From the NCBI GenBank assembly GCA_021780075.1, contig JAJXZL010000022.1, forward strand, positions 62,001 through 126,000: a stretch of DNA of 64,000 nt. Direction: 5' to 3'. The stretch's first letter is position 1. Every line of letters begins with the position of its first letter. Both the position numbers and the translations under genes were made by a program. Positions 1 to 64,000 of the stretch are shown in pieces. The notes below the pieces were generated by a model. It saw nothing but the letters and a program-made list of their open reading frames with translations, was not told where the DNA came from and searched no databases. The DNA comes from Acidobacteriota bacterium. Its GTDB lineage: Bacteria > Acidobacteriota > Terriglobia > Terriglobales > Acidobacteriaceae.

Positions 1-1
1 C

Positions 2-1348
2 ACCAAGCACAACTTCCTCGTCAATCGCGTCGAGGACATCGCGCCCGCAATACGTCATGCCTTCCAGATCGCCCGCTCCGGCCGCCCCGGCCCCGTGCTC
101 GTAGACATCACAAAAGACGCGCAGCAGGCCTCGGCCATCTTTGACTTTGCCGCCGCCGAACCGCGCCCTTACCGTCCTCATCCCATGCTCAAAGTCGAGG
201 CGTCCGGCCTCGCGCACGCCGCAGAACTCATCCGCAACGCCAAGCGCCCCGTCATCCTCGCCGGCCACGGCATCATGGAATCCGGCGCGATGGAGCAGGT
301 CCGCACCCTCGCCGAGCGCGCGCAGATTCCTGTCGCCCTCACCCTCCTCGGCCTCGGCGGCTTCCCTGCCTCCCATCCGCTCAACCTCGGCATGATGGGC
401 ATGCACGGCGAAGCCTGGGTCAACCACGCCATTCAGGAAGCCGACCTGCTCATCGCCTGCGGCATGCGCTTCGATGACCGCGTCACCGGCTCCACCTCCA
501 CCTACGCCCTCAAAGCCAAAAAGATTCACATCGAGGTGGACCCCTCCGAAATCAACAAGAACATCAAGGTCGATGTCGCCCTCGTCGGCGACCTCCGCGC
601 CGTTCTTGAAGACCTCTTGCCTCTCGTCCCCGGCCGCGACGGCAGCGCCTGGCTCAAGACCATTGACGCCAGCAAAGGCGCCGTCGCCGTGCGCGACATC
701 AAAAACCTCCCTGACTCCGGCCACCTCTACGCCGCGCACGTCGTGCACGACCTCTGGCGCATCACCGGAGGCAACGCCATTGTCGTCACCGACGTGGGCC
801 AGCATCAGATGTGGGAGGCGCAGTACTTCCACCACGAGAAGCCCCGCACCCTCATCACCTCCGGCGGCCTCGGAACCATGGGCTTCGCGCTGCCCGCGGC
901 CATCGGCGCAAAATTCGCCTGCCCCGATAAGGAAGTCTGGGTCATCGCCGGAGACGGCGGATTCCAGATGACCGCCGCAGAGCTCTCCACCATCGTCCAG
1001 GAGGGCATCAAGATCAACATTGCCATCATCAACAACGGCTACCTCGGCATGGTCCGCCAGTGGCAGGAGTTCTTCTACGAGCGCAACTACGAAGCCACAC
1101 CGCTTGTCAGCCCTGACTTCGTCAAGCTCGCTGACGCGCACGGCATCAGTGGCCGCGCCGTGCACACTCGCGCTGAAGTCGCCGAAGTCGTCGCCGAAGC
1201 TCGCTCCCACAACGGTTCCTTCCTCATCAACTTCATGGTTGAAAAAGAAGACGCCGTCTATCCCATGATTCCCGCCGGCAACGCTCTGCATGAGATGATC
1301 CGCCGCCCCGGCAAAAGCCCCATCGTCGAGACACCGGATGACAAATAG
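2..1348 (+). CDS. ilvB: Acetolactate synthase large subunit, 5' end missing
   Basis: Catalytic ThDP-dependent subunit of acetohydroxyacid synthase, the first common step of valine, leucine and isoleucine synthesis. The reading frame is already open at base 2 (TKHNFLVNRVEDI), so the start and the N-terminal pyrimidine-binding domain lie left of the window; an ATG at 95 is internal. Visible are the central domain (VILAGHGIMESGA) and the C-terminal ThDP domain with GDGGFQM followed by NNGYLGMVRQWQ, the usual diphosphate/Mg motif and mobile loop. The last codons overlap an alternative ilvN start (1338). It forms an operon with ilvN and ilvC. Codons are strongly C-ending (CTC, GCC), unlike genes beyond 6.5 kb. 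Confidence 0.97.
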   Translation, partial: TKHNFLVNRVEDIAPAIRHAFQIARSGRPGPVLVDITKDAQQASAIFDFAAAEPRPYRPHPMLKVEASGLAHAAELIRNAKRPVILAGHGIMESGAMEQVRTLAERAQIPVALTLLGLGGFPASHPLNLGMMGMHGEAWVNHAIQEADLLIACGMRFDDRVTGSTSTYALKAKKIHIEVDPSEINKNIKVDVALVGDLRAVLEDLLPLVPGRDGSAWLKTIDASKGAVAVRDIKNLPDSGHLYAAHVVHDLWRITGGNAIVVTDVGQHQMWEAQYFHHEKPRTLITSGGLGTMGFALPAAIGAKFACPDKEVWVIAGDGGFQMTAAELSTIVQEGIKINIAIINNGYLGMVRQWQEFFYERNYEATPLVSPDFVKLADAHGISGRAVHTRAEVAEVVAEARSHNGSFLINFMVEKEDAVYPMIPAGNALHEMIRRPGKSPIVETPDDK

Positions 1349-1376
1349 CTCACTCAGCAAGGAACAAGAGGCCATC

Positions 1377-1964
1377 ATGACGCATACTTTCGTTGCTTAC
1401 GTTGAAGACATGCCCGGCGTGCTCACGCGCGTAGCGTCGCTGTTCCGCCGCCTCAACATCAACATCCACTCGCTCACCGTCGGCCGCAGTGAGCGCCCCG
1501 GCCTCTCGCGCCTCACGCTCGTCTGCGAGGCCTCCGCCGAGGCCGGACACCGCATCCGCGCCAGCCTCTTCAAGCTTGAAAACGTAGTCGATGTGGACGA
1601 CATCGCACAGGCTCCTTCCGTCACCCGCGAGCTCGCCCTCATCAAGGTCGCCGCTACGCCACAGAATCGCTCCCAGATCTTCGAGCTCGTCGAGGTCTTC
1701 CGCGCCCGCATCGTCGATCTCGCCCCCGAGTCGCTCATGATTGAAATGACCGGCGTGGAAAGCAAAATCGAGGGACTCATTCAGGTGCTCAATGAAGGTG
1801 AAGAGCGCATCCTTGAAATCTGCCGCAGCGGCAAAATGACCATGCGCCGTGGCCATCACACCAGCCGCGTGCTCCGCGCCATGGGCGCCGGCGCTGAAGA
1901 CAAATCCGAAGCCGCCGAGCCCGCGGAAAACCTTGAAGCCGGAGCAGCAGTCGAGCCGGAATGA
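1377..1964 (+). CDS. ilvN: Acetolactate synthase small (regulatory) subunit
   Basis: Regulatory subunit that gives IlvB full activity and valine feedback inhibition. The N-terminal ACT domain is clear (THTFVAYVEDMPGVLTRVAS, then RLNINIHSLTVGRSE), followed by the small-subunit C-terminal domain. I chose ATG 1377 because GGAACAAGAGG lies just upstream and homologues begin near this ACT motif; an in-frame ATG at 1338 overlapping ilvB would add 13 residues. At about 195 residues it is longer than the usual 160-175, because of an acidic, Ala/Glu-rich tail after residue 165 that is probably disordered. ilvC follows after 170 bp. Confidence 0.95.
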   Translation: MTHTFVAYVEDMPGVLTRVASLFRRLNINIHSLTVGRSERPGLSRLTLVCEASAEAGHRIRASLFKLENVVDVDDIAQAPSVTRELALIKVAATPQNRSQIFELVEVFRARIVDLAPESLMIEMTGVESKIEGLIQVLNEGEERILEICRSGKMTMRRGHHTSRVLRAMGAGAEDKSEAAEPAENLEAGAAVEPE

Positions 1965-1977
1965 GAGATCTCCCCGC

Positions 1978-2022
1978 TGTCATCCTGAGCGCAGCGAAGC
2001 GAAGTCGAAGGACCCGCATTTC
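1978..2022. repeat. Dispersed repeat, copy 1 (ilvN-ilvC gap)
   Basis: A TGTCATCCTGAGC...GAAGTCGAAGGACC...GCATTTC unit of about 45 bp in the gap before ilvC. It is a shorter, diverged copy of the element seen four more times between 3243 and 4272. Such short units are common between genes in acidobacterial genomes; no function is evident. Confidence 0.8.
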
Positions 2023-2068
2023 GTCTTTCACTCACCGCTGCCGGATCGAACATTGAATTGCAGATTGA

Positions 2069-3154
<1,086 letters not shown>

Positions 3155-3177
3155 CTCAATCCTCCGCTCCAAACACC

Positions 3178-3213
3178 ACGGCCCTGCGACTCACCCTCGC
3201 AGGGCCGTTTGTT
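3178..3213 (+). terminator. Rho-independent terminator of ilvC
   Basis: An 11-bp perfect stem (ACGGCCCTGCG / CGCAGGGCCGT) with a 9-nt loop, followed by TTTGTT. It lies 24 bp after the ilvC stop and ends the ilv operon. Two near-identical copies occur at 3860 and 4143. Confidence 0.9.
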
Positions 3214-3242
3214 ACACCTCATTCTTGCTCATATCGCCCGCC

Positions 3243-3303
3243 CACCGATGTCATCCTGAGCGACCGTAGCGAAGCGAAGGGAGTCGAAGGACCTGCATTT
3301 CAC
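3243..3303. repeat. Dispersed repeat, copy 2
   Basis: CACCGATGTCATCCTGAGCG...GAAGCGAAGGGAGTCGAAGGACCTGCATTTCAC, about 60 bp. It overlaps the last codon of the GIY-YIG gene on the minus strand, so the repeat supplies that gene's stop. Confidence 0.85.
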
Positions 3304-3620
3304 ACCATCGGCCTAGGCAATTGTGCTTCGCAGTACCATCCTTCACTCAAATCAATCCAAGTCGGATTCGTTCTCGTAATCAACTCTATCTTCTTCGCCC
3401 GTCTCCAACCCTTCAGTTGTTTCTCACGGGCGATTGCGTTACCCACGCCGATAAATCGCTCAAACCAAACCAGCCGGTCACAGTTGTAGGTGGCAGAGAA
3501 TCCCTCGTGAACCTTTCGCTTATGCTCAAATACTCTCTTCTGCAGATTGCCGGTTACGCCGATGTAGAGAGTCAGGCTCCGGCTCGCCACAATGTAGGTA
3601 AAGTAAAAGCCCTCATGCAT
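3300..3620 (-). CDS. GIY-YIG nuclease superfamily protein (YhbQ/UPF0213-like)
   Basis: A 106-residue single-domain protein. Residues 8-25 carry the motif in the form TYIVAS...LYIGVTGNL; RVFEHKRK and the downstream E in IAREKQLKGW match the conserved Arg/Glu region, so the catalytic residues seem intact. Stand-alone GIY-YIG proteins of this size are common; the exact substrate is not known and some are thought to be selfish or DNA-repair nucleases. It sits inside the duplicated post-ilvC segment, and its C-terminal 26 codons are repeated at 3992-4072. There is little Shine-Dalgarno signal upstream of the ATG. Confidence 0.85.
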   Translation of the reverse strand: MHEGFYFTYIVASRSLTLYIGVTGNLQKRVFEHKRKVHEGFSATYNCDRLVWFERFIGVGNAIAREKQLKGWRRAKKIELITRTNPTWIDLSEGWYCEAQLPRPMV

Positions 3621-3720
3621 GGCTGAACTCTAAACGCGCACGCGCAAAAAGCACAAGACCTCAACAGCCAGGTGGTCTCCAAGTCTTGGCTTCGAAATCC
3701 CCAAAGCCAGTCCTTCCTCC

Positions 3721-3782
3721 CACCGATGTCATCCTGAGCGACCAAAGCGTAGCGAAGGGAGTCGAAGGACCTGCATTTCACA
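3721..3782. repeat. Dispersed repeat, copy 3
   Basis: CACCGATGTCATCCTGAGCG with core ACCAAAGCGTAGCGAAGG and the GCATTTCA end. It abuts the second copy of the ilvC tail directly. Confidence 0.85.
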
Positions 3783-3786
3783 ACCG

Positions 3787-3837
3787 CTGCCCTTCCTCGA
3801 CCCCATCACCGTCGAAGAAGTCGCCAAGAAGCGCTGA
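3787..3837 (+). pseudogene. Duplicated 3' end of ilvC (fragment B)
   Basis: Encodes [16 protein letters not shown] and a TGA, nearly identical at DNA level to the ilvC end at 3107-3154 (CTGCCCTTCCTCGACCCCATC...). There is no open reading frame for the rest of ilvC upstream; instead the dispersed repeat abuts it. It is followed, as in the real gene, by the terminator hairpin. This is a remnant of a partial duplication. Confidence 0.85.
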
Positions 3838-3859
3838 CCCAAACCAAGCACCAAACACC

Positions 3860-3896
3860 ACGGCCCTGCGACTCACCCTCGCAGGGCCGTTTTTCT
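3860..3896 (+). terminator. Second copy of the ilvC terminator
   Basis: Same 11-bp stem as at 3178 with the same loop, followed by a better T-run (TTTTTCTT). It stands behind ilvC fragment B. Confidence 0.8.
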
Positions 3897-3935
3897 TACC
3901 AACGTTTATTCCCTTTTGTCTGACCGACTCCTACC

Positions 3936-3996
3936 ATCGATGTCATCCTGAGCGACCAAAGCGTAGCGAAGGGAGCCGAAGGACCTGCATTTCACA
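3936..3996. repeat. Dispersed repeat, copy 4
   Basis: CATCGATGTCATCCTGAGCG...AGCGAAGGGAGCCGAAGGACC...CATTTCACA. It again runs into the stop of a GIY-YIG tail on the minus strand, exactly as copy 2 does. Confidence 0.85.
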
Positions 3997-4072
3997 CCGT
4001 CTGCTCCGCCAATTGCGCCATGCCGTACCATCCTTCACTCAAATCAATCCAAGTCGGATTCGTCTTGGTAAT
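3992..4072 (-). pseudogene. C-terminal fragment of the GIY-YIG gene
   Basis: On the minus strand this reads ITKTNPTWIDLSEGWYG...AQLAEQTV and a stop, matching ITRTNPTWIDLSEGWY...AQLPRPMV of the intact gene at 3300-3620. The catalytic N-terminal part is absent; upstream lies a palindromic element. It is a relic of the same duplication that copied the ilvC tail. Confidence 0.8.
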
Positions 4073-4085
4073 CAACGCCGGGCAC

Positions 4086-4119
4086 CCCATCCATGCCGCG
4101 CTTTTGCGGCATGGGTGGG
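4086..4119. repeat. Palindromic intergenic element
   Basis: A 14-bp inverted repeat (CCCATCCATGCCGC / GCGGCATGGGTGGG, one G-T position) around a 6-nt loop. A diverged copy sits at 5067-5099, so it is a family of REP-like palindromes rather than a local terminator; there is no T-run. Confidence 0.7.
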
Positions 4120-4142
4120 ATCCCACCTCCGCTCCAAACACC

Positions 4143-4178
4143 ACGGCCCTGCGAGCCACCCTCGCAGGGCCGTTTGTT
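4143..4178 (+). terminator. Third copy of the ilvC terminator
   Basis: The same 11-bp stem with one change in the loop (GCGAGCCACCCTCGC), followed by TTTGTTACACC as behind the real ilvC. Here no coding fragment precedes it. Confidence 0.75.
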
Positions 4179-4210
4179 ACACCTTATTCTTGCTCATATC
4201 GTCCCCCCCC

Positions 4211-4272
4211 CACCGATGTCATCCTGAGCGACCAAAGCGTAGCGAAGGGAGTCGAAGGACCTGCATTTCACA
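4211..4272. repeat. Dispersed repeat, copy 5
   Basis: Nearly identical to copy 3 (core ACCAAAGCGTAGCGAAGG), preceded by a run of C. It is followed by the third ilvC-tail fragment. Confidence 0.85.
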
Positions 4273-4308
4273 ACCGCTGCACAGACTCGACCAATGCGCC
4301 CATAGGCG

Positions 4309-4359
4309 CTGCCCTTCTTCGACCCCGACACCGTCGAAGAAGTCGCCAAAACTCGCTAA
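4309..4359 (+). pseudogene. Duplicated 3' end of ilvC (fragment C)
   Basis: Reads LPFFDPDTVEEVAKTR and TAA, a more diverged copy of the ilvC end than fragment B. No other ilvC sequence is next to it and no terminator copy follows it before the HNH gene. Confidence 0.75.
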
Positions 4360-4410
4360 ACAAGAATCGGGAGCCACTTTTCAAATTGCGAAATTGGCTC
4401 CCGATTCCGC

Positions 4411-4674
4411 CTACCAGAGCCTATCGCTCTTCTTCAGGTTGTTGCGCCAGTGAAGGGGCTGCCAATTGTTGAACAAATGCTTCCCGCCACGGGATTCGGG
4501 AATGATATGGTCAACGTGCCAGCCATACGAAGTAGTCTGGCCGTATTCATCCCACTTGATCCAGCTTCCGTAGGGGTCCTGGCGGAACACGTTTGCGTCA
4601 TAGCCTTGAACGACCTGCGCCTTAAACCAGATCGCACTCAGCGTCACATGGTCATACTGCGTGCTTGTTGCCAT
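4411..4674 (-). CDS. Small HNH endonuclease-like protein
   Basis: 87 residues. The C-terminal half has an HNH signature: WHVDHIIPESRGGKH, then WQPLHWRNNLKKSD, giving the His-Asp-His core and the Asn of the beta-beta-alpha-metal fold. The start at 4674 is set by AAGGAG six bases before the ATG; a longer frame to 4749 lacks a ribosome site. The N-terminal half (about 45 residues) has no motif I recognise. It stands alone, next to the ilvC repeat segment that also has a GIY-YIG gene. It could be a defence or selfish nuclease, or a degraded part of a larger one. Confidence 0.8.
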   Translation of the reverse strand: MATSTQYDHVTLSAIWFKAQVVQGYDANVFRQDPYGSWIKWDEYGQTTSYGWHVDHIIPESRGGKHLFNNWQPLHWRNNLKKSDRLW

Positions 4675-4799
4675 TTGTTCTCCTTCGCGTTGTCTGCCGT
4701 GAATCTCCACAGCAGATTTCTCTTGACGGCGAAGGGCTGGCCCAACCAAACTACACTTCGATTTACTAGTCAGCTTGCGCCCTTCGCTTAGGGTGCGGA

Positions 4800-4844
4800 G
4801 CAGGTGATACCGGAAACTTTCCTAGGGTTGTCGGTATCACCTGC
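4800..4844. other. 13-bp perfect inverted repeat of unknown role
   Basis: GCAGGTGATACCG and CGGTATCACCTGC are exact complements separated by 19 bases (GAAACTTTCCTAGGGTTGT). It is followed 10 bases later by a terminator on the + strand, so the pair could be the 3' part of a small RNA; it could equally be an operator or a mobile-element relic. Confidence 0.6.
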
Positions 4845-4854
4845 AGGTCAACGT

Positions 4855-4875
4855 CGCCGCTTGGCGGCGTTTTTT
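4855..4875 (+). terminator. Rho-independent terminator without an obvious gene
   Basis: Stem CGCCGC / GCGGCG with a 3-nt loop and six T. No + strand gene precedes it, which is why a small RNA ending here is considered. The rest of 4675-5162 holds only the HNH promoter region and a palindromic element; I see no gene in it. Confidence 0.7.
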
Positions 4876-5066
4876 CGTGCCCAAGAGCACGACCGCAGAT
4901 GAAAAAATAGCCCTGCCCATGGTGCAAGTCAACAGCAAACCACAATATCTTGTATTTTGTTTTCATTTGGGCTGCAAATTGCTTAGGAATCGGCCGATTT
5001 CTGTGGAAAAGTAGGTACTGACTCCGCACAATCTTACATTTAGGAAATAAAGAAACAGCCGCGTTC

Positions 5067-5099
5067 CCATCCACGCCGCGCCTTTGCGGCATAGATTGG
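5067..5099. repeat. Palindromic intergenic element, second copy
   Basis: CCCATCCACGCCGCG...TTTGCGGCATAGATTGG, a diverged relative of the palindrome at 4086-4119; the outer stem has decayed. Confidence 0.6.
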
Positions 5100-5162
5100 T
5101 TCGAAGGATTTCGCAGTTGAAGGGTCAGCGGAGCCAAGACCCTGCTTCTCCCACCCCGCCGT

Positions 5163-5191
5163 TTGCCCCCTCCACCCTCGCCCGTTACAAT
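5163..5191 (+). promoter_or_regulatory. Putative leaderless promoter of the MBL-fold gene
   Basis: TTGCCC (5163-5168), 17-bp spacer, TACAAT (5186-5191), then seven bases to GTG 5199. The expected transcription start falls on or next to the start codon and there is no ribosome site. Confidence 0.5.
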
Positions 5192-5198
5192 TCCCCCC

Positions 5199-6191
5199 GT
5201 GACGAAACCATCCCCGGTCTCACGCCGCAATTTCCTCTCCGCCGCCCTCGCAGGCTCTGCCGCCACCCTCGCCGGTGCCCAGATGCCCCAATCCTCGCCT
5301 GATGAATGGGCACCCGAGCGCACCCAGGCCGCGCTCCACAGCGCCACTGGAACCAGCCTCGTCCTGCTCGGCACCGGTGCCGGCCCCGTTGAAGGCCGCC
5401 CGCGCCGCATGACCTCGCACGTCCTCGTCAGCAACGGCGCGGCCTACATCGTCGATTGCGGCCTCGGCGTCACCAACCAGCTCGCCCGCACTGGAATCCC
5501 CTTCTCCGCTGTTCGCTCCATCTTCATCACCCACCATCATCCTGACCACAACGTCGAGTACGGCCCGTTCCTGCTTCTCCGCTGGGTCGGCCACAACACG
5601 CAGGCCCCTTCCGCATACGGGCCGCCACCGCTCATCCAGATGACCCGCGACTATCTCCGCTCCGTCGACGTCACCATCCGCTTCTGGTCAGAGGACTTCC
5701 AGTACCCGCCGCTCAAAGTCGACGACGTTCACGAAATCACCGGCTCCGGCCACGTCATGAAGGACAAAAACGTCCGCGTCACCTCGGTCCTTGTGCAGCA
5801 TCCGCCCGTGCGTCCCGCCCTCGGCTATCGCTTCGACTTCGCCGATCGCTCCATCGCCTTCTCAGGCGACACCGTCCCGCTCGAAGCCGTGGCCCGCATG
5901 GCTCAAGGAGCAGACGTACTCGTTCACGAGGCCATCGACATGGCCGTCATGGACCGCATGGAACGACTCAATCATGACCCAGTCCAATACAAGATCGCCA
6001 TGCATCACATGCGCGCCGATCATTCGCCAATTGAAGACGTGGGCCGCATCGCACAACAGGCCGGCGTCAAGACGCTCGTCCTCTCCCACCTCGCGCCCAG
6101 CATCGGCATTCCAGACGAGACCTGGCGCGCCGCCGCTGCCAGGCACTTCAAGGGCAACATCATCGTCGGCCACGACCTCATGGTCATCTAG
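5199..6191 (+). CDS. Tat-exported metallo-beta-lactamase-fold hydrolase
   Basis: About 330 residues. The N-terminus has a twin-arginine signal (SRRNFLSAALAG, residues 8-19) followed by a hydrophobic stretch and AGA. The mature part has the RNase Z/arylsulfatase-like MBL fold: THHHPDH at 111-117 supplies the H-x-H-x-D-H zinc ligands, and FSGDTVP and a late LSHL carry the further Asp and His. The substrate cannot be told from sequence; an exported hydrolase of a phosphodiester or sulfate ester is most likely. GTG 5199 is chosen because the Tat signal follows at the normal distance and a -10 box sits directly upstream; a TTG at 5163 would add 12 residues. Codon use is C-ending like the ilv genes. 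Confidence 0.85.
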   Translation: MTKPSPVSRRNFLSAALAGSAATLAGAQMPQSSPDEWAPERTQAALHSATGTSLVLLGTGAGPVEGRPRRMTSHVLVSNGAAYIVDCGLGVTNQLARTGIPFSAVRSIFITHHHPDHNVEYGPFLLLRWVGHNTQAPSAYGPPPLIQMTRDYLRSVDVTIRFWSEDFQYPPLKVDDVHEITGSGHVMKDKNVRVTSVLVQHPPVRPALGYRFDFADRSIAFSGDTVPLEAVARMAQGADVLVHEAIDMAVMDRMERLNHDPVQYKIAMHHMRADHSPIEDVGRIAQQAGVKTLVLSHLAPSIGIPDETWRAAAARHFKGNIIVGHDLMVI

Positions 6192-6568
6192 CCAGGCGGG
6201 CAGGCTGGCCCAGCCTTTCAGGGTTGCCCATCCTTGTCGGACGCGCCAGCGAACGACAGGGTGGGAAGCCCACGATCCTCACCCGGCCACCCCCAAAAAT
6301 CCCCTCGCCCAATTTGCAGAGAATTACCGGCCACTATGCCACCATGGAAATGGAGCACTCGTGCGCACAGCGAACGGGTGGTCCAAAAGGCCAGATGAGG
6401 GTACCCCCCCACCCCCCCCCTATGTATTTTTGTTGTCCACAGAATGTTTGCAGATGATTTCGAAGGCCAGGCCAACAGCAATGTAAGTTTCGGCAGAGAG
6501 TCGGTCACTCCATGATGACCAGTGAAAAGCTACATCGGTGAGGCAAGCCAAACTGTTACCCTAGTTGT
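6192..6568. other. Non-coding gap between MBL gene and purQ
   Basis: 377 bp without a credible gene. It holds a GGGTTGCCCATCCTTGTC...GGTGGGAAGCCCACGATC stretch that looks like a further intergenic repeat, and runs of C near 6405-6420. Strand composition changes across this gap: the + strand is C-rich on its left and G-richer on its right. Confidence 0.6.
6557..6562 (+). promoter_or_regulatory. -10-like hexamer before purQ
   Basis: TACCCT followed by six bases and the ATG. There is no ribosome site, so this fits the leaderless pattern seen elsewhere in the window; no clear -35 box. Confidence 0.35.
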
Positions 6569-7264
6569 ATGAAATTCGGGGTTCTGGTCTTTCCTGGGTC
6601 CAATTGCGACCACGATACCTATAACGTGATCGCTGAAATCGGTCACGAGCCTGTCACCTTCCTCTGGCACGATTCGGAGGACCTGGCAGGAGTGGACGCT
6701 GTTCTTGTGCCGGGCGGTTTTGCCTATGGCGACTATCTTCGCACCGGGGCCATTGCGCACTTTTCGCCGGTGATGCAAGCCGTGAAGCGGTTTGCCGAGG
6801 GCGGCGGACTAGTTCTGGGCATTTGCAACGGATTCCAGATATTGACTGAATCGGGCTTGCTACCCGGAGCGCTGATGCGCAACGCGGGGCTCAAGTACAT
6901 CTGCAAACAAGTGCATTTGCGCGTTGAAACGACGAACAGCCCGTTTACCAATCAGCTCTCGAAGGGCGAAGTGTTGGAGATTCCCATCGGGCACATGGAA
7001 GGCAATTATTTTTGCACGCCTGAGGAACTGCGGCAGCTTGAGGCCGAGGATCGCATTGCCTTCCGCTATTCAACAACCACAGGGGAGATCACAACGGAGG
7101 CGAATCCCAACGGATCGCTGAGCAACATTGCCGGAATTCTGAATGAGAAGCGAAACGTGCTGGGCATGATGCCGCATCCGGACCGGTCGAGCGAAAAGCT
7201 GCTGGGCTCGGCGGATGGATGGAAGATTTTTGCCTCGATGATTGCTGCTTTGACGGCACACTAA
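6569..7264 (+). CDS. purQ: Phosphoribosylformylglycinamidine synthase, glutaminase subunit
   Basis: Glutamine amidotransferase subunit of the PurL/PurQ/PurS enzyme of purine synthesis; it releases ammonia from glutamine for FGAR amidation. 231 residues, a normal length. N-terminal [16 protein letters not shown] is typical. The nucleophile is Cys86 in GICNGFQ, with His and Glu of the triad in [12 protein letters not shown]. No purL or purS is in the window, so it is separated from its partners. It is followed after 34 bp by the CpsB-like gene. Start without ribosome site; see the -10 hexamer. Confidence 0.96.
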
Positions 7265-7298
7265 GGCTTCCCCTGGACGAGCGGGAAATTGGAACCGC

Positions 7299-8135
7299 AT
7301 GATCGATATACACTCACACCTCGTCTACGGGGTAGACGATGGCTCCCCCGATCTGGAGACTTCGCTGCTGATGGCGCGCGAGGCGGCTGGCGAGGGCATT
7401 ACCCATATCGTTTGTTCCCCCCACGCGAACGATGATTTCCCTTATGAGCCCCATGTGATTGAGGAACGCATCGCGAAGTTGCGTGAGCAACTCGGAGATG
7501 ATGTGGCGTTGAGCCAGGGTTGCGACTTTCACATGAGCGCGACCAACATCGCAGATGCGCTGGCCAACCCACTGCGCTATTCGATCAATGGCAAAGGCTA
7601 TTTGCTGGTCGAGTTTTCAGACCTGGCGATTCCACCACAGTTGTCCGACGCCATGCACAACCTGCGGGTGGCCGGTTATACCTTGATCATTACCCATCCG
7701 GAACGTAACCCGATTCTGCAACGCAAGCCGGAGATGCTGGCGGAGTGGATGCGGCAGGGCTGCCTTGTGCAGGTCACTTCCTCATCTCTGTATGGGCGCT
7801 TTGGGACGGTCGCCGAAGCATTTGCCAATGCACTGCTGGAGCGCAACTGGATTCACTTTCTGGCCAGCGATGGGCATCACCCGGTATGGCGGCCGATTCG
7901 CCTGAAACACGGCTATGACTATGTAGCCAACCAGTTCGGAACGGAGACGGCGCAGCGGCTGTATGTGAGCAATCCGCGCGCAGCGGTAGAAGGAGCGGCA
8001 TGGCCGGCTCAGCCCGAGGCCGTTGGGCTGCTGGACGATGTGCCGCTGACCTACAGCACCAAGGGCAAGAAGCGCAATTCAAAAGACAAGGCCGCTGAAT
8101 CTCGCGGCTTCTGGAGCCGCCTCTGGTCCCGCTGA
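7299..8135 (+). CDS. CpsB/CapC (YwqE)-type PHP tyrosine-protein phosphatase
   Basis: 278 residues. Members of this family are Mn-dependent phosphatases that dephosphorylate the tyrosine kinase controlling capsule or exopolysaccharide export. The metal-binding motif [13 protein letters not shown] is at the very start; further ligands are in [10 protein letters not shown]-like [15 protein letters not shown] and LASDGHH. After residue 245 there is a basic, low-complexity tail ([10 protein letters not shown]) ending in WSRLWSR. No kinase or polysaccharide genes are adjacent. It could hydrolyse other phosphate esters as PHP proteins vary. Confidence 0.87.
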
Positions 8136-8154
8136 ACAGATTTTGACAGGCAAG

Positions 8155-8928
8155 CTAAAGCCCAAGCCCGCCATCTACGGCCAGTATCTGGCCTGTGATG
8201 AAGGCAGGGCCCGCTGCGAAAAAGAGCACAGCTTCGGCGACATCTGCGGCGGTTCCGTTGCGCCCGATGGGCGTGCGTGCGGCAAAGCGCGCAGCTTCCT
8301 CGCGCGCGTCTTCATCCTGCTCAATCCAGCCAGGCGCAACGCAATTCACGCTGACCTCCGGGGCAAATGCCTTGGCCATGGCCTGAGTCAGCATGTGCAG
8401 CGCGGCCTTTGAGGCGCAATAGTGTGCGTGGTCCGCCCAGGCGTGCAGGCCCCCCAGTGAGCCAATGTTGATAATGCGGCCATGAACCTGGCGCAGATGG
8501 GCGACCGCTTCCCGCGCTACCAGAAATGGCCCGCGCGCGTTGGTCTCGAAGACCGCATCCCATTGCTCCAGCGTGATGCGGTCGAGCGGCGCGGACTCAA
8601 ACACGGCAGCATTGTTGACCAGCAGATCAATCTGCCCGTGAAATGCTGCCGCAGCAGCGACTGCCGCGCGCACTGAAGCCTCGGAACGCACATCGCACGG
8701 CACGGCCTGGACGCGACGGCCAAGATCCCTGATTGCCTGTACCGTTTGTGCAGCCTCAGCAGAGGAATTCAGGCAGGTGATGGTCACGTCCGCGCCAGCC
8801 TGTGCGAGCGACAAGGCTATCTGCCGACCGATGCGCCGAGCGCCCCCGGTGACCAGCGCCGATTTGCCTTGCAACGTCGGTATTGGCATCCAATTGCTGC
8901 TCGGGAGTCGAGGAGACAGGACCGGCAC
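8155..8928 (-). CDS. SDR-family NAD(P)-dependent oxidoreductase
   Basis: About 257 residues. The cofactor motif TGGARRIG and NNAA follow the classical SDR pattern; the active site is Ser (INIGSLGG), Tyr and Lys in YCASKAAL. The C-terminus, GQILAVDGGLGL, is FabG-like. The ARRIG form is common in pteridine reductase and FolM-like SDRs, so a pterin or ketoacyl substrate is possible. GTG 8928 overlaps the stop of the upstream gene (TAGTG), suggesting translational coupling; ATG 8889 (MPIPTLQGK) is an alternative without a ribosome site either. Confidence 0.88.
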   Translation of the reverse strand: MPVLSPRLPSSNWMPIPTLQGKSALVTGGARRIGRQIALSLAQAGADVTITCLNSSAEAAQTVQAIRDLGRRVQAVPCDVRSEASVRAAVAAAAAFHGQIDLLVNNAAVFESAPLDRITLEQWDAVFETNARGPFLVAREAVAHLRQVHGRIINIGSLGGLHAWADHAHYCASKAALHMLTQAMAKAFAPEVSVNCVAPGWIEQDEDAREEAARFAARTPIGRNGTAADVAEAVLFFAAGPAFITGQILAVDGGLGL

Positions 8929-9518
8929 TACTGCGGTTGGGGCTGGCTGGCCGGAGGCTGCGTCGCGTTCTGGCCGGTAGACCCGGTGGACTTGTCTTGG
9001 GATTTACCCTTGGCGGCCTTGTCCTTGGGGTTTGCGTCGCCGGCCTTTGTGTCTTTGGCAGCATCCGCGGGCTTGCCGGATTTGCTTCCGGCATCGGCTG
9101 TTTCGCTTGGCTTCTGGTAGATGGAGTATTGCTGGCCAGGGCGCTTCAGCTTGACCTCAAGCGCCATTTCAGGTTTGTCGATGTCGTATTCCTGTCCGTA
9201 GGTCTGGTATCCCTTGGCAATCACCTGCAACAGAACCTTGGAACCTGTGGGCAGCACGTCGATTACGGTCTTCCCGTCCTCGTTCGTCTTCAGTTCCATG
9301 TTACCCTTGTCGCCCACCAGTTGAAAGATCACCGAGGCGTTCTCGATTGGGTCTCCATCGTCATTGCGGAGAATGGTCACTTCAATCCGCGTGGTGGCGG
9401 GAGGAGCCTTGTACTTGCGTCCGCGATGACTGGAAGTCTGCGCTAGAACCGCAACACTGGCGGCCAGTCCGAGGACGGCTGCAATTACGGCAAAACGGAG
9501 AATGGAACGGTGCCACAT
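8928..9518 (-). CDS. Secreted protein with carboxypeptidase-regulatory-like domain
   Basis: About 196 residues. A signal peptide (hydrophobic segment ending ASVAVLAQ, residues 8-27) precedes a beta-sandwich-like domain at about 40-125: IEVTILRNDDGDPIENASVIFQL, TNEDGKTVIDVLPTG, KLLLQV-type strands, as in CarboxypepD-regulatory/Cna-B folds. After residue 135 the chain is Lys/Asp/Ser/Gln-rich and probably disordered, ending in PPASQPQPQ. ATG 9518 is preferred over ATG 9527, because the latter overlaps a TACAAT box lying seven bases before 9518. Function unknown; likely periplasmic or surface. Coupled to the SDR gene downstream. Confidence 0.75.
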   Translation of the reverse strand: MWHRSILRFAVIAAVLGLAASVAVLAQTSSHRGRKYKAPPATTRIEVTILRNDDGDPIENASVIFQLVGDKGNMELKTNEDGKTVIDVLPTGSKVLLQVIAKGYQTYGQEYDIDKPEMALEVKLKRPGQQYSIYQKPSETADAGSKSGKPADAAKDTKAGDANPKDKAAKGKSQDKSTGSTGQNATQPPASQPQPQ

Positions 9519-9525
9519 GGCATCC

Positions 9526-9531
9526 ATTGTA
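9526..9531 (-). promoter_or_regulatory. -10 box of a putative leaderless promoter
   Basis: On the minus strand TACAAT, seven bases before ATG 9518. It overlaps an alternative ATG at 9527. Confidence 0.45.
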
Positions 9532-9681
9532 CCCTTTGGCGTATACGACAGGCGAGAGGGGAAATTGTAGCTCGAGGGCGGACAGGGAGCCGGAAGCCGC
9601 CTCCGGAAAGTCTATCGCTTTCTGTTTCAAACAGATTTCCGGCAAAAGTGATGAAGCGGGTAAACTGGAAAAGAGGTCGCT

Positions 9682-10932
9682 ATGCCAGATATTCAACGCA
9701 GGAAGACGGGGACGGTCAGAATCGGGCAGGTTCGTGTGGGCTGGGAGGTTCCGGTCGTCGTGCAGTCCATGACCAACACCGACACGGCGGACATCGCCGG
9801 CACCATTGAACAGGTGGCGGCCCTGGCGCTGGCGGGCTCTGAGATTGTCCGCGTCACGGTGAACAACGAAGACGCGGCGGCAGCGGTTCCGCATATCGTC
9901 GAGGGTCTGGATAAGCGCGGCATCCGCGTTCCGATTGTGGGTGACTTCCACTACAACGGCCACCTGCTGCTCAAGAAATTTCCGGCAGCGGCCAAGGCGC
10001 TGGCTAAGTACCGCATCAATCCAGGAAATGTATCGATCGGGCGCAAGGACGATGACAACTTCCGCACCATGGTGGAGTGCGCGGTGGAGAACCACAAGCC
10101 GGTCCGCATCGGCGTGAACTGGGGCTCGCTGGATCAGTCTCTGCTAACCCGGATGATGGATGAGAACAACCGCCTGGCCGATCCGCTGCCGGCGCGCGAC
10201 GTAATGATGGAAGCAATCGTGGTGAGCGCGCTGGAGTCGGCCAAAGCCGCCGAGCACTACGGGCTTGGGCACGACATGATCATCCTCTCGGCCAAAGTGA
10301 GCGGCGTGCGTGACCTGATCGATGTCTACACCAACCTGGCCGCGCGCTGCGACTATCCGCTGCACCTGGGTCTGACCGAGGCGGGCATGGGCTCGAAGGG
10401 CCTGATCGCCTCCACTGCCGGACTGGCTCCGCTGCTGCTCGCGGGCATTGGCGACACCATCCGCGTAAGCCTGACGCCCAAGCCGGGCGGCGACCGCACA
10501 GAAGAGGTGCTGGCAGCGCAGCAGATTCTGCAGTCGCTCTCCATTCGCAGCTTTATGCCGCAGGTGACGAGCTGCCCCGGCTGCGGGCGCACGACAAGCA
10601 CGTATTTTCAGGAGCTGGCCGAGCAGATTCAAACCTACCTGCGCACGTCCATGCCGGAGTGGCGCAAGAAGTATCCCGGCGTGGAAGAGCTGAAGCTGGC
10701 AGTAATGGGCTGCGTGGTGAACGGGCCGGGCGAGTCAAAGCACGCCAACCTGGGCATCAGCCTGCCGGGCACATTTGAGGAGCCCAAGGCCCCGGTCTAT
10801 GTGGATGGCAAGCTTTACACGACACTGCGCGGCGACACGATTGTGGCCGAGTTCAAGCAGATTCTGGACAACTACGTGGAGAGCCACTACGGCCAGGGCG
10901 CGAAGAGCAGCGAACTGGTGGGCGCGCGATAA
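9682..10932 (+). CDS. ispG: 4-Hydroxy-3-methylbut-2-en-1-yl diphosphate synthase (MEP pathway)
   Basis: Iron-sulfur enzyme that turns methylerythritol cyclodiphosphate into HMBPP, the penultimate MEP step; feeds squalene and hopanoids made by the genes at 21-32 kb. 416 residues. The TIM-barrel part begins [12 protein letters not shown] and [11 protein letters not shown]. The C-terminal part has the three cluster cysteines: CPGCGRT and [15 protein letters not shown] lies 7 bases before the ATG. Its partner ispH is at 32379 on the other strand. Downstream is a stem-loop at 10966. Confidence 0.97.
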
Positions 10933-10965
10933 GCAGGCCGTTTCCCGCAAAATCCGATGCATCAC

Positions 10966-10992
10966 CGCCGGCAGGTTCAATCACTGCCGGCG
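10966..10992 (+). terminator. Stem-loop after ispG
   Basis: Nine-bp perfect stem CGCCGGCAG / CTGCCGGCG with a 9-nt loop, 34 bases after the ispG stop. No T-run follows (CCTTCCCTT), so intrinsic termination is doubtful. Confidence 0.4.
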
Positions 10993-11051
10993 CCTTCCCT
11001 TCAGCGCCAGCCTCGGTTAGTCTCGATGTAGTCCTCCGATAGAACCGAACC

Positions 11052-11582
11052 ATGCGTTGGCTGGCGCACATCACGACTCTGGGAATTGTAGCGGCTTCTC
11101 TGCCCTGCTGGGCAGGCGGCAAACAGAAGCCGTGCGTCTCCGCCGATGAAGCAACCAAGATGGTGAACAAGGATGTCTGCGTCACCGCGCATATTTACGA
11201 CGTGGTGGAGTTGCCGGACGGGACGCGCTATCTGGACGTCTGCTCGCCAGATACGCCGGATGCGCAATGTCGGTTCACGATCATCAATCCATGGGAAGAC
11301 CGCGAAGATGTGGGCGATCTGCGCAAGTTCCGCGATATGGATGTGCATGTGCGCGGCATCGTCAAGCCGATGCACGGACGCGCGGGCATGGTGCTGAACC
11401 ATGTGCGGCAGTTCAATGGCGGACCGCCTAAGTTCGCGCCCAATCCGAGGCTGCTGCATGGGTTTGCAGGCGATCAGGAGCGCCCGCCGGTCAGCGACCC
11501 GAACCTGCACACATACGGCGGGCATCGCTCCTTCATGAATTCGCGCTCGCAGGTACCGCTGGACAAAAACGCGGCAAAGTAG
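11052..11582 (+). CDS. Exported protein, OB-fold-like, function unknown
   Basis: 176 residues. A signal peptide (MRWLAHITTLGIVAASLPCWA) is followed by CVSADEATKMVNKDVCVTAHIYDVVE, then a strand-rich stretch with the phrase DVHVRGIVKP. The pattern of a nucleic-acid-binding OB fold fused behind short signal peptides is plausible but I cannot prove it. Two cysteine pairs (CV...VCV and C...QC) could form disulfides. The C-terminal 40 residues are Pro/His-rich. TAGAAC lies six bases before the ATG, a weak match to the leaderless pattern. It stands alone between ispG and a convergent glycosyltransferase. Confidence 0.7.
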   Translation: MRWLAHITTLGIVAASLPCWAGGKQKPCVSADEATKMVNKDVCVTAHIYDVVELPDGTRYLDVCSPDTPDAQCRFTIINPWEDREDVGDLRKFRDMDVHVRGIVKPMHGRAGMVLNHVRQFNGGPPKFAPNPRLLHGFAGDQERPPVSDPNLHTYGGHRSFMNSRSQVPLDKNAAK

Positions 11583-11590
11583 AGGCCCGA

Positions 11591-12799
11591 CTACCATTCA
11601 GGAACGGCATGGCGTCGCAGCTCGGCGAGGGAATATCGTGTGCCGCGCCAGTCCACGCCGTTGCGCGCCAAAGCCAGAACCATGGAACGCAGGAAAGAGA
11701 ACGTCACAAGCGCCGTGGCAGGAGCGAAAAAGAGCGCCATCCAGGGCGTGACCTGCGTGACCCGCCGGTTGGCGAGGTAAACCAGGCCGATTGCAGCGTA
11801 CGTCACGAGTCCGGCTACCAGCGACCATCCACCGGCCGCCATTGCCACAAGCGGCCAGACGGCCAGCATGGCCATGCCCAGGCTGGCCGCCAGCGTAAGA
11901 CCGACGCGGAAGCGGTAGATTGCGAAGCCGTTCTTTTCCATCAGGCGCACCACGGCCAGCGCGCCATCTATCCAGCGAATGCGCACCAGGCCTGCTCCGA
12001 CGGCCACGCGCTGCGCAAAGCCGCCGCGCTTGACGCGCCAGCCCAGGCGCAGGTCGTCGAGCACTTCCATACGCAGGGCCTCAAAGCCGCCCACCTGCGT
12101 GTAAACTGCGCGCCGGATAAGGTTGAAGCCGCCGACGCCGAGGAAGTCCCTTGCCTTGGGGTCGGAGACCTTCCACAGTCGAACCGCCCACTGCGCCAGC
12201 ACCTGCATAGTGGCCAGCATGGCGCGCTCGCCGGTTGTCTTGAGGATGAGCGAGGGCAGCAGAACGAGATGATCGGCATGAGAAGCAAGCGCCTCGCGCA
12301 GAGCGAGCTGAAGCGCCTGCGGATGGAACTGAACATCACCGTCTGTGAAAAGAATCCAGGGGGCGGTTGCCTGTTGCGCGGCCAGAGCCATGGCATGAGG
12401 CTTTCCCAACCAGCCAGCGGGCAGTTCACGGATATGCAGCACCTGCAGACTGTGCGCACCTCCGCTGGCGGCTGCTTGAAGGGCCATCGCATCCATACGC
12501 TCTCCAGTGTGGTCGGTGGACCGGTCGTTGACGGCAATAATCTGCAGTCGCAGCCGGGTGGAGGCCAGCAGCGACCTGAGCGTGGACTGAATCGCCGCTT
12601 CCTCATTGCGTGCGGGCACAATGACGGTGAGGTGCGGACCCTCACCCGGAGGCAAGGCCGGCAAATCGGCATCTTTGCCCGTCAGATCAGGCAGGCGCGC
12701 CATGCCGTGCAGTGCGGTGACGGCCTGCCACGCCCAGACAAGAGCCCCTAACCAACTAATAAAAAAGAAGACGTACGCCGCCGTGCCTGCTGGAGCCAT
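11591..12799 (-). CDS. Membrane glycosyltransferase family 2 (HpnB/CrtQ-like)
   Basis: 402 residues. An N-terminal membrane segment precedes a GT-A domain: VIVPARNEEAA, VNDRSTDHTG, LPAGWLGKPHA and FTDGDVQF (the DxD-type metal site). Three or four membrane helices follow after residue 295. The GW-GK motif resembles HpnB and carotenoid/diaponeurosporenoate glycosyltransferases. Because a hopanoid cluster lies a few kb away, a hopanoid or other lipid acceptor is possible, but this is inference. GATACT lies six bases before the ATG and no ribosome site is seen. Confidence 0.83.
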   Translation of the reverse strand: MAPAGTAAYVFFFISWLGALVWAWQAVTALHGMARLPDLTGKDADLPALPPGEGPHLTVIVPARNEEAAIQSTLRSLLASTRLRLQIIAVNDRSTDHTGERMDAMALQAAASGGAHSLQVLHIRELPAGWLGKPHAMALAAQQATAPWILFTDGDVQFHPQALQLALREALASHADHLVLLPSLILKTTGERAMLATMQVLAQWAVRLWKVSDPKARDFLGVGGFNLIRRAVYTQVGGFEALRMEVLDDLRLGWRVKRGGFAQRVAVGAGLVRIRWIDGALAVVRLMEKNGFAIYRFRVGLTLAASLGMAMLAVWPLVAMAAGGWSLVAGLVTYAAIGLVYLANRRVTQVTPWMALFFAPATALVTFSFLRSMVLALARNGVDWRGTRYSLAELRRHAVPEW

Positions 12800-12805
12800 A
12801 ATGCC

Positions 12806-12811
12806 AGTATC
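12806..12811 (-). promoter_or_regulatory. -10-like hexamer before the GT2 gene
   Basis: On the minus strand GATACT, six bases before the start codon at 12799. It fits the leaderless pattern. Confidence 0.35.
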
Positions 12812-12862
12812 GCCGAACAGGGTGCCTGCCGGGTTGCTTCGCCGCGACTCAGGTTACCGACA

Positions 12863-14116
12863 TCAAAGGCCGGGATGCGGAGCCTCTTCGAGCAGCGGAG
12901 CAAAGCGCGCACCAGCCCAGAGAATCGCACAGGAAACAACCAGGGCGATGAGCGTTGCGCCCAGGCCAAGGCGCAGGCTCTTTTCGCGGTCGGAGATTGC
13001 GCCGATAATTTGCGGCGAAAATGAGTCGCCAAAGAAGTGGATGCAGAACAGGTTGAGCGAAACGGCCGTGGCGCGGACAGAAGCGGAAACCGAGTTGATG
13101 ATGGCGGCATTGAGCGGCCCGGTGTTGAGGAAGAGGAAGAACTCGGCAACTAAGAGCGTCGGCAGCTCCCATGAAGGAGGGCCGAAAAACACGAGTGCTC
13201 CACAGGGCAGCGTGAGGACGACGCTCCAGAACGAGACGAGATAGAGGGCGCGGTGATTGGTGCGGAGCCAGCGCTGCGCCAGCCATCCGCCCACCAGAGT
13301 TCCGGCAATGCCATCGACCACCGTAATAGCGCCAACAGCGAGGCTGGCGTTGCTCACCGAGAGCCCGGCGGAGCGATGAAGAAAAGTGGGCACCCAGGCC
13401 GAGATGCCGCCCATGGCGAAGGTGAGTGCCGCCAGGCCAAAGGTAGCCGAGAGGAATGCGGGATTGCGGAAGAGTCCGGCAACCGTTGCGCGGTCCGCCG
13501 TAGTGCGCGCGCGGTCATTGGCGCCGCGCTCCGGCTCGTGGCCCAGCCAGCCATACAACGCAGCAATGGCGAGGCCGGGAATGGCACAGAGGAAGAAGGG
13601 CGCGCGCCATCCGTAGTGGGTACCGAGCTGCCCACCAGCCATGTAACCCAGAGCAGCCCCCACGGGGATTGCCAGATAAAAGAAGGATAGGATTCGATTG
13701 CGGTCGCGGGGGGGGTAGAAGTCCGCGAGCACAGCGGGCGCGAAGATGCCGAAGGTGGCCTCTCCCACGCCGACCAGCGCATGACGTATGTAGAGCGTCC
13801 AATAATCGTGGACCCAGGCGGTTCCGAGCGTGGCAAGGCTCCAGAGAATTGCGCCGAAGAGAATCAGGGGCTTGCGTGGAAACCTGTCGCCCAGCCAGCC
13901 GGTGAGCGGCGCCACCAGCATGTAGGTCACAAACAGCGCGGTCGTAAGCGCGCCCATCTGCTGGTCACTAGAGTGGAATTCGCTCTGGATGAGCGGCTGT
14001 GCACCGGGTAGGATGTAGCGATCAATGTAGTTGATCAGATTGAGGCCGAGGAGCAGCACAAACGTCCCCAGCGCGGGGCTGATGTAGTCGCGGACAGCTT
14101 GAGACGATGTGGACAA
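12863..14116 (-). CDS. MFS transporter, Spinster-like
   Basis: 417 residues with about 12 membrane segments. NLINYIDRYILPGAQPLIQ in the first helix and GWLGDRFPRKPLILFG in loop 2-3 (the MFS G-x3-D-R/K motif) match the spinster-like (Spns) group, as does VGVGEATFGIFAPAVLADFYPP. The substrate is not known; relatives move lipids, sugars or organic acids. The start at 14116 is TTG with AGGA about 11 bases upstream and is uncertain. It lies 63 bp upstream of the GT2 start and is on the same strand. Confidence 0.85.
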   Translation of the reverse strand: MSTSSQAVRDYISPALGTFVLLLGLNLINYIDRYILPGAQPLIQSEFHSSDQQMGALTTALFVTYMLVAPLTGWLGDRFPRKPLILFGAILWSLATLGTAWVHDYWTLYIRHALVGVGEATFGIFAPAVLADFYPPRDRNRILSFFYLAIPVGAALGYMAGGQLGTHYGWRAPFFLCAIPGLAIAALYGWLGHEPERGANDRARTTADRATVAGLFRNPAFLSATFGLAALTFAMGGISAWVPTFLHRSAGLSVSNASLAVGAITVVDGIAGTLVGGWLAQRWLRTNHRALYLVSFWSVVLTLPCGALVFFGPPSWELPTLLVAEFFLFLNTGPLNAAIINSVSASVRATAVSLNLFCIHFFGDSFSPQIIGAISDREKSLRLGLGATLIALVVSCAILWAGARFAPLLEEAPHPGL

Positions 14117-14208
14117 GCAGCGTTGATCCTGAAAGGCAAAAGCGAGAACTCACGAATATCACACCCTGCCGGGAGCCGCGCAACACCGGGTGCAGCGAGT
14201 AGCAACCC

Positions 14209-14607
14209 TCAGGCAGCAGGGCGGGGCCAGCGCGCTTCCACGGTGGTGCCAATGCCGCCACGGGGGCGGAACTCGCCGCGCACCACTGCCCAGACGGGGT
14301 TGCAGGCCTTCACCACGTCTTCAAGCACCTGATTGACGATGTTTTCCTGAAAGATCCCAAGATTGCGATAGCTGAAGAGGTACTCTTTCAGCGATTTCAG
14401 CTCCAGGCACCGGTGCCTGGGCATGTAGCGTATGGTCAGGACGCCAAAATCGGGAAGCCCGGTTTTGGGGCACACCGAGGTCAGCTCCGGGTCGTCGATT
14501 ACGATTTCGTAGCCCGGGAACTGGTTCTGCCACGTCTCGATGGCGGGAAAGGCAAAGTCCAGGCCAGCCTTGGCATGGTCGTCAGTGTAGCGGGGTTCCT
14601 GTGACAT
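14209..14607 (-). CDS. queF: NADPH-dependent 7-cyano-7-deazaguanine (preQ0) reductase
   Basis: Reduces the nitrile preQ0 to preQ1 in queuosine synthesis. 132 residues, the size of the short unimodular QueF. The active-site Cys is in SVCPKTGLPDFG; the QueF motif ELKSLKEYLFSYRN with the substrate Glu follows. ATG 14607 is chosen because family members start shortly before YTDDH; a frame to 14739 has no ribosome site. TACAAT lies exactly six bases before the ATG. No other queuosine gene is in the window. Confidence 0.95.
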   Translation of the reverse strand: MSQEPRYTDDHAKAGLDFAFPAIETWQNQFPGYEIVIDDPELTSVCPKTGLPDFGVLTIRYMPRHRCLELKSLKEYLFSYRNLGIFQENIVNQVLEDVVKACNPVWAVVRGEFRPRGGIGTTVEARWPRPAA

Positions 14608-14613
14608 GATTCG

Positions 14614-14619
14614 ATTGTA
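14614..14619 (-). promoter_or_regulatory. -10 box of a putative leaderless promoter (queF)
   Basis: TACAAT on the minus strand, then six bases and ATG 14607. No ribosome site is present. Confidence 0.5.
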
Positions 14620-14718
14620 CGAGTCCTCTGAAGAGCTGGCCAGAGTGCTGGACACGTTGGATTTTTCTGATTCCTCGGGACATGTTTTGAGTCCTATATA
14701 CTGTCTCAGGTTAAGTGA

Positions 14719-15957
14719 ATGGCTGAAGCAAGAAAGCAACTGGACAGGCGCTGGCTTTGGCTTGGCGCCGGCATCTTACTAATCGTGGTGTTTTTTCTGG
14801 TGCGCGAGCTTACCCGGCAGCGCCTGCCAGTGCGCATCGCCACCGTTACCCGCGATTCACTGGCCAGTACAGTAAGCACCAATGGTCGCGTGGAGCCTGT
14901 GGTCAACTACCAGGTCCATAGTCCCATTTCCACCACGGTGAAAGCGGTCTACGTACAGCCCGGTGACGTAGTCGCCGCGGGGAAGGTGCTGCTGGTGCTG
15001 GATGATCTGGATGCGCGTGCCCGTGTGGCCTCCGCCGAGAGCGGCGTCAAGTCAGCGCAGGCAGCTCTGGATACGGTTCTGAACAACGGAACGCTGGAGC
15101 AGCGCCAGATGGCCGCCGCTGACGTGGTGCATGACCGGCTGGAGCGCGATCAGGCGCAGCGCGACCTGGATACCCTCATCAAGCTGAATGCCACAGGAGC
15201 CGCGTCACTCGGCGAGGTTGCCGCTGCCCGGCAACGGCTAGCCGGCGCAGTGGCCGCCCTCAATACATCAGAAGAAAGCGCACGGAACCGATACACGGCT
15301 TCGGATGTGTCCCGCGCACGGGCCGCTCTGGCCGACGCGGAGGCCAATCTAGCCGCAGCGCGTGCAGTGCTGGAGCAAACCACGGTTCGCGCGCCGATCA
15401 CCGGCACAGTATACAGCCTGAACACGGCAGCGACCGAGTTCGCCGAAGACGGCAAGACGCTGCTGCAGATCGCCGATCTGCACCACGAGCGCGTGCGAGC
15501 TTATTTTGACGAACCGGAGATCGGGCGACTAGCTGTTGGCCAATCCATCCTCATCAAATGGGACGCCAAGCCGGAACTTGTATGGCATGGACACATCGAA
15601 CGCACACCTATCACCGTCATCACCGTTGGCACGCGCACCGTGGGCGAAGTGCTTGTCACGATTGACGGCGGCGACGGCACTTTACTTCCGGAAACCAACG
15701 TGACAGTAACCGTAACTACATCAAGCCAGTCTGACGTGCTGAATATCCCCCGCGAGTCGCTCTTTTCACAGAGCGGAAAACCCTATGTTTTCAAGGTTGT
15801 AGGTGATGAGCTACAAAAGACCCCGGTGGTGACGGGCGCCCTGAATCTAACGCAGGTGGCCATTCTGTCCGGGCTTGCGCAGGGCGACAAGGTAGCGACG
15901 GGGACAAGTTCCGGAGAGCCTTTGCAGGCAGGCATGCCCATTAAGGTTGTGCAGTGA
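14719..15957 (+). CDS. HlyD/RND-type periplasmic adaptor protein
   Basis: 412 residues. One N-terminal membrane anchor (LWLGAGILLIVVFFLV, about 13-28) is followed by a barrel-sandwich lipoyl half (VQPGDVVAAGKVLLVLDD), a long coiled-coil hairpin rich in Ala/Arg/Gln (about 95-225), the second lipoyl half (TTVRAPITGTVYS) and a beta-barrel domain. Such proteins join an inner-membrane pump to a TolC-type channel. Here the TPR and TolC genes follow directly, but no ABC or RND pump gene is present. A TATACT box lies 16 bases before the ATG, so a short leader is likely. Confidence 0.9.
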   Translation: MAEARKQLDRRWLWLGAGILLIVVFFLVRELTRQRLPVRIATVTRDSLASTVSTNGRVEPVVNYQVHSPISTTVKAVYVQPGDVVAAGKVLLVLDDLDARARVASAESGVKSAQAALDTVLNNGTLEQRQMAAADVVHDRLERDQAQRDLDTLIKLNATGAASLGEVAAARQRLAGAVAALNTSEESARNRYTASDVSRARAALADAEANLAAARAVLEQTTVRAPITGTVYSLNTAATEFAEDGKTLLQIADLHHERVRAYFDEPEIGRLAVGQSILIKWDAKPELVWHGHIERTPITVITVGTRTVGEVLVTIDGGDGTLLPETNVTVTVTTSSQSDVLNIPRESLFSQSGKPYVFKVVGDELQKTPVVTGALNLTQVAILSGLAQGDKVATGTSSGEPLQAGMPIKVVQ

Positions 15958-16916
15958 GGAAGATGCTTGAGGCCGGCGTGTTGGCCGCTACCATGGCCGT
16001 CACAGCGTATGGGCAGGCTCCGCAGGGGCAGCTTGCCCAGGCCAATGCCGCGCTGCAGGCAGGGGAGGCCGACCATGCCCTCGTCCTGCTCAGTTCCCTT
16101 CCTTCATCCGCGGAGTCCCATAACCTCACATGCCGCGTTCAGTTGACGCTGGAGCACTGGGATGCTGCGGCAGATGAGTGCGAGCAGGCTGTCCGATGGG
16201 ACGGGCAGAACTCGAACTATCACATGTGGCTGGGCCGCGCCCTGGGCGAAAAGGCAGACCGCGCATCGTTTCTGAGCGCTTACTCCCTCGCCAAGCGCGT
16301 ACGCGCGGAGTTTGAAGCAGCCGTACAACTGAACCCACGCAACGCCGAAGCGCTTGCCGACTTGGGCGAGTTCTATAGCGAAGCTCCGGGCATCGTGGGC
16401 GGCGGTGACGACAAGGCGGCAGGAGTGGCCGCGCAACTGGACAAGGTCGATGCAGCGCGCGCGCGCGAATTGCGCGGGCGCATTGCCGAAGAGCACAAAG
16501 ACTATACGGCTGCTGAGCGGGATTTCAGACAGGCCATCACAGCCAGCGAACATCCGGCCTTTCAGTGGATGAACCTGGCCAGCTTTTATCGCCGGCGTGC
16601 ACGCTGGACGGACATGGAAGCAGCCGTGCAGAGCGGCGTAAAAGCAGCGCAGCACGACGGACACGCCGGCGTTGCACTCTTCGACGGCGCCTCGCTTCTG
16701 ATGCAGGCCAAACGAAACCTGGAACTGGCGGTCAAGATGCTGGAAAGCTACCTGGAGGGCTCCTCGAAAACCGAAGAGGCGCCGGCGTTTGTGGCGCTCA
16801 CGCGGCTTGCCCGGCTGAAAGCGCAGCTTGGCGACGTTGCGGGCGCGCAGCGCGAACGGGCGGCGGCGCTGGCACTGGCCCATGACTACCGGCCCGCGCT
16901 GGACCTGAAATTTTGA
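15954..16916 (+). CDS. Exported TPR-repeat protein
   Basis: 320 residues. A signal peptide (VLAATMAVTAYGQA) and then several tetratricopeptide-type helical pairs, e.g. LAQANAALQAGEADHALVLL, AADECEQAV, AEAALADLGEFYSEAPGIVGGG-like and YTAAERDFRQAI. GTG 15954 overlaps the adaptor's stop (GTGA), showing translational coupling. It lies between adaptor and TolC and may help assemble or regulate the exporter; no known function. Confidence 0.78.
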   Translation: MRKMLEAGVLAATMAVTAYGQAPQGQLAQANAALQAGEADHALVLLSSLPSSAESHNLTCRVQLTLEHWDAAADECEQAVRWDGQNSNYHMWLGRALGEKADRASFLSAYSLAKRVRAEFEAAVQLNPRNAEALADLGEFYSEAPGIVGGGDDKAAGVAAQLDKVDAARARELRGRIAEEHKDYTAAERDFRQAITASEHPAFQWMNLASFYRRRARWTDMEAAVQSGVKAAQHDGHAGVALFDGASLLMQAKRNLELAVKMLESYLEGSSKTEEAPAFVALTRLARLKAQLGDVAGAQRERAAALALAHDYRPALDLKF

Positions 16917-16920
16917 CGGA

Positions 16921-18267
16921 TTGGAACACGTGACAGATAGAAACACAGCACGCTCCCGCTGGTTCCCCATTCTCATCGGAATGGCGCTTGCCGCTACTCC
17001 TGCGCTTGTGTGCGCGCAGGTTTCGCTCACAACGGTGGTGGATCTGGCACAGCGCAACAGTAGCGAGGTGAAGCTGGCCAGTGCCGATGTACTCAAAGCC
17101 GAGGCCGCTCTGTCCGAGAGCAAGGACGTTGTCATTCCCTCGGTACTTCTCAGCACAGGACTCCCGACGTTTCCTGAGGTAGGCTTCACGGGCACTCCCC
17201 CGTCAATATGGACAGCGACTGTGCAGTCGCTGGTCTTCGGCATTCCGCAAAAGCGTTACATTGATGCGGCGCGCTTCGGCTTGCAAGCCGCCACGGCGAA
17301 TCTGCATGACGCGCGGGAACAGGTTGCGCTCGACGCGTCAACAGCCTACCTTGAGCTGGATACGGTCAACCGCGAACTGGATGCCGCTCACCAGCAGGAG
17401 GGCTATGCAAGCCGCCTGGTCGCGATCGAGCAGGAGCGCGCGGAAGCGGGCGTGGACCCGTTAAGCGAACTTTTGCAGGCACGTCTGAAGGCCGCCGAGA
17501 TCAAGTTGAAGCGGCTGCAACTGGAGTCCCGTGCCAGCACACTTGCCACACAACTGGCGTCGCTCACCGGCCTGCCTGCGGATTCGATCTTGCCGGTCCA
17601 TTCCAGCATTCCCGAAATACCGCAAGTTAGCGGCACGGAACCAACTCGCCCTCGCGCGGGCATCGGAGCCGCGCAGTTGATGGCGCGCTCAAAGCAGCAA
17701 CAGGCCAAAGGCGACAAAGAATTTAATTACATGCCGCAGTTGAGCTTCATCGCACAGTACAATCGCAATACGACGCTGCTGAACAGCGTCAATTCCTATT
17801 TTTCAAGGCCCCTGCCGGCAAACAACTTCAGTTCCGGCATTGCAATTCAGGTGCCTCTGCTGGACATGTGGCATCGCGCCAAAGCAAGAGAGTCAGAAGC
17901 CGATGCCCTGCGGGCGAAGGTGGAAGCAGAACAGGCTGAGCGGCAAAACGACGTCCAGATCGCCGCGCTCAGCGGCAGCTTGCGGGAGTTGGATGCACTG
18001 GCTGAGGTTGCCAGCCTGAAGCAGCAGATTGCCGGTGAACAGCTCAAGACCGTGCTGACACAGCTGGAGCTGGGGAACGGTGCCGGAGCAGGGCCTGGCG
18101 CCCCGCCGCAGCTCTCGCCCAAAGCGGAGCAGTTGGCCCGTATTGACGAACGCCAGAAGCTGGAAGAGGCTCTCAGCACAGGATTTGATCTCGACAAGGC
18201 GCGTCTTAACCTGTTGCGTGCATTGGGCCACATGGATGACTGGCTGCACGAGTTGCACAACCGGTAG
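16921..18267 (+). CDS. TolC-family outer membrane efflux protein
   Basis: 448 residues. A signal peptide (FPILIGMALAATPALVCAQ) is followed by the internally repeated OEP helical pattern: VDLAQRNSSEVKLASADVLKAEAAL, and LQAATANLHDAREQVALDASTAYLELD, typical of TolC-type trimers. It forms the outer-membrane duct for the adaptor at 14719. Starts TTG 16921 or GTG 16930 are both possible; only four bases separate it from the TPR gene. A Pro/Gly-rich insert (GAGAGPGAPPQLSPKAE) lies near residue 390. Confidence 0.85.
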   Translation: MEHVTDRNTARSRWFPILIGMALAATPALVCAQVSLTTVVDLAQRNSSEVKLASADVLKAEAALSESKDVVIPSVLLSTGLPTFPEVGFTGTPPSIWTATVQSLVFGIPQKRYIDAARFGLQAATANLHDAREQVALDASTAYLELDTVNRELDAAHQQEGYASRLVAIEQERAEAGVDPLSELLQARLKAAEIKLKRLQLESRASTLATQLASLTGLPADSILPVHSSIPEIPQVSGTEPTRPRAGIGAAQLMARSKQQQAKGDKEFNYMPQLSFIAQYNRNTTLLNSVNSYFSRPLPANNFSSGIAIQVPLLDMWHRAKARESEADALRAKVEAEQAERQNDVQIAALSGSLRELDALAEVASLKQQIAGEQLKTVLTQLELGNGAGAGPGAPPQLSPKAEQLARIDERQKLEEALSTGFDLDKARLNLLRALGHMDDWLHELHNR

Positions 18268-18310
18268 CGCGAGTTTTCCCCTTTTGGAGTGCTCAAAAAA
18301 GCCGGAATGA

Positions 18311-18316
18311 TAGAAT
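18311..18316 (+). promoter_or_regulatory. -10-like box before hpnJ
   Basis: TAGAAT followed by seven bases (TGAAGGG) and ATG 18324. The GAAGGG could alternatively act as a very close ribosome site. Confidence 0.45.
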
Positions 18317-18323
18317 TGAAGGG

Positions 18324-19802
18324 ATGCCTATGCCTTTGAAAACGCTGTTTCTGAATCCGCCGTCTTTTGAGAATTTTGACGGCGGAGCGAGTTCGCGCTG
18401 GCCGGCGACGCGCGAGATTGAGTCCTACTGGTACCCGGTGTGGCTGACCTACCCGGCTGGCCTGCTGGAGGGTTCGCGCCTGCTGGATGCGCCGCCTCAC
18501 CACGTCTCCGCCGAGGAAACCATCAAGATCTGCAAGGACTACGAGTTCCTTGTGCTCTTCACCTCCACGGTGGGCTGGGAAGGCGACCAGCGGCTGGCCG
18601 AGGCCATCAAGACTGCCAACCCCTCCATTCGGATTGCATTCGTTGGACCGCCGGTGACCACCTCTCCCGATAAGGCTCTGAACGAGTGCTCCGCGCTGGA
18701 CTTCATCTGCCGCCGCGAGTTCGATTACTCGGTGGTCGAGTTTGCCCAGGGCAAGCCGCTCAATGAGATTCTCGGCATCAGCTACAAGAAGGACGGCAAG
18801 ATCGTTCACAATCCTGATCGTCCGCAGGTGGAAGACCTGGACGCGATGCCGTGGGCCACAAAGATTTACAAGCGCGACCTGGACGTGACCCGCTACAACG
18901 TGCCCTTCCTGCTGCATCCGTATATCGCGCTCTACTCCACGCGCGGATGCCCGGCGCAGTGCACGTTCTGCCTCTGGCCACAGACGCTCAGCGGACACGC
19001 GTGGCGCAAGCGCTCCACAGACGACGTTGCCGCCGAACTGGCCTGGGCGAAGGAAAACTTCCCCGATGTGAAGGAGTTCTTCTTCGACGACGACACCTTC
19101 AATATCCAGAAAGTCCGCACAATCGAGCTGTGCGAAAAGCTCAAGCCGCTTGGCCTCACCTGGAGCTGCACCTCGCGCGTGACCACGGACTACGACACTC
19201 TCAAGGCGATGAAGGAAGCCGGTTGCCGCCTGCTCATCGTGGGCTTCGAGTCTGGCGATCCGCAGATCCTGAAGAACATCAAGAAGGGCGCCACGGTGGA
19301 GCGCGCGCGCGCCTTCGCCAAGGACTGCCACGATCTGGGCCTGACGATTCACGCCGACTTTATTCTCGGGCTGCCGGGCGAGACGAAGGAATCCATCCGC
19401 AACACGATCAATTTCGCCAAGGGCCTGGACTGCGAAACCATTCAGGTGTCTGTGGCACACGCCTATCCAGGCACCGAATTCTACGAGTTTGCCAAGGCGA
19501 ACGGCTTCATCACAAACGAGAAGATGGAAGACGGCGGCGGCCACCAGATGGCGCACATCGAGTACCCGGGCCTGCCTACGGACTACGTCATGGAGATGGT
19601 GCACAAGTTCTATGACGAGTACTACTTCAGACCCAAGGCGGCATTCCGCGTTATCTGGAAGGCGATCGTCAATCGCGATATTCCACGTCTCTACGTCGAG
19701 GCAAAGGCCTTCCTGAAGCTCCGCGCACAGCGCAATAAGATGGTCAAGGAAGCGCGCAGCCGGCAGGCAGATCCTCCTGCCCCGGTAAGCGCAGGCGCCT
19801 AA
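18324..19802 (+). CDS. hpnJ: Hopanoid-associated B12/radical-SAM protein HpnJ
   Basis: 492 residues. The N-terminal 150 residues are a cobalamin-binding-like domain (FLNPPSFENFDGG, IRIAFVGPPVT), followed by the radical-SAM core with C-x3-C-x2-C in RGCPAQCTFCLW, FFFDDDTFN and GFESGDPQ. HpnJ is reported to rearrange the sugar head of glucosaminyl-BHT into the cyclitol ether. HpnI and HpnK, which make that substrate, are not in this window. It begins the + strand part of the hopanoid region and is followed by a terminator at 19825. Confidence 0.92.
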   Translation: MPMPLKTLFLNPPSFENFDGGASSRWPATREIESYWYPVWLTYPAGLLEGSRLLDAPPHHVSAEETIKICKDYEFLVLFTSTVGWEGDQRLAEAIKTANPSIRIAFVGPPVTTSPDKALNECSALDFICRREFDYSVVEFAQGKPLNEILGISYKKDGKIVHNPDRPQVEDLDAMPWATKIYKRDLDVTRYNVPFLLHPYIALYSTRGCPAQCTFCLWPQTLSGHAWRKRSTDDVAAELAWAKENFPDVKEFFFDDDTFNIQKVRTIELCEKLKPLGLTWSCTSRVTTDYDTLKAMKEAGCRLLIVGFESGDPQILKNIKKGATVERARAFAKDCHDLGLTIHADFILGLPGETKESIRNTINFAKGLDCETIQVSVAHAYPGTEFYEFAKANGFITNEKMEDGGGHQMAHIEYPGLPTDYVMEMVHKFYDEYYFRPKAAFRVIWKAIVNRDIPRLYVEAKAFLKLRAQRNKMVKEARSRQADPPAPVSAGA

Positions 19803-19824
19803 CAGCATGAAAGCAAAATCCACC

Positions 19825-19859
19825 GAGGGCGGCGCACAGCGTCCGCCCTCCTTTTCTTT
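19825..19859 (+). terminator. Terminator after hpnJ
   Basis: Eight-bp stem GAGGGCGG / CCGCCCTC with a 10-nt loop, followed by CTTTTCTTTC. It lies 23 bp after the hpnJ stop and would separate hpnJ from the EamA pair. Confidence 0.65.
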
Positions 19860-19888
19860 CGGTTACAGCAAGGACATTTGAAGTAGAA

Positions 19889-20344
19889 ATGGCGCATCAC
19901 ACACTCACGCCGCGGCAATATTTGATTCTGGGCCTCGTGGCTTTATGTGCTCCGCTCGGCGACACATGCCTTTCGCGCGGCATGACGCACCTGCCGCCCA
20001 TCTCGCTTGCACATCCCGGCACGCTTATCGCTGCGGTCTTCACTCCGTGGATCACCGCAGGCATCGCTCTGCTGATCGGCTTTTTCGCGAGTTATCTGAC
20101 CGCGTTGTCGTGGGCTGATCTCACGTTCGTTCTGCCCGCCACCGCATTCGGCAATGTCATCGTCGCATTCCTGTCGCGCTTTTGGCTGCACGAACCCATC
20201 TCCGTAATGCGCTGGGCTGGCATCCTGCTCATCACCGTGGGAGTGGGCTTTGTTGCACAGGGACCGTCGCTGACCGAGAAGCCGGCCCCGCTCTCAGAAA
20301 ATGCCGGGCCTGCCGCAGAAGCAGAAATGGAGCAGGTGCGATGA
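19889..20344 (+). CDS. Half-size EamA/DMT-type membrane protein 1
   Basis: 151 residues with four predicted membrane helices (ILGLVALCAPLGDTCLS, HPGTLIAAVF..., ITAGIALLIGFFASYL, WAGILLITVGVGFVAQ). The order and the FVLPATAFGNVIVAFLSRFWLHEPIS motif are those of one half of an EamA transporter, similar to small ArnE/ArnF or EmrE proteins. The C-terminal 30 residues are acidic. It overlaps the next gene by ATGA, so the two are coupled and may form a heterodimer. The substrate is unknown; a lipid-linked molecule of the hopanoid pathway is a guess from context. Confidence 0.8.
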   Translation: MAHHTLTPRQYLILGLVALCAPLGDTCLSRGMTHLPPISLAHPGTLIAAVFTPWITAGIALLIGFFASYLTALSWADLTFVLPATAFGNVIVAFLSRFWLHEPISVMRWAGILLITVGVGFVAQGPSLTEKPAPLSENAGPAAEAEMEQVR

Positions 20345-20748
20345 TGATTCCCTCCTCCGCCCCGCCGCCGGGACCTTGGACTGCAGCCGCCATGATTGCC
20401 GCCATCGTTCTCAGTTCAACGGCTGGCGAGGTTCTGACTGCTGCGGCGATGAAGTCCATCGGTGACCTCGATGAGATACGCGCTCGCTCCGGGCTGAAGG
20501 GGGCTATCCGCGCAGTGCTGACTTGCCCGCTGTTTTTCGCAGGCGTAGGCTTCCTGGCGCTGGCGTTCTTTGCGCTGCTCTTTGCTCTGAATCACCTCGA
20601 TCTGAGCCTTGTTGCCCCGGCATCCGCTTCTCTCACGCTGGTAACGAATGCCATTGCGGGCAAGTTCTTCCTGAAAGAAAATGTGGACCGCCGACGCTGG
20701 ACGGCTGCCATGCTGGTCTGCATCGGCGTCTATTTGCTGGCGCATTGA
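20341..20748 (+). CDS. Half-size EamA/DMT-type membrane protein 2
   Basis: 135 residues, four membrane helices (AAMIAAIVLSSTAGEVL, LFFAGVGFLALAFFALLFAL, SLVAPASASLTLVTNAIAG, WTAAMLVCIGVYLLA). The SLVAPASASLTLVTNAIAGKFFLKENVDRRRW stretch is typical of the second half of a DMT protein. ATG 20341 lies within the stop of the preceding gene (ATGA); a second ATG follows at 20344. Pairing with protein 1 recalls ArnE/ArnF, flippases for undecaprenyl-linked aminosugars. Confidence 0.8.
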   Translation: MMIPSSAPPPGPWTAAAMIAAIVLSSTAGEVLTAAAMKSIGDLDEIRARSGLKGAIRAVLTCPLFFAGVGFLALAFFALLFALNHLDLSLVAPASASLTLVTNAIAGKFFLKENVDRRRWTAAMLVCIGVYLLAH

Positions 20749-20783
20749 TTCATGCATCTGCAGAAAGCGAGATTGATCTGCCA

Positions 20784-21311
20784 ATGGACACAACGGAGAA
20801 AGCTGCGCTACTGACTCAACTCGACCGGAGCAGGACGACCATGCTCGACGTGCTCAATGGCGTTACAGAAGACACTGCAGCTCGTCATCCGGCTCCGGGC
20901 AGCTGGTCCATCCTTGATTGCGTCGAGCATGTGATCTTCGCTGAAGACTATCTGCTAGCGCAAATCATGACGGCCACGCACCTGGATGCGCCGCTGCGAA
21001 ATGAGAAGCGGGAAACTGCGATCCCAGCGCGCGGGCTTGATCGCTCGCGCGTGATCGAATGCCCCGACCTGGCGAAACCATCCGGACGATTCCCGACGAT
21101 TCGCGATGCCCTTCAGCAATTCCTCGCTTCGCGCAAAGGCACGATAAGCTTTGTCGAGAGCTGCACCGCAGACCTTCGCTCGCAAAGCATCCTGCATCCG
21201 CTTTTTGGAGAGGTGAGTTGTTACGAGGCGCTCTTGATGATCGCCGTTCACTCGCTGCGCCATTCAAAGCAAATTGAAGAGTGCCGAGAGGCCCTCTTGT
21301 TGCCCCGCTAG
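20784..21311 (+). CDS. DinB-superfamily protein
   Basis: 175 residues, four-helix DinB/YfiT-like fold. The three metal-binding His are seen at the usual places: ILDCVEHVIFAED near residue 40 and HSLRHSKQIEE near residue 155. DinB proteins often act as thiol-dependent transferases or detoxifying enzymes; the substrate here is unknown. It is 35 bp after the EamA pair and convergent with hpnE. The two stop codons share the palindrome CTAG at 21308-21311. Confidence 0.82.
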   Translation: MDTTEKAALLTQLDRSRTTMLDVLNGVTEDTAARHPAPGSWSILDCVEHVIFAEDYLLAQIMTATHLDAPLRNEKRETAIPARGLDRSRVIECPDLAKPSGRFPTIRDALQQFLASRKGTISFVESCTADLRSQSILHPLFGEVSCYEALLMIAVHSLRHSKQIEECREALLLPR

Positions 21312-22750
21312 CGCTTGCGCTCCTCAACGCGCAGCACGCGCATCAATCCAGTTGGCTTCAAATCGGGATCCAGAAATCTGCGCGGCGTTTGCAGCGCCTG
21401 GCAGAGAGCCTCAGCGGCCAGGTGGCCGGAGCGGACCGCGCTCTCCATCGTCGAAGGCCAGCCTGTGGCAGTCCAATCGCCCGCGAGAAAGCAATTCGGC
21501 CATGGGGAAACGGCGGACGGCCGAGCCCCATCGATACCCGGCGGCACGCCAAACGTGGCGCGCACTTCTTTCACAAGGGCAGCCTTCTCCAGCTTTGCGG
21601 ATGCGACTTCCGGAAAGAACTCCGCCAGTTCGCTGACTGCCTGCGCAATCGCCTGCTCGCGTGGCAACGCGGCGAAACTTCGGGAGGCGCTGATGACCAG
21701 TTCTACGTAGCTTCCCTTGAGCTTGCGCCACGGCTGCAAACGACCCTTGTTGTACATCCAGTGAATTTCGCGGTCGAGCATCACGGCGTGGTCGAGCGCT
21801 GTGATGTCGCGGTCAAACCAGAGATGCACACTGCAGATGGGCCAATGCTCGTGACGCTCAATCTGCCGCGCAAGCGTTTCAGCACCCGCAACCACAGGCA
21901 TGTGCGGCAGAAGCCTGGCCATTGCCTCAAACGGCAGCGCCAAGACGAGAAAATCACTCGTGATCATCCCGCCTCGCGTGGCGAGCGTCCATTGCGCTCG
22001 CTTCTCGTTCCACTCAGCAGACTCTAGATTTGCATTGAACAGAACACGCGAATCGCGCTGTGCGAGGAATGTTGCCGCGCCCGCATACAACTCGCTGAGC
22101 GGAACAGTGCTCATGCCCATGCTGCCTGCCTGCGGTGAGTTCATGAACAGCTCACGAATGACTTTGGCCGCATAGGGCAAAGCAATCGAGTCGATATCCG
22201 CGTTGAGCGCGCTGGCAATCACCAGCCGCCAGAAGCGATCGAGCGCACCCTTCGTCTGTCCGTTGCGGGCCAGCCATGCGCCCAGGCTCTCAGTGGACTC
22301 ATGCGGCACGGGCCGCATCAGAGCGCTGAACGCACGAGCCAGCGCGGCTTTGTCCGCCAGCGTGAAGGCGTGCGCAGACATAAGCTTCGGCAGGCCATGC
22401 ATCGGCGCAGGCAACCATGATGGACCGAGCAGCGAGCGCCGTCCGCCGGGCTCAATCATGGTCATCTCACGGGTCCAGTGAATGCGGTCTGTGACACCGA
22501 TGCGCTGATAGAACCCGATGAGATTGGTGCAGCAGCCGAAAAGCACGTGCTGGCAGTTGTCGATGACTTCACCCACGCCGGGATGCAGATAGGATGAAGC
22601 GCGCCCGCCCAGATAGCCGCGCCGCTCGATGAGCTGCACGCGCAGGCCTGCCTCAGTCAGTGCGCAGGCAGCGCTCATGCCGGCCACGCCACCGCCTACG
22701 ACGGCAACGGTGCGTGCAACACCTCCCGGGTTGTCTAACGATGCGGTCAA
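21308..22750 (-). CDS. hpnE: Hydroxysqualene dehydroxylase / squalene-associated FAD desaturase
   Basis: Third enzyme of the HpnCDE route; an FAD-dependent enzyme that reduces hydroxysqualene to squalene. 480 residues, slightly longer than usual. The dinucleotide-binding motif VVGGGVAGMSAACALTEAGLRVQLIE is at residue 16, followed by RRGYLGGRASS; the C-terminal FAD motif FLAGDWTATGWPSTMESAVRSG is present. Start MTASLDNPGG. Last gene of the long minus-strand hopanoid operon, 12 bp after hpnD. Confidence 0.94.
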   Translation of the reverse strand: MTASLDNPGGVARTVAVVGGGVAGMSAACALTEAGLRVQLIERRGYLGGRASSYLHPGVGEVIDNCQHVLFGCCTNLIGFYQRIGVTDRIHWTREMTMIEPGGRRSLLGPSWLPAPMHGLPKLMSAHAFTLADKAALARAFSALMRPVPHESTESLGAWLARNGQTKGALDRFWRLVIASALNADIDSIALPYAAKVIRELFMNSPQAGSMGMSTVPLSELYAGAATFLAQRDSRVLFNANLESAEWNEKRAQWTLATRGGMITSDFLVLALPFEAMARLLPHMPVVAGAETLARQIERHEHWPICSVHLWFDRDITALDHAVMLDREIHWMYNKGRLQPWRKLKGSYVELVISASRSFAALPREQAIAQAVSELAEFFPEVASAKLEKAALVKEVRATFGVPPGIDGARPSAVSPWPNCFLAGDWTATGWPSTMESAVRSGHLAAEALCQALQTPRRFLDPDLKPTGLMRVLRVEERKR

Positions 22751-22762
22751 TCAAAAACCTCG

Positions 22763-23674
22763 TTATGCAAACAGCCGCGCAGCAGTCATCCGCGCCAGTC
22801 CGACGACGAGTATTGCAAGCTTTTGCACCAGCGGGACGCTCGCCCGTTGTGTAAACACATCGTAGTCGGCGCGGCGCATCCGCTCGAGCAGCGCGTGATA
22901 GATCGCTACCAGCACCCAGAGCGCTGGCCGGCTCTCGCGGTCAATCAGCGGCAGCAGAGCTTGTGCTGATTGGTAATACTTCTCTGCGCGCTGGCCAATG
23001 TCAGAAAGCACGGCTCGTTCCTGAGGCGTTGGCGCCGTACCGTGCGGCCGCTTCAGCAAGGAATCAAGCGCGATGTTATGCGCCGCAAGATCCTCCAGCG
23101 GCAGATAGACACGCGCGCGTTCCGCATCCTCAGCCACATCGCGCAGAATGTTGGTGAGTTGGAAGGCGATCCCCGTCTCCTCGGCCAGCTTTTCGGCGGC
23201 GCGATCCTTGTAGCCAAAAATGCGAATACAGACCAGGCCCACGACCGAGGCCACCAAATAGCAGTAGCCGTAGAGATCGGCAAAGGTGGCGTAGGTATCC
23301 GGCGCATCGTTCGCCGTGGGCTTCAGATCCATGGTTGTGCCGGCGACCAACTCATCCAGTAATGCAAAGGGAATGGCGAAGCGCTGAGTCGCATCGCGCA
23401 CGGCGATGAAGACGGGGTCAGCAGTGCAGCTGCCATCGCGCGCCTCGCGCCACTCGGCCTGCCATGCATCCAAGTGGTGGCGGCGCTCTTCGCGCGACAT
23501 GCTCTCGTCGTCGGCCAGATCGTCGGCCTTGCGCATGAATGCGTAAATGGCGCAGATGGCATTCTTGCGCGCCGCGGGCAAGGCTACGAAAGCGTAATAG
23601 AAATTCTTGGCCTCGCGCCGGGCAATGGCGCGACACACCGCATAGGCTTGTTCCAATGTGGGTTCGTGCGTCAA
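22763..23674 (-). CDS. hpnD: Presqualene diphosphate synthase
   Basis: Joins two farnesyl diphosphates to presqualene diphosphate. 303 residues, trans-isoprenyl diphosphate synthase (SQS/PSY) fold. Both Asp-rich motifs are visible: MRKADDLADDE near residue 47 and ILRDVAEDAERARVYLP near 175. Its ATG overlaps the stop of hpnC by four bases. Distinguished from hpnC by order and by the FYYAFVALPAARKNAICAIYAF start typical of HpnD. Confidence 0.94.
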   Translation of the reverse strand: MTHEPTLEQAYAVCRAIARREAKNFYYAFVALPAARKNAICAIYAFMRKADDLADDESMSREERRHHLDAWQAEWREARDGSCTADPVFIAVRDATQRFAIPFALLDELVAGTTMDLKPTANDAPDTYATFADLYGYCYLVASVVGLVCIRIFGYKDRAAEKLAEETGIAFQLTNILRDVAEDAERARVYLPLEDLAAHNIALDSLLKRPHGTAPTPQERAVLSDIGQRAEKYYQSAQALLPLIDRESRPALWVLVAIYHALLERMRRADYDVFTQRASVPLVQKLAILVVGLARMTAARLFA

Positions 23675-24669
23675 GCAGTCTTTCCTGTGCGAGGCCTCGT
23701 GAGGCGCATGAACGGCATTACCTTGCCGCTGACGGCGCGCAGCGCGAGGGACAGCTTGGCGCCTTTTGAAATGGCGGGCCGCGCACTCAGCACATCATAA
23801 TCGCGCCTCTCAATCGCTCGCAAAATCTCAAGGCCGCCGCGGCTGAAGAGATCGAGATCGACCGCAAGATCGCGCCCAACCATGCCGACGAGGGACAGGC
23901 CGTCTTCAAACAGGCTGCGCGCATAGTCCACTTCATGACGCAGCAGGGCACGAAACTCCGGCGTGGCAATTCCCTGCGCGATGGTTTCATCGCTCACGCC
24001 AAAGCCGCGCATGTCCGCTTGTGGCAAATAGACGCGGCCCTTGGCATAATCCACGCGCACATCCTGCCAGAAGTTGGCCAGTTGCAGCGCAGAGCACGTC
24101 GCATCGGAAAGCCGGAAGCGCTCTTCGTCGGTATAGCCGCAAACATAGAGCACAAGCCGGCCCACAGGGTTGGCCGAGTAGCGGCAGTAACTCAGAACAT
24201 CCTGCATCGTCTCATAGCGGACAACGGTCTGATCCTGACGAAATGCGGCGAGCAGATCGGCAAAAGGCTCTTTGGGAATGGAGCATGCGCGAATCGTCTC
24301 CGCCAGCGCGACAAACACAGGGTGGCGCGCGCAGCCGTCGTAGCAGGCATCAAGCTCGCGGCCCCACATATCGAGCAGGGCAAGAGCAACCTGCGTGTCT
24401 CCCACTTCATCGCCCAGGTCGTCAGAGACGCGGCAGTAGGCGTAGATGGAATGGAAATGGGGGCGCAGCGCTTCGGGCAGGAACCACGAGGCAACGTGGA
24501 AATTCTCGTAGTGCGACTCGGCGAGCCGCTTGCACCAGGCTCGCGCTTCGTTCAGAGTAGGCGCGGACGCAGGCATGCAATAGGACGGAGGCAGCGCGGC
24601 CCAGCCGCGGGCGATCAGCTCGTCCCGGGACAATGCCTGGTTGTCCGGATGCAGGGTTGCCGTGGTCAT
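23671..24669 (-). CDS. hpnC: Hydroxysqualene synthase
   Basis: Second enzyme of the HpnCDE route; turns presqualene diphosphate into hydroxysqualene. 332 residues, same fold as HpnD. Motifs: YAYCRVSDDLGDEVGD near residue 80 and NFWQDVRVDYAKGRVYLP near 210. Several His/Glu in the first region differ from HpnD, as in known HpnC. Ten bp downstream of the zinc dehydrogenase gene and overlapping hpnD by four bases. Confidence 0.93.
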   Translation of the reverse strand: MTTATLHPDNQALSRDELIARGWAALPPSYCMPASAPTLNEARAWCKRLAESHYENFHVASWFLPEALRPHFHSIYAYCRVSDDLGDEVGDTQVALALLDMWGRELDACYDGCARHPVFVALAETIRACSIPKEPFADLLAAFRQDQTVVRYETMQDVLSYCRYSANPVGRLVLYVCGYTDEERFRLSDATCSALQLANFWQDVRVDYAKGRVYLPQADMRGFGVSDETIAQGIATPEFRALLRHEVDYARSLFEDGLSLVGMVGRDLAVDLDLFSRGGLEILRAIERRDYDVLSARPAISKGAKLSLALRAVSGKVMPFMRLTRPRTGKTA

Positions 24670-24678
24670 GGCGTCGCC

Positions 24679-25722
24679 TCAGGGCACAATGGCGGTCTTG
24701 ATTTCGCTGCTCCGCTTCATCAGCTTCTCAAAGACGCGGTTGAGTTCGTAGAGGTGGGCATGGCCGGTGATGAATGCGCTGGCTTGGAAGCGGCCGCCGG
24801 CAATCAGGTCCAGCGATTTGCGGCAGATGGCCGGGGTGTGATGAAACGTGGCGCGCAGCGTGATGTCGCTGTAGTGGATGCGGTTGGTGTCGAGGTTCAC
24901 ATGCGTGCCCACCGCGCATCCGCCAAAGAAGTTCACTGTGCCGCCTTTGCGCACCATTTCCACGGCTTCTTCCCACGCTTCGGGTAGACCCACGGCCTCA
25001 ATGGCAATATCCACGCCGCGATCCCTGGGGGTGAGCGCACGCGTCTCACGGATGGCCTTGCGGATGGTGGTTGCCTGCACGACGTGGGCAGCGCCCAACT
25101 GCCGCGCGGCTTCCACCTGGCCATCGTGTTTGACCACAGCAATCGTCTCGCAGCCGGCCAGCGAGGCCACGTGGAGCATCATCAGTCCCAGCGGGCCGCC
25201 GCCAATGATGGCAACCATATCGCCGGGGCGCGGGTGTGAGTCTTCAAAGCCATGAACCGCACAGGCCAGCGGCTCTGTGAGTGCCGCATGCTCCAGGGGT
25301 ACATGATCGGGAACGTGCAGCGTGTTCTTGGCCACAATGCGAGCCGGAATGCGGATGAACTCAGCGTAGGCGCCGTTGTTGAAGAGCAGATCGTCGCAGA
25401 GATTTTCCTGGCCGCGTTCGCAAAAGTAGCACTGCCCGCAGGGAGCGGAGTTGAGCGCCACCACACGGTCACCGGGGGCGAAGTCCTTGACGCCGTCACC
25501 AGCCTCGACAACCGTCCCGGCAAGCTCGTGGCCAAACAGCGCCGGAGGAACGATCATCCGCGCATGATATCCGCGGCGAAAAACCTTCAGGTCCGTGCCA
25601 CAGGTCAGGGCTGCACCCACGCGCACAATCAGCTCGCCGGGCGCGGCCTCGGGCACAGGTACACTCTCTATGCGAATATCCTCGCGTCCGTGGAGGACCG
25701 CGGCCCTCATGGTTGTTGCCAT
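24679..25722 (-). CDS. Zinc-dependent medium-chain dehydrogenase (ADH family), copy 2
   Basis: 347 residues. GroES-like catalytic domain with Cys in LTCGTDLKVF, FGHELAGTV and TEPLACAV; structural zinc site CGQCYFCERGQENLC; Rossmann motif IIGGGPLGLMML. It resembles threonine/sorbitol dehydrogenases and has its nearest relation next door. Inside the hopanoid operon, between hpnC and another dehydrogenase and nine bp from each. Inference: it could act on the C35 side chain (for example reducing the ribosylhopane aldehyde), for which the enzyme is, to my knowledge, not assigned. Confidence 0.9.
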   Translation of the reverse strand: MATTMRAAVLHGREDIRIESVPVPEAAPGELIVRVGAALTCGTDLKVFRRGYHARMIVPPALFGHELAGTVVEAGDGVKDFAPGDRVVALNSAPCGQCYFCERGQENLCDDLLFNNGAYAEFIRIPARIVAKNTLHVPDHVPLEHAALTEPLACAVHGFEDSHPRPGDMVAIIGGGPLGLMMLHVASLAGCETIAVVKHDGQVEAARQLGAAHVVQATTIRKAIRETRALTPRDRGVDIAIEAVGLPEAWEEAVEMVRKGGTVNFFGGCAVGTHVNLDTNRIHYSDITLRATFHHTPAICRKSLDLIAGGRFQASAFITGHAHLYELNRVFEKLMKRSSEIKTAIVP

Positions 25723-25731
25723 AAGCGCCTC

Positions 25732-26889
25732 CTACTCTGCTCCAGCGCCCAATACAGGCTCAATCATAATCTTCATCGAGTCTGCTTTGGGATGCGAAGC
25801 CACATCGATCGCCGCCACCGCGTCCTCTAGCTGAAATCGGTGCGAGATCAACTGCGTCAAGTCAAATCCATTGCGATAGCCGTCAAAGACCAGGCCCGTC
25901 ACCTCGTCGAGGATGTCGAACGAGGACGAGTAGGAGCCCAGCAGCGTCTTCTCGTCCACGCACACCGCGGCGGGATCAATCGCGACCTGATCGTGCTGTG
26001 TCTGGGCAAAGAGCATAACCTTGCCGCCACAACGGGCCGCATCCATCGCCGTGCGGATCAGCGCCGTGCCGCCGACGGCAAGAATCACGGCGTCCGCCCC
26101 TCGGCCATCCGTCTCCGCCAGAACGCGCTCGACAACATTTTCCGTTCCAGCATGAATCGGATTCCGCAATCCGAATTTTGCCGCGATGGCATGACGCTCG
26201 GGATACAGGTCCGACGTAAGCACCCGCGCGCCGGAGCGGCTCGAAAGGGCAGCCCACATCAACCCGATGGGGCCCTGGCCAATCACGAGCACCGTATCGT
26301 CGGGCGCAAGGTTCATCAGCTTCACGCCCTTGAGCACGGTGTTGACCGGCTCCACAAAGGCCGCCTGCTCAAAAGGAACGCCGTCGGGAATCCTGACCAC
26401 TCCGCTGCTGGCAGCCACCCAGTCCATCACGCGAATGTACTCGGCAAAGCCTCCGCCGGAGGGCTCAAAACCTGCAGTGACGCCTACCTTCTTGTAAAGC
26501 GGGCATTGCGCCGGCGTCCCCTTGCGGCAGTAGTAGCACTGGCGGCATGGCACGTGGTGAAAGACCATGACGCGCTCGCCCACCGCGAAGCGGGTCATGC
26601 CCTGACCCACGGCGACGATGGTGCCTGCCATCTCATGGCCAAAGATGCGCGGCGCAGAGTGCGAGCCGGTGTGAATCTTCTTCAGGTCTGTTCCGCAGAT
26701 GCCGCAGGTGGCCACCTTGACCAGCAGTTCACCCGCCCCGATGCGCGGCACCGGCACGGTCTCCACACGCATGTCATTGACCCCGCGATAGACCACGGCC
26801 CGCATGGTGGCAGGAATTCTTGTCTCGACAAATCCTTCAGCGCTTGTGATTTGGGTAGCCATTCCGTTGCCTGACGTGACCTCGTTCAT
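25732..26889 (-). CDS. Zinc-dependent medium-chain dehydrogenase (ADH family), copy 1
   Basis: 385 residues (376 if ATG 26862 is used). Catalytic Cys in CGICGTDLKKIH, GHEMAGTIVAVG; structural zinc cysteines CRQCYYCRKGTPAQC; cofactor motif VIGQGPIGLMWAAL; FVEPVNTVLKG. It is a paralogue of the gene at 24679. The start overlaps hpnG by up to 53 bp, so the operon is tightly packed. The 30-residue N-terminal extension before MRAVVYRG is unusual and may mean an internal start. Role in hopanoid side-chain chemistry is inferred only from position. Confidence 0.88.
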   Translation of the reverse strand: MNEVTSGNGMATQITSAEGFVETRIPATMRAVVYRGVNDMRVETVPVPRIGAGELLVKVATCGICGTDLKKIHTGSHSAPRIFGHEMAGTIVAVGQGMTRFAVGERVMVFHHVPCRQCYYCRKGTPAQCPLYKKVGVTAGFEPSGGGFAEYIRVMDWVAASSGVVRIPDGVPFEQAAFVEPVNTVLKGVKLMNLAPDDTVLVIGQGPIGLMWAALSSRSGARVLTSDLYPERHAIAAKFGLRNPIHAGTENVVERVLAETDGRGADAVILAVGGTALIRTAMDAARCGGKVMLFAQTQHDQVAIDPAAVCVDEKTLLGSYSSSFDILDEVTGLVFDGYRNGFDLTQLISHRFQLEDAVAAIDVASHPKADSMKIMIEPVLGAGAE

Positions 26890-27556
26890 CCAGAAAATCG
26901 AGCAGCGCCTCCGCGATACCCCGGGCAGCCCTTTTGCTATTCTCGTTCATCCGTATCAATGCAGGCCAGTGCCAAGGCCGGAGAAGTGCATAAACTACAA
27001 ACCTGGCCATGCGGAACTGTCCATCGTGCGACAGAAAGCGATTGAAATCAGGCAGTTGGCCGGTGAATCCGTCGCTTACTCCTTTGATGCAATAAAAGGG
27101 TATGGCGCGCATTCCGGCCATGCGGGCGACCGCTGCGGCCTCCATGTCCACCAGGTCAGCATTGTACGCTGAGCCGAGGCGTTTCTTCTCTGCTTCACCT
27201 GCGACCGTCGCACCGGTTACAAGGCTACAGCCATCCGGCCCGGCGGCACGGAAGCGCTCGCCCGTGCGCGCGTCAACTACGCCGGAGACATGGTAGATCC
27301 GTCCCGGCTTGAACTCCTGGCGCAAGGCGCCTGCCCAACCAGTAGAAATGATGGAAGAGACGGGTCCATCCTTCTCAATTTCAGCAAACGCCCGCGTTGC
27401 CGCCGCCACGCCTGCCCCGGCGCAGGCCGCCACCCACTCGCCTTCGTCATACCGCCAGCGCCAGAGATCGACGCCATTGCGCATCTCGTGCTGCCAGCCG
27501 CGCACCAGCGGCTGGAGCTCGCCCGCCATGGCGGCAACCACGGCAACTCTGGTCAT
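26837..27556 (-). CDS. hpnG: Hopanoid-associated nucleosidase/phosphorylase HpnG
   Basis: Removes adenine from adenosylhopane to give (phospho)ribosylhopane. 239 residues, nucleoside phosphorylase/MTAN fold: VAAMAGELQPL at the start, STGWAGAL, and DLVDMEAAAVARMA containing the catalytic region. The C-terminus is short and basic. ATG 27556 overlaps the stop of hpnA (ATGA). A GTG-type start at 27595 would run 40 bp into hpnA and is less likely. Confidence 0.88.
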   Translation of the reverse strand: MTRVAVVAAMAGELQPLVRGWQHEMRNGVDLWRWRYDEGEWVAACAGAGVAAATRAFAEIEKDGPVSSIISTGWAGALRQEFKPGRIYHVSGVVDARTGERFRAAGPDGCSLVTGATVAGEAEKKRLGSAYNADLVDMEAAAVARMAGMRAIPFYCIKGVSDGFTGQLPDFNRFLSHDGQFRMARFVVYALLRPWHWPALIRMNENSKRAARGIAEALLDFLDERGHVRQRNGYPNHKR

Positions 27557-28554
27557 TGCTGGGCCTGGGGCGCATAGCCGTGGGCGCGGAACCACTCAAT
27601 GGCGGCGCGCATGGCCGGATAGACCGGCACGATGCGGAAGCCCAGTTCCTGCTGCGCGTGAGCGCTCGAGGCAAACATCTTCTTGCGGCCCATGCGCACC
27701 TCTTCGAGCGTGGCGCGGGGCTCGCGGCCAAGAATGTGCCCGGTAAGCCACTCCTCGAAGAACGCGTAAGTGGCCGCCACCGGGTAAGGGATCCTGACCG
27801 TGGGCGAAGGCAGGCCGGTAATGGCGGACATCTTGTCGAGGATCTGCTTCAGGGTCAGATTTTCACCACCGAGAATATAGCGGCGGCCACGCTGTCCCAG
27901 GGTGAGCGCGGAGACATGGGCACGCGCCACTTCAGACACATCCACCAGGTTGAGCCCAGTGTCCATGTACGCGGGAAAATTGCCTTTGAGGAAGTCCACG
28001 AAGATGCGGCCCGTGGGCGTGGGTTTCTGATCGTTGGGACCAATGGGCGTGGTGGGATTGAGAATAATGACCTGCTGGCCATCTTCGGCGGCGGCAATGG
28101 CCTGCTGCTCCGCCATGAACTTCGAGCGCTTGTAGTGGCCGATCATGTCGTCCAATGAAACCGGCGTGTCTTCGTTGATGACGATGCCGTCGGTGCGGAA
28201 GTTCATGGTGGCCACGCTGGAGGTGTAGACGACTCGGCGCACGCCAGCCTCGCGCGCTAGCCGCAGCAGGTCGCGCGTTCCATCCACGTTTGCGCGGTAC
28301 ATGGCATCAGGGTTGCGGACCCAGAGGCGATAGTCTGCGGCGACGTGCACCACCGCATCGCAACCGGCCAGCGCGGAGGCAAACGACTCCGGCCGCGCCA
28401 AATCGCCTACTTCCGTGCCGCCGGGAATGCCTTCGAGATTAGCCAGATTGCTGGTCTTGCGCACCAGCATGCGCAGGTCCGCGCCCTCGGCTGCCAGCGC
28501 CCGCGCCACATGGTGGCCTACAAATCCGGTCGCGCCTGTAAGAAAAACTTTCAT
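27553..28554 (-). CDS. hpnA: Hopanoid-associated sugar epimerase/dehydratase-like protein
   Basis: 333 residues, extended SDR. Cofactor motif TGATGFVGHHVARAL at residue 7; YTSSVATM and the active-site Tyr/Lys in YKRSKFMAE. This is the HpnA family that accompanies hopanoid clusters; the precise reaction is not settled. Followed with ATGA overlap by hpnG. A 74-bp gap separates it from the gene upstream, the largest break within hpnH-hpnE. Confidence 0.92.
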   Translation of the reverse strand: MKVFLTGATGFVGHHVARALAAEGADLRMLVRKTSNLANLEGIPGGTEVGDLARPESFASALAGCDAVVHVAADYRLWVRNPDAMYRANVDGTRDLLRLAREAGVRRVVYTSSVATMNFRTDGIVINEDTPVSLDDMIGHYKRSKFMAEQQAIAAAEDGQQVIILNPTTPIGPNDQKPTPTGRIFVDFLKGNFPAYMDTGLNLVDVSEVARAHVSALTLGQRGRRYILGGENLTLKQILDKMSAITGLPSPTVRIPYPVAATYAFFEEWLTGHILGREPRATLEEVRMGRKKMFASSAHAQQELGFRIVPVYPAMRAAIEWFRAHGYAPQAQQ

Positions 28555-28628
28555 GAATGATTGTTCAGGGGCTCGGGGTCCAGTGATCTCAACGTAAAAA
28601 GATCAGGAGAGCAGACATCACTGACGCG

Positions 28629-29057
28629 CTACTCCAACGCCTCGGGATGCAGCGCGATGTTCGTTTCTCCGGCGGCCTTCTTTTCATTGTAGGCCTTCAC
28701 CCAGTCTTCCCAATGCTTGCCGGCGGCGCGGTCCTTGCCGCTGAATTCGAGCCGGGTAATGTCAACGTAACTCAGCCTTCTTTTCTCCGGTGCGCTGGGC
28801 GTAAAGTATTGCACAAAGGAATCCGCAAGCGTGGATCCGGTGAGGCGGTTGAAGATGTAAGCCTCAATGCGCTCGCCGCTCCTGAGCGTCATGGTCACGT
28901 CGCCACGATAATCAAAAGCCTTTTCGAGAGCCTGGCGCAGGTCATCCTCGCTGGCCAGCGCGGGCACCCAGCCTTCCAGCTTCTCGTGCTCTGAGCCGGG
29001 AGCCAGTTCCAGCGCTTCCACTTGATCGATCGTATATTTGGCCACTTCGGCGGTCAT
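28629..29057 (-). CDS. Unknown protein inside the hopanoid operon
   Basis: 142 residues, no signal peptide or membrane segment. I do not recognise the family. The middle part (DVTMTLRSGERIEAYIFNR, FVQYFTP, LSYVDITRLEFSGKD) looks like a small beta-barrel similar to RNA/ligand-binding SH3-like proteins, with GKHWEDWVKAYNEKKAAGE as a C-terminal helix. Its ATG lies within the hpnH stop (ATGA overlap), so it is made together with HpnH. The tight coupling suggests a helper of hopanoid side-chain synthesis. Confidence 0.72.
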   Translation of the reverse strand: MTAEVAKYTIDQVEALELAPGSEHEKLEGWVPALASEDDLRQALEKAFDYRGDVTMTLRSGERIEAYIFNRLTGSTLADSFVQYFTPSAPEKRRLSYVDITRLEFSGKDRAAGKHWEDWVKAYNEKKAAGETNIALHPEALE

Positions 29058-30172
29058 GCGTTCGTCTCCTCAAGCGTGTGCGCGGGCTTTTCAATCTGCA
29101 CCAGCGAGGCCGGGCCGTGCGGCGCGGGCTCGTTGAGCAGGTTCAGCGCGTGCTGGTCGTTGTACTTCCTGAATGTGCCGCGCACCATGCCCCAGAAGCC
29201 CTTGAGCGAACCAAAGCCATCCATCACCGCAGACGGCTCATAGCCGCAACTCACCATGCAATTGGCGCACTTGGGATTGCCGCTGGCAGCGCCGTATTCT
29301 TCCCACTGCGTGGTTTCCAGTAGTTCCTTGAAGCTCTCCGCGTAGCCATCCTGCAACAGGTAGCAGGGCCGCTGCCACCCGAAGATGTTGTAAGCCGGCG
29401 AACCCCACGGCGTGCATTCATACTTGCGGTCGCCCATCAGGAACTCAAGAAACAGGGGCGACATATTGAATTTCCAATTCGGCTTGCGATTGGACAGAAT
29501 GGCGCGGAAGAGACGACGCACGCGGGCGCGGCCCAGGAAGCGGTTCTGGTCAGGCGCCATTTCATAGCTGTAGCCGGGCGAAAGCACGATACCTTCAACG
29601 CCCATGGCCATCACATCGTCAAAGAACCCGCGGACGTTGTTCGGATCAGTACCGTCAAAGAAGGTTGCGTTCGTGGTCACGCGGAATCCGCGCTTCACCG
29701 CCTCCTTGATGCCTTCAACGGCGAGGTCATAGCCCCCTTCGCGGCAGACGGAGAAGTCGTGGTGCTCGCGGTCGCCGTCCAGGTGCACAGAGAATGTGAG
29801 GTACTTTGACGGTGTGAATTCCGGCAGACGCCGCTTGAGTTCGAGCGCATTGGTGCACAGGTAAATGTACTTCTTGCGCGCGATGAGGCCGTTCACAATC
29901 TCTACGATCTGCGGATGCAGCAGCGGCTCGCCGCCGGGAATGGAGACCATGGGCGCGCCACACTCTTCCACCGCGGCAAAACATTCTTCGGGGGTGAGCT
30001 GCTTTTTAAGGATGTGGGGCGGATACTGCACCTTGCCGCACCCCGCGCACGCCAGGTTGCAGCGGAAGAGCGGCTCAAGCATCAGCACCAGCGGATAGCG
30101 CTTGTTGCCCGCGAACCGCTTCTTCAGCACATACGTAGCAACCGTCCACATCTGGGAGATAGGAACAGCCAT
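29054..30172 (-). CDS. hpnH: Adenosyl-hopene transferase, radical SAM
   Basis: Adds the 5'-deoxyadenosyl radical to diploptene, starting the C35 side chain. 372 residues. N-terminal radical-SAM motif C-x3-C-x2-C in CNLACAGCGKVQYPP, with SIPGGEPLLHPQ downstream; the C-terminal part carries the extra cysteines KCANCMVSCGYE seen in HpnH. The chain ends in an extended Pro/Glu tail. 26 bp downstream of shc. Confidence 0.95.
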   Translation of the reverse strand: MAVPISQMWTVATYVLKKRFAGNKRYPLVLMLEPLFRCNLACAGCGKVQYPPHILKKQLTPEECFAAVEECGAPMVSIPGGEPLLHPQIVEIVNGLIARKKYIYLCTNALELKRRLPEFTPSKYLTFSVHLDGDREHHDFSVCREGGYDLAVEGIKEAVKRGFRVTTNATFFDGTDPNNVRGFFDDVMAMGVEGIVLSPGYSYEMAPDQNRFLGRARVRRLFRAILSNRKPNWKFNMSPLFLEFLMGDRKYECTPWGSPAYNIFGWQRPCYLLQDGYAESFKELLETTQWEEYGAASGNPKCANCMVSCGYEPSAVMDGFGSLKGFWGMVRGTFRKYNDQHALNLLNEPAPHGPASLVQIEKPAHTLEETNA

Positions 30173-30198
30173 ATTTCGGTGATACCTCCGGCGCCGCC

Positions 30199-32205
30199 TT
30201 AGGAAGCGCGCTCCATGGCCCGCTTGTAGCCGTTAAGGGCCAGCAGCGGGAAGTAGTTTCGATACATGTGATAGGCCAGATAAAAGACCCTGGGAAAGCC
30301 GGTGCCCGTGTAGAGGGCCTGGCGGGTAATACCTGCACCCACAGACTCGTCCCAGCCGCCCTCTGCATCCTGCCGCTCCAGCAGCCAGCGAATGCCTTTG
30401 GCAATGGAGTCGGAGCGGTCGTCACCGGCGGCAAGCAGTCCAAGCAGAGCCCAGGCTGTCTGCGACGGCGTGCTTGGCCCCACACCGCGCGTATTGGGAT
30501 CGTCATAGCTGCCGCAGGTCTCGCCCCAACCGCCGTCGGGATTCTGCACCATGCGGATCCACTCCGCCGCCTGCTGCACCTGCGGCTCAAGGTGGTCCAC
30601 GCCGATGGCCTCAAGCCCGCGCAGCACCAGGAAGGTTCCGTAGATGTAGTTCACGCCCCAGCGGCCAAACCAGCTTCCGTCCGGCTCCTGCTCAGAAAAG
30701 ATGAACTTGATGGCCTTCTGCACGCGCTTGTCTTCGCGCGTGTAGCCGTAGCTGGCCAGCATCTCCAGGATTCTCCCTGTAATGTCCACCGTTGGCGGAT
30801 CGAGCATCGCGTTGTGATCCGCGAAGGGAATGTACTGGAAGATCATCTTGGTATTGTCTTTGTCAAAGCTGCCCCAGCCGCCGTTGCGGCACTGCATGGC
30901 AAATTCCCACGCGATAGCGCGCTCGGCCACCTGGATCTGATACCGCTCGCGGGGATTCTCCACTTTGCTCAGAGCCAGCAACACCTGCGCCGTATCATCG
31001 GTGTCGGGATAGAACTCGTTATTGAATTCGAAGTACCATCCGCCCGCCTCGGTCTTTGGCACCTTCACTGCCCAGTCGCCCTTGTGGCGGACTTCCTTCG
31101 ACAGCATCCAGTCGGCGGCCTTGATCATACGCGGATCGTTGCGTGGTACGCCGGCCTCACCCAGCGCAAACACCACCTGTGCGGTATCCCACACGGGCGA
31201 TGCGCAGGGCTGCATGCGGAAGGTGGGCTCCGGCAAATCCGGCGTAGCCGGCTGCTCAATGCCCAGTTTTTCGAATTCGTCGCGGGCGCGGATGACCTGC
31301 GGGTCGTCCTCAGAGTAGCCCAGGCAGCGCAGCGCGATAATCGCGTTGAGCATGGCGGGATAGATGGCGCCCAGTCCGTCGGACATCTCCAGCCGCTCCA
31401 GCATCCACTTTTCTGCGCGCTTCAGCGCCAGCTTGCGCAACGGGCGAATGTGAACCGCTTCGGCCCAGTGCGTCACGCGATCCAGAACGAGGAAAAAATT
31501 GCGCCACGAAAAAACCGCGTTGCGATCCCTGCGGAGGCGAAGAGTGGAATTGGCGCGGCCGCCCACAAACAATTCGTCGATTCCCTGCTCCGGTTGAATC
31601 TTCTTGAACGGCTTCTTGGCGTATATGATGGCCAGCGGTACAAGAATGGATCGCGACCACGAAGAGATTTCGTAGATATTGAAGTAGAACCAGTTGGGAA
31701 AGAGAACAATCTCCGGCGGAATCGCAGGGACCGCATCGTAGTCGTACTGGCCCAGCGCGCACAGATACATCTTCGTGAAGGTATTGCAGGCCACCACGCC
31801 GCCATTGGCCAGGATCCACTCGCGGCACTTTGTCAGCCGAGGATCGTCAGCGGTGAGGCCCATCAGTTTTGCTGAGAAGTAGCACTTGACCGAGAGCGAG
31901 ATATTGCCAGGCCCGCCGGGATAGATGCTCCAACTGCCGTCCTCGTTCTGGTAGCGCATCATCTCGGTGTAGGCGCGCTTTAGACGGCCCGGATCGCCGC
32001 TTTCCAGCAGCGTATGCAGAAAAATATAATCGGCCTCGAGCATCGAGTCGGCCTCAAGCTCTCCGCACCAGTAGCCGTCGGGATGCTGCTGCGAAAGCAG
32101 GAACTCGCGCGAGCGCAGAATAGCTGACTCCACGTCCCCCATGTCCGCATCCAGCCGACCAAATCTGGGAGCCGTGGACACCGTCTTGCCCTGCTTAAGA
32201 TTCAT
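30199..32205 (-). CDS. shc: Squalene-hopene cyclase
   Basis: Cyclises squalene to hopene/hopanol; monotopic membrane enzyme. 668 residues. The catalytic DxDD is DTDD at 401-404 (YPDTDDTAQVLLAL). Several QW motifs are visible, e.g. QHPDGYWCGE, NEDGSWSIYPGG, QEPDGSWFGRWG, QNPDGGWGETCGSYDD and QDAEGGWDESVG. First gene of the long minus-strand hopanoid operon; AGAGG lies 13 bases before the ATG and 173 bp separate it from ispH. Confidence 0.97.
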   Translation of the reverse strand: MNLKQGKTVSTAPRFGRLDADMGDVESAILRSREFLLSQQHPDGYWCGELEADSMLEADYIFLHTLLESGDPGRLKRAYTEMMRYQNEDGSWSIYPGGPGNISLSVKCYFSAKLMGLTADDPRLTKCREWILANGGVVACNTFTKMYLCALGQYDYDAVPAIPPEIVLFPNWFYFNIYEISSWSRSILVPLAIIYAKKPFKKIQPEQGIDELFVGGRANSTLRLRRDRNAVFSWRNFFLVLDRVTHWAEAVHIRPLRKLALKRAEKWMLERLEMSDGLGAIYPAMLNAIIALRCLGYSEDDPQVIRARDEFEKLGIEQPATPDLPEPTFRMQPCASPVWDTAQVVFALGEAGVPRNDPRMIKAADWMLSKEVRHKGDWAVKVPKTEAGGWYFEFNNEFYPDTDDTAQVLLALSKVENPRERYQIQVAERAIAWEFAMQCRNGGWGSFDKDNTKMIFQYIPFADHNAMLDPPTVDITGRILEMLASYGYTREDKRVQKAIKFIFSEQEPDGSWFGRWGVNYIYGTFLVLRGLEAIGVDHLEPQVQQAAEWIRMVQNPDGGWGETCGSYDDPNTRGVGPSTPSQTAWALLGLLAAGDDRSDSIAKGIRWLLERQDAEGGWDESVGAGITRQALYTGTGFPRVFYLAYHMYRNYFPLLALNGYKRAMERAS

Positions 32206-32378
32206 GCGTTTTAAAATGCCTCTGTTCTTCTCCGGTAGACCCGGCCGTGGAGCGCTTGCCGCGCATAGAAATCCGGGCCGGCTATCACTCTATCCGATCC
32301 TTCGGACGCGGCACAGGATTCATTTCTCTTATTTCCCGCTTCCCAGCAGGCGCATGGGTTCACCCGCTCAAAACTGCC

Positions 32379-33407
32379 TTACTGAACTGGAACCGATTCT
32401 GCACGATCCGCGCTGCCAATGGCCTGCACGATCTCTGGTGGAAGGCCGAACCGGACATTCTCCGGCATGACCTCAACCTCTTCGACGCTGGAAAAGCCGC
32501 TTTGACGCAGGTAGTTGACCACGTCCTCGACCAGAACCTCGGGAGCCGAGGCGCCTGCCGTCACAGCGACAGTGTTGATTCCCTCAAGCCAGGCGGGGTT
32601 GATGGCTTGGGAGTTATCAATGAGATACCCCACGGTCCCAAGATTACGCGAAACCTCGACGAGCCGGTTGGAGTTGGAGCTGTTGGTCGAACCTACCACC
32701 AGCACCAGACCGGCATTGTGCGCCACGTTGCGCACCGCGACCTGGCGATTCTCTGTGGCGTAGCAGATGTCCTGTGAGTGGGGGCCAACTATATTTGGAA
32801 ACTTGATCTTAAGGGCGTGAATGATGTCGCGCGCCTCATCCAGGCTCAGGGTTGTCTGGGTCAGATAGGCAACGCGATTCGGGTCCGGAACCTGGAGCGC
32901 GTCCACTTCTGCGACGTTGGAAACAACCTGTGTCGCTTCAGGGGCTTCGCCCAGGGTGCCTTCGATCTCGTCATGGTCGCGGTGGCCGATGAGAACCAGC
33001 GAATAGCCCTGCTTGGCAAACTTGACCGCCTCGATGTGCACCTTCGTCACCAGCGGGCAGGTGGCATCAATCACCTTAAGGTGGCGGGCCTTACTGCGCT
33101 CACGCACAGCCGGCGAAACTCCGTGCGCGGAGTAAATCACACGCTTGCCGTCCGGCACCTCTTCGATGTCATGGACAAAGATCGCTCCCTTTTCCGCCAA
33201 CTCATTCACAACATAGCGGTTATGCACGATTTCGCGGCGGACATAGATGGGCGCGCCAAATGTTTCCAGCGCGATGTTCACGATGTCGATCGCTCGCACC
33301 ACGCCCGCGCAAAAACCGCGCGGCTTGAGCAACAGAACCCTCTTCTGGCTTGGGGAAGTCTCAGTGGAGCCGCCGTTTGAGATGGAGTCAAGGACAGTTG
33401 TGGTCAC
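32379..33407 (-). CDS. ispH: 4-Hydroxy-3-methylbut-2-enyl diphosphate reductase
   Basis: Last MEP-pathway step, giving IPP and DMAPP. 342 residues. The three cluster cysteines are in KPRGFCAGVVRAIDI, DATCPLVTKVH and SQDICYATENR; the AHGVSP and TNSSNSNRLVE motifs are present. About 25 residues precede the usual start. GTG 33407 has TATACT six bases upstream and no ribosome site. It stands directly upstream of shc on the same strand, so isoprenoid supply and hopanoid synthesis may be co-transcribed in part. Confidence 0.97.
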   Translation of the reverse strand: MTTTVLDSISNGGSTETSPSQKRVLLLKPRGFCAGVVRAIDIVNIALETFGAPIYVRREIVHNRYVVNELAEKGAIFVHDIEEVPDGKRVIYSAHGVSPAVRERSKARHLKVIDATCPLVTKVHIEAVKFAKQGYSLVLIGHRDHDEIEGTLGEAPEATQVVSNVAEVDALQVPDPNRVAYLTQTTLSLDEARDIIHALKIKFPNIVGPHSQDICYATENRQVAVRNVAHNAGLVLVVGSTNSSNSNRLVEVSRNLGTVGYLIDNSQAINPAWLEGINTVAVTAGASAPEVLVEDVVNYLRQSGFSSVEEVEVMPENVRFGLPPEIVQAIGSADRAESVPVQ

Positions 33408-33413
33408 TCTGCC

Positions 33414-33419
33414 AGTATA
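33414..33419 (-). promoter_or_regulatory. -10 box of a putative leaderless promoter (ispH)
   Basis: TATACT on the minus strand, six bases before GTG 33407; no ribosome site between them. Confidence 0.5.
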
Positions 33420-33474
33420 CCAACGGGCGGGCTCGAAAGACAGGAGAGAAATGGTGCAGAAGATCGCCCGGCAC

Positions 33475-34014
33475 TCACATCTTGCGCCAGGTCATCTCCA
33501 CGCGCACGGGGATTTCGTTCTTGATCGGCACGGTGAGGAACGAAGGGCGGTCAATCTTGAAGTCGGAGCAGGTCAGCGGAATCGTTCCCGTAATGTGCAC
33601 ATCGCTGCCCTGCGCGGTCCGCTGAAATGGCACATGCTGATAGTGAGCGGTCTGCCCGGCAAACTGAACCTCAAGGTCGGCATAAATTGTGGAGGACGTG
33701 GTTGCCTCCTCTGGAAACTTTGTGCGCACCATGACCATGGGGAACTGCGCGCCGCGCGTGGTTTCAAGCATGTGGAGATCGCGGTTGGTGTCGCCGGAGT
33801 TGAATGACTTGACCGGCACGGCGATCAGGAAGTCGCATTGGCCCGCATTGCAAACCCCTTTACCCTTCGCCTCATGACTGGTGCCGTCAACCTCGTGCAT
33901 TGGATGCGACATGTGATACGTAAGCGTGGATTGTTGCAGAACCCACTGGGCGCCCGTCTGCGCAAACGCGGGGAGCGCAACAAGCGAAAGGGCAATCAGG
34001 GTTTTCCAGTTCAT
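33475..34014 (-). CDS. YceI-family exported lipid-binding protein
   Basis: 179 residues. Signal peptide MNWKTLIALSLVALPAFAQ, then the YceI/lipocalin-like beta-barrel: WVLQQSTLTYHMSHPMHEVDG, FLIAVPVKSFNSGDTNRDLHMLE and ITLTCSDFKIDRPS-like strands. YceI proteins bind isoprenoid lipids or fatty amides in the periplasm. ATG 34014 is set by GGGAGA eight bases upstream and by the ATGA overlap with the next-upstream gene. Two cysteines in KGVCNAGQCDF are unusual for the family. Confidence 0.85.
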   Translation of the reverse strand: MNWKTLIALSLVALPAFAQTGAQWVLQQSTLTYHMSHPMHEVDGTSHEAKGKGVCNAGQCDFLIAVPVKSFNSGDTNRDLHMLETTRGAQFPMVMVRTKFPEEATTSSTIYADLEVQFAGQTAHYQHVPFQRTAQGSDVHITGTIPLTCSDFKIDRPSFLTVPIKNEIPVRVEMTWRKM

Positions 34015-34748
34015 TGTTTCTCCCAGAATTTCAAGTGAATGGGCCACGACACAGCGACGATGGACGCGCCATAAGCGGCTGCGGTAACGACGGCGACCGG
34101 GCCGTGCGCGGAGGCGATGCCGTGCACTTTCTCTCCGGCGTTCTCTTGCTTGTAAGCCATGATGCCTAGGATCGGCGTGACAATCATGCCCGGCCCGTGA
34201 ATGAAGGCCAGGGCCTCATGCACCTTGATCGCGCCATGCTTGTGCGTTCCTGGCACTCTGGGCGCGCGAATGGCATAGTAAGCGGTGCTGAAGTAAAGAG
34301 CGGAAGTGACCCCACCCAGTGCGGCATGGAAGTCGAGATTCGCCTGTGTCGGCTCTTTGATCGGCTGCCCATTCTTCCCTTTCGCCTTGGCCATGGGGCC
34401 GGTAATCAGCGTTGCAAACATTGGCACTGCAGTGATCAGTCCGAGCCGCTGATGGATCTTCAACATGCTCGTCCGCTTTTCGAGTGTCGCCTGTAACTGC
34501 GCATCGGCCTGCGTCTGCTGCGGCGTGAAGCCCAGATCGCCGAGCGAGGGGGCCTGTGGTGCGGCAGTGGGCGCGTTGGGCAGCTCGGGCGGGGACTGCG
34601 TCGCCGGCTTGGCCGCGGGAGCTTGTTGCTGAGTGGGTGCCTGCGGCTCCGCGCCCGCGGCAGTCTGCGCCTGCAGCAGGCCCGGAACGACAAAGAATAG
34701 CGATAGTATTCCGAAGCAGCAGACGGGCCTGGCCGCATGCAATTTCAT
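34011..34748 (-). CDS. Membrane protein with conserved His, cytochrome b561-like
   Basis: 245 residues. A signal/anchor segment is followed by a Pro/Ala/Gln-rich linker (about 25-75) and four membrane segments after residue 95. His residues sit at the helix ends: KIHQRLGLITA, LDFHAALGG, KVHEALAFIHGPGM and GIASAHGPVAV, a spacing that suggests haem b ligation as in b561. The start is fixed by AAGGAG 9 bases before ATG 34748. It is coupled (ATGA) to yceI-like gene; in enterobacteria yceJ (b561) is also paired with yceI, which supports this reading. Confidence 0.65.
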   Translation of the reverse strand: MKLHAARPVCCFGILSLFFVVPGLLQAQTAAGAEPQAPTQQQAPAAKPATQSPPELPNAPTAAPQAPSLGDLGFTPQQTQADAQLQATLEKRTSMLKIHQRLGLITAVPMFATLITGPMAKAKGKNGQPIKEPTQANLDFHAALGGVTSALYFSTAYYAIRAPRVPGTHKHGAIKVHEALAFIHGPGMIVTPILGIMAYKQENAGEKVHGIASAHGPVAVVTAAAYGASIVAVSWPIHLKFWEKQ

Positions 34749-34887
34749 CAGTGCTTCTCCTTGATTTGCTGGACGGGGAGGGCGATTCGTTTGTGCTAGT
34801 GACAAAGATGAGTGCAAACAAGAAAACGTTGTATGGGCAGGATTCTACCTTGCGGAGAAGATGCGATCAATCCCCGCTCTCCACGCG

Positions 34888-36570
34888 CTACCCACTCGCG
34901 GCGATCATCTGAGCGGCGTGCTGCAGGCTGGTGTCTGTGACCTTGGCGCCGCTCAACATGCGAGCGACCTCGTGAATCCGGGCACGGTCATCCAGCAGGC
35001 GAATCTGCGTTTTGGTGCGGCCGTGGTCCTCGCGTTTTTCCACCACCAGGTGTTGGCCGGCAAAGGCGGCGATCTGCGGCAGATGCGTGACGCACAAAAC
35101 CTGCTGGCCGCGGCTAAGGGACTTGAGCTTCTGCCCCACTGCCTCGGCGGCGCGCCCGCCAATGCCGATGTCAATCTCATCAAAAACAAGCGTGCGCGGT
35201 GTAGGCATATGTTTCCTTGTTTTGGAAGAGGCCTCTTCCACCGCGACCTTCAGGGCAAGCATCACGCGGCTCATTTCACCGCCTGAGGCAATCTCATGCA
35301 GCGGCTTGAGTGGCTCGCCAGCGTTGGTGGCGATGCGGCACTCGACCTGATCCCAGCCGTTCGCAGTCCACGCAGACTCATTCTCTGCGGCAGTCACGCC
35401 AACCTCGAAGCGAACCTTCATGGCGAGCGAATTGATCTGTGCTTCAGCCAGTTTGGCAAGCCTTGTTGCGGCAGCATTGCGTTCCGCGCTCATCGCACTC
35501 GCGGCAGCGCGGTAGGCCTTTGCGGCCTCTTCAAGAGCCTTGCGCAGCGTCTTGAGAATTTCGTCGCGGTCTTCCACTTCTGCGAGTTTGCGGGCCACGT
35601 CTTCGCCGAATGCAACGACTTCTGCGACCGTATGGCCGTACTTGCGCTTCAGGCGGTCGAGCAGTGCAAGGCGGTCCTCAATCTCAGCCAGGCGCTCCGG
35701 CGAGGCATTGATTCCCTCTGCGTAGTCGCGCAGCGTGGCGCTCACATCGCCGACAGTGGCGCGGGCTGAGGCAAGCTGCTGGGCGGCTTCGTGAAAGCGG
35801 CTGTCATAGCGCGCCAGCTCCTCTACGTGCCGCAGCGCGGCGCGAAGAGCACCCTCAGCAGAAGTTCCGCCTTCGTACAACTGCTCAAAGGCCCCCATGG
35901 CGGCGGCGTACAGCTTCTCTGCGTTGGCTAGAACGCGCTTCTCTGTTTCAAGGGCTTCGTCCTCGCCGGGCTCAAGGCGCGCTGCTTCGATCTCCTTCTG
36001 CTGGTAGCTCCACAAATCGACCATGCGCAGGCGGTCCTGCTCTCCCTGCAGCAGGTCGTTGAGTTTCGCGAGAGCCTCGCGCCAGCGCGCATGCGCCTCG
36101 GCAACGGCGTCCGTGGAGATGCTGCCAAAGCGGTCAAGGAGCATCCGCTGCTGGGCCTGGTCAAAGCTTGAGAGCGTCTCAGTCTGCGCATGAACCAATG
36201 CCAGTTCCGGCGCGAGCTGGCGCAGAACGGCAACCGTGGCGGGCTGATTGTTGACGAAGACGCGGCCCTTGCCGGTGGAGAGAATTTCGCGGCGAAGAAT
36301 CACGTCGTGGCCTTCGGCATCGATGCCGTTTTCCTCCAGAATCGCTTCAGCGCCCGCGGTGGACTCAAACACGCAGGCCACAACCGCTTTCTCCGCGCCG
36401 TGGCGCACCACATCGGCTGAGGCCTTGCCGCCCATCAAAAGCGCAAGCGCATCGACAAGGATTGACTTGCCCGCGCCGGTTTCACCCGTCAACAGATTGA
36501 GGCCAGGGCCGAAGACGGCGATGGCGTGATCAATAACGGCATAATTTTCAGCGCGCAGCTCGACGAGCAT
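34888..36570 (-). CDS. recN: DNA repair protein RecN
   Basis: SMC-like ATPase in recombinational repair of double-strand breaks. 560 residues. Walker A GETGAGKSILVDAL near residue 30; long coiled coil with a LEPGEDEALE-type middle; signature EIASGGEMSRVMLALKVA and Walker B TLVFDEIDIGIGGRAAEAVG near the C-terminus. Single gene, divergent from the Tol-Pal operon. No clear SOS box is seen upstream. Confidence 0.96.
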   Translation of the reverse strand: MLVELRAENYAVIDHAIAVFGPGLNLLTGETGAGKSILVDALALLMGGKASADVVRHGAEKAVVACVFESTAGAEAILEENGIDAEGHDVILRREILSTGKGRVFVNNQPATVAVLRQLAPELALVHAQTETLSSFDQAQQRMLLDRFGSISTDAVAEAHARWREALAKLNDLLQGEQDRLRMVDLWSYQQKEIEAARLEPGEDEALETEKRVLANAEKLYAAAMGAFEQLYEGGTSAEGALRAALRHVEELARYDSRFHEAAQQLASARATVGDVSATLRDYAEGINASPERLAEIEDRLALLDRLKRKYGHTVAEVVAFGEDVARKLAEVEDRDEILKTLRKALEEAAKAYRAAASAMSAERNAAATRLAKLAEAQINSLAMKVRFEVGVTAAENESAWTANGWDQVECRIATNAGEPLKPLHEIASGGEMSRVMLALKVAVEEASSKTRKHMPTPRTLVFDEIDIGIGGRAAEAVGQKLKSLSRGQQVLCVTHLPQIAAFAGQHLVVEKREDHGRTKTQIRLLDDRARIHEVARMLSGAKVTDTSLQHAAQMIAASG

Positions 36571-36791
36571 CCGTAAGTTCCATTTTTCCCGCCCGTATCT
36601 GGTTCATGTGCAACGGAAAATCGCAGCGGGAATCCGAGCGCAGCATAGCATGGCGGGCGGGGCTCGCGGCTTGGCAGGCGGGCTGGGAATCTGCACCGGG
36701 GACCATATCGATAACTTGGAGGGCCGTATCGCGTCTGATACCGTGAAGACTGAGGTGAATCCCGATTCTTACCGCTGCATTCGTCTTCTCT

Positions 36792-37562
36792 TTGCAGGCT
36801 GACAGTGGCGCCGCGCAAGCGAGTGCGTCGCTGATTCAGGGGCCCGGCGCGCTCATGGACATGATGAACAACATCGGTCCGATCGCGCTGTTTGTGCTCG
36901 CGCTGCTGCTGTTTGCCAGCCTCTACTCTTGGACCGTGATTCTGGGCAAGATCTCCACCTTCGGCAAGGCGACCAAAGAGAGCCGCAGCTTTATCCGCTC
37001 TTTTCGCAAGGCTAGCCGCTTGCAGGAGATTGCCGCCATCGCGGACAACCACAAGAACAGCCCGCTCGCGCAGGTCTTCATGGAAGTGTATGAGACCTAC
37101 AAGCGGCAGACGGGCGGTTCTGGGCCGCCGCGAAACCTGACTCCGCTCGAGCGCTCGGCGCAAACGGCGGCCAGCGAATCCATTACCAGCCTGGAGCGCC
37201 GCATGACGTGGCTGGCGACCATCGCGGCCACCAGTCCGTTCGTGGGACTTTTTGGCACGGTGATGGGCGTCGTGGATGCGTTCCATGGCCTGGGCACTGC
37301 GGGAGCAGCAACGCTGCGCGCGGTGGCGCCCGGAATCTCTGAGGCGCTCATCACCACGGCCGCTGGACTCTTCGTGGCAGTACCCGCCGTCGTGGCCTAC
37401 AACCAGTTCACGGCACGCATCCGGGTGTTTGCCTCGGCCACGGATGACTTCTGCCGCGAACTGCTCAATTCGCTTGAAGAAATTCCTGTGCGCGCGCCTG
37501 TGCCGCCGCGCGGCTCCGCACAGGATCCGCAGGGTGAGGTTGAACGTGGCCTTTACAAATAA
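36792..37562 (+). CDS. tolQ: TolQ/ExbB-type proton channel subunit
   Basis: 256 residues with three membrane segments (IALFVLALLLFASLYSWTVIL; TWLATIAATSPFVGLFGTVMGV; ITTAAGLFVAVPAVVAYN). Forms with TolR a proton-driven motor that powers outer-membrane constriction. TTG 36792 has no ribosome site. The same frame is open further left, reading ILTAAFVFSLQADSG, and GAGGTGA lies upstream of an ATT at 36765; so a rare ATT start, or ATG 36855, cannot be excluded. First gene of tolQ-R-A-B-pal-ybgF. Confidence 0.93.
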   Translation: MQADSGAAQASASLIQGPGALMDMMNNIGPIALFVLALLLFASLYSWTVILGKISTFGKATKESRSFIRSFRKASRLQEIAAIADNHKNSPLAQVFMEVYETYKRQTGGSGPPRNLTPLERSAQTAASESITSLERRMTWLATIAATSPFVGLFGTVMGVVDAFHGLGTAGAATLRAVAPGISEALITTAAGLFVAVPAVVAYNQFTARIRVFASATDDFCRELLNSLEEIPVRAPVPPRGSAQDPQGEVERGLYK

Positions 37563-37983
37563 CAGCGGCCAAACCCGCAGTTCGTTGGCGGAAATCAACA
37601 TTACGCCGCTGGTGGACGTAGTGCTGGTCCTGCTCGTCATCTTCATGATTACCGCGCCGGTGCTGCAATCGGGCATTGAAGTCAACGTGCCCAAGACGCG
37701 CACGGTAAAGGAAATCACCGAGCAGCGGCAGGTGTTGACCATAGACCGCGACCAGCAGGTATTTCTGGGCGATAAGCCTGTGAATATTCACGATCTGGCC
37801 GAGGCGCTGCATCAGCCCGGCGCCGACCCATCAAAGCAGGTCATCTATCTGCGCGCCGATGAGCGGGTACCATTTGGAGCCTTCGCCAGTGTCATGGACG
37901 CGGTGAAGCAGGCTGGAATCACCAACATTTCCATCGTCACCCAGCCGCTGGACACCAAGGGTCGGGCGTCGCGTGGCAACTAG
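37546..37983 (+). CDS. tolR: TolR/ExbD-type biopolymer transport protein
   Basis: 145 residues. One N-terminal membrane helix with the proton-site Asp in NITPLVDVVLVLLVIFMI, then a periplasmic domain (VLTIDRDQQVFLGDKPV; VIYLRADERVPFGAFASVMDAVKQAG). GTG 37546 is chosen since AGGGTGAGG lies six bases upstream and it overlaps the end of tolQ; upstream GTG 37534 is in the ribosome site. Confidence 0.93.
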   Translation: MAFTNNSGQTRSSLAEINITPLVDVVLVLLVIFMITAPVLQSGIEVNVPKTRTVKEITEQRQVLTIDRDQQVFLGDKPVNIHDLAEALHQPGADPSKQVIYLRADERVPFGAFASVMDAVKQAGITNISIVTQPLDTKGRASRGN

Positions 37984-38019
37984 GGTCCAGCACTTGAACA
38001 GAAAGCCGCAGGCAAAGCA

Positions 38020-38811
38020 ATGAGTGGTGTGCTGGAAGGCAGCGAGCGACTGGAAGGCGAACTGACGCCGGAGCCGTGGAAGGCGCCTGCGGCAGGGGCA
38101 GTTGCGCTCCATATCGCTTTGGCCAGCGGCGTTGTGCTCTACGGCATCCTTGGCGGCTTCTTTCATCACAATTTCTGGGGAGGCGCAGGAGCCAGCGGGG
38201 CTATTCAGGTGAACCTGGTGAGCAGCGCCATTCCCTTGCCCTCTGACCAGCCGCCCAACCAGAACGTGCTGGCCACGGAGACGCCCAGCCAGGCTCCTGC
38301 CCCGCCCGAGCCCAAGGCAAAGCAGGCCGTGGACGAGACGGCAATTCCGATTCTCGGCAAGCAGAAGAAGCCGCAGCAGAAGACGATTCCCAGAACGCCT
38401 CCGCGCCAGCAGCAGCCCGTACAGACCAATCGCGCCGCCTATGGCGAGCAGGCTGGGTCATCCATGCCGCACGTCACGCAACAGGGCTATTCCAGCGGCC
38501 CCACGACCGTGAGCGACAGCAATTTTGGCAACCTGTTCGCGTATTACGTGGAAGGCATCAATCGCAAGATGAGCCAGAACTGGTACAAGCCCGAAGTTGA
38601 CCCCCATACGCCGCGCGGGGCAAAGGCCTACATCTTCTTCAAGATCTACCGTGACGGTTCTGTGGGCGATGCTAGACTTGACCGCTCCAGCGGCAGCCCT
38701 ACACTGGACAGCTCCTGTGTGCGCGCTGCGCAGCGCGTGGATACGTTTGGGAATCTGCCGTCGGGTTATCGCGGAAGCTACCTCCAGATTTCCTTCTACT
38801 GCGAGTACTAG
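38020..38811 (+). CDS. TolA/TonB-like energy-transducing protein
   Basis: 263 residues. One membrane helix (VALHIALASGVVLYGILGGFF) anchors the protein; a Pro/Lys/Gln-rich periplasmic stretch (about 70-150) follows; the C-terminal 85 residues (YYVEGINRKMSQNWYKPE, AYIFFKIYRDGSVGDARL, SCVRAAQRVDTFGNLP) are a TonB/TolA C-terminal domain. Position between tolR and tolB identifies it as the TolA counterpart. Typical long TolA coiled coil is absent, as often outside Proteobacteria. Confidence 0.88.
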   Translation: MSGVLEGSERLEGELTPEPWKAPAAGAVALHIALASGVVLYGILGGFFHHNFWGGAGASGAIQVNLVSSAIPLPSDQPPNQNVLATETPSQAPAPPEPKAKQAVDETAIPILGKQKKPQQKTIPRTPPRQQQPVQTNRAAYGEQAGSSMPHVTQQGYSSGPTTVSDSNFGNLFAYYVEGINRKMSQNWYKPEVDPHTPRGAKAYIFFKIYRDGSVGDARLDRSSGSPTLDSSCVRAAQRVDTFGNLPSGYRGSYLQISFYCEY

Positions 38812-38958
38812 ATGGTGTTCATACCGTCACAGTAAGATGGGTGTTGAGATTCACTTTGCGCCATGCAGGCCTTACGGCACATGCATGGCGATGAGCCATG
38901 TTATCCGCGGAACGCTCCACTGTCCGCAAGACACCATCGAGGAAGGATCGCGCACCGC

Positions 38959-40305
38959 ATGAAGTTTCACTCCCGGCTTCTCGCTCCCGCGCTTTTTACT
39001 TTTGCAAGCCTGCTGTCCGTTCCATTGATGGCGCAGGACTGGGTCCGCACGGGCTCAAACCTCGGCAACGAGCGCATTCGCCTTGCGGCGGCGGACTTCA
39101 AGCCCACCAGCGCCGACCCGCAAACCCCGGCGCTGAAGGCAGTGTTTGACGCCACGCTTTACAGCGACCTGGGCAATGCCGGCATCTTCGACCTCGTTTC
39201 AAAGAGCTTTGCGCCGCAGGCCATGCCCGGCTCGCCGCAGGAAATCAACCTTGCGCAATGGTCCGCCGACCCGGTCAACGCAGCGATGGTGGCGTTTGGC
39301 TCGCTCTCCACAGCCAACGGGCGGCTGTTGGTGTACGGCTGGCTCTTTGACACGCGCAACACCGCCAATCCGCAGGTGCTCGGCAAGCAGTACAACGAGG
39401 CCGCCACCCAGGACATGGCCCGCACCGTGGCCCATCGTTTTGCCGATGAAATCATCTATCGTCTGGGCGGCGGCATCAACGGCATTGCCGAAACAAAGAT
39501 TTACTTCATCAGTTCGCGCACCGGCTCGAAGGAAATCTGGGCCATGGACTACGACGGCGAGAACCAGCATCCCGTCACGCACCTGGGCAGCATTTCCATT
39601 TCCCCGCGCGTCTCGCCGGACAATTCGCGGATTGCGTTCGCATCGCTGGGCCGCGAAGGCTGGGCCATCCGCATGTATTCCCTGGAACTCGGCCGCATGG
39701 TGAGCTTTCCGGGAGGCTCCACGGGCGGCGCCAACCAGTCGCCGGCGTGGACCGCCGACGGAAACAGAATCGCGTTTTCCTCCTCGCGATCAGGCGATCC
39801 TGAGATTTGGATTGTCGATGCCAATGGCTCGAATCCGCACAGGATTACGTACTTCAAAGGTCCCGACGTCTCGCCCACTTGGAATCCCAAGACAAACGCG
39901 CAACTGGCCTGGGTAAGCGGGCGCACAGGGCTGCCACAGATCTACATCATGGATCAGGACGGCTCCAATGTACACCGCATGACGGACGGCGGTTACGCAG
40001 TCTCGCCATCATGGTCGCCGAACGGACAATTTCTTACCTTCAGTTGGAATCGCAAGTATGGTCCCGGTGCGCCCGGTGGGCAGGACATTTACGTGATGGA
40101 CATTGCCAGCATGCGCTGGCTGCAACTGACCCACGACGCAGGCAGCAACGACTTTCCCTCCTGGGCTCCTGATGGGCGCCACATCGTGTTCCAGCGACAG
40201 CTCGGCAGCCAAACGGATATATGGTCGATGCTTGCCGACGGCACGGAGCAACATCAGCTGACCCGCTCGGGAAACAACTCCATGCCGAACTGGAGCTGGA
40301 AGTGA
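38959..40305 (+). CDS. tolB: Tol-Pal system protein TolB
   Basis: 448 residues. Signal peptide LLAPALFTFASLLSVPLMAQ, an N-terminal D1 domain (IRLAAADFKPTSADPQTPALKAVFDATLYSDL), and a C-terminal six-bladed beta-propeller with repeated WD40-like phrases such as GGANQSPAWTADGNRIAFSSSRSG and HRMTDGGYAVSPSWSPNGQFL. Periplasmic; contacts Pal and TolA. ATG 38959 has GAGGAAGGA 13 bases upstream; a frame opening at 38863 would spoil the signal peptide. The 147-bp gap before it holds nothing recognisable. Confidence 0.95.
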   Translation: MKFHSRLLAPALFTFASLLSVPLMAQDWVRTGSNLGNERIRLAAADFKPTSADPQTPALKAVFDATLYSDLGNAGIFDLVSKSFAPQAMPGSPQEINLAQWSADPVNAAMVAFGSLSTANGRLLVYGWLFDTRNTANPQVLGKQYNEAATQDMARTVAHRFADEIIYRLGGGINGIAETKIYFISSRTGSKEIWAMDYDGENQHPVTHLGSISISPRVSPDNSRIAFASLGREGWAIRMYSLELGRMVSFPGGSTGGANQSPAWTADGNRIAFSSSRSGDPEIWIVDANGSNPHRITYFKGPDVSPTWNPKTNAQLAWVSGRTGLPQIYIMDQDGSNVHRMTDGGYAVSPSWSPNGQFLTFSWNRKYGPGAPGGQDIYVMDIASMRWLQLTHDAGSNDFPSWAPDGRHIVFQRQLGSQTDIWSMLADGTEQHQLTRSGNNSMPNWSWK

Positions 40306-40485
40306 ACTCCAGAAGTAAACAGGAAGCAACCGTACGGCCCACGCTGAGCACCTGAACAGGCGGTGCCGCAGCCAACGCGAACTGAACGGCGCAAACCTGG
40401 AAATGAAGCGCGCTGTGCTTGATCCGCGATAAAATGGTTACGTTACCCGGAAACTGCTCTTTCAGTCCTCTCAAGGAGTCACGCA

Positions 40486-41223
40486 TTGAATCGACGCACT
40501 CGAATCCTCGTCCCTGCTCTAGTTTTGGTGGCGCTGGTCGCCGTTGCCGGCTGCAAAAAGAAGCAGCCCCCGGCGCCCCCGCCTGCCGCAACCGCCCCCG
40601 CGGCAACCGCACCCACAGCTCAAATCACAGCTACGCCGTCCTCGATTTCGGCCGGAGACCAGGTTGAGTTGAGCTGGAAGACGACGGATGCCTCCGATAT
40701 TTCCATTGAGGGCCTTGGCACAGTGCCTTCGACAGGCGTTAAGACCGTTACACCCACCGTATCGACCACCTACCACCTGATCGCGCGCGGTGAGGGTGGC
40801 ACGGCGGATGCCACGGCACGCGTGGTGGTAAGCGCGCCTCCCGCCGTCGCAGTGCCGACCAACACCATGTCAGCAGAGGAAGAGTTCAAGGCCAATGTGC
40901 AGGACATCTTCTTCGACTACGACGCCTACGACATTCGCAGCGATGCGGAGGGCACGCTTTCGCATGACGCCTCCTATCTTGCAAGCCATCCCAACATCAA
41001 AATCGTGATTGGCGGCTACTGCGACGAACGTGGATCAAGCGAATACAACCTGGCGCTGGGCCAGAACCGTGCCGACGCCGCAAAGAATGCCCTGGTCAGC
41101 GCAGGCGTTGCTGCCAGTCGCATTCGCGTAATCAGCTACGGCAAAGAAAAGCCGTTCTGTACGGAGTCGACCGAGTCGTGCTGGCAGCAAAACCGCCGCG
41201 CGGGCTTCTCCATGGATCAGTAG
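40486..41223 (+). CDS. pal: Peptidoglycan-associated lipoprotein Pal
   Basis: 245 residues. Lipoprotein signal with lipobox VAGC at 21-24, followed by a Pro/Ala linker. Residues 45-115 form an extra Ig-like domain (ITATPSSISAGDQVELSWKTTDA; TTYHLIARGEGGTADATARVVV) not found in classical Pal. The OmpA-like domain at 125-245 has VQDIFFDYDAYDIR, GYCDERGSSEYNLALGQNRA. TTG 40486 is set by AAGGAG eight bases upstream. Confidence 0.93.
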   Translation: MNRRTRILVPALVLVALVAVAGCKKKQPPAPPPAATAPAATAPTAQITATPSSISAGDQVELSWKTTDASDISIEGLGTVPSTGVKTVTPTVSTTYHLIARGEGGTADATARVVVSAPPAVAVPTNTMSAEEEFKANVQDIFFDYDAYDIRSDAEGTLSHDASYLASHPNIKIVIGGYCDERGSSEYNLALGQNRADAAKNALVSAGVAASRIRVISYGKEKPFCTESTESCWQQNRRAGFSMDQ

Positions 41224-41339
41224 CATGAAGCCGGGCGGCATGACTTGCGGGGAATGCCGTCCCGGCGCAACCAAAATCCACCCATCGCTGCAGCCTCCCC
41301 TGATAAATCGGCTTCAGCGCATTATTTTTCTACAGGTGA

Positions 41340-42263
41340 ATGATGCATACAGCTCGCACACTTCGCAATCGTCTCTTCGCGGCGGCAGCGCTGGCCGCGC
41401 TTCTCGGCGTCATGCCGGTTCGTGCGCACGCAGCGTCCAAGGAGATCATCCAGCTGCAAACGCAGGTGCAGCAACTTCTGGACATGGTGCAACGCCTTCA
41501 ATCCACCCTGGACACGCGCTTCGCGGTGCTGCAGAATCTTGCCCAGCAGACATCCGACCAAGCCGTGCAGATGGGCGCCACCGTGAACGCCCTCCAGCAG
41601 AAGATGAATGTTGAGAATGAAGCGATCAGCGGAAAGCTCGACACGGGTTCCGGTCAGGTGCAGTCGCTCAATGACTCGGTGGACGAGCTGAAAACGCGCA
41701 TCGCCAAGCTGGAGAAGTCCATCCAGGACATGCAGAACCAGTTACAGAACATCCAGACTCCGCCGCCGGGCACTACAGCCGCGCCCGCAGGCGCAGCGCA
41801 GTCTCCGGATACCGGTGCCGCAGGGTCCGCGGGAATGCAGGCGCCCGCTGCACCGGCTATGAGCCAGGCGCCTCCGCTGGAGCAGACCTTCCAGTCCGCA
41901 ATGCGCGACTACAATGCAGCGAAGTACAAGCTGGCAGCCAGCGAGTTTCAGGACGTGATTCACTACTATCCGCTGGACAATATGGCAGGCACGGCGCAGT
42001 ACTACTTGGGAGAAATTGCATATCGGCAAAAGAACTACGATGACGCCGTGAAGGCGTACAACGCGGTGTTGGAAGGCTTCAGTGGTAATTCGAAGGCGCC
42101 CGCCGCGCAGTTGCACAAGGGATTTTCACTGATTGAGATGAACCGACGTGAAGCCGGCATTCAGGAGTTGCGCTCCCTGATCCGGCGCTATCCGCAGACT
42201 CCAGAGGCAGCGCACGCAAGAACCAAGCTGAACGGAATGGGCGTACGAATCAGCCCGCGCTGA
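41340..42263 (+). CDS. ybgF: Tol-Pal cell-division coordinator YbgF/CpoB
   Basis: 307 residues. Signal peptide to about 32 (VMPVRAHAA), a coiled coil at about 35-135 (IQLQTQVQQLLDMVQRLQSTL; KLEKSIQDMQNQLQNIQ), a Pro/Ala-rich linker, and C-terminal TPRs (FQSAMRDYNAAKYKLAASEFQD; AQYYLGEIAYRQKNYDDAVKAYN). Periplasmic; links Tol-Pal to peptidoglycan synthesis. Last gene of the tol operon; a terminator follows. Confidence 0.93.
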   Translation: MMHTARTLRNRLFAAAALAALLGVMPVRAHAASKEIIQLQTQVQQLLDMVQRLQSTLDTRFAVLQNLAQQTSDQAVQMGATVNALQQKMNVENEAISGKLDTGSGQVQSLNDSVDELKTRIAKLEKSIQDMQNQLQNIQTPPPGTTAAPAGAAQSPDTGAAGSAGMQAPAAPAMSQAPPLEQTFQSAMRDYNAAKYKLAASEFQDVIHYYPLDNMAGTAQYYLGEIAYRQKNYDDAVKAYNAVLEGFSGNSKAPAAQLHKGFSLIEMNRREAGIQELRSLIRRYPQTPEAAHARTKLNGMGVRISPR

Positions 42264-42286
42264 AACGCATCCTCAAAGGCCACAAG

Positions 42287-42313
42287 AAAAGCCCCGGGCT
42301 CACCGGGGCTTTT
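42287..42313. terminator. Bidirectional terminator between ybgF and korB
   Basis: An 11-bp perfect stem AAAAGCCCCGG / CCGGGGCTTTT with a 5-nt loop, flanked by A-rich and T-rich ends so that it can serve both convergent operons. Confidence 0.92.
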
Positions 42314-42340
42314 CTTTGCGTTTGCTTCTTGACCACGCGC

Positions 42341-43378
42341 TTACTGCAGGTTGTGCATCAGCGCGTCCAGAGCCGACTTAGGAGGCCGCGTCACCGACTC
42401 GGGCTGGGTGCCCAGCGGTTCGTCCACCACATTCAGCAGATCCACGAACGTAGGCTGCTTGGTGTCGATGTAGAAAACGCCGGTGAGAACCTCGTGGTCA
42501 TGATGCGCCTGCATAAGAGTGCGCACCGCGTTGGCCTTGTCCGTGGGATCGTAGTCGTCATGCAGCTTGCGCAGCCTCAGGCTTGATCCATCGTGCATCT
42601 GCACATCGTAGACCTGGCCGGAGTCGTAATCGACGGCGATGTCCTCAAAGCTGGCCACAAAGCCAACCTCGTTGATGGGCTCGTCATTCTCTTGCATGAA
42701 CTTGTAGCTCTTCGTTGACCCTTCGTGATCGTTGAAGGTCACGCAGGGGCTAATCACGTCGAGCATCACCGTGCCCTTGTGGGCGATGGCCGCCTTGAGC
42801 ATCGAGAGCAACTGCTTCTTGTCTCCAGAGAACGAGCGGCCCACAAACGTGGCGCCCAACTGGATAGCAAGCGCGCAGGTATCAATGGCGGGCAGATCGT
42901 TGATGACGCCCGTCTTGAGCTTGGAGCCGATGTCGGCCGTGGCCGAGAACTGCCCCTTCGTCAGCCCGTACACACCGTTGTCTTCAATGATGTAAATCAT
43001 CGGAAGATTGCGGCGCATGAGGTGAACAAACTGGCCCACGCCGATGGAAGCCGTGTCCCCGTCTCCAGAGACGCCCAGCAGCATCATTTGGTGATTGGCC
43101 AGCAGCGCTCCAGTTGAGACCGATGGCATGCGCCCGTGCACGCTGTTGAAGCTGTGGGCACGGTTCATGAAGTAAGCAGGGCTCTTGGATGAGCAGCCAA
43201 TACCGCTCATCTTCATGACGCGCTCGGGCTCGACGCCCATTTCATACATCGCGTCAATGATGCGTTCGGAGATGGCGTTGTGGCCGCAGCCGGCGCAGAG
43301 TGTCGACTTGCCTCCGCGGTATTCCAGAATAGGAAGGCCGATGCGATTAACTTTGGGTGTAGGTGTTGCGGTTGCCAT
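42341..43378 (-). CDS. korB: 2-Oxoacid:ferredoxin oxidoreductase, beta subunit
   Basis: 345 residues, ThDP-binding subunit (CoA-dependent oxidation of 2-oxoglutarate or a related 2-oxoacid with ferredoxin). STLCAGCGHNAISERI near residue 22 and GIGCSSKSPAYFMN carry cluster cysteines; GDGDTASIGVGQFVHLMRRNLPM and NGVYGLTKGQFSATA are the ThDP/Mg region. Starts inside the korA stop (ATG/TAA junction at 43378). Whether 2-oxoglutarate or pyruvate is used cannot be told. Confidence 0.94.
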   Translation of the reverse strand: MATATPTPKVNRIGLPILEYRGGKSTLCAGCGHNAISERIIDAMYEMGVEPERVMKMSGIGCSSKSPAYFMNRAHSFNSVHGRMPSVSTGALLANHQMMLLGVSGDGDTASIGVGQFVHLMRRNLPMIYIIEDNGVYGLTKGQFSATADIGSKLKTGVINDLPAIDTCALAIQLGATFVGRSFSGDKKQLLSMLKAAIAHKGTVMLDVISPCVTFNDHEGSTKSYKFMQENDEPINEVGFVASFEDIAVDYDSGQVYDVQMHDGSSLRLRKLHDDYDPTDKANAVRTLMQAHHDHEVLTGVFYIDTKQPTFVDLLNVVDEPLGTQPESVTRPPKSALDALMHNLQ

Positions 43379-45219
43379 TACAAGCCCTCCTTGGTGGCAA
43401 ACTCTTCGGTGACGGTTCGCGCATCCAGCGGCAGTCCGTTGTAGTGCAGGATGCTGCGCAGCTTGCTCACCTGGTCAGCGGGCAAATCGAGCTTGAGCAG
43501 GCTGGCCAGTTGCGCGTCGCGGTCCTGTTCCACCACGTAGACGCGCTCGTGCGAAGTCACAAAGTCGTGAATCTCGTGCGCAAACGGATAAGCGCGGATG
43601 CGCAGATAATCCACGTCGAGACCGTGCTCCTTCTTGATCTGGTCAAGGCTCTCGCGGAGGGCAAAGTCTGTGGTTCCATAAGCAATGAAGCCCACCTTCG
43701 AGGTTCCATTCTTTTCCACGACCGGCGCAGGAACCAGCTTGCGCGCGCTCTCAAACTTACGCGTCAGGCGATCCATGATGGCCACGTATTCCTCGGGCTT
43801 CTCGGTATAGCCGGCCGCGTCATTGTGTCCGGAACCGCGCGTGAAGTATGCGGCCTTGGGATGGCGCGTTCCAGGTAGCGTGCGCCAGCCAATGGCATCG
43901 CCATCCACGTCTTTGTAGCGCGCAAAGCCGCCAAGTTCGTTGAGGTCTTCGGCCGTGAGCACCTTGCCACGGTCCAGCGGTTTCTCAGGATATGCGAAGG
44001 GCTCGGACATCCAGTTGTTCATGCCCATGTCGAGATCCGTGAGCACAAAGACCGGAGTCTGCAGCCGCTCTGCCAGATCGAAGGCCGAGTAGCCGAATTC
44101 AAAACACTCCTTCACCGAGCCCGGCAGCAGAACAATGTGCTTAGTGTCGCCGTGTGAAAGAAAGGCCGTGGAGAGAAGATCAGCCTGTGAAGTACGTGTC
44201 GGCATGCCCGTCGAGGGCCCGGAACGCTGCACATCGAAGATGACCCCGGGAATCTCGGCGAAGTAGCCCAGCCCGGAAAACTCAGCCATCAGCGAGATGC
44301 CGGGGCCAGAGGTCGCCGTCATCGAACGTGCGCCGGCCCAGCCTGCACCCAGGACCATACCGATAGCGGCAAGCTCGTCCTCGGCCTGCACCACGGCAAA
44401 TGTAGCCTTGCCTTCGGGAGTCACGCGGAACTTCTTGAGAAGGTCGGTGGTGGCCTCAACCACGGATGTGGACGGCGTGATCGGATACCATGCGACCACC
44501 GTGACACCCGCGAAAACCGCACCCATGCCACAGGCTGCATTGCCGTCGATGATGATCTTGCCGGCGGTCTTGTCCATCCGTTCGATCACGTAGCAGTCAT
44601 GCTTGACGAGCTTCTCCTGTGCGAAATCGAAGCCGGCCTTCACTGCGCCGAAGTTCAGATCGAACACCTTCTGCTTCTTGGCGAACTGCTTGCGCAGACC
44701 GCTCTCCACCACTCCAAGATCGATGGAAAGAAGCTGGGCAACCACCCCCACATACACCATGTTCTTGACCAGCTTGCGCAGCTTCGACTCAGGACAAACG
44801 GCGGCTGTGATCTTGTCAAAGGGAACCGGATAGCAGGCTACATCATCGCGATACTGCTTAAGATTCAGGGCTTCTTCGTAGATGGCCACGCCGCCCTTGG
44901 GCAGCGCCAGAATGTCCTGCTTCGCGGTCTCGGTGTTCAGCGCCACCAGGATCTCTGCATCCCGCTTGCGGGCCACATAACCATCTTTGCTTGCGCGGAT
45001 AGTGTACCAAGTGGGAAGTCCGGCGATGTTTGAGGGGAAAAGGTTCTTCCCGCTGACGGGAACACCCATTCCGAAGATGCTCTTCAGCAGCACGCTATTG
45101 GCGGATTGCGAGCCGGACCCGTTCACCGTTGCTACGTTGATGCTGAAATCGTTAATCACGCGCGGTTGCGCACTCTTTGCGCCCTGTTCTTGACCCAGGG
45201 CTAGGTCTCCTGTCGCCAT
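43378..45219 (-). CDS. korA: 2-Oxoacid:ferredoxin oxidoreductase, fused gamma-alpha subunit
   Basis: 613 residues. The N-terminal 190 residues are the gamma domain (INVATVNGSGSQSANSVLLKSIFGMG), fused to the alpha subunit with pyrimidine-binding and transketolase-like domains (AVFAGVTVVAWYPITPSTSVVE; SGPGISLMAEFSGLGYFAE; VLTDLDMGMNNWMSEPF). This KorA layout is common in KorAB enzymes. GAAGGGAATCC lies upstream of ATG 45219 and a TATAAT box at 45277-45282. Confidence 0.94.
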   Translation of the reverse strand: MATGDLALGQEQGAKSAQPRVINDFSINVATVNGSGSQSANSVLLKSIFGMGVPVSGKNLFPSNIAGLPTWYTIRASKDGYVARKRDAEILVALNTETAKQDILALPKGGVAIYEEALNLKQYRDDVACYPVPFDKITAAVCPESKLRKLVKNMVYVGVVAQLLSIDLGVVESGLRKQFAKKQKVFDLNFGAVKAGFDFAQEKLVKHDCYVIERMDKTAGKIIIDGNAACGMGAVFAGVTVVAWYPITPSTSVVEATTDLLKKFRVTPEGKATFAVVQAEDELAAIGMVLGAGWAGARSMTATSGPGISLMAEFSGLGYFAEIPGVIFDVQRSGPSTGMPTRTSQADLLSTAFLSHGDTKHIVLLPGSVKECFEFGYSAFDLAERLQTPVFVLTDLDMGMNNWMSEPFAYPEKPLDRGKVLTAEDLNELGGFARYKDVDGDAIGWRTLPGTRHPKAAYFTRGSGHNDAAGYTEKPEEYVAIMDRLTRKFESARKLVPAPVVEKNGTSKVGFIAYGTTDFALRESLDQIKKEHGLDVDYLRIRAYPFAHEIHDFVTSHERVYVVEQDRDAQLASLLKLDLPADQVSKLRSILHYNGLPLDARTVTEEFATKEGL

Positions 45220-45276
45220 TTGGCGGGATTCCCTTCGGGTAAATTCTGGAAAGAGTCAATCTTTCACTCAATAGGG

Positions 45277-45282
45277 ATTATA
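45277..45282 (-). promoter_or_regulatory. -10 box of the korAB promoter
   Basis: Perfect TATAAT on the minus strand, 57 bases before the korA start; the -35 region is weak. The rest of the 206-bp gap to the MATE gene shows nothing else. Confidence 0.5.
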
Positions 45283-45425
45283 GTCGCCTGTGTGCTCTGC
45301 CGTCCCACGCGGGCACTCCGTTTGAGTGCCTTAAGTTCCATCTGATGCAATAGTCATGCATTACCCGGACGGAATGGCATCTTGCGCCCTGCACGCCGCG
45401 GGCGCGACGCACAACTGGTTTGATT

Positions 45426-46778
45426 TCAGGATGAAACAAGCAGTTGAGTCGAGTCTCGGCGCCACCGCAGCAGCAGCATCACGGCAATCACAATCAGGGC
45501 CAGCGTCAGCCCGATCCACGTGCCGTATATACCCCAGTGCAGCACAAAACAAAGGGTAAGCCCCAGCGGCAGGCCCAGCACCCAATAGCCCACGAAATTG
45601 GCAAACATGGGAATGCGCGTTTCTCCCAGACCGCGCAGCGCGCCGGTACACACGGTCTGGATCCCGTCAAAAATCTGAAATGCAGCCGCAACCCACAGCA
45701 GGCTTGGCCCCACGGCCATTACCTGCGGGTCACGCGTATACAGCGCAATCAGCGGCCCCGGCGCCACCAGAAACACGACTGCGGCCAGCAGCATAAACGT
45801 CGTGCCCAGCCCGAGCGCAAGCCATCCTGCGCGGCGTGCGCGCTCCGGGTCGCCCGCTCCCACAGCATGCCCCACGCTCACCGCGGCCGCGGCCGAAATG
45901 CCCAGCGGCACCATGTACGTCACGCTGGCGTAATTGACAGCAATCTGGTGGGTAGCCAGCGCAACCGGCGTCAGCCATCCGGCAGAGAGCGTGGCCATAT
46001 TCCAGGCGCCCACTTCCAACACAATCTGTCCGGCCGCTGGCGCGCCCAGCCGCAGCAATTGGACAATTCTTTCAAGGTTCGGCGCGGCCCAGTGGCGGAA
46101 AAGCGGGTGGCCGCGCTTGCGCTCGTACCGCCATGCAAAACCCAGCAGCGCTGCTCCCATGCCCACGCGCGCAACGCAGGTGGAGATGGCTGAACCGTTG
46201 ACGCCCAGCGCCGGAAATCCAAATTTACCGTAGATCAGCACCCAGTTGCCCAGCCAGTTGAGCAGGTTGGCCAGCACGTACGTGGCGGTAATAACCCGCA
46301 CCTGCCCCACGCCTTGCAGATAGCGCCGGGTTCCGCCATAAAGCAGCAAAGGCAGCGTGCTCCAGTTGAGAATGCGCAAATACCCACTGGCAGGCCCCGC
46401 CACCACCGGCGTGATACCAAAGCGCGCAAAGCCAAAACTGGCAGCGGCAACCAGCAGCATAATGGGCAGCGTGGCAATGCACGCAATATAGACGCCCTGA
46501 GCCAGCCAGCGATGGCACTCGTCGTGATCCCGGCGGCCAAAAGCCTGCGCCACCGTCGTGTCCAGCCCGAGCAGCAGGCCAATGCCAAACAGCGACGGAG
46601 TGTAATACACCGCATTGCCCAGCGCCACGGCGCCAATAGCCGCCGGGCCAAGGCGGCCAACCATAATGGTGTCCACCACGCCCTGCGCCATCCAGCCCAG
46701 TTCGCTCAATACCACCGGAACCGCCAGCGCGATCATCGCGCGCAATTCCGGTTTCCACTTGGCTTGCGTGTGACCCAT
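45426..46778 (-). CDS. MATE-family multidrug/Na+ antiporter
   Basis: About 450 residues, 12 membrane segments. MIALAVPVVLSELGWMAQGVVDTIMVGRLGPAAIGAVALGN is the typical first MATE block, and the second half repeats it (AAGQIVLEVGAWNMATLSAGWL). Likely NorM/DinF-like exporter of cationic compounds. ATG 46778 is preferred over ATG 46793: TACATT sits six bases before it and overlaps the upstream candidate. Confidence 0.9.
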   Translation of the reverse strand: MGHTQAKWKPELRAMIALAVPVVLSELGWMAQGVVDTIMVGRLGPAAIGAVALGNAVYYTPSLFGIGLLLGLDTTVAQAFGRRDHDECHRWLAQGVYIACIATLPIMLLVAAASFGFARFGITPVVAGPASGYLRILNWSTLPLLLYGGTRRYLQGVGQVRVITATYVLANLLNWLGNWVLIYGKFGFPALGVNGSAISTCVARVGMGAALLGFAWRYERKRGHPLFRHWAAPNLERIVQLLRLGAPAAGQIVLEVGAWNMATLSAGWLTPVALATHQIAVNYASVTYMVPLGISAAAAVSVGHAVGAGDPERARRAGWLALGLGTTFMLLAAVVFLVAPGPLIALYTRDPQVMAVGPSLLWVAAAFQIFDGIQTVCTGALRGLGETRIPMFANFVGYWVLGLPLGLTLCFVLHWGIYGTWIGLTLALIVIAVMLLLRWRRDSTQLLVSS

Positions 46779-46784
46779 TTTTCT

Positions 46785-46790
46785 AATGTA
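46785..46790 (-). promoter_or_regulatory. -10-like hexamer before the MATE gene
   Basis: TACATT on the minus strand, six bases before ATG 46778; matches the leaderless pattern. Confidence 0.4.
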
Positions 46791-46835
46791 CATGCGGCCG
46801 GTTGTTGCTTTGTTATTGCGGAGTAACGCGCTGCC

Positions 46836-49373
46836 TCAGCCCCTGTCGCGGACCACGGACACCGCAGGCCGCAACTCCGCCTGCTTCGTCGTAATCGACA
46901 GCTTGGCCGGAGTCAGCTCGGGTCCATCCCAGCCTTCCTTCACTGCTTCAATACGGATCTCGCCGGGCCTCATCGTAGACTGCACAATCACTTGCGCCAA
47001 GCCGTTGAAGAACGACCGCCTGGGTTCCTTGTCGCTCTCCTGGCAATTGGGATCGCCATTGCCGACGCCGATGAGTGCGCCCTCGCCCGACACCTTGAAC
47101 GCAATGAGATTGTCGGCCGTCGGCACCGCGCGGCCTTCCTTGTCGAGCGCCTCCACGGTCAGCACAGTCACATCCTCCCCATCCGCATTGATCTCGGTGC
47201 GGTCTGCGGTCAGGCGAATCGCCACGGCCGGCCCTGTCGTCTCGCGCTTATCCGTCAACACAACCTTGCCGCGCCTGCTGCCGCGCGCCTCAATTGCGCC
47301 TGCAGCGTACTTGACCTTCCACTCCGCGTGGCCCAGATGCGGAACCTTCTTGCTGCCCAGGCTCTTCCCGTTGAGGAACAACTCCACCTCCTCGAGATTC
47401 GAATAGACCCACACGGCAATCTCGTCGCCTTCCCTGCCCTCGAAATTCCAGTGCGGAAAAACATGCAGCACCGGCTCCTTGCCCCACCACGCCTTGTAGT
47501 AATAGAACGTGTCCTTCGGAAAACCGCACATGTCCACAATGCCGAATTGCGAATTTATCGAAGGCCAGCCGTAGGGCGTCGGCTCGCCGCGATAGTCGAA
47601 GCCCGTCCATGCAAAGCCGCCCGACTCCCATTCGCGTGTGCCGTAGAATTGCCACCACGCCTCAGCGGTTTCGCCCCAGGGAACAGCGACGTTATAGGCA
47701 TTCACGGTGTTGCGCAGCTTGTCAGTGGAGTACACGCCGCGCGTTGCGATCGCGCTGGAAGTCTCCGAGCCGTACAGCGCTTTCTTCGGATTCTTCTTGT
47801 GATAGTCGTCCGGGAACTTCAGGTTGTAGTTGAAGCCGATCACGTCGAGCGTCAGCGAAACGCCCGTTTCATTGTTTCCATTCACCGCGGCCGAGACCAC
47901 ACGCGTCGGGTCCAGTTCATGGCACTTCTGCACCATGGTTGCTCCCACCTTGACGCCCTGCTCGGCTTCTCCCGTCTGCATCTGCCCTTCTTCATTGCCA
48001 ATGGACCAAATGATGATCGAAGGCGAATTGCGATAGCGCTTGATCATCGCTTCAAGCTGCGCAAGCCCCTCGGGGTTTGAACTCATCTGGCGTGTCTCGC
48101 ACATCATCATCATGCCCATGCGGTCGCAAGCCTCTACCCACTCCGGCGTAGGCATATTGTGCGAGGTGCGCACCGCGTTGCCGCCCATTGCGCGGAGCAC
48201 GGCCAGCCGATACCACTGCAGCCGGTCAGGCAGCGCCGCGCCCACTCCCGCGTGATCCTGATGGTTGCAGGTGCCTTGAATCTTGAGCGGCTTGCCGTTC
48301 AGGAAAAATCCCTTGTCCGGGTCAAACACAGCTGTACGCACGCCAAAACTCACGCGTTCGGCGTCACGCGCCTTGCCTTCCGACTCGACAGTCACAATCG
48401 CCGAATAGAGATTGGGCTCGTCCACCGACCACAGCTTCGCATCCGCCAGCCTGGCCGTTGCCGTGAATGTGGCCGAGCCATCCTCTGCTATGGATTGCGC
48501 GGGCGCCTCGGCCTCGGCAACGATCTCGCCCTCGGCATCCAGAATCCGCCACGTGACTTTGGCGCTCTCCGCCTGCTTGCCCTCGTTCTGCACAACCGTC
48601 GCCAGACTCAACGTGGCGGCTTTGCCGCTCACAGCTGTGCGCACCGTGCTCTCCCACTTGCCCAGATGCAGCGCATCCGTCTTGGTGAGCCACACGTGGC
48701 GATAGATGCCCGCGCCCTCGTAAAACCAGCCGTCGCCAAAGCTGGCATCCACGCGCACCACAATGTAATTCTTTGCACCGACCGCAAGAAAATCTGTCAG
48801 GTCAAAGCCGAAGGGCGCATAGCCGTTATCATTGCGGCCGATAAAGCATCCATTCACAAACACGACAACACTGCGGAATACGCCATCGAATTCAACTGAA
48901 ATGCGGCGGCCCTGGTCGCTTGCGGGAATTTCAAACTCGCGGCGGTACCAGCCCACGCTGGTCTCGGGATAGCGGCGGCCAATGGGCTTATAGCCGTGCG
49001 ACTCCTGCACATCGTCATGCACAAATGGCAGTTCGACCGCCCAGTCGTGCGGCAGGTTCAGCGTGCGCCACTTCGAGTCGTCAAACTTCGCCTTGGCAAA
49101 CCTGAAGTCGCCCGTCTTGGCAAAATCGCCCTGACCTTTGCCGAAACCAAGATCGCGCGCCGGGTCCACACTGTTGCCAAAAACGAACTTCCAGTCGAAA
49201 TCAAACAGCAGTTGCTCGCGCGGCGCAACGGCGGCCAGCGCCTCCGCCGAGGCCATCCCCGGATAATCCGAAAGGAAAGCGGCGGTGCGACCCCAGGCCG
49301 AGCGCGCCACCAGTGAAGACGCTGAAAGCGCCAGTCCGGAACAGAGCAGGTTGCGACGGGAGATGCGAGACAT
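46836..49373 (-). CDS. Tat-exported glycoside hydrolase family 2 (beta-galactosidase-like)
   Basis: 845 residues. Twin-arginine signal SRISRRNLLCSGLALSASSLV at the N-terminus. GH2 layout: sugar-binding jelly roll (NLPHDWAVELPFVHDD; GWYRREFEIP), Ig-like domain, then the TIM barrel with SHNMPTPEWVEACDRMG, the acid/base in IIWSIGNEEGQM and the nucleophile region around YGSETSSAIATRG, followed by DUF4982- and Ig-like domains (FPHWNFEGREGDEIAVWVYSN). Acts on plant or microbial beta-galactosides in the periplasm or outside. GAGAGG lies 8 bases before ATG 49373; the frame is open further upstream without such a site. Confidence 0.92.
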   Translation of the reverse strand: MSRISRRNLLCSGLALSASSLVARSAWGRTAAFLSDYPGMASAEALAAVAPREQLLFDFDWKFVFGNSVDPARDLGFGKGQGDFAKTGDFRFAKAKFDDSKWRTLNLPHDWAVELPFVHDDVQESHGYKPIGRRYPETSVGWYRREFEIPASDQGRRISVEFDGVFRSVVVFVNGCFIGRNDNGYAPFGFDLTDFLAVGAKNYIVVRVDASFGDGWFYEGAGIYRHVWLTKTDALHLGKWESTVRTAVSGKAATLSLATVVQNEGKQAESAKVTWRILDAEGEIVAEAEAPAQSIAEDGSATFTATARLADAKLWSVDEPNLYSAIVTVESEGKARDAERVSFGVRTAVFDPDKGFFLNGKPLKIQGTCNHQDHAGVGAALPDRLQWYRLAVLRAMGGNAVRTSHNMPTPEWVEACDRMGMMMMCETRQMSSNPEGLAQLEAMIKRYRNSPSIIIWSIGNEEGQMQTGEAEQGVKVGATMVQKCHELDPTRVVSAAVNGNNETGVSLTLDVIGFNYNLKFPDDYHKKNPKKALYGSETSSAIATRGVYSTDKLRNTVNAYNVAVPWGETAEAWWQFYGTREWESGGFAWTGFDYRGEPTPYGWPSINSQFGIVDMCGFPKDTFYYYKAWWGKEPVLHVFPHWNFEGREGDEIAVWVYSNLEEVELFLNGKSLGSKKVPHLGHAEWKVKYAAGAIEARGSRRGKVVLTDKRETTGPAVAIRLTADRTEINADGEDVTVLTVEALDKEGRAVPTADNLIAFKVSGEGALIGVGNGDPNCQESDKEPRRSFFNGLAQVIVQSTMRPGEIRIEAVKEGWDGPELTPAKLSITTKQAELRPAVSVVRDRG

Positions 49374-49581
49374 GGAAGTCCTCTCTCGATGGAATCTTGC
49401 GGCGCAGTGCGGCACGGCCCCGGGCTGCAGGCAAAGCGAAACTATATCGCAGCCGCCGGAGTGCAGTAAACGATTTCATTTCCAGCCCGAAGTTGCCCCG
49501 CAGATTCCCCGCCGACCGTTCATACTGCCTGCTGCCAAAGGCCCGCCTATGTTAAATTCAAGTAGACAATTAGTTCCCTCT

Positions 49582-49671
49582 GGAGAGATGGCCGAGTGGC
49601 TGAAGGCGCACGCTTGGAAAGCGTGTTTAGGGGAAACTCTAACGTGGGTTCGAATCCCACTCTCTCCGCCA
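49582..49671 (+). tRNA. tRNA-Ser(GGA)
   Basis: 90 nt including an encoded CCA. Acceptor GGAGAGA pairs with TCTCTCC; the anticodon loop is CTTGGAAAG with anticodon GGA; a long variable arm (TTTAGGGGAAACTCTAA) identifies a class II serine tRNA; the T arm reads GTGGGTTCGAATCCCAC. It reads UCC and UCU codons. Confidence 0.97.
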
Positions 49672-49714
49672 TCGAGTCTAAATTATTCATATAAAAAGCT
49701 TAGTTTCGCTGTCT

Positions 49715-49735
49715 GGCCCAGTTTCCGGGCCTTTT
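49715..49735 (+). terminator. Terminator after tRNA-Ser
   Basis: Five-bp stem GGCCC / GGGCC with a 7-nt loop and TTTT, 44 bases after the tRNA. A short stem, but the position fits. Confidence 0.6.
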
Positions 49736-49752
49736 CCAATGAAAAGTTCCAC

Positions 49753-49786
49753 GAGATTGATTTCTCTCGACCGAGAAATCAATCTC
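49753..49786. repeat. Perfect 14-bp inverted repeat
   Basis: GAGATTGATTTCTC and GAGAAATCAATCTC are exact complements around TCGACC. It lies 82 bases after tRNA-Ser. No T-run follows, so it is not a standard terminator; a recombination or protein-binding site is possible. Confidence 0.75.
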
Positions 49787-49832
49787 CGTCTCGGTTCTAC
49801 GTCCTCCCCATGCTGTGCTCCTGACGGACCGG

Positions 49833-50115
49833 GCCGAAAACGAGATTTTCGGCAATGCGTCTCGCCTTCGTCTTACATGTGAGGTCGTCGGCTCTCTGGG
49901 AGACGTGAGCGCCTGACGCCCCGCCTATCAGTTTCTCGAATCCCCTCTTAAGCTTCGCCCTCCTCTAGCGATGCGCCGGAGCAAACCCGGCGCAGACCCC
50001 GTTTGTTAGGACTGATCTTGATCGGCCATGGTGCCCTCCCGGAGGTTTAGGTTCGTGACCTCCCAGGTGCAGTGGGTGAGCTTGCTTCCCGCGGCACTAG
50101 GCCCACCCCGCCTCT
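49833..50115. other. Hairpin-rich non-coding stretch between tRNA-Ser and greB
   Basis: No credible gene. It holds at least three more inverted repeats: GCCGAAAA / TTTTCGGC (49833-49853), GCGCCGG / CCGGCGC (49973-49993) and GGAGGT / ACCTCC (50041-50063); on the minus strand GGGTGGGC can pair with GCTCACCC (50089-50108). This density suggests a structured RNA, but I cannot assign it to a family or a strand. Confidence 0.5.
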
Positions 50116-50754
50116 TCACGTATTTTGCCGCTTCGTTTCTTCTTCGTCATGTGAGAGTTGGCGAGATCGCCCCTTTGCCGTGTCTTCCGATCTAGGTGGT
50201 TCACGGAACTGTTCCACAGAAATGCGTTCGTAGCGCACTTCCAGCACGGTCAGGTGCTCTATCCCGCCAGGCGCTTGGAGAATTACGCAATCACCCGCTG
50301 CCGACCTCATCAATGCACGTCCCAGAGGTGACACCCAACTGATGTGGTTACGGCTGAGATCGACTTCGTCGGTGCCTACGATGCTTACCATCCGATCCGC
50401 TCCCGCCGCATTGGCATAGCGAACGGTCGCCCCGAAGTATGCCCTCGTTTTTGCCTGCCCCGTCCTCGGAGCTTCCGGATCCACCACTTCTGCGGCTTCA
50501 ATTCGCTTCGTGAGAAAGCGAATCCGCCCATCGATCTGCCGCAGCCGCCGCTTGCCGTACTGATAATCGGCGTTTTCACTGCGATCACCGTTGCCGGCAG
50601 CCCACGCCACCACCTCCGCCACTGCCGGGCGGTCCCTGGTGAGCAGAAACCGGTGCTCATCTTTGAGGCGCTGCAGCCCGCTCGGCGTTATATAGTTCTT
50701 GCCTTGCGTCGCGGGCTCGTTCCCTTGTGGTTTTCTCGTAAACCCTCTCCGCAT
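50116..50754 (-). CDS. greB: GreB-type transcript cleavage/elongation factor
   Basis: 212 residues. Rescues backtracked RNA polymerase. The N-terminal coiled coil (NYITPSGLQRLKDEH; VVAWAAGNGDRSENADYQYGKRRLRQIDGRIRFLTKRIEAA) contains the tip acidic residues D and E in GDRSENADY and the Y-GKRRLRQID block typical of GreB rather than GreA. A C-terminal FKBP-like domain (VSIVGTDEVDLSRNHISWVSPLGRALM) follows, then about 35 charged residues not seen in E. coli GreB. GAGAGGA lies before ATG 50754; the frame is open to 50835 without a ribosome site. Confidence 0.9.
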   Translation of the reverse strand: MRRGFTRKPQGNEPATQGKNYITPSGLQRLKDEHRFLLTRDRPAVAEVVAWAAGNGDRSENADYQYGKRRLRQIDGRIRFLTKRIEAAEVVDPEAPRTGQAKTRAYFGATVRYANAAGADRMVSIVGTDEVDLSRNHISWVSPLGRALMRSAAGDCVILQAPGGIEHLTVLEVRYERISVEQFREPPRSEDTAKGRSRQLSHDEEETKRQNT

Positions 50755-51102
50755 CTCGTTAGTCCTCTCAGCGCGAAACCAGTGGGTGACCCCAATGGAT
50801 GTGGATGGACGCCGATAGAAAACAATGTAGGTCATCCAGATTCATGAAGTTCATCTACGGCCCTGACCCATATTTTCACGTCTTCCGGACTCCGAGCGAT
50901 CCTAATCCATCATCTCGGACAAGTGCCGCTTAGGCATGCTTGGGAGATCAGTACTAACATGTCGGCTAGTCACCAGCGATCTGATCTGTTGACTTCAGGG
51001 CAACGCGCGCCTTGAGCTTGCTTGATGTCTGATTGGGTGGGTATCCGCAAACGGGGTTCAGTTCAGGGATTTGCACAGGTAATGTGAGGGAGACGTGGAA
51101 GA
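50755..51102. other. Non-coding gap upstream of greB
   Basis: 348 bp between greB and the convergent-side end of the SRAP gene. It should contain the greB promoter; I see no convincing -35/-10 pair, repeat or gene. Confidence 0.4.
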
Positions 51103-51789
51103 TCATTTTGCAGGCTCCAGCAGATCTGCGTCGTTGTTGCGGACGTTGCCGACGCGGTCGTCGACAGGCCAGGCGCGCATGCGCTCTGCGGGGTAAGGGC
51201 GGAGCAGGTCGATTGGCGGGCGGGCAGGATCGCCGGGATCGAGCCAGCGGTCATAGTCTTTCGGCTCCAGAATGACCGGCATGCGATTGTGCACCGGCTC
51301 CATCAGTTCGTTGGAATCGGTGGTGAGGATCGTGAAGGTTTCGAGCGGCGGCGTATCGGCTGGCTCCTTGGGCCGCCAGCTCTCCCACAGACCTGCAAAA
51401 GCGTAAGGCGCGCCCGAGACCAGTGCAAAGGCGAAGGGCTGTTTTGTCTTGAGATCCAAGCGCTGCCATTCATAGAAAGCGTCAGCTGGTATCAGGCAGC
51501 GGCGGCGCTTCAAAGCCTCGCGGTAGGCGGGCTTGGAGGCTGCTTCTTCGGCGCGGGCGTTGATCGTGGAGTAGGCGATTTTGGAATCGCGCGACCAGAA
51601 GGGCACCAGTCCCCAGCGAAGCAGGGCCATCTCCCGGCTGCCTGTATCCGGGTTGAGCCGCACAACCGGCTGGGTGCTCTGGGGCGCCACGTTGTAGCTG
51701 GGCGCAAACCAGGGCATCTCCTCAAGATCGAGGTCAAACCATTCCGCTAGAATCTCTTGCGTTGACTTACGGGCAAACCGGCCGCACAT
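51103..51789 (-). CDS. SOS-response-associated peptidase (SRAP/YedK, HMCES family)
   Basis: 228 residues. MCGRFARKS provides the catalytic Cys2, which in YedK/HMCES bonds covalently to abasic sites in single-stranded DNA; YNVAPQS with the key Asn, FYEW with the Glu and a late MPVIL-type His region (HNRMPVIL) are present. Protects replication forks at abasic sites. It is divergent from imuA-imuB-dnaE2, only 115 bp away, in line with SOS control. A TATCCT box lies nine bases before the ATG. Confidence 0.93.
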   Translation of the reverse strand: MCGRFARKSTQEILAEWFDLDLEEMPWFAPSYNVAPQSTQPVVRLNPDTGSREMALLRWGLVPFWSRDSKIAYSTINARAEEAASKPAYREALKRRRCLIPADAFYEWQRLDLKTKQPFAFALVSGAPYAFAGLWESWRPKEPADTPPLETFTILTTDSNELMEPVHNRMPVILEPKDYDRWLDPGDPARPPIDLLRPYPAERMRAWPVDDRVGNVRNNDADLLEPAK

Positions 51790-51860
51790 GGTCTTCTAAG
51801 GATAGTCAATCTGCAGAAGAATTTCTCCCTCTGGGCTTTGACAAAGAGACGGAAGAGAGC

Positions 51861-51887
51861 GAATCTAAAAGCGAACAAAAAGCGAAT
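51861..51887. promoter_or_regulatory. Candidate SOS/LexA direct-repeat operator
   Basis: GAAT-N8-GAAC-N7-GAAT (half sites at 51861, 51873 and 51884) lies between SRAP and imuA. The GAAC-N7-GAAT part resembles the direct-repeat LexA box (GAACN7GAAC) of Alphaproteobacteria. Whether acidobacterial LexA uses this form is not known to me. Confidence 0.35.
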
Positions 51888-51904
51888 ATCGAAAGATTCC
51901 TGTC

Positions 51905-52714
51905 ATGTCCACCGCTGCCGTCCTTCGCCTGCAAATCGAGCGCTCGCTGGCCGACCGTTTTCCGGCTGCGCTGTCGCCTGCGCCGAAGACTATCCGCGAG
52001 GTCGCGGCCACGGGCATTCGAGCGGTGGATGAGCTGCTGGTTGGCGGGTTGCCGGTAGGTGCCATCAGCGAACTGACTGGGCCTGAGTCCTCGGGGCGGA
52101 CAAGCCTCGCTCTGGCTTTTGTTGCCAGTCGCATAGCAGAGGGCCGCGTCTGCGCCTGGGTGGATGGGAACGATTGCTTCGATCCGGAATCAGCCGCTGC
52201 CAACGGCGTTTGCCTGAGCCAGCTTCTCTGGGTGCGTTGCCGCAACGTGGAAGCGAAGCCGAAGCAGCGGGAGCAGCGCTGGGCGCGACTTGACCAGGCG
52301 CTGCGTGCAACGGATCTGCTGCTGCAGGCAGGAGGCTTTGCCGCCATCGTTCTGGATCTGGGCGCGACTGCACCAGAACATGGCAACCGCATTCCGGCTG
52401 CAACGTGGTTTCGCTTTCGCCAGGCTGCCGACCGCGCACGAGGCAGCCTGGTTGTACTGGGGCGCGCGGCGTATGCGCAGTCCAGTGCTGCCGTCGCGCT
52501 GGAGTGTTCAGGGCGGCAGGCGAGGTCTGCCGGTGGAACGGTGCTTAGTGGCCTGGAGTATGAGGTCACCCGTCGTCGGGAACGGTTTTCGTCCTTGCCT
52601 CAAGGCATGCGCATGCCGGAGTCACCAACTACAGGTCTTAGTCGTTGGGGTGGAAAGCCGCCGGTCTCTACCTGGACAGCACTGCCGGCATGGGAAGCAG
52701 TGAGGCGCGCGTGA
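51905..52714 (+). CDS. imuA: ImuA, RecA-like protein of the mutasome
   Basis: 269 residues. RecA/SulA-like core: TGIRAVDELLVGGLPVGAISELTGPESSGRTSLALAF. The Walker A reads GPESSGRT where RecA has GPESSGKT, so the key Lys is Arg. The Walker B-like stretch AAIVLDLGA is near residue 150. ImuA partners ImuB and DnaE2 in induced mutagenesis and is a RecA relative. The ribosome site is weak. GTGA overlap with imuB. Confidence 0.9.
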   Translation: MSTAAVLRLQIERSLADRFPAALSPAPKTIREVAATGIRAVDELLVGGLPVGAISELTGPESSGRTSLALAFVASRIAEGRVCAWVDGNDCFDPESAAANGVCLSQLLWVRCRNVEAKPKQREQRWARLDQALRATDLLLQAGGFAAIVLDLGATAPEHGNRIPAATWFRFRQAADRARGSLVVLGRAAYAQSSAAVALECSGRQARSAGGTVLSGLEYEVTRRRERFSSLPQGMRMPESPTTGLSRWGGKPPVSTWTALPAWEAVRRA

Positions 52715-54207
52715 AGAGCGAACTCTATGCATGCGCGCATGCCGCGGAGTTTCCCGCGCAGGCTCTGCTGCGCCTGCGGCCCGACCTTGCGACGCAGCCT
52801 GTCGCTGTACTGGAAGGCCGGGCTCCGGAGGAGACGGCCTGCGCGTTGAACTGGAAGGCTCGACAGCAAGGCACGGCGTATGGAATGACGCGCCTCGATG
52901 CCGAGAGCATTCCAGGGCTGAGGCTGCTCGCGCGATCCGCACAGAGTGAATCGGCAGCCCGCGCGGTCTTCCTCGAGTGTGTCGCACAGTTTTCCCCACG
53001 CATTGAAGAAGCAAGCCGGGGAACGGCCTGTGCCTTTGTGCTGGACATTGATGGAGCGGAGCGGCTCTTCGGTCCGCCTGAGAAGATGGCGCAAAGGCTG
53101 CGTGCGGCACTGGCCGCGGCAGGGTTTCGCACTTCGATTGCAGTAAGCGCAAACTTTCACACTGCGCGGATGAAGGCTGCGCACTCGCGTGGCATCTCGG
53201 TGATTCGCGCGGGTGAAGAAGCAGGCGCGCTGGCGAGCCTTCCCATCAGCGCACTCGTTCTTGACGCTGATCAGGCGGAGACCTTTGCAATCTGGGGTAT
53301 CCGTACGCTGGGCGAGTTGGCTGCATTGCCCGAGGCAGAACTGGTTACCAGGCTTGGCGCTGAAGCGCGTGCGTGGAGCGCGCTGGCGCACGGTCGGGCG
53401 GCGCATCTTTTCCAGCCTGTCGAGCCTGTGCTTGCTCTCGAAGAATTCTGTGAGTTCGAGACGCCGGTCGAGCAGATTGATTCGCTGCTGTTCGTCGCAG
53501 TGCGGATGATCGACTCGCTGGCCGCCCGTGCGAATGGCCGGGCACTGGCGTTGGCCGCACTCACGGCGCGGATGAAGCTTGAAGACGGCAGTTGGCACGA
53601 ACGAATTATTCGGCCCGCTCTGCCATCGGTAGACCGCAGGTTCCTGCTGAAGCTCGTGCACATGGAGATCGGCGCACATCCGCCACAAGCTGCCGTTGTC
53701 TCGCTCTTGCTCCGAGCGGAAGCCGGACAGGCTAGCCAGATGCAGCTTGGCCTGTTTGCACCCGAGATGCCAGAGCCATCGAAGCTCAATGTGACACTGG
53801 CACGGCTCAAAGCAATCGTGGGAGAGGACCGCGTGGGTTCGCCGGCGCTCGATGATACCCATCGCGCAGACAGCTTCCGCATGAAAGGCTTCGTCGCAGG
53901 CAGCAGCGCGGATGCGCTGAACGGGCTGTCTCAGCGTGTGGCACTGCGCCGTGTGCGTCCGCCGGAACCACTGAGTGTTGTGCTACGCGCGGCCAGACCC
54001 ATCGCATTTCGCAACCTTGCTCGGCGCTTCGAGATTACCGAGGCGTATGGTCCATGGCGGACGAGTGGATGCTGGTGGTCGATGGATGCCTGGGATGGCG
54101 AGGAGTGGGACGTGCTGACCACGGAACACGATGGAACGGCGGTAGCTTGCGTATTAACTCACGACCTGCAACGGAACACCTGGAATCTGGAGGCGTTCTA
54201 TGACTGA
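52711..54207 (+). CDS. imuB: ImuB, Y-family polymerase-like mutasome subunit
   Basis: 498 residues. N-terminal YELYACAHAAEFPAQALLRL-type start (SELYACAHAAEFPAQ) and the Y-family palm (FVLDIDGAERLFGPPEKMAQRL) with little-finger domain after residue 220. ImuB usually lacks polymerase activity and tethers DnaE2 to the beta clamp. The catalytic acid triad of Pol IV is not evident here. GTG 52711 overlaps the imuA stop; the frame is open from 52645 but only the overlap start matches the family. Overlaps dnaE2 by 8 bp. Confidence 0.93.
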   Translation: MKSELYACAHAAEFPAQALLRLRPDLATQPVAVLEGRAPEETACALNWKARQQGTAYGMTRLDAESIPGLRLLARSAQSESAARAVFLECVAQFSPRIEEASRGTACAFVLDIDGAERLFGPPEKMAQRLRAALAAAGFRTSIAVSANFHTARMKAAHSRGISVIRAGEEAGALASLPISALVLDADQAETFAIWGIRTLGELAALPEAELVTRLGAEARAWSALAHGRAAHLFQPVEPVLALEEFCEFETPVEQIDSLLFVAVRMIDSLAARANGRALALAALTARMKLEDGSWHERIIRPALPSVDRRFLLKLVHMEIGAHPPQAAVVSLLLRAEAGQASQMQLGLFAPEMPEPSKLNVTLARLKAIVGEDRVGSPALDDTHRADSFRMKGFVAGSSADALNGLSQRVALRRVRPPEPLSVVLRAARPIAFRNLARRFEITEAYGPWRTSGCWWSMDAWDGEEWDVLTTEHDGTAVACVLTHDLQRNTWNLEAFYD

Positions 54208-57200
54208 CCGCCGCTCACAGATGCCCAACATGCGATCGCCAGGTACGCCAGTGTGCCATCCGAACGACGAATACCAACCGCCGATTCTGCAGAGATTCAC
54301 GAGCAATTCGGTTTCTGGCAGCGGCGACTACGTCGAACTGCACGCAACGAGCGCCTTCAGCTTTCTGGCTGGCGCGTCGCAGCCGGAAGCACTCATCGAG
54401 CAGGCAGCAACACTTGGCATGCCAGCAATCGGACTGGCGGACCGCAATGGACTGTATGGCGCTGCACGCTTTCACACTGAGGCGAAGCGGCGCGGCGTCA
54501 AGGCGCACATCGGCGCAGAGATTGCCATTGCATCGTTCGGCAACCGGCTGACACCGCCAGCATGGCTGCCGCATCAGTTCGGAGAGGAGCCTGCGCGCAT
54601 TACCTTACTCTGCGCGTCGCAGACCGGCTATCAGAATCTCTGCCAGCTCATCACGCGCTTCAAGATGCGCGAGACGACCAAGGCTGAAGGTGCAGCCACT
54701 CTGGACGATCTGGAAGAGTTTTCAGCAGGGCTGATCTGCCTGACAGGCGGCGAGGAGGGACCTCTGGCTGCTGCGCTGGCGCGCGGCGGCGAGAGCGAGA
54801 CACACAAGGCCCTCGGCAGGCTCGTTTCGATTTACGGTCGTGGCAACATCTATCTTGAGCTGCAGCGCCATCACGAGCGCGAGGAAGAATGCCGCAACCA
54901 GTCGCTGCTCTCTGCCGCAGCGCAGTTTGGTCTGCCGGTGATTGCCACCAATGGCGTGCGCTACGCCAGCGATAAGGATAGAGAGCTACTTGATTTGTTT
55001 ACTGCGGTTCGTCATCACACCACGCTCGATCGTGCAGGACGTCTGCTTGCAACGAACTCCATGCGGCATCTGCGCACGCCGCGCGAGATGGCCGCTCTCT
55101 TCCGCGATATCCCAGAAGCCATTGCCAACACGCGCATCGTAAGCGATCGGCTCGGTTTCACGCTCGACAAGCTGGGCTACGAATTCCCGCTGTATCCCGT
55201 ATCTCAAGGCGAGACCATGGACAGCTTTCTTGCCAGGCGCGCCGAGGAAGGAGTGCAGAAGCGCTACGGATCGCCAGCCAGGCGGCATCTGCTCACGAAG
55301 GCTCGCACGCAAGTAGCGCATGAGCTTGCCCTGATTGCAAAGCTTGGCTTTGCCGGCTACTTCCTCATCGTCTGGGATCTGATCCGCTTTTGTCAGAGCA
55401 AGAGATTTCTAGTGCAGGGGCGCGGTTCGGCGGCGAACTCCGCCGTCTGTTACGCGCTTGAGATCACGGCCGTCGATCCGGTCGGCATGGAACTGCTCTT
55501 CGAGCGGTTCCTGAGCGAGAACCGCGGCGAGTGGCCCGACATCGACCTTGATCTCGCCTCAGGCGACGAGCGCGAGCAGGTTATCCAGTATCTCTACGAG
55601 CGCTACGGCGCGCTCGGTGCGGCCATGACCGCCAACGTCATCACCTATCGCAGTCGCTCTGCAGCACGCGAGGTGGGCAAGGCGCTGGGCTTTGAAGAGG
55701 AGCAGACTGCACGACTCTCCGGTCTTGTCGGGCACTGGGAGTGGCGCGGCCCCAACGACACGCTGAACCACCACTTTCAGCAAGCAGGCTTCGATATCCG
55801 GCATCCACGCATCGCCCGCTACCTGGATCTTTGCCTTCGCCTCAAGGATCTGCCGCGGCATCTCGGCCAGCACTCCGGTGGCATGGTTATCTGCGCCGGC
55901 CTTCTGAATCGCGTCGTCCCTATCGAGCGCGCATCGATGCCCGGCCGCACTGTGATTCAGTGGGACAAGGAGGACTGCGCCAACATGGGGCTCATCAAGG
56001 TGGACCTGCTCGGCCTGGGCATGATGGCCGTGCTCAAGGACGCGATCGAGATGATTCCGAGCCACTATGGCAAGCAGGTGGATCTGGCTACACTACCCGA
56101 AGATCCTCTTGTCTACGAGACTCTGCGCAAGGCTGATACGGTTGGCATGTTCCAGGTGGAGAGCCGCGCGCAGATGGCGTCGATTCCGCACAACGCGCCT
56201 GTGCGCTTCTACGACCTTGTTGTGCAGGTGGCGATCATTCGTCCCGGCCCGATTGTGGGCAAGATGATGCATCCTTACATGAGGCGCCGCCAGGGCAAGG
56301 AAGAAGTGACATATCCGCATCCTCTGCTGGAGCCGGCGCTGAAACGCACATTGGGTGTGCCGCTCTTTCAGGAGCAACTGCTGCGCATGGCCATGACTGT
56401 GGCCAGCTTCTCCGGCGCCGAGGCCGAGGAGCTTCGCCGTGCGGTCGGAATGCGCCGGTCCATGCAGCGCATGAAAGACCTCGAAGGCCGCCTGCGCGCG
56501 GGCATGACGCGCAACGGCATCGACGCCGAGGCACAGAACAACATCGTGCAGGGCATCAGTTCCTTCGCCATGTATGGTTTTCCAGAGTCGCACGCCGCGA
56601 GCTTCGCGCTCATCGCCTACGCCTCGGCTTATCTCAAAGTGCACTATCTCGCTGCGTTCACCTGCGGTCTGCTCAACAACCAGCCCATGGGCTTCTACTC
56701 GCCCGCCGTGCTCATCAAGGACGCCCAGCGGCACGGCCTGCAGGTGCGTCCGATCGACGTGCAGCGCTCCGGCTGGCCATGCACGCTGGAGCCGGAGGCT
56801 GATGGCTCGTTCTCACTGCGCATCGGCATGAACTATGCAAAGGGGTTGCGGCAATCCTCCGCGGAGGCATTGCTGGAAGCTCGTGCTGTAGCTGGAGCCT
56901 TCAGTTCTGTCGACGAACTGGCTCTACGCGTGCCCGAGATCAGCCGCAAGGAACTGGTTACTCTGGCACGTATCGGTGCGCTCAATGCGCTCGAGCGTGT
57001 CGAGCATCGCCGCGATGCTCTGTGGCAGGTGGAGCAGGCGGGACGGCCCGTGGGTCCGCTGCTGCGCGGTGCTCATTCTGCGTCGGGCTCATCTTTCAAT
57101 CAAGTTCTGCTACGGCAGATGACCACCGATGAACGCCTTGCAGCCGACTTCGCTGGAACCGGTATCACCACTGGCCCGCATCCCATTGCCTACCATCGTG

Positions 57201-57535
57201 CTGCATTGCGCAGTGAAGGAATTCTCTCGGCTGACGATCTTATGCGCTGTGCCGGCAATCGTTCTGTCCGCATCGCCGGCTGCGTCATTGCGCGGCAGCG
57301 GCCGGGTACTGCAAAGGGCTTCGTCTTCCTCTCACTCGAAGACGAAACGGGCATTGCCAATATTATCCTCACACCTGACATGTTTGAACGCGAGCGCATA
57401 GTCATTACACGCTCACGCTGTCTGCTCATCGAAGGACCGGTGCAAAACCAGGACAGCGTCATCCACGTTAAAGCAAGAAAGATCACGCCACTGACCATCA
57501 CGACCGCCGACGTCCGTTCGCATGACTTTCATTGA
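54200..57535 (+). CDS. dnaE2: Error-prone DNA polymerase DnaE2
   Basis: 1111 residues, C-family polymerase of the SOS mutasome. PHP domain at about 45-340 (YVELHATSAFSFLAGASQPEAL; GLADRNGLYG), polymerase core with GRGSAANSAVCYALEITAVDP and the acidic active site in WPDIDLDLASGDEREQVIQYLYERYG, HhH region and a C-terminal OB fold (VRIAGCVIARQRPGTAKGFVFLSLEDETG). Shorter than DnaE1 and without its tau-binding tail, as DnaE2 should be. An extra 40 residues precede the PHP domain. Third gene of the cassette. Confidence 0.96.
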   Translation: MTDRRSQMPNMRSPGTPVCHPNDEYQPPILQRFTSNSVSGSGDYVELHATSAFSFLAGASQPEALIEQAATLGMPAIGLADRNGLYGAARFHTEAKRRGVKAHIGAEIAIASFGNRLTPPAWLPHQFGEEPARITLLCASQTGYQNLCQLITRFKMRETTKAEGAATLDDLEEFSAGLICLTGGEEGPLAAALARGGESETHKALGRLVSIYGRGNIYLELQRHHEREEECRNQSLLSAAAQFGLPVIATNGVRYASDKDRELLDLFTAVRHHTTLDRAGRLLATNSMRHLRTPREMAALFRDIPEAIANTRIVSDRLGFTLDKLGYEFPLYPVSQGETMDSFLARRAEEGVQKRYGSPARRHLLTKARTQVAHELALIAKLGFAGYFLIVWDLIRFCQSKRFLVQGRGSAANSAVCYALEITAVDPVGMELLFERFLSENRGEWPDIDLDLASGDEREQVIQYLYERYGALGAAMTANVITYRSRSAAREVGKALGFEEEQTARLSGLVGHWEWRGPNDTLNHHFQQAGFDIRHPRIARYLDLCLRLKDLPRHLGQHSGGMVICAGLLNRVVPIERASMPGRTVIQWDKEDCANMGLIKVDLLGLGMMAVLKDAIEMIPSHYGKQVDLATLPEDPLVYETLRKADTVGMFQVESRAQMASIPHNAPVRFYDLVVQVAIIRPGPIVGKMMHPYMRRRQGKEEVTYPHPLLEPALKRTLGVPLFQEQLLRMAMTVASFSGAEAEELRRAVGMRRSMQRMKDLEGRLRAGMTRNGIDAEAQNNIVQGISSFAMYGFPESHAASFALIAYASAYLKVHYLAAFTCGLLNNQPMGFYSPAVLIKDAQRHGLQVRPIDVQRSGWPCTLEPEADGSFSLRIGMNYAKGLRQSSAEALLEARAVAGAFSSVDELALRVPEISRKELVTLARIGALNALERVEHRRDALWQVEQAGRPVGPLLRGAHSASGSSFNQVLLRQMTTDERLAADFAGTGITTGPHPIAYHRAALRSEGILSADDLMRCAGNRSVRIAGCVIARQRPGTAKGFVFLSLEDETGIANIILTPDMFERERIVITRSRCLLIEGPVQNQDSVIHVKARKITPLTITTADVRSHDFH

Positions 57536-57826
57536 GCCGCGATACCGACGCTACCGCGGAATCAACTCCATCCATCGACTCATTTAACGGGAGACTCCAT
57601 GTGGATGCTGCGGAAAACCTGGGGCTGCCCTTACTCCCGAGGACTAACATGAGACAACTTCGGTGTCGCAGTTAATTCAGGACATCTTGCAATATCTGGC
57701 TCATCTCTACGCTGCAAATGCACTTTCAAGTTCTATGCCAATCCATTCTCTTTGGTAGCTGGGTCTTTCAACATAACCTGAATCGCGAACTACTGGCCAA
57801 CACTGTGGCTTGGGGCCGTCTTCGCC
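57536..57826. other. Non-coding gap after dnaE2
   Basis: 291 bp between dnaE2 and the response regulator stop, both pointing inward. No gene, strong hairpin or T-run was recognised. Confidence 0.4.
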
Positions 57827-59188
57827 TCACGAGAGTAATTCATACTCGCGCAGCTTTCGGTACAGGTTCCTCTCACTAATTCCGAGCAATTGCGCAGTAT
57901 GGCCGCGGTGTCCTTTGCAGGCTTCCAGAGCTGCAAGAATGTGCGTCCGTTCAGCAGTCTGGAGCGTAGACAACTGTGGGGTGGCTGGCGATGATTCTGA
58001 CTGCTCCGTCGGCTTTGCGTAACATAAAGCAGGAGGCAGATGCTCCGGTAGCACTGTGGAGCCTTCACACAGCACGAGTGCCGCTTCCACCACATGCAAC
58101 AGTTCGCGAACATTGCCTGGCCAGTGATGACGCCGAAGTGCTTCGAGGGCTTGTTCGCTGAGCTGTTTCTTTGAGCCAAACTGCAGGTTGAGTTTTGCAA
58201 CAAAGTGCTGCGCCATAACGTCGATGTCGCCGCTGCGCGCCCGCAACGGCGGAACCTCCACGGTGATTGTGCTCAGTCGGTAGTACAGATCCTCACGGAA
58301 GATACCCTGCTGCACCATGCGAGGGATATCGCGGTTGGTGGCGGCTAATACCCGAACATTAACGTGAATCTCCCGCGTTCCGCCCAAATGTCTGAACGTG
58401 GAGGTATCAAGTACGCGCAGCAAGGTTGTCTGCGTTGTTGGACTGATCTCGCCAATCTCGTCCAAAAAAATGGTTCCGCCATCCGCAACTTCAAAAAGTC
58501 CAGGCTTTGCGTGCTCCGCGCCGGTAAAGGCTCCGCGCTCGTGGCCGAATAGCTCGCTCTGGAGCAGACTCTCCTGTAACGCGGCGCACTCCACCACGAC
58601 AAAAGGTTTAGCACTCCTCGTGCTCCGTGCATGAATAAGCTTTGCGACCCGCTCCTTGCCCACCCCAGTTTCGCCCGAGATGAGAACAGCAGTATCGCGC
58701 GGGGCAATCTTATGAATGATGCTGAGCAGTTGATGAAACTCGGGGCTTTCTCCCACAAATGAGCTTTCGAGATTGGGCGGAGTTAGCGCGCGTTCAAGAA
58801 GGTTTGCCCTCTGCCGCAACGCCCGCCGCTCGAGAGCACGTTGGATGCGGATATCAAGCTCATCCAAAGGACAGGGCTTCACCACGTAGTCAAAGGCTCC
58901 AATGCGAATCGACTCGATGGCGGTATCGATGGAGCCGTGACCCGTAAGCATGATGACCTCGGTCGTCGGCGCATTAGCCGTGATGGTGCGTAGTGCATCG
59001 AGCCCGCCCATGCCAGGTAGCCGCAAGTCGAGGAGCACAATTTCAGGGTCGTCAGCCTTGACGCGCTGGACCGCTTCTTCACCTGACCCAGCGGTTACGA
59101 CCTCGTAGCCGATCCGCTTAAGCTCTTGCGCCATCACATGACGAAACGCTGCATCGTCGTCAACGAGCAGGATGGAGGCTTGGCTCAT
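57827..59188 (-). CDS. NtrC-family sigma-54-dependent response regulator
   Basis: 453 residues. Receiver domain with phospho-site Asp54 (IVLLDLRLPGMGG) and Thr/Lys switch residues; AAA+ domain at about 145-375 with Walker A GETGVGKERVAKLIH, the sigma-54-contacting GAFTGA loop and RVLDTSTFRHLGG; C-terminal Fis-type helix-turn-helix (HTAQLLGISERNLYRKLREYEL). It therefore should activate a -24/-12 promoter, and one exists upstream of the divergent operon at 61213. Its start overlaps the kinase stop by four bases (ATGA). Confidence 0.96.
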   Translation of the reverse strand: MSQASILLVDDDAAFRHVMAQELKRIGYEVVTAGSGEEAVQRVKADDPEIVLLDLRLPGMGGLDALRTITANAPTTEVIMLTGHGSIDTAIESIRIGAFDYVVKPCPLDELDIRIQRALERRALRQRANLLERALTPPNLESSFVGESPEFHQLLSIIHKIAPRDTAVLISGETGVGKERVAKLIHARSTRSAKPFVVVECAALQESLLQSELFGHERGAFTGAEHAKPGLFEVADGGTIFLDEIGEISPTTQTTLLRVLDTSTFRHLGGTREIHVNVRVLAATNRDIPRMVQQGIFREDLYYRLSTITVEVPPLRARSGDIDVMAQHFVAKLNLQFGSKKQLSEQALEALRRHHWPGNVRELLHVVEAALVLCEGSTVLPEHLPPALCYAKPTEQSESSPATPQLSTLQTAERTHILAALEACKGHRGHTAQLLGISERNLYRKLREYELLS

Positions 59189-61056
59189 GGTTCAACCTCC
59201 TGTACAGGCTCGGGTTGGATTGTCGGCAACACCACTTCGAACATCGACCCATTGTCGAGCTTACTCTCCACCACGATGTCGCCACCCCAACTTCGCACAG
59301 CATTCAACGAGAGGAATAAACCCAGTCCGGTTCCCCCGTCACGCATGCTGAAAAAGGGCTCAAATATTTTGTGCAGATTTTCCTGCGCAATTCCGCAACC
59401 CTCGTCGCGTACGCGAATACGAACAACGCCGTTGCTTTCGGCTTCGACAGTAACCCGGCTCCCCGGCTTAGACGCCTGAATTGCGTTGAGCAACAGATTG
59501 ATCAGGATATCCTGCAATTCCGCCTCGCCTGCCCTCACATGCACGCCAGCCGCGAGCGGCTGCACCACAATCTGCACGGAGTGAGCGCGTGCAGTGGGAT
59601 CGACGAGCCGCTGCGCAGATTCAATCGCCTCGCGCACATCGACGATGGCCTCATGGCTACGCTGTCCCCGCGACAGGCGCAGAAATTGTTGCGTAATGCC
59701 CCGGCAGCGCAGCAACTGCTCGCGCGCAATTGCAGCACTCTCGCGGATTCTTTCAGGCTCTGGTTGCGCGCTCTGTTGGGCGGGCGTTTCGCGCAGGATA
59801 CCCTCGATGCAGGTAAGCACTGTGCCCAGTGGAGTATTCAATTCGTGAGAAAACCCGGATGCCAAGACTCCCAGCGAGGCCAGCCGATGCGACTCCGCCA
59901 GCTTTGCTTCTGCCGCGCGCCTCTCTGAGATGTCGCGCCATACCTCGACCACATGCGTCAGGTGACCGCTCGCATCACGGATCGGCGAGACATGAATCTC
60001 CTCCCAGGCCACCTTGCCGTTGCCGCAGCGATGCTCGAAAATGCGCACCTGGTGTATCCCTGTCTGCAGATATTTGAGGGTAGGACAATCCGGCTGCGCG
60101 CAGGCTCCAGTGCAGAGCTGGTAACAGAAGCTTCCAACAACCTGCTCGCGGGCACTTCCGGTTCGTCGCAGAAACGCGTCATTCGCGGCGATGATCCTTC
60201 GCTCTGGATCCAACACAACAATTCCATCGTCGATGCTGTTGATAACGGTTTCCAGCCGCTCTCTCTCGGCACTCACCTCGTTCACCAGCCCGGCCACGGA
60301 GTCGGCCATCATGTTGAACTCCCGGCCCAGCCACGCCAGCGTATCGGAGCCATCCACCTGCGCTCGCCGCTCAAGGTCGCCTTGGGAAACCATGCGCGCT
60401 GTGTTCTCAAGGCGCTGCAGTCTGCGCAGGACAGACACCCGGATCACCACGAAGATTGCGCCAACAATCACAAAGGTCAGTGCTCCGGTGCCCGCGACCA
60501 TCCAGCGCAGGTCCCGCGTCATGCCGGCGCGAACCTCGCCCGCATCGTAATCCAGGATCAGCACTCCGTTGATCGTCTTGTCCGGAGCGTGGCAGCGATG
60601 ACAGTCCTCACGGTTACGGATCGGGACAACAGTCCGAAGAATCGTCCCGCCCCGCGTTTCAATCACGCGGTTCGATGCCCTTCGATCCACTGGATCGCGG
60701 TGACACGCCTGGCAGGTGGGAGAGCTGATCTGAAAGTCGTCCTCATGCTTGAGCGGCGCACTCGAATAGCGTGGCACGCCGTCGCGGTTCAGCAGCACCA
60801 GTTGCTCCACCCGCGCCTGTTTGCCAAATCCCTCGATCATCTGGGCAATCAACGGCCGATCGTTCTTCAGCATCGCGTGTTCAAGAGCTGTCTGAATCAG
60901 TTCGCTCTCGGCAAGCGCATTGATGCGCGCCATTTCGAGCACGCTGTTGAAATGCCGCACGGAATAGAAGTACGCAGCCACGGCGCAGGCCACCACCACC
61001 GCTGCGGTCACACCCAGCGTGAGACCAACCGTCATGCTGGAAAAGCGCAACTTCAT
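59185..61056 (-). CDS. Membrane histidine kinase with two periplasmic CxxCH haem sites
   Basis: 623 residues. Membrane helices at about 9-30 and 186-208 bound a periplasmic domain with CQACH (115-119) and CHRCH (152-156), two c-type haem attachment motifs. HAMP at about 209-262; PAS at 266-378 with a Cys set C311, C315, C319, C324; HisKA with phospho-His404 (FSHELNTPLG); HATPase with N525, DEGCGIA and GGTGLGLFLS. It probably senses redox state or a gas ligand through its haems and phosphorylates the coupled regulator. ATG 61056 is preferred to a GTG at 61092, which has no ribosome site and would put 12 polar residues before the helix. Confidence 0.93.
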   Translation of the reverse strand: MKLRFSSMTVGLTLGVTAAVVVACAVAAYFYSVRHFNSVLEMARINALAESELIQTALEHAMLKNDRPLIAQMIEGFGKQARVEQLVLLNRDGVPRYSSAPLKHEDDFQISSPTCQACHRDPVDRRASNRVIETRGGTILRTVVPIRNREDCHRCHAPDKTINGVLILDYDAGEVRAGMTRDLRWMVAGTGALTFVIVGAIFVVIRVSVLRRLQRLENTARMVSQGDLERRAQVDGSDTLAWLGREFNMMADSVAGLVNEVSAERERLETVINSIDDGIVVLDPERRIIAANDAFLRRTGSAREQVVGSFCYQLCTGACAQPDCPTLKYLQTGIHQVRIFEHRCGNGKVAWEEIHVSPIRDASGHLTHVVEVWRDISERRAAEAKLAESHRLASLGVLASGFSHELNTPLGTVLTCIEGILRETPAQQSAQPEPERIRESAAIAREQLLRCRGITQQFLRLSRGQRSHEAIVDVREAIESAQRLVDPTARAHSVQIVVQPLAAGVHVRAGEAELQDILINLLLNAIQASKPGSRVTVEAESNGVVRIRVRDEGCGIAQENLHKIFEPFFSMRDGGTGLGLFLSLNAVRSWGGDIVVESKLDNGSMFEVVLPTIQPEPVQEVEP

Positions 61057-61114
61057 TGGAAGGTTCCGGTAACTGGTTGCGAATTTTTGCACATGGCCGA
61101 GTTGGCGTCAACGC

Positions 61115-61143
61115 CTGACGAATTGTCAGTTCGATCATGACAA
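61115..61143. promoter_or_regulatory. Candidate enhancer (activator) site
   Basis: CTGACGAATTGTCAG (61115-61129) is a near-palindrome and overlaps a second one, TTGTCA-N9-TGACAA (61123-61143). A further TGACA follows at 61146. Centre about 100-120 bp upstream of the sigma-54 start, the usual place for an NtrC-type enhancer. Confidence 0.5.
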
Positions 61144-61212
61144 AGTGACAGTCGTACGCCAGCATCGCTCTCGCACGAGCTGAAACGAAGAGAGTTAGAA
61201 GCCGTTCAGGAA

Positions 61213-61229
61213 TGGCACGCCGGGTGCTT
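61213..61229 (+). promoter_or_regulatory. Sigma-54 (-24/-12) promoter
   Basis: TGGCACGCCGGGTGCTT: the invariant GG (61214-61215) and GC (61226-61227) are exactly ten bases apart, and the TGGCACG half is a perfect consensus. It lies 31 bases before ATG 61260 of the redox operon, with AAGGAGG in between. Confidence 0.85.
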
Positions 61230-61259
61230 AAACCAGGGCCATAAAGGAGGTATAACGCG

Positions 61260-61580
61260 ATGTACATGCTCTTGATGGGATTGTGCTTCACATTTTTTGG
61301 GCTGGCCGTAACCGCTGTTGCATTTGCGGCATCTACCCGTCCCAACTCGTCCCCTTCAGCGGTTCAGCCCGAACTCCCCGCTCCGAAGGTGTCCCCGGCC
61401 CGCTTCTTCTCCGACCAGGCCGCATCGCCCATTCCGGTTCCGCCTCAGGTACCGATTGAAGTGCTGCTCCAGCAGATAGAGAACCACATCCGCCTTGAAC
61501 AGGCCGCCGCGGAATCCTTCGTCGCGTATCCCACACAGGCGCTGCTGCACAGCAAGACGTCCTCACCGTTTGTGAACTAG
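61260..61580 (+). CDS. Small membrane-anchored protein, function unknown
   Basis: 106 residues. One N-terminal hydrophobic helix (LLMGLCFTFFGLAVTAVAFAA) is either an anchor or a signal peptide; the rest is Pro/Ser/Ala-rich (SPIPVPPQVPIE) with a short amphipathic helix VLLQQIENHIRLEQAAAESFV. Preceded by a perfect AAGGAGG. First gene behind the sigma-54 promoter, 11 bp from the next gene. I do not recognise the family; the position suggests an accessory subunit of the bc-type complex. Confidence 0.78.
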   Translation: MYMLLMGLCFTFFGLAVTAVAFAASTRPNSSPSAVQPELPAPKVSPARFFSDQAASPIPVPPQVPIEVLLQQIENHIRLEQAAAESFVAYPTQALLHSKTSSPFVN

Positions 61581-61591
61581 GGGAGCAACCC

Positions 61592-62071
61592 ATGGAGCAC
61601 GAACTGCTGAAAGGTCTCTCATCCGACGAAGTCGAACAGGTGCTGGCCCTTGGCAAGCGCATGAAGGTACCCAGCGGGGGATCGCTCTTCCGGCTGGGCG
61701 ATTCCGCCGACCGTCTGTTTCTCGTTGAACGCGGACGGATCCGCCTGACATTTCCCATGCTGATCCGCGGTCATGAAGAAGAAGTCTTTATCGAGGAGAA
61801 GTCGCCCGGCCAAACCGTAGGCTGGTCCGCGCTTGTCCCTCCCTACCGCTTCACGCTCTCTGCCACCGCGCCGCTGGAAACAGACGTGATTGCATTGCAG
61901 CGTGAGACGCTGTGCGCGCTTTGCGAGCGTTCGCCGGTTGTCGGCGCTCGAATCGGTTTGAACTTGTCCTTCGTCGTCGCACAGCGTCTGCAACTCGTCC
62001 AGGCAATGTGGATGCGCGAGATTGAGCGGACCGTTGAAATGAAGTCAGCCGTTGCCGCTGAGGCTCGATGA
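61592..62071 (+). CDS. Cyclic-nucleotide-binding-fold protein without DNA-binding domain
   Basis: 159 residues. The whole chain is the Crp/Fnr sensor beta-roll (LLKGLSSDEVEQVLALGKRMKVPSGGSLFRLGDSADRLFLVERGRIRLT; VGWSALVPPYRFTLSATA) and one long helix (RIGLNLSFVVAQRLQLVQAMWM). It stops where the helix-turn-helix would begin. The phosphate-binding cassette is not recognisably complete. Such stand-alone CNB proteins may regulate by protein contact. GGGGAG lies before the ATG. Confidence 0.83.
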   Translation: MEHELLKGLSSDEVEQVLALGKRMKVPSGGSLFRLGDSADRLFLVERGRIRLTFPMLIRGHEEEVFIEEKSPGQTVGWSALVPPYRFTLSATAPLETDVIALQRETLCALCERSPVVGARIGLNLSFVVAQRLQLVQAMWMREIERTVEMKSAVAAEAR

Positions 62072-62187
62072 CTTCAACCGCATCGCGCTAGAGATGGCGT
62101 AGCCTCGTTGATCACCGCGTCAACCAATGAGCCTGTGTTCAAGCGAGCCGCAACATTCCAGGCGGCTGCAGATTTGGAGAGGCAATA

Positions 62188-62673
62188 ATGGCAACCAGTG
62201 ACCCAAGCGCTATAAATCCGGGCGCGCCGACGGCCACGTCCATACCGCGTCGAGGGTTTGTGGAGTTGCTGCTGAGCAGCGGAATTATTGCCACAGCCGC
62301 CGCATTTGTTTACCCCGTTCTTCGCTACTTTGTTCCTCCCAAGACTACCGACGTCGGCGGCGATTCCGTAGTAGCCGGCAAAGTAGGCGAACTGAAGCCG
62401 AACAGCGGCAAGATCTTCCGCTTCGGTAGTCGTCCGGGCCTGCTCATTCTTACTGCGGACGGCGAATATCGTGCGTTGTCCGCAGTCTGTACCCATCTCT
62501 CCTGCACGGTTCAGTTTCGACCTGATCTGCGCGAAGTGTGGTGCGCATGTCACAACGGTGTATATGGCCTTGATGGTCGCAACATATTGGGCCCTCCGCC
62601 GCGCCCATTGGAGTCTTTCGACGTGCAGGTGCGCGGCAATGAGATCTACGTAACCCGCCGGCGGGAGAGCTGA
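62188..62673 (+). CDS. Rieske iron-sulfur protein
   Basis: 161 residues. Twin-arginine membrane anchor [22 protein letters not shown], then the Rieske fold: cluster ligands C101 and H103 in CTHLSC and C119 and H122 in CACHNG, with C106/C121 able to form the stabilising disulfide. Electron carrier of a bc1/b6f-type quinol oxidase. One base separates its stop from cytochrome b. GAGAGG lies before the ATG. Confidence 0.95.
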
Positions 62674-62674
62674 G

Positions 62675-63760
62675 ATGACCGTCGTTCGCAATGTGCGCAA
62701 CTGGTTTTACGAACGCCTTGAGTGGGATGACCTGATCGCGCCATTGCGCAAGAAGACTGTCCCCCTGCATCGCCTCTCTTATTGGTACTTTCTCGGCGGC
62801 ATTACGCTCTTTCTTTTCGTGATTCAGGTTCTCACCGGAATCCTGCTTCTGCTCTACTACCGCCCCGGAGCCAACGAGGCATTTGAGAGCGTGCAGTACA
62901 TCATGACCCAGGTGCAATTCGGCTGGCTGATCCGCTCCATCCATTCCTGGTCGGCCAACCTCATGGTCTTTACCGCCTTCGCGCACATGTTCAGCGTTCT
63001 TTTTCTCAAGGCCTATCGCAAACCGCGAGAGCTGACCTGGATCAGCGGCGTGATCCTCCTGGTTCTTGTCATGGGCTTCGGCTTCAGCGGGTATCTTCTC
63101 CCCTGGAATACGCTTGCATTCTTTGCCACCAAAGTCGGCACCGACATCGCGGGGCAAGTTCCATTCGTCGGCCACGCCATCATGGTCTTTCTTCGCGGAG
63201 GTGAAGAGGTAACAGGCGCCACTCTCACCCGCTTCTTCGGATTTCACGTGGCCGTTCTGCCTGGCCTCGTCACAGTGCTCATCACATTCCATCTGCTTCT
63301 TGTACAGCGCCAGGGAATGAGCGTGCCGCCGCACGTGGAGAAAGATTGGAATGCCAATCCCACAACAAGGCGCGAGCTGAAATTCTTTCCCAACTTCGCT
63401 CTGCGGGAACTAATGGCATGGTACACAGGCCTCGGCGTGCTCGGTGCACTGGCCGCCGTCTTTCCGTGGAACCTAGGCGTCAAGGCCGATCTCTTTGCCT
63501 CTGCTCCGGCGGGAATCAAACCGGAGTGGTACTTCCTCTTCATGTTCCAGACGCTCAAGATGATTCCTTCCAAGGTTTGGTTCATGGACGGCGAAGTCCT
63601 CGGGATCCTCGCTTTTGGGGTCGCCGGAGTGCTCTGGCTGCTTCTCCCTTTTCTGGAGTGCGATCGCCTGGCGCGCTCGAAACAGTGGATCACGGGCATG
63701 TCAGTCTTTGCGCTGGCCTACGTGGTGGCGATGAGTGTGTATGGCTATGTTGCGAAATAA
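62675..63760 (+). CDS. Cytochrome b, one-piece b6/subunit IV type
   Basis: 361 residues, about eight membrane helices. Haem b ligands are expected in [20 protein letters not shown] (first pair) and in [11 protein letters not shown] and ITFHLLLVQ (second pair). PEWY at the quinol-oxidising site is seen as [14 protein letters not shown]. The chain joins the b6-like and subunit IV-like parts with the linker [19 protein letters not shown]. Its last codons overlap the cytochrome c gene by 14 bp. Confidence 0.95.
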
Positions 63761-64000
63761 ATTCCGCAAAGCCGGCATGGCCCGCTATCTCGTTACGCTG
63801 GGCCTGCTCGCACTCGCAGCATCATTCGGCTACGGGCAGGCCAAGAACTCGTGCGTGGACTGCCACTCCGCTCTGCCCGATCCTCTGGGCGTGACGCAGG
63901 AGACATTCAGTCACGATATCCATGCGCAAAAGGGGCTTACCTGCGTCAGTTGCCACGGCGGCGACGCCAGCACCGACGACCCGACGCAGTCCATGAGTCG
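63747..64000 (+). CDS. Multihaem cytochrome c, 3' end outside the window
   Basis: Only the first 84 codons are present. A signal peptide ([22 protein letters not shown], from Met11) is followed by CVDCH at 36-40 and CVSCH at 66-70. The spacing and the phrase [13 protein letters not shown] suggest more haems beyond the edge. It overlaps the end of cytochrome b by 14 bp; an internal ATG at 63777 is an alternative start. Probably the electron-accepting cytochrome of the Rieske-cytochrome b complex. Confidence 0.88.

Follow-up and report, generated by a model that had tools for sequence, protein, structure and literature searches.

Conserved sequence features point to a sigma-54 promoter ahead of a Rieske/cytochrome b operon in Acidobacteriota and to its control by a divergently encoded NtrC-type regulator

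Introduction

Acidobacteriota are abundant soil bacteria. In the stretch of DNA analysed here, a segment of 64,000 nucleotides from an Acidobacteriaceae contig (hereafter the window), genes for a Rieske/cytochrome b (bc) complex follow a short sequence that resembles a -24/-12 element, and a histidine kinase and an NtrC-type regulator are encoded in the opposite direction. The mechanism by which NtrC-type proteins activate sigma-54 promoters is well known, and the locus raises the question of whether this short sequence is such a promoter and whether the neighbouring regulator is its activator.

Results

The 17-mer TGGCACGCCGGGTGCTT at 61213-61229 of the forward strand, read directly from the sequence, has the form TGGCACG-N5-TGCTT, with the GG at 61214-61215 and the GC at 61226-61227 separated by 10 nt. 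It ends 30 nt before the ATG (61260) of the first ORF of the operon, which is preceded by a ribosome-binding site, AAAGGAGGT, at 61243-61251, and the promoter spacing predicts a +1 at 61239. For comparison we used the sigma-54 consensus mrNrYTGGCACG-N4-TTGCWNNw, as quoted in PMC2725144. The GG-N10-GC arrangement and the TGGCAC and TTGC flanks are in place with a sole difference in the core, a G replacing the first T of TTGC (the -12 box reads GTGC), and this G is itself kept in 17 of the 19 syntenic loci described below. An earlier, sequence-only reading of this DNA had described the element as near-consensus with strict GG-N10-GC spacing, and this description holds at the level of the sequence and across the 19 loci.

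Taken by itself, the sequence of the motif is not beyond chance. The window contains seven near-matches with at most two mismatches, compared with 9.4 expected from shuffled sequence. The genome scan for further -24/-12 elements proposed in the sequence-only reading did return 46 occurrences of TGGCACN6TGC, but a reversed control pattern gave 60, and the genome-wide count was dropped as support for the promoter because of this lack of enrichment. For a chance match at the right distance from a start codon the probability is about 6e-4 per locus, and every one of the syntenic loci has the motif.

The operon begins with two genes that we named sml and crp for this analysis. The first (61260-61580, +) encodes a small N-terminally anchored membrane protein of 106 aa that belongs to no known family and is conserved in its C-terminal half; the second (61592-62071, +) encodes a cyclic-nucleotide-binding-fold protein of 159 aa without a helix-turn-helix (HTH). 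They are followed by the Rieske iron-sulphur protein (62188-62673, +), with the ligand motifs CTH...CACH, and by a cytochrome b of the fused b6/subunit-IV type (62675-63760, +), with a PEWY motif; the CxH...CxxH signature, the PEWY motif and the His ligands identify the products as components of a bc complex. A nonahaem cytochrome c of 424 aa with nine CXXCH motifs starts at 63735 (+) and runs through position 64000, so that the operon extends past the window end to about 65009 (L002:9009). No sigma-70-like promoter was found on the + strand of 60950-62300. The 116-nt gap between crp and the Rieske gene has room for a second promoter, and none was found there. A single transcript is proposed to run through all five genes. 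The leader gave no match to an RNA element in Rfam. Since the DNA-binding part of Crp is missing from the crp-fold protein, a role as ligand sensor or complex partner is probable. Proteins of this kind, 153-159 aa long and lacking the HTH, are invariably present in the cassette.

A cytochrome b search yielded 80 loci, nearly all from Acidobacteriota. Among the 40 nearest genomes no regulator orthologue exceeded 44% identity, and several relatives retain cytochrome b without the kinase/regulator pair; the comparison was therefore widened to a broader contig search. Besides the window, 18 loci share this gene order, from the kinase through sml and crp to the remaining genes. Where the contig is long enough, the regulator follows beyond the kinase; in a few loci the contig stops short and the kinase alone is seen. 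All 19 syntenic loci, the window included, have the pattern TGGMAHN6TGC (TGG[CA]A[CTA]N6TGC) in an equivalent position, some 42-52 nt upstream of the start codon. A motif-anchored alignment of 18 non-redundant syntenic loci gives 1.83 bits per column for the core and 0.58 for the flanks, with pairwise identities of 93% and 41%, respectively. The T, G, G and A of the -24 half and the T, G and C of the -12 half are invariant, while conservation of the spacer is intermediate.

When only cytochrome-b loci with enough upstream sequence are counted, the motif accompanies the kinase/regulator pair in 19/19 loci and is absent from 51/51 loci that have no such pair. Many of these loci are contigs of metagenome-assembled genomes (MAGs) and related to each other, so the 19 loci do not represent 19 independent events. 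On the cytochrome-b tree the pair and the motif each change seven times, and all five supported independent contrasts are concordant (sign test p 0.0625, the lowest value possible with five). Because the motif pattern had been derived from the regulated loci, we also applied a generic sigma-54 score that was not. Upstream of the regulated loci it scores on the sense strand in 18/18 cases, compared with 6/18 for the antisense control; the corresponding figures for the unregulated loci are 3/54 and 9/54. Two loci, L121 and L130, retain sml and crp, yet are without kinase, regulator and motif.

Two further observations concern the distribution of the loci. The MAG Candidatus Acidiferrum typicum UBA7541 accounts for three of them (L104, L123 and L136); the sigma-54 cassette is present in two and missing from the third, which may reflect differential regulation of paralogues or mixing within the MAG. 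In the cassette-free loci L092, L128, L129, L133 and L143, the gene before Rieske is often one for a small monohaem-type cytochrome c, in place of sml and crp.

Two palindromes of the type CTGAC-N5-GTCAG lie upstream of the promoter in 19/19 loci, 21-23 bp apart and on one face of the helix, and are probable enhancer sites. The distal site, UAS1 (CTGACGAATTGTCAG, 61115-61129), is a perfect palindrome centred at -117 and conserved at -115 to -119 in the 19 loci; the proximal site, UAS2 (ATGACAAAGTGACAG, 61137-61151), is imperfect, centred at -95 and conserved at -93 to -98. The exact pattern CTGACN5GTCAG occurs once in the 3.88 Mb genome, as UAS1, and the pair of sites likewise occurs only here. 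Such uniqueness would suit an activator that serves this target alone, and the neighbouring regulator would be the protein that binds the palindromes. Between UAS2 and the promoter, alignments of the syntenic loci reveal a conserved purine-rich element (GAAACGAAGAGAGTTAG, with the A-rich GGAGTTAG; 61182-61198, +), which is kept in nearly all of them.

The regulator (57827-59188, -) is a protein of 453 aa with a receiver (REC) domain, an AAA+ domain carrying GAFTGA and a Fis-type HTH. Its matches to PF00072, PF00158 and PF02954 are all above cut-off and assign it to the NtrC type. GAFTGA, D54 and the Walker motifs are invariant in 12 regulator orthologues, and the recognition-helix region is nearly identical among these sequences. 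The sequence-only reading had placed a GAFTGA regulator next to the promoter; the motif is indeed present in this ORF, but the gene adjoining the promoter is the kinase, and the regulator comes second in the divergent pair. The proposed link between regulator and target itself gains support from the co-inheritance and from the conserved palindromes. A single rpoN gene was found in the genome, as had been asked for (C49:23060-23536, E 1.4e-56; a full-length ORF of 537 aa), 39 kb before the window.

The kinase (59185-61056, -) is a membrane protein with a Cache-like periplasmic domain, two CXXCH motifs, a HAMP domain and a PAS domain. Its ORF is open up to a GTG at 61092, which had been taken as the start. 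Most orthologues align only from about residue 10-13, and the ATG at 61056 leaves space for a sigma-70-like promoter at 61111-61083 (-); for these reasons the ATG is probably the start. This possible promoter of the kinase-regulator pair (61083-61111, -) is recognised by its consensus match, TTGACG-N17-AAAAAT with a TG extension, and its -35 box abuts UAS1; the CGTCA(A) part is kept in most loci. Both CXXCH motifs, situated in the periplasmic segment, are found in 17/17 complete kinase sequences. The periplasmic domain scores 26.8 bits against PF21563, a haem sensor family of Geobacter, just below the cut-off of 27, and a sequence profile search with the sensor domain returned weak matches to 3b47 (E 0.0035) and 3b42 (E 0.014). 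The predicted structure of the domain, of modest confidence (pLDDT 66), resembles Cache/PAS-like sensor domains including 3b42. The input of the kinase would most likely be a redox state or a haem ligand.

Discussion

The promoter geometry and its conservation, the rpoN gene, the competence of the activator, the paired palindromes and the strict co-inheritance are all read from the sequences themselves. On this basis we are highly confident that 61213-61229 is a functional sigma-54 promoter of the sml-crp-Rieske-cytochrome b-cytochrome c operon, activated by the divergently encoded NtrC-type regulator.

Three other explanations were weighed. That the match has arisen by chance and a sigma-70 promoter drives the bc operon would agree with the motif being no commoner than background in either window or genome, but the core is conserved against diverged flanks in 19 loci, and the + strand before the operon and into its first genes offers no sigma-70-like promoter. 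This conservation, the co-occurrence with the pair and the generic score together exclude chance in practice. Alternatively, a dimeric transcription factor might recognise the element as a palindromic operator of the form GGCAY-N5-RTGCY. GCA and TGC are complementary in 18-19 of the 19 loci, and L093 has a perfect TGGCA-N7-TGCCA, so that this symmetric core part, considered alone, would allow an operator. The same symmetry is built into the sigma-54 consensus, and conservation of the element as a whole is asymmetric: the left T and G are kept in 19/19 loci, but their right-hand partners are complementary in just 8/19 and 4/19, and the next inner pair in 6/19. The spacing, the distance to the ATG and the GAFTGA regulator all suit sigma-54, and we consider an operator very improbable.

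A true sigma-54 promoter could also be activated by another enhancer-binding protein, with the neighbouring regulator acting elsewhere, and the NtrC-type family has at least 11 members in this genome. This would leave unexplained why motif, palindromes and neighbouring pair come and go together, and the palindrome pair, unique in the genome, lies within the intergenic region that the operon shares with the kinase. There is, in our judgement, little chance that another activator is responsible.

For the preferred reading, activation by the divergently encoded regulator, the following sequence of events can be proposed. The sigma-70 promoter would supply the kinase-regulator pair, and a periplasmic signal, which may be the redox state of the haem, NO or another haem ligand, would be read by the CXXCH-bearing Cache-like domain of the kinase, whereupon D54 of the regulator would be phosphorylated. 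Dimers of the regulator would then occupy the palindromes at -117 and -95, oligomerise and loop to RNA polymerase-sigma-54 waiting at -24/-12, where the GAFTGA loops and ATP would open the promoter for a start near 61239. The inferred parts of the scheme are the binding of the palindromes by this regulator, the identity of the signal, the start site and a transcript that spans the five genes.

The arrangement recalls the NtrB/NtrC-glnAp2 type in its REC-AAA+-Fis regulator with GAFTGA, its -24/-12 element and its two palindromes, spaced by roughly two helical turns and lying near -95 and -117, but differs from it in the Rieske/cytochrome-b target, the haem-binding motifs of the membrane kinase and the enhancers dedicated to a single operon. 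The RpoN regulon of Geobacter sulfurreducens (consensus TTGGCACGGTTTTTGCT; PMC2725144) likewise includes respiratory and electron-transfer genes under sigma-54 control; this organism belongs to a different phylum, and 'rieske', 'bc complex' and 'cytochrome b' do not occur in the main text of that paper. In the Geobacter bc cluster GSU2930-2937, Rieske protein and cytochrome b are also encoded with multihaem cytochromes c, but the portions of PMC2825233 covered here list four of them (2, 5, 10 and 12 haems) in place of one nonahaem protein, and mention no kinase-regulator-sml-crp cassette. The sCache_heme domains of GSU0582 and GSU0935 (PMC12889525, PMC3460858) share with our kinase a periplasmic domain with CXXCH, apparently Cache-like in the kinase, and 3b47 and 3b42 come up in searches by sequence profile and by fold; the kinase differs in having two conserved CXXCH motifs and not one, in its weak similarity and in its NtrB-like output. 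A recent preprint (PMC12889525) describes the related one-haem sCache_heme family as NO-binding in fusions with signalling modules. Our searches of open full texts returned no account of a Rieske/cytochrome-b operon under sigma-54 control in Acidobacteriota, and no description of a target and a sensor input of this kind for the NtrC-sigma-54 module.

A second respiratory cluster of the same genome (L167:4672-16634; G000:C31:230672-242634) encodes a porin-like CXXCH protein, a Rieske protein, a cytochrome b fused to c domains, a DUF302 protein, a Crp-type regulator, two histidine kinases and an NtrC-type regulator 41% identical to that of the window. Four TGGCACN6TGC elements lie inside it within a span of 10 kb (C31:231192, 236136, 237520 and 241067; scan-corrected chance about 0.01), all shortly before ORFs and placed like sigma-54 promoters. 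The cluster at first resembled a paralogous sigma-54 case; it is kept here as a lead, as the element before the porin-like gene was not found before its homologues in relatives. In the window, the translations of three ORFs in a row (51905-57535; 269, 520 and 1111 aa) suggest a mutagenic translesion cassette of the ImuA-ImuB-DnaE2 type.

For one respiratory operon the analysis names a promoter, a regulator, the motif that it would bind and a sensor that is likely to be haem-based, and the comparison shows which Acidobacteriota have a regulated and which an unregulated bc complex. Tentatively, and as a possibility that we hold to be less likely than not, the dihaem Cache kinase, the NtrC-type regulator, the enhancer pair, the sigma-54 promoter, sml and the crp-fold protein might form a transferable cassette whose parts were acquired or lost together on several occasions and which makes the bc complex inducible by a haem ligand or by the redox state of the periplasm, with sml and the crp-fold protein taking part in feedback. 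If this is true, the cassette would turn a bc complex that is cassette-free in other Acidobacteriota into an induced one.
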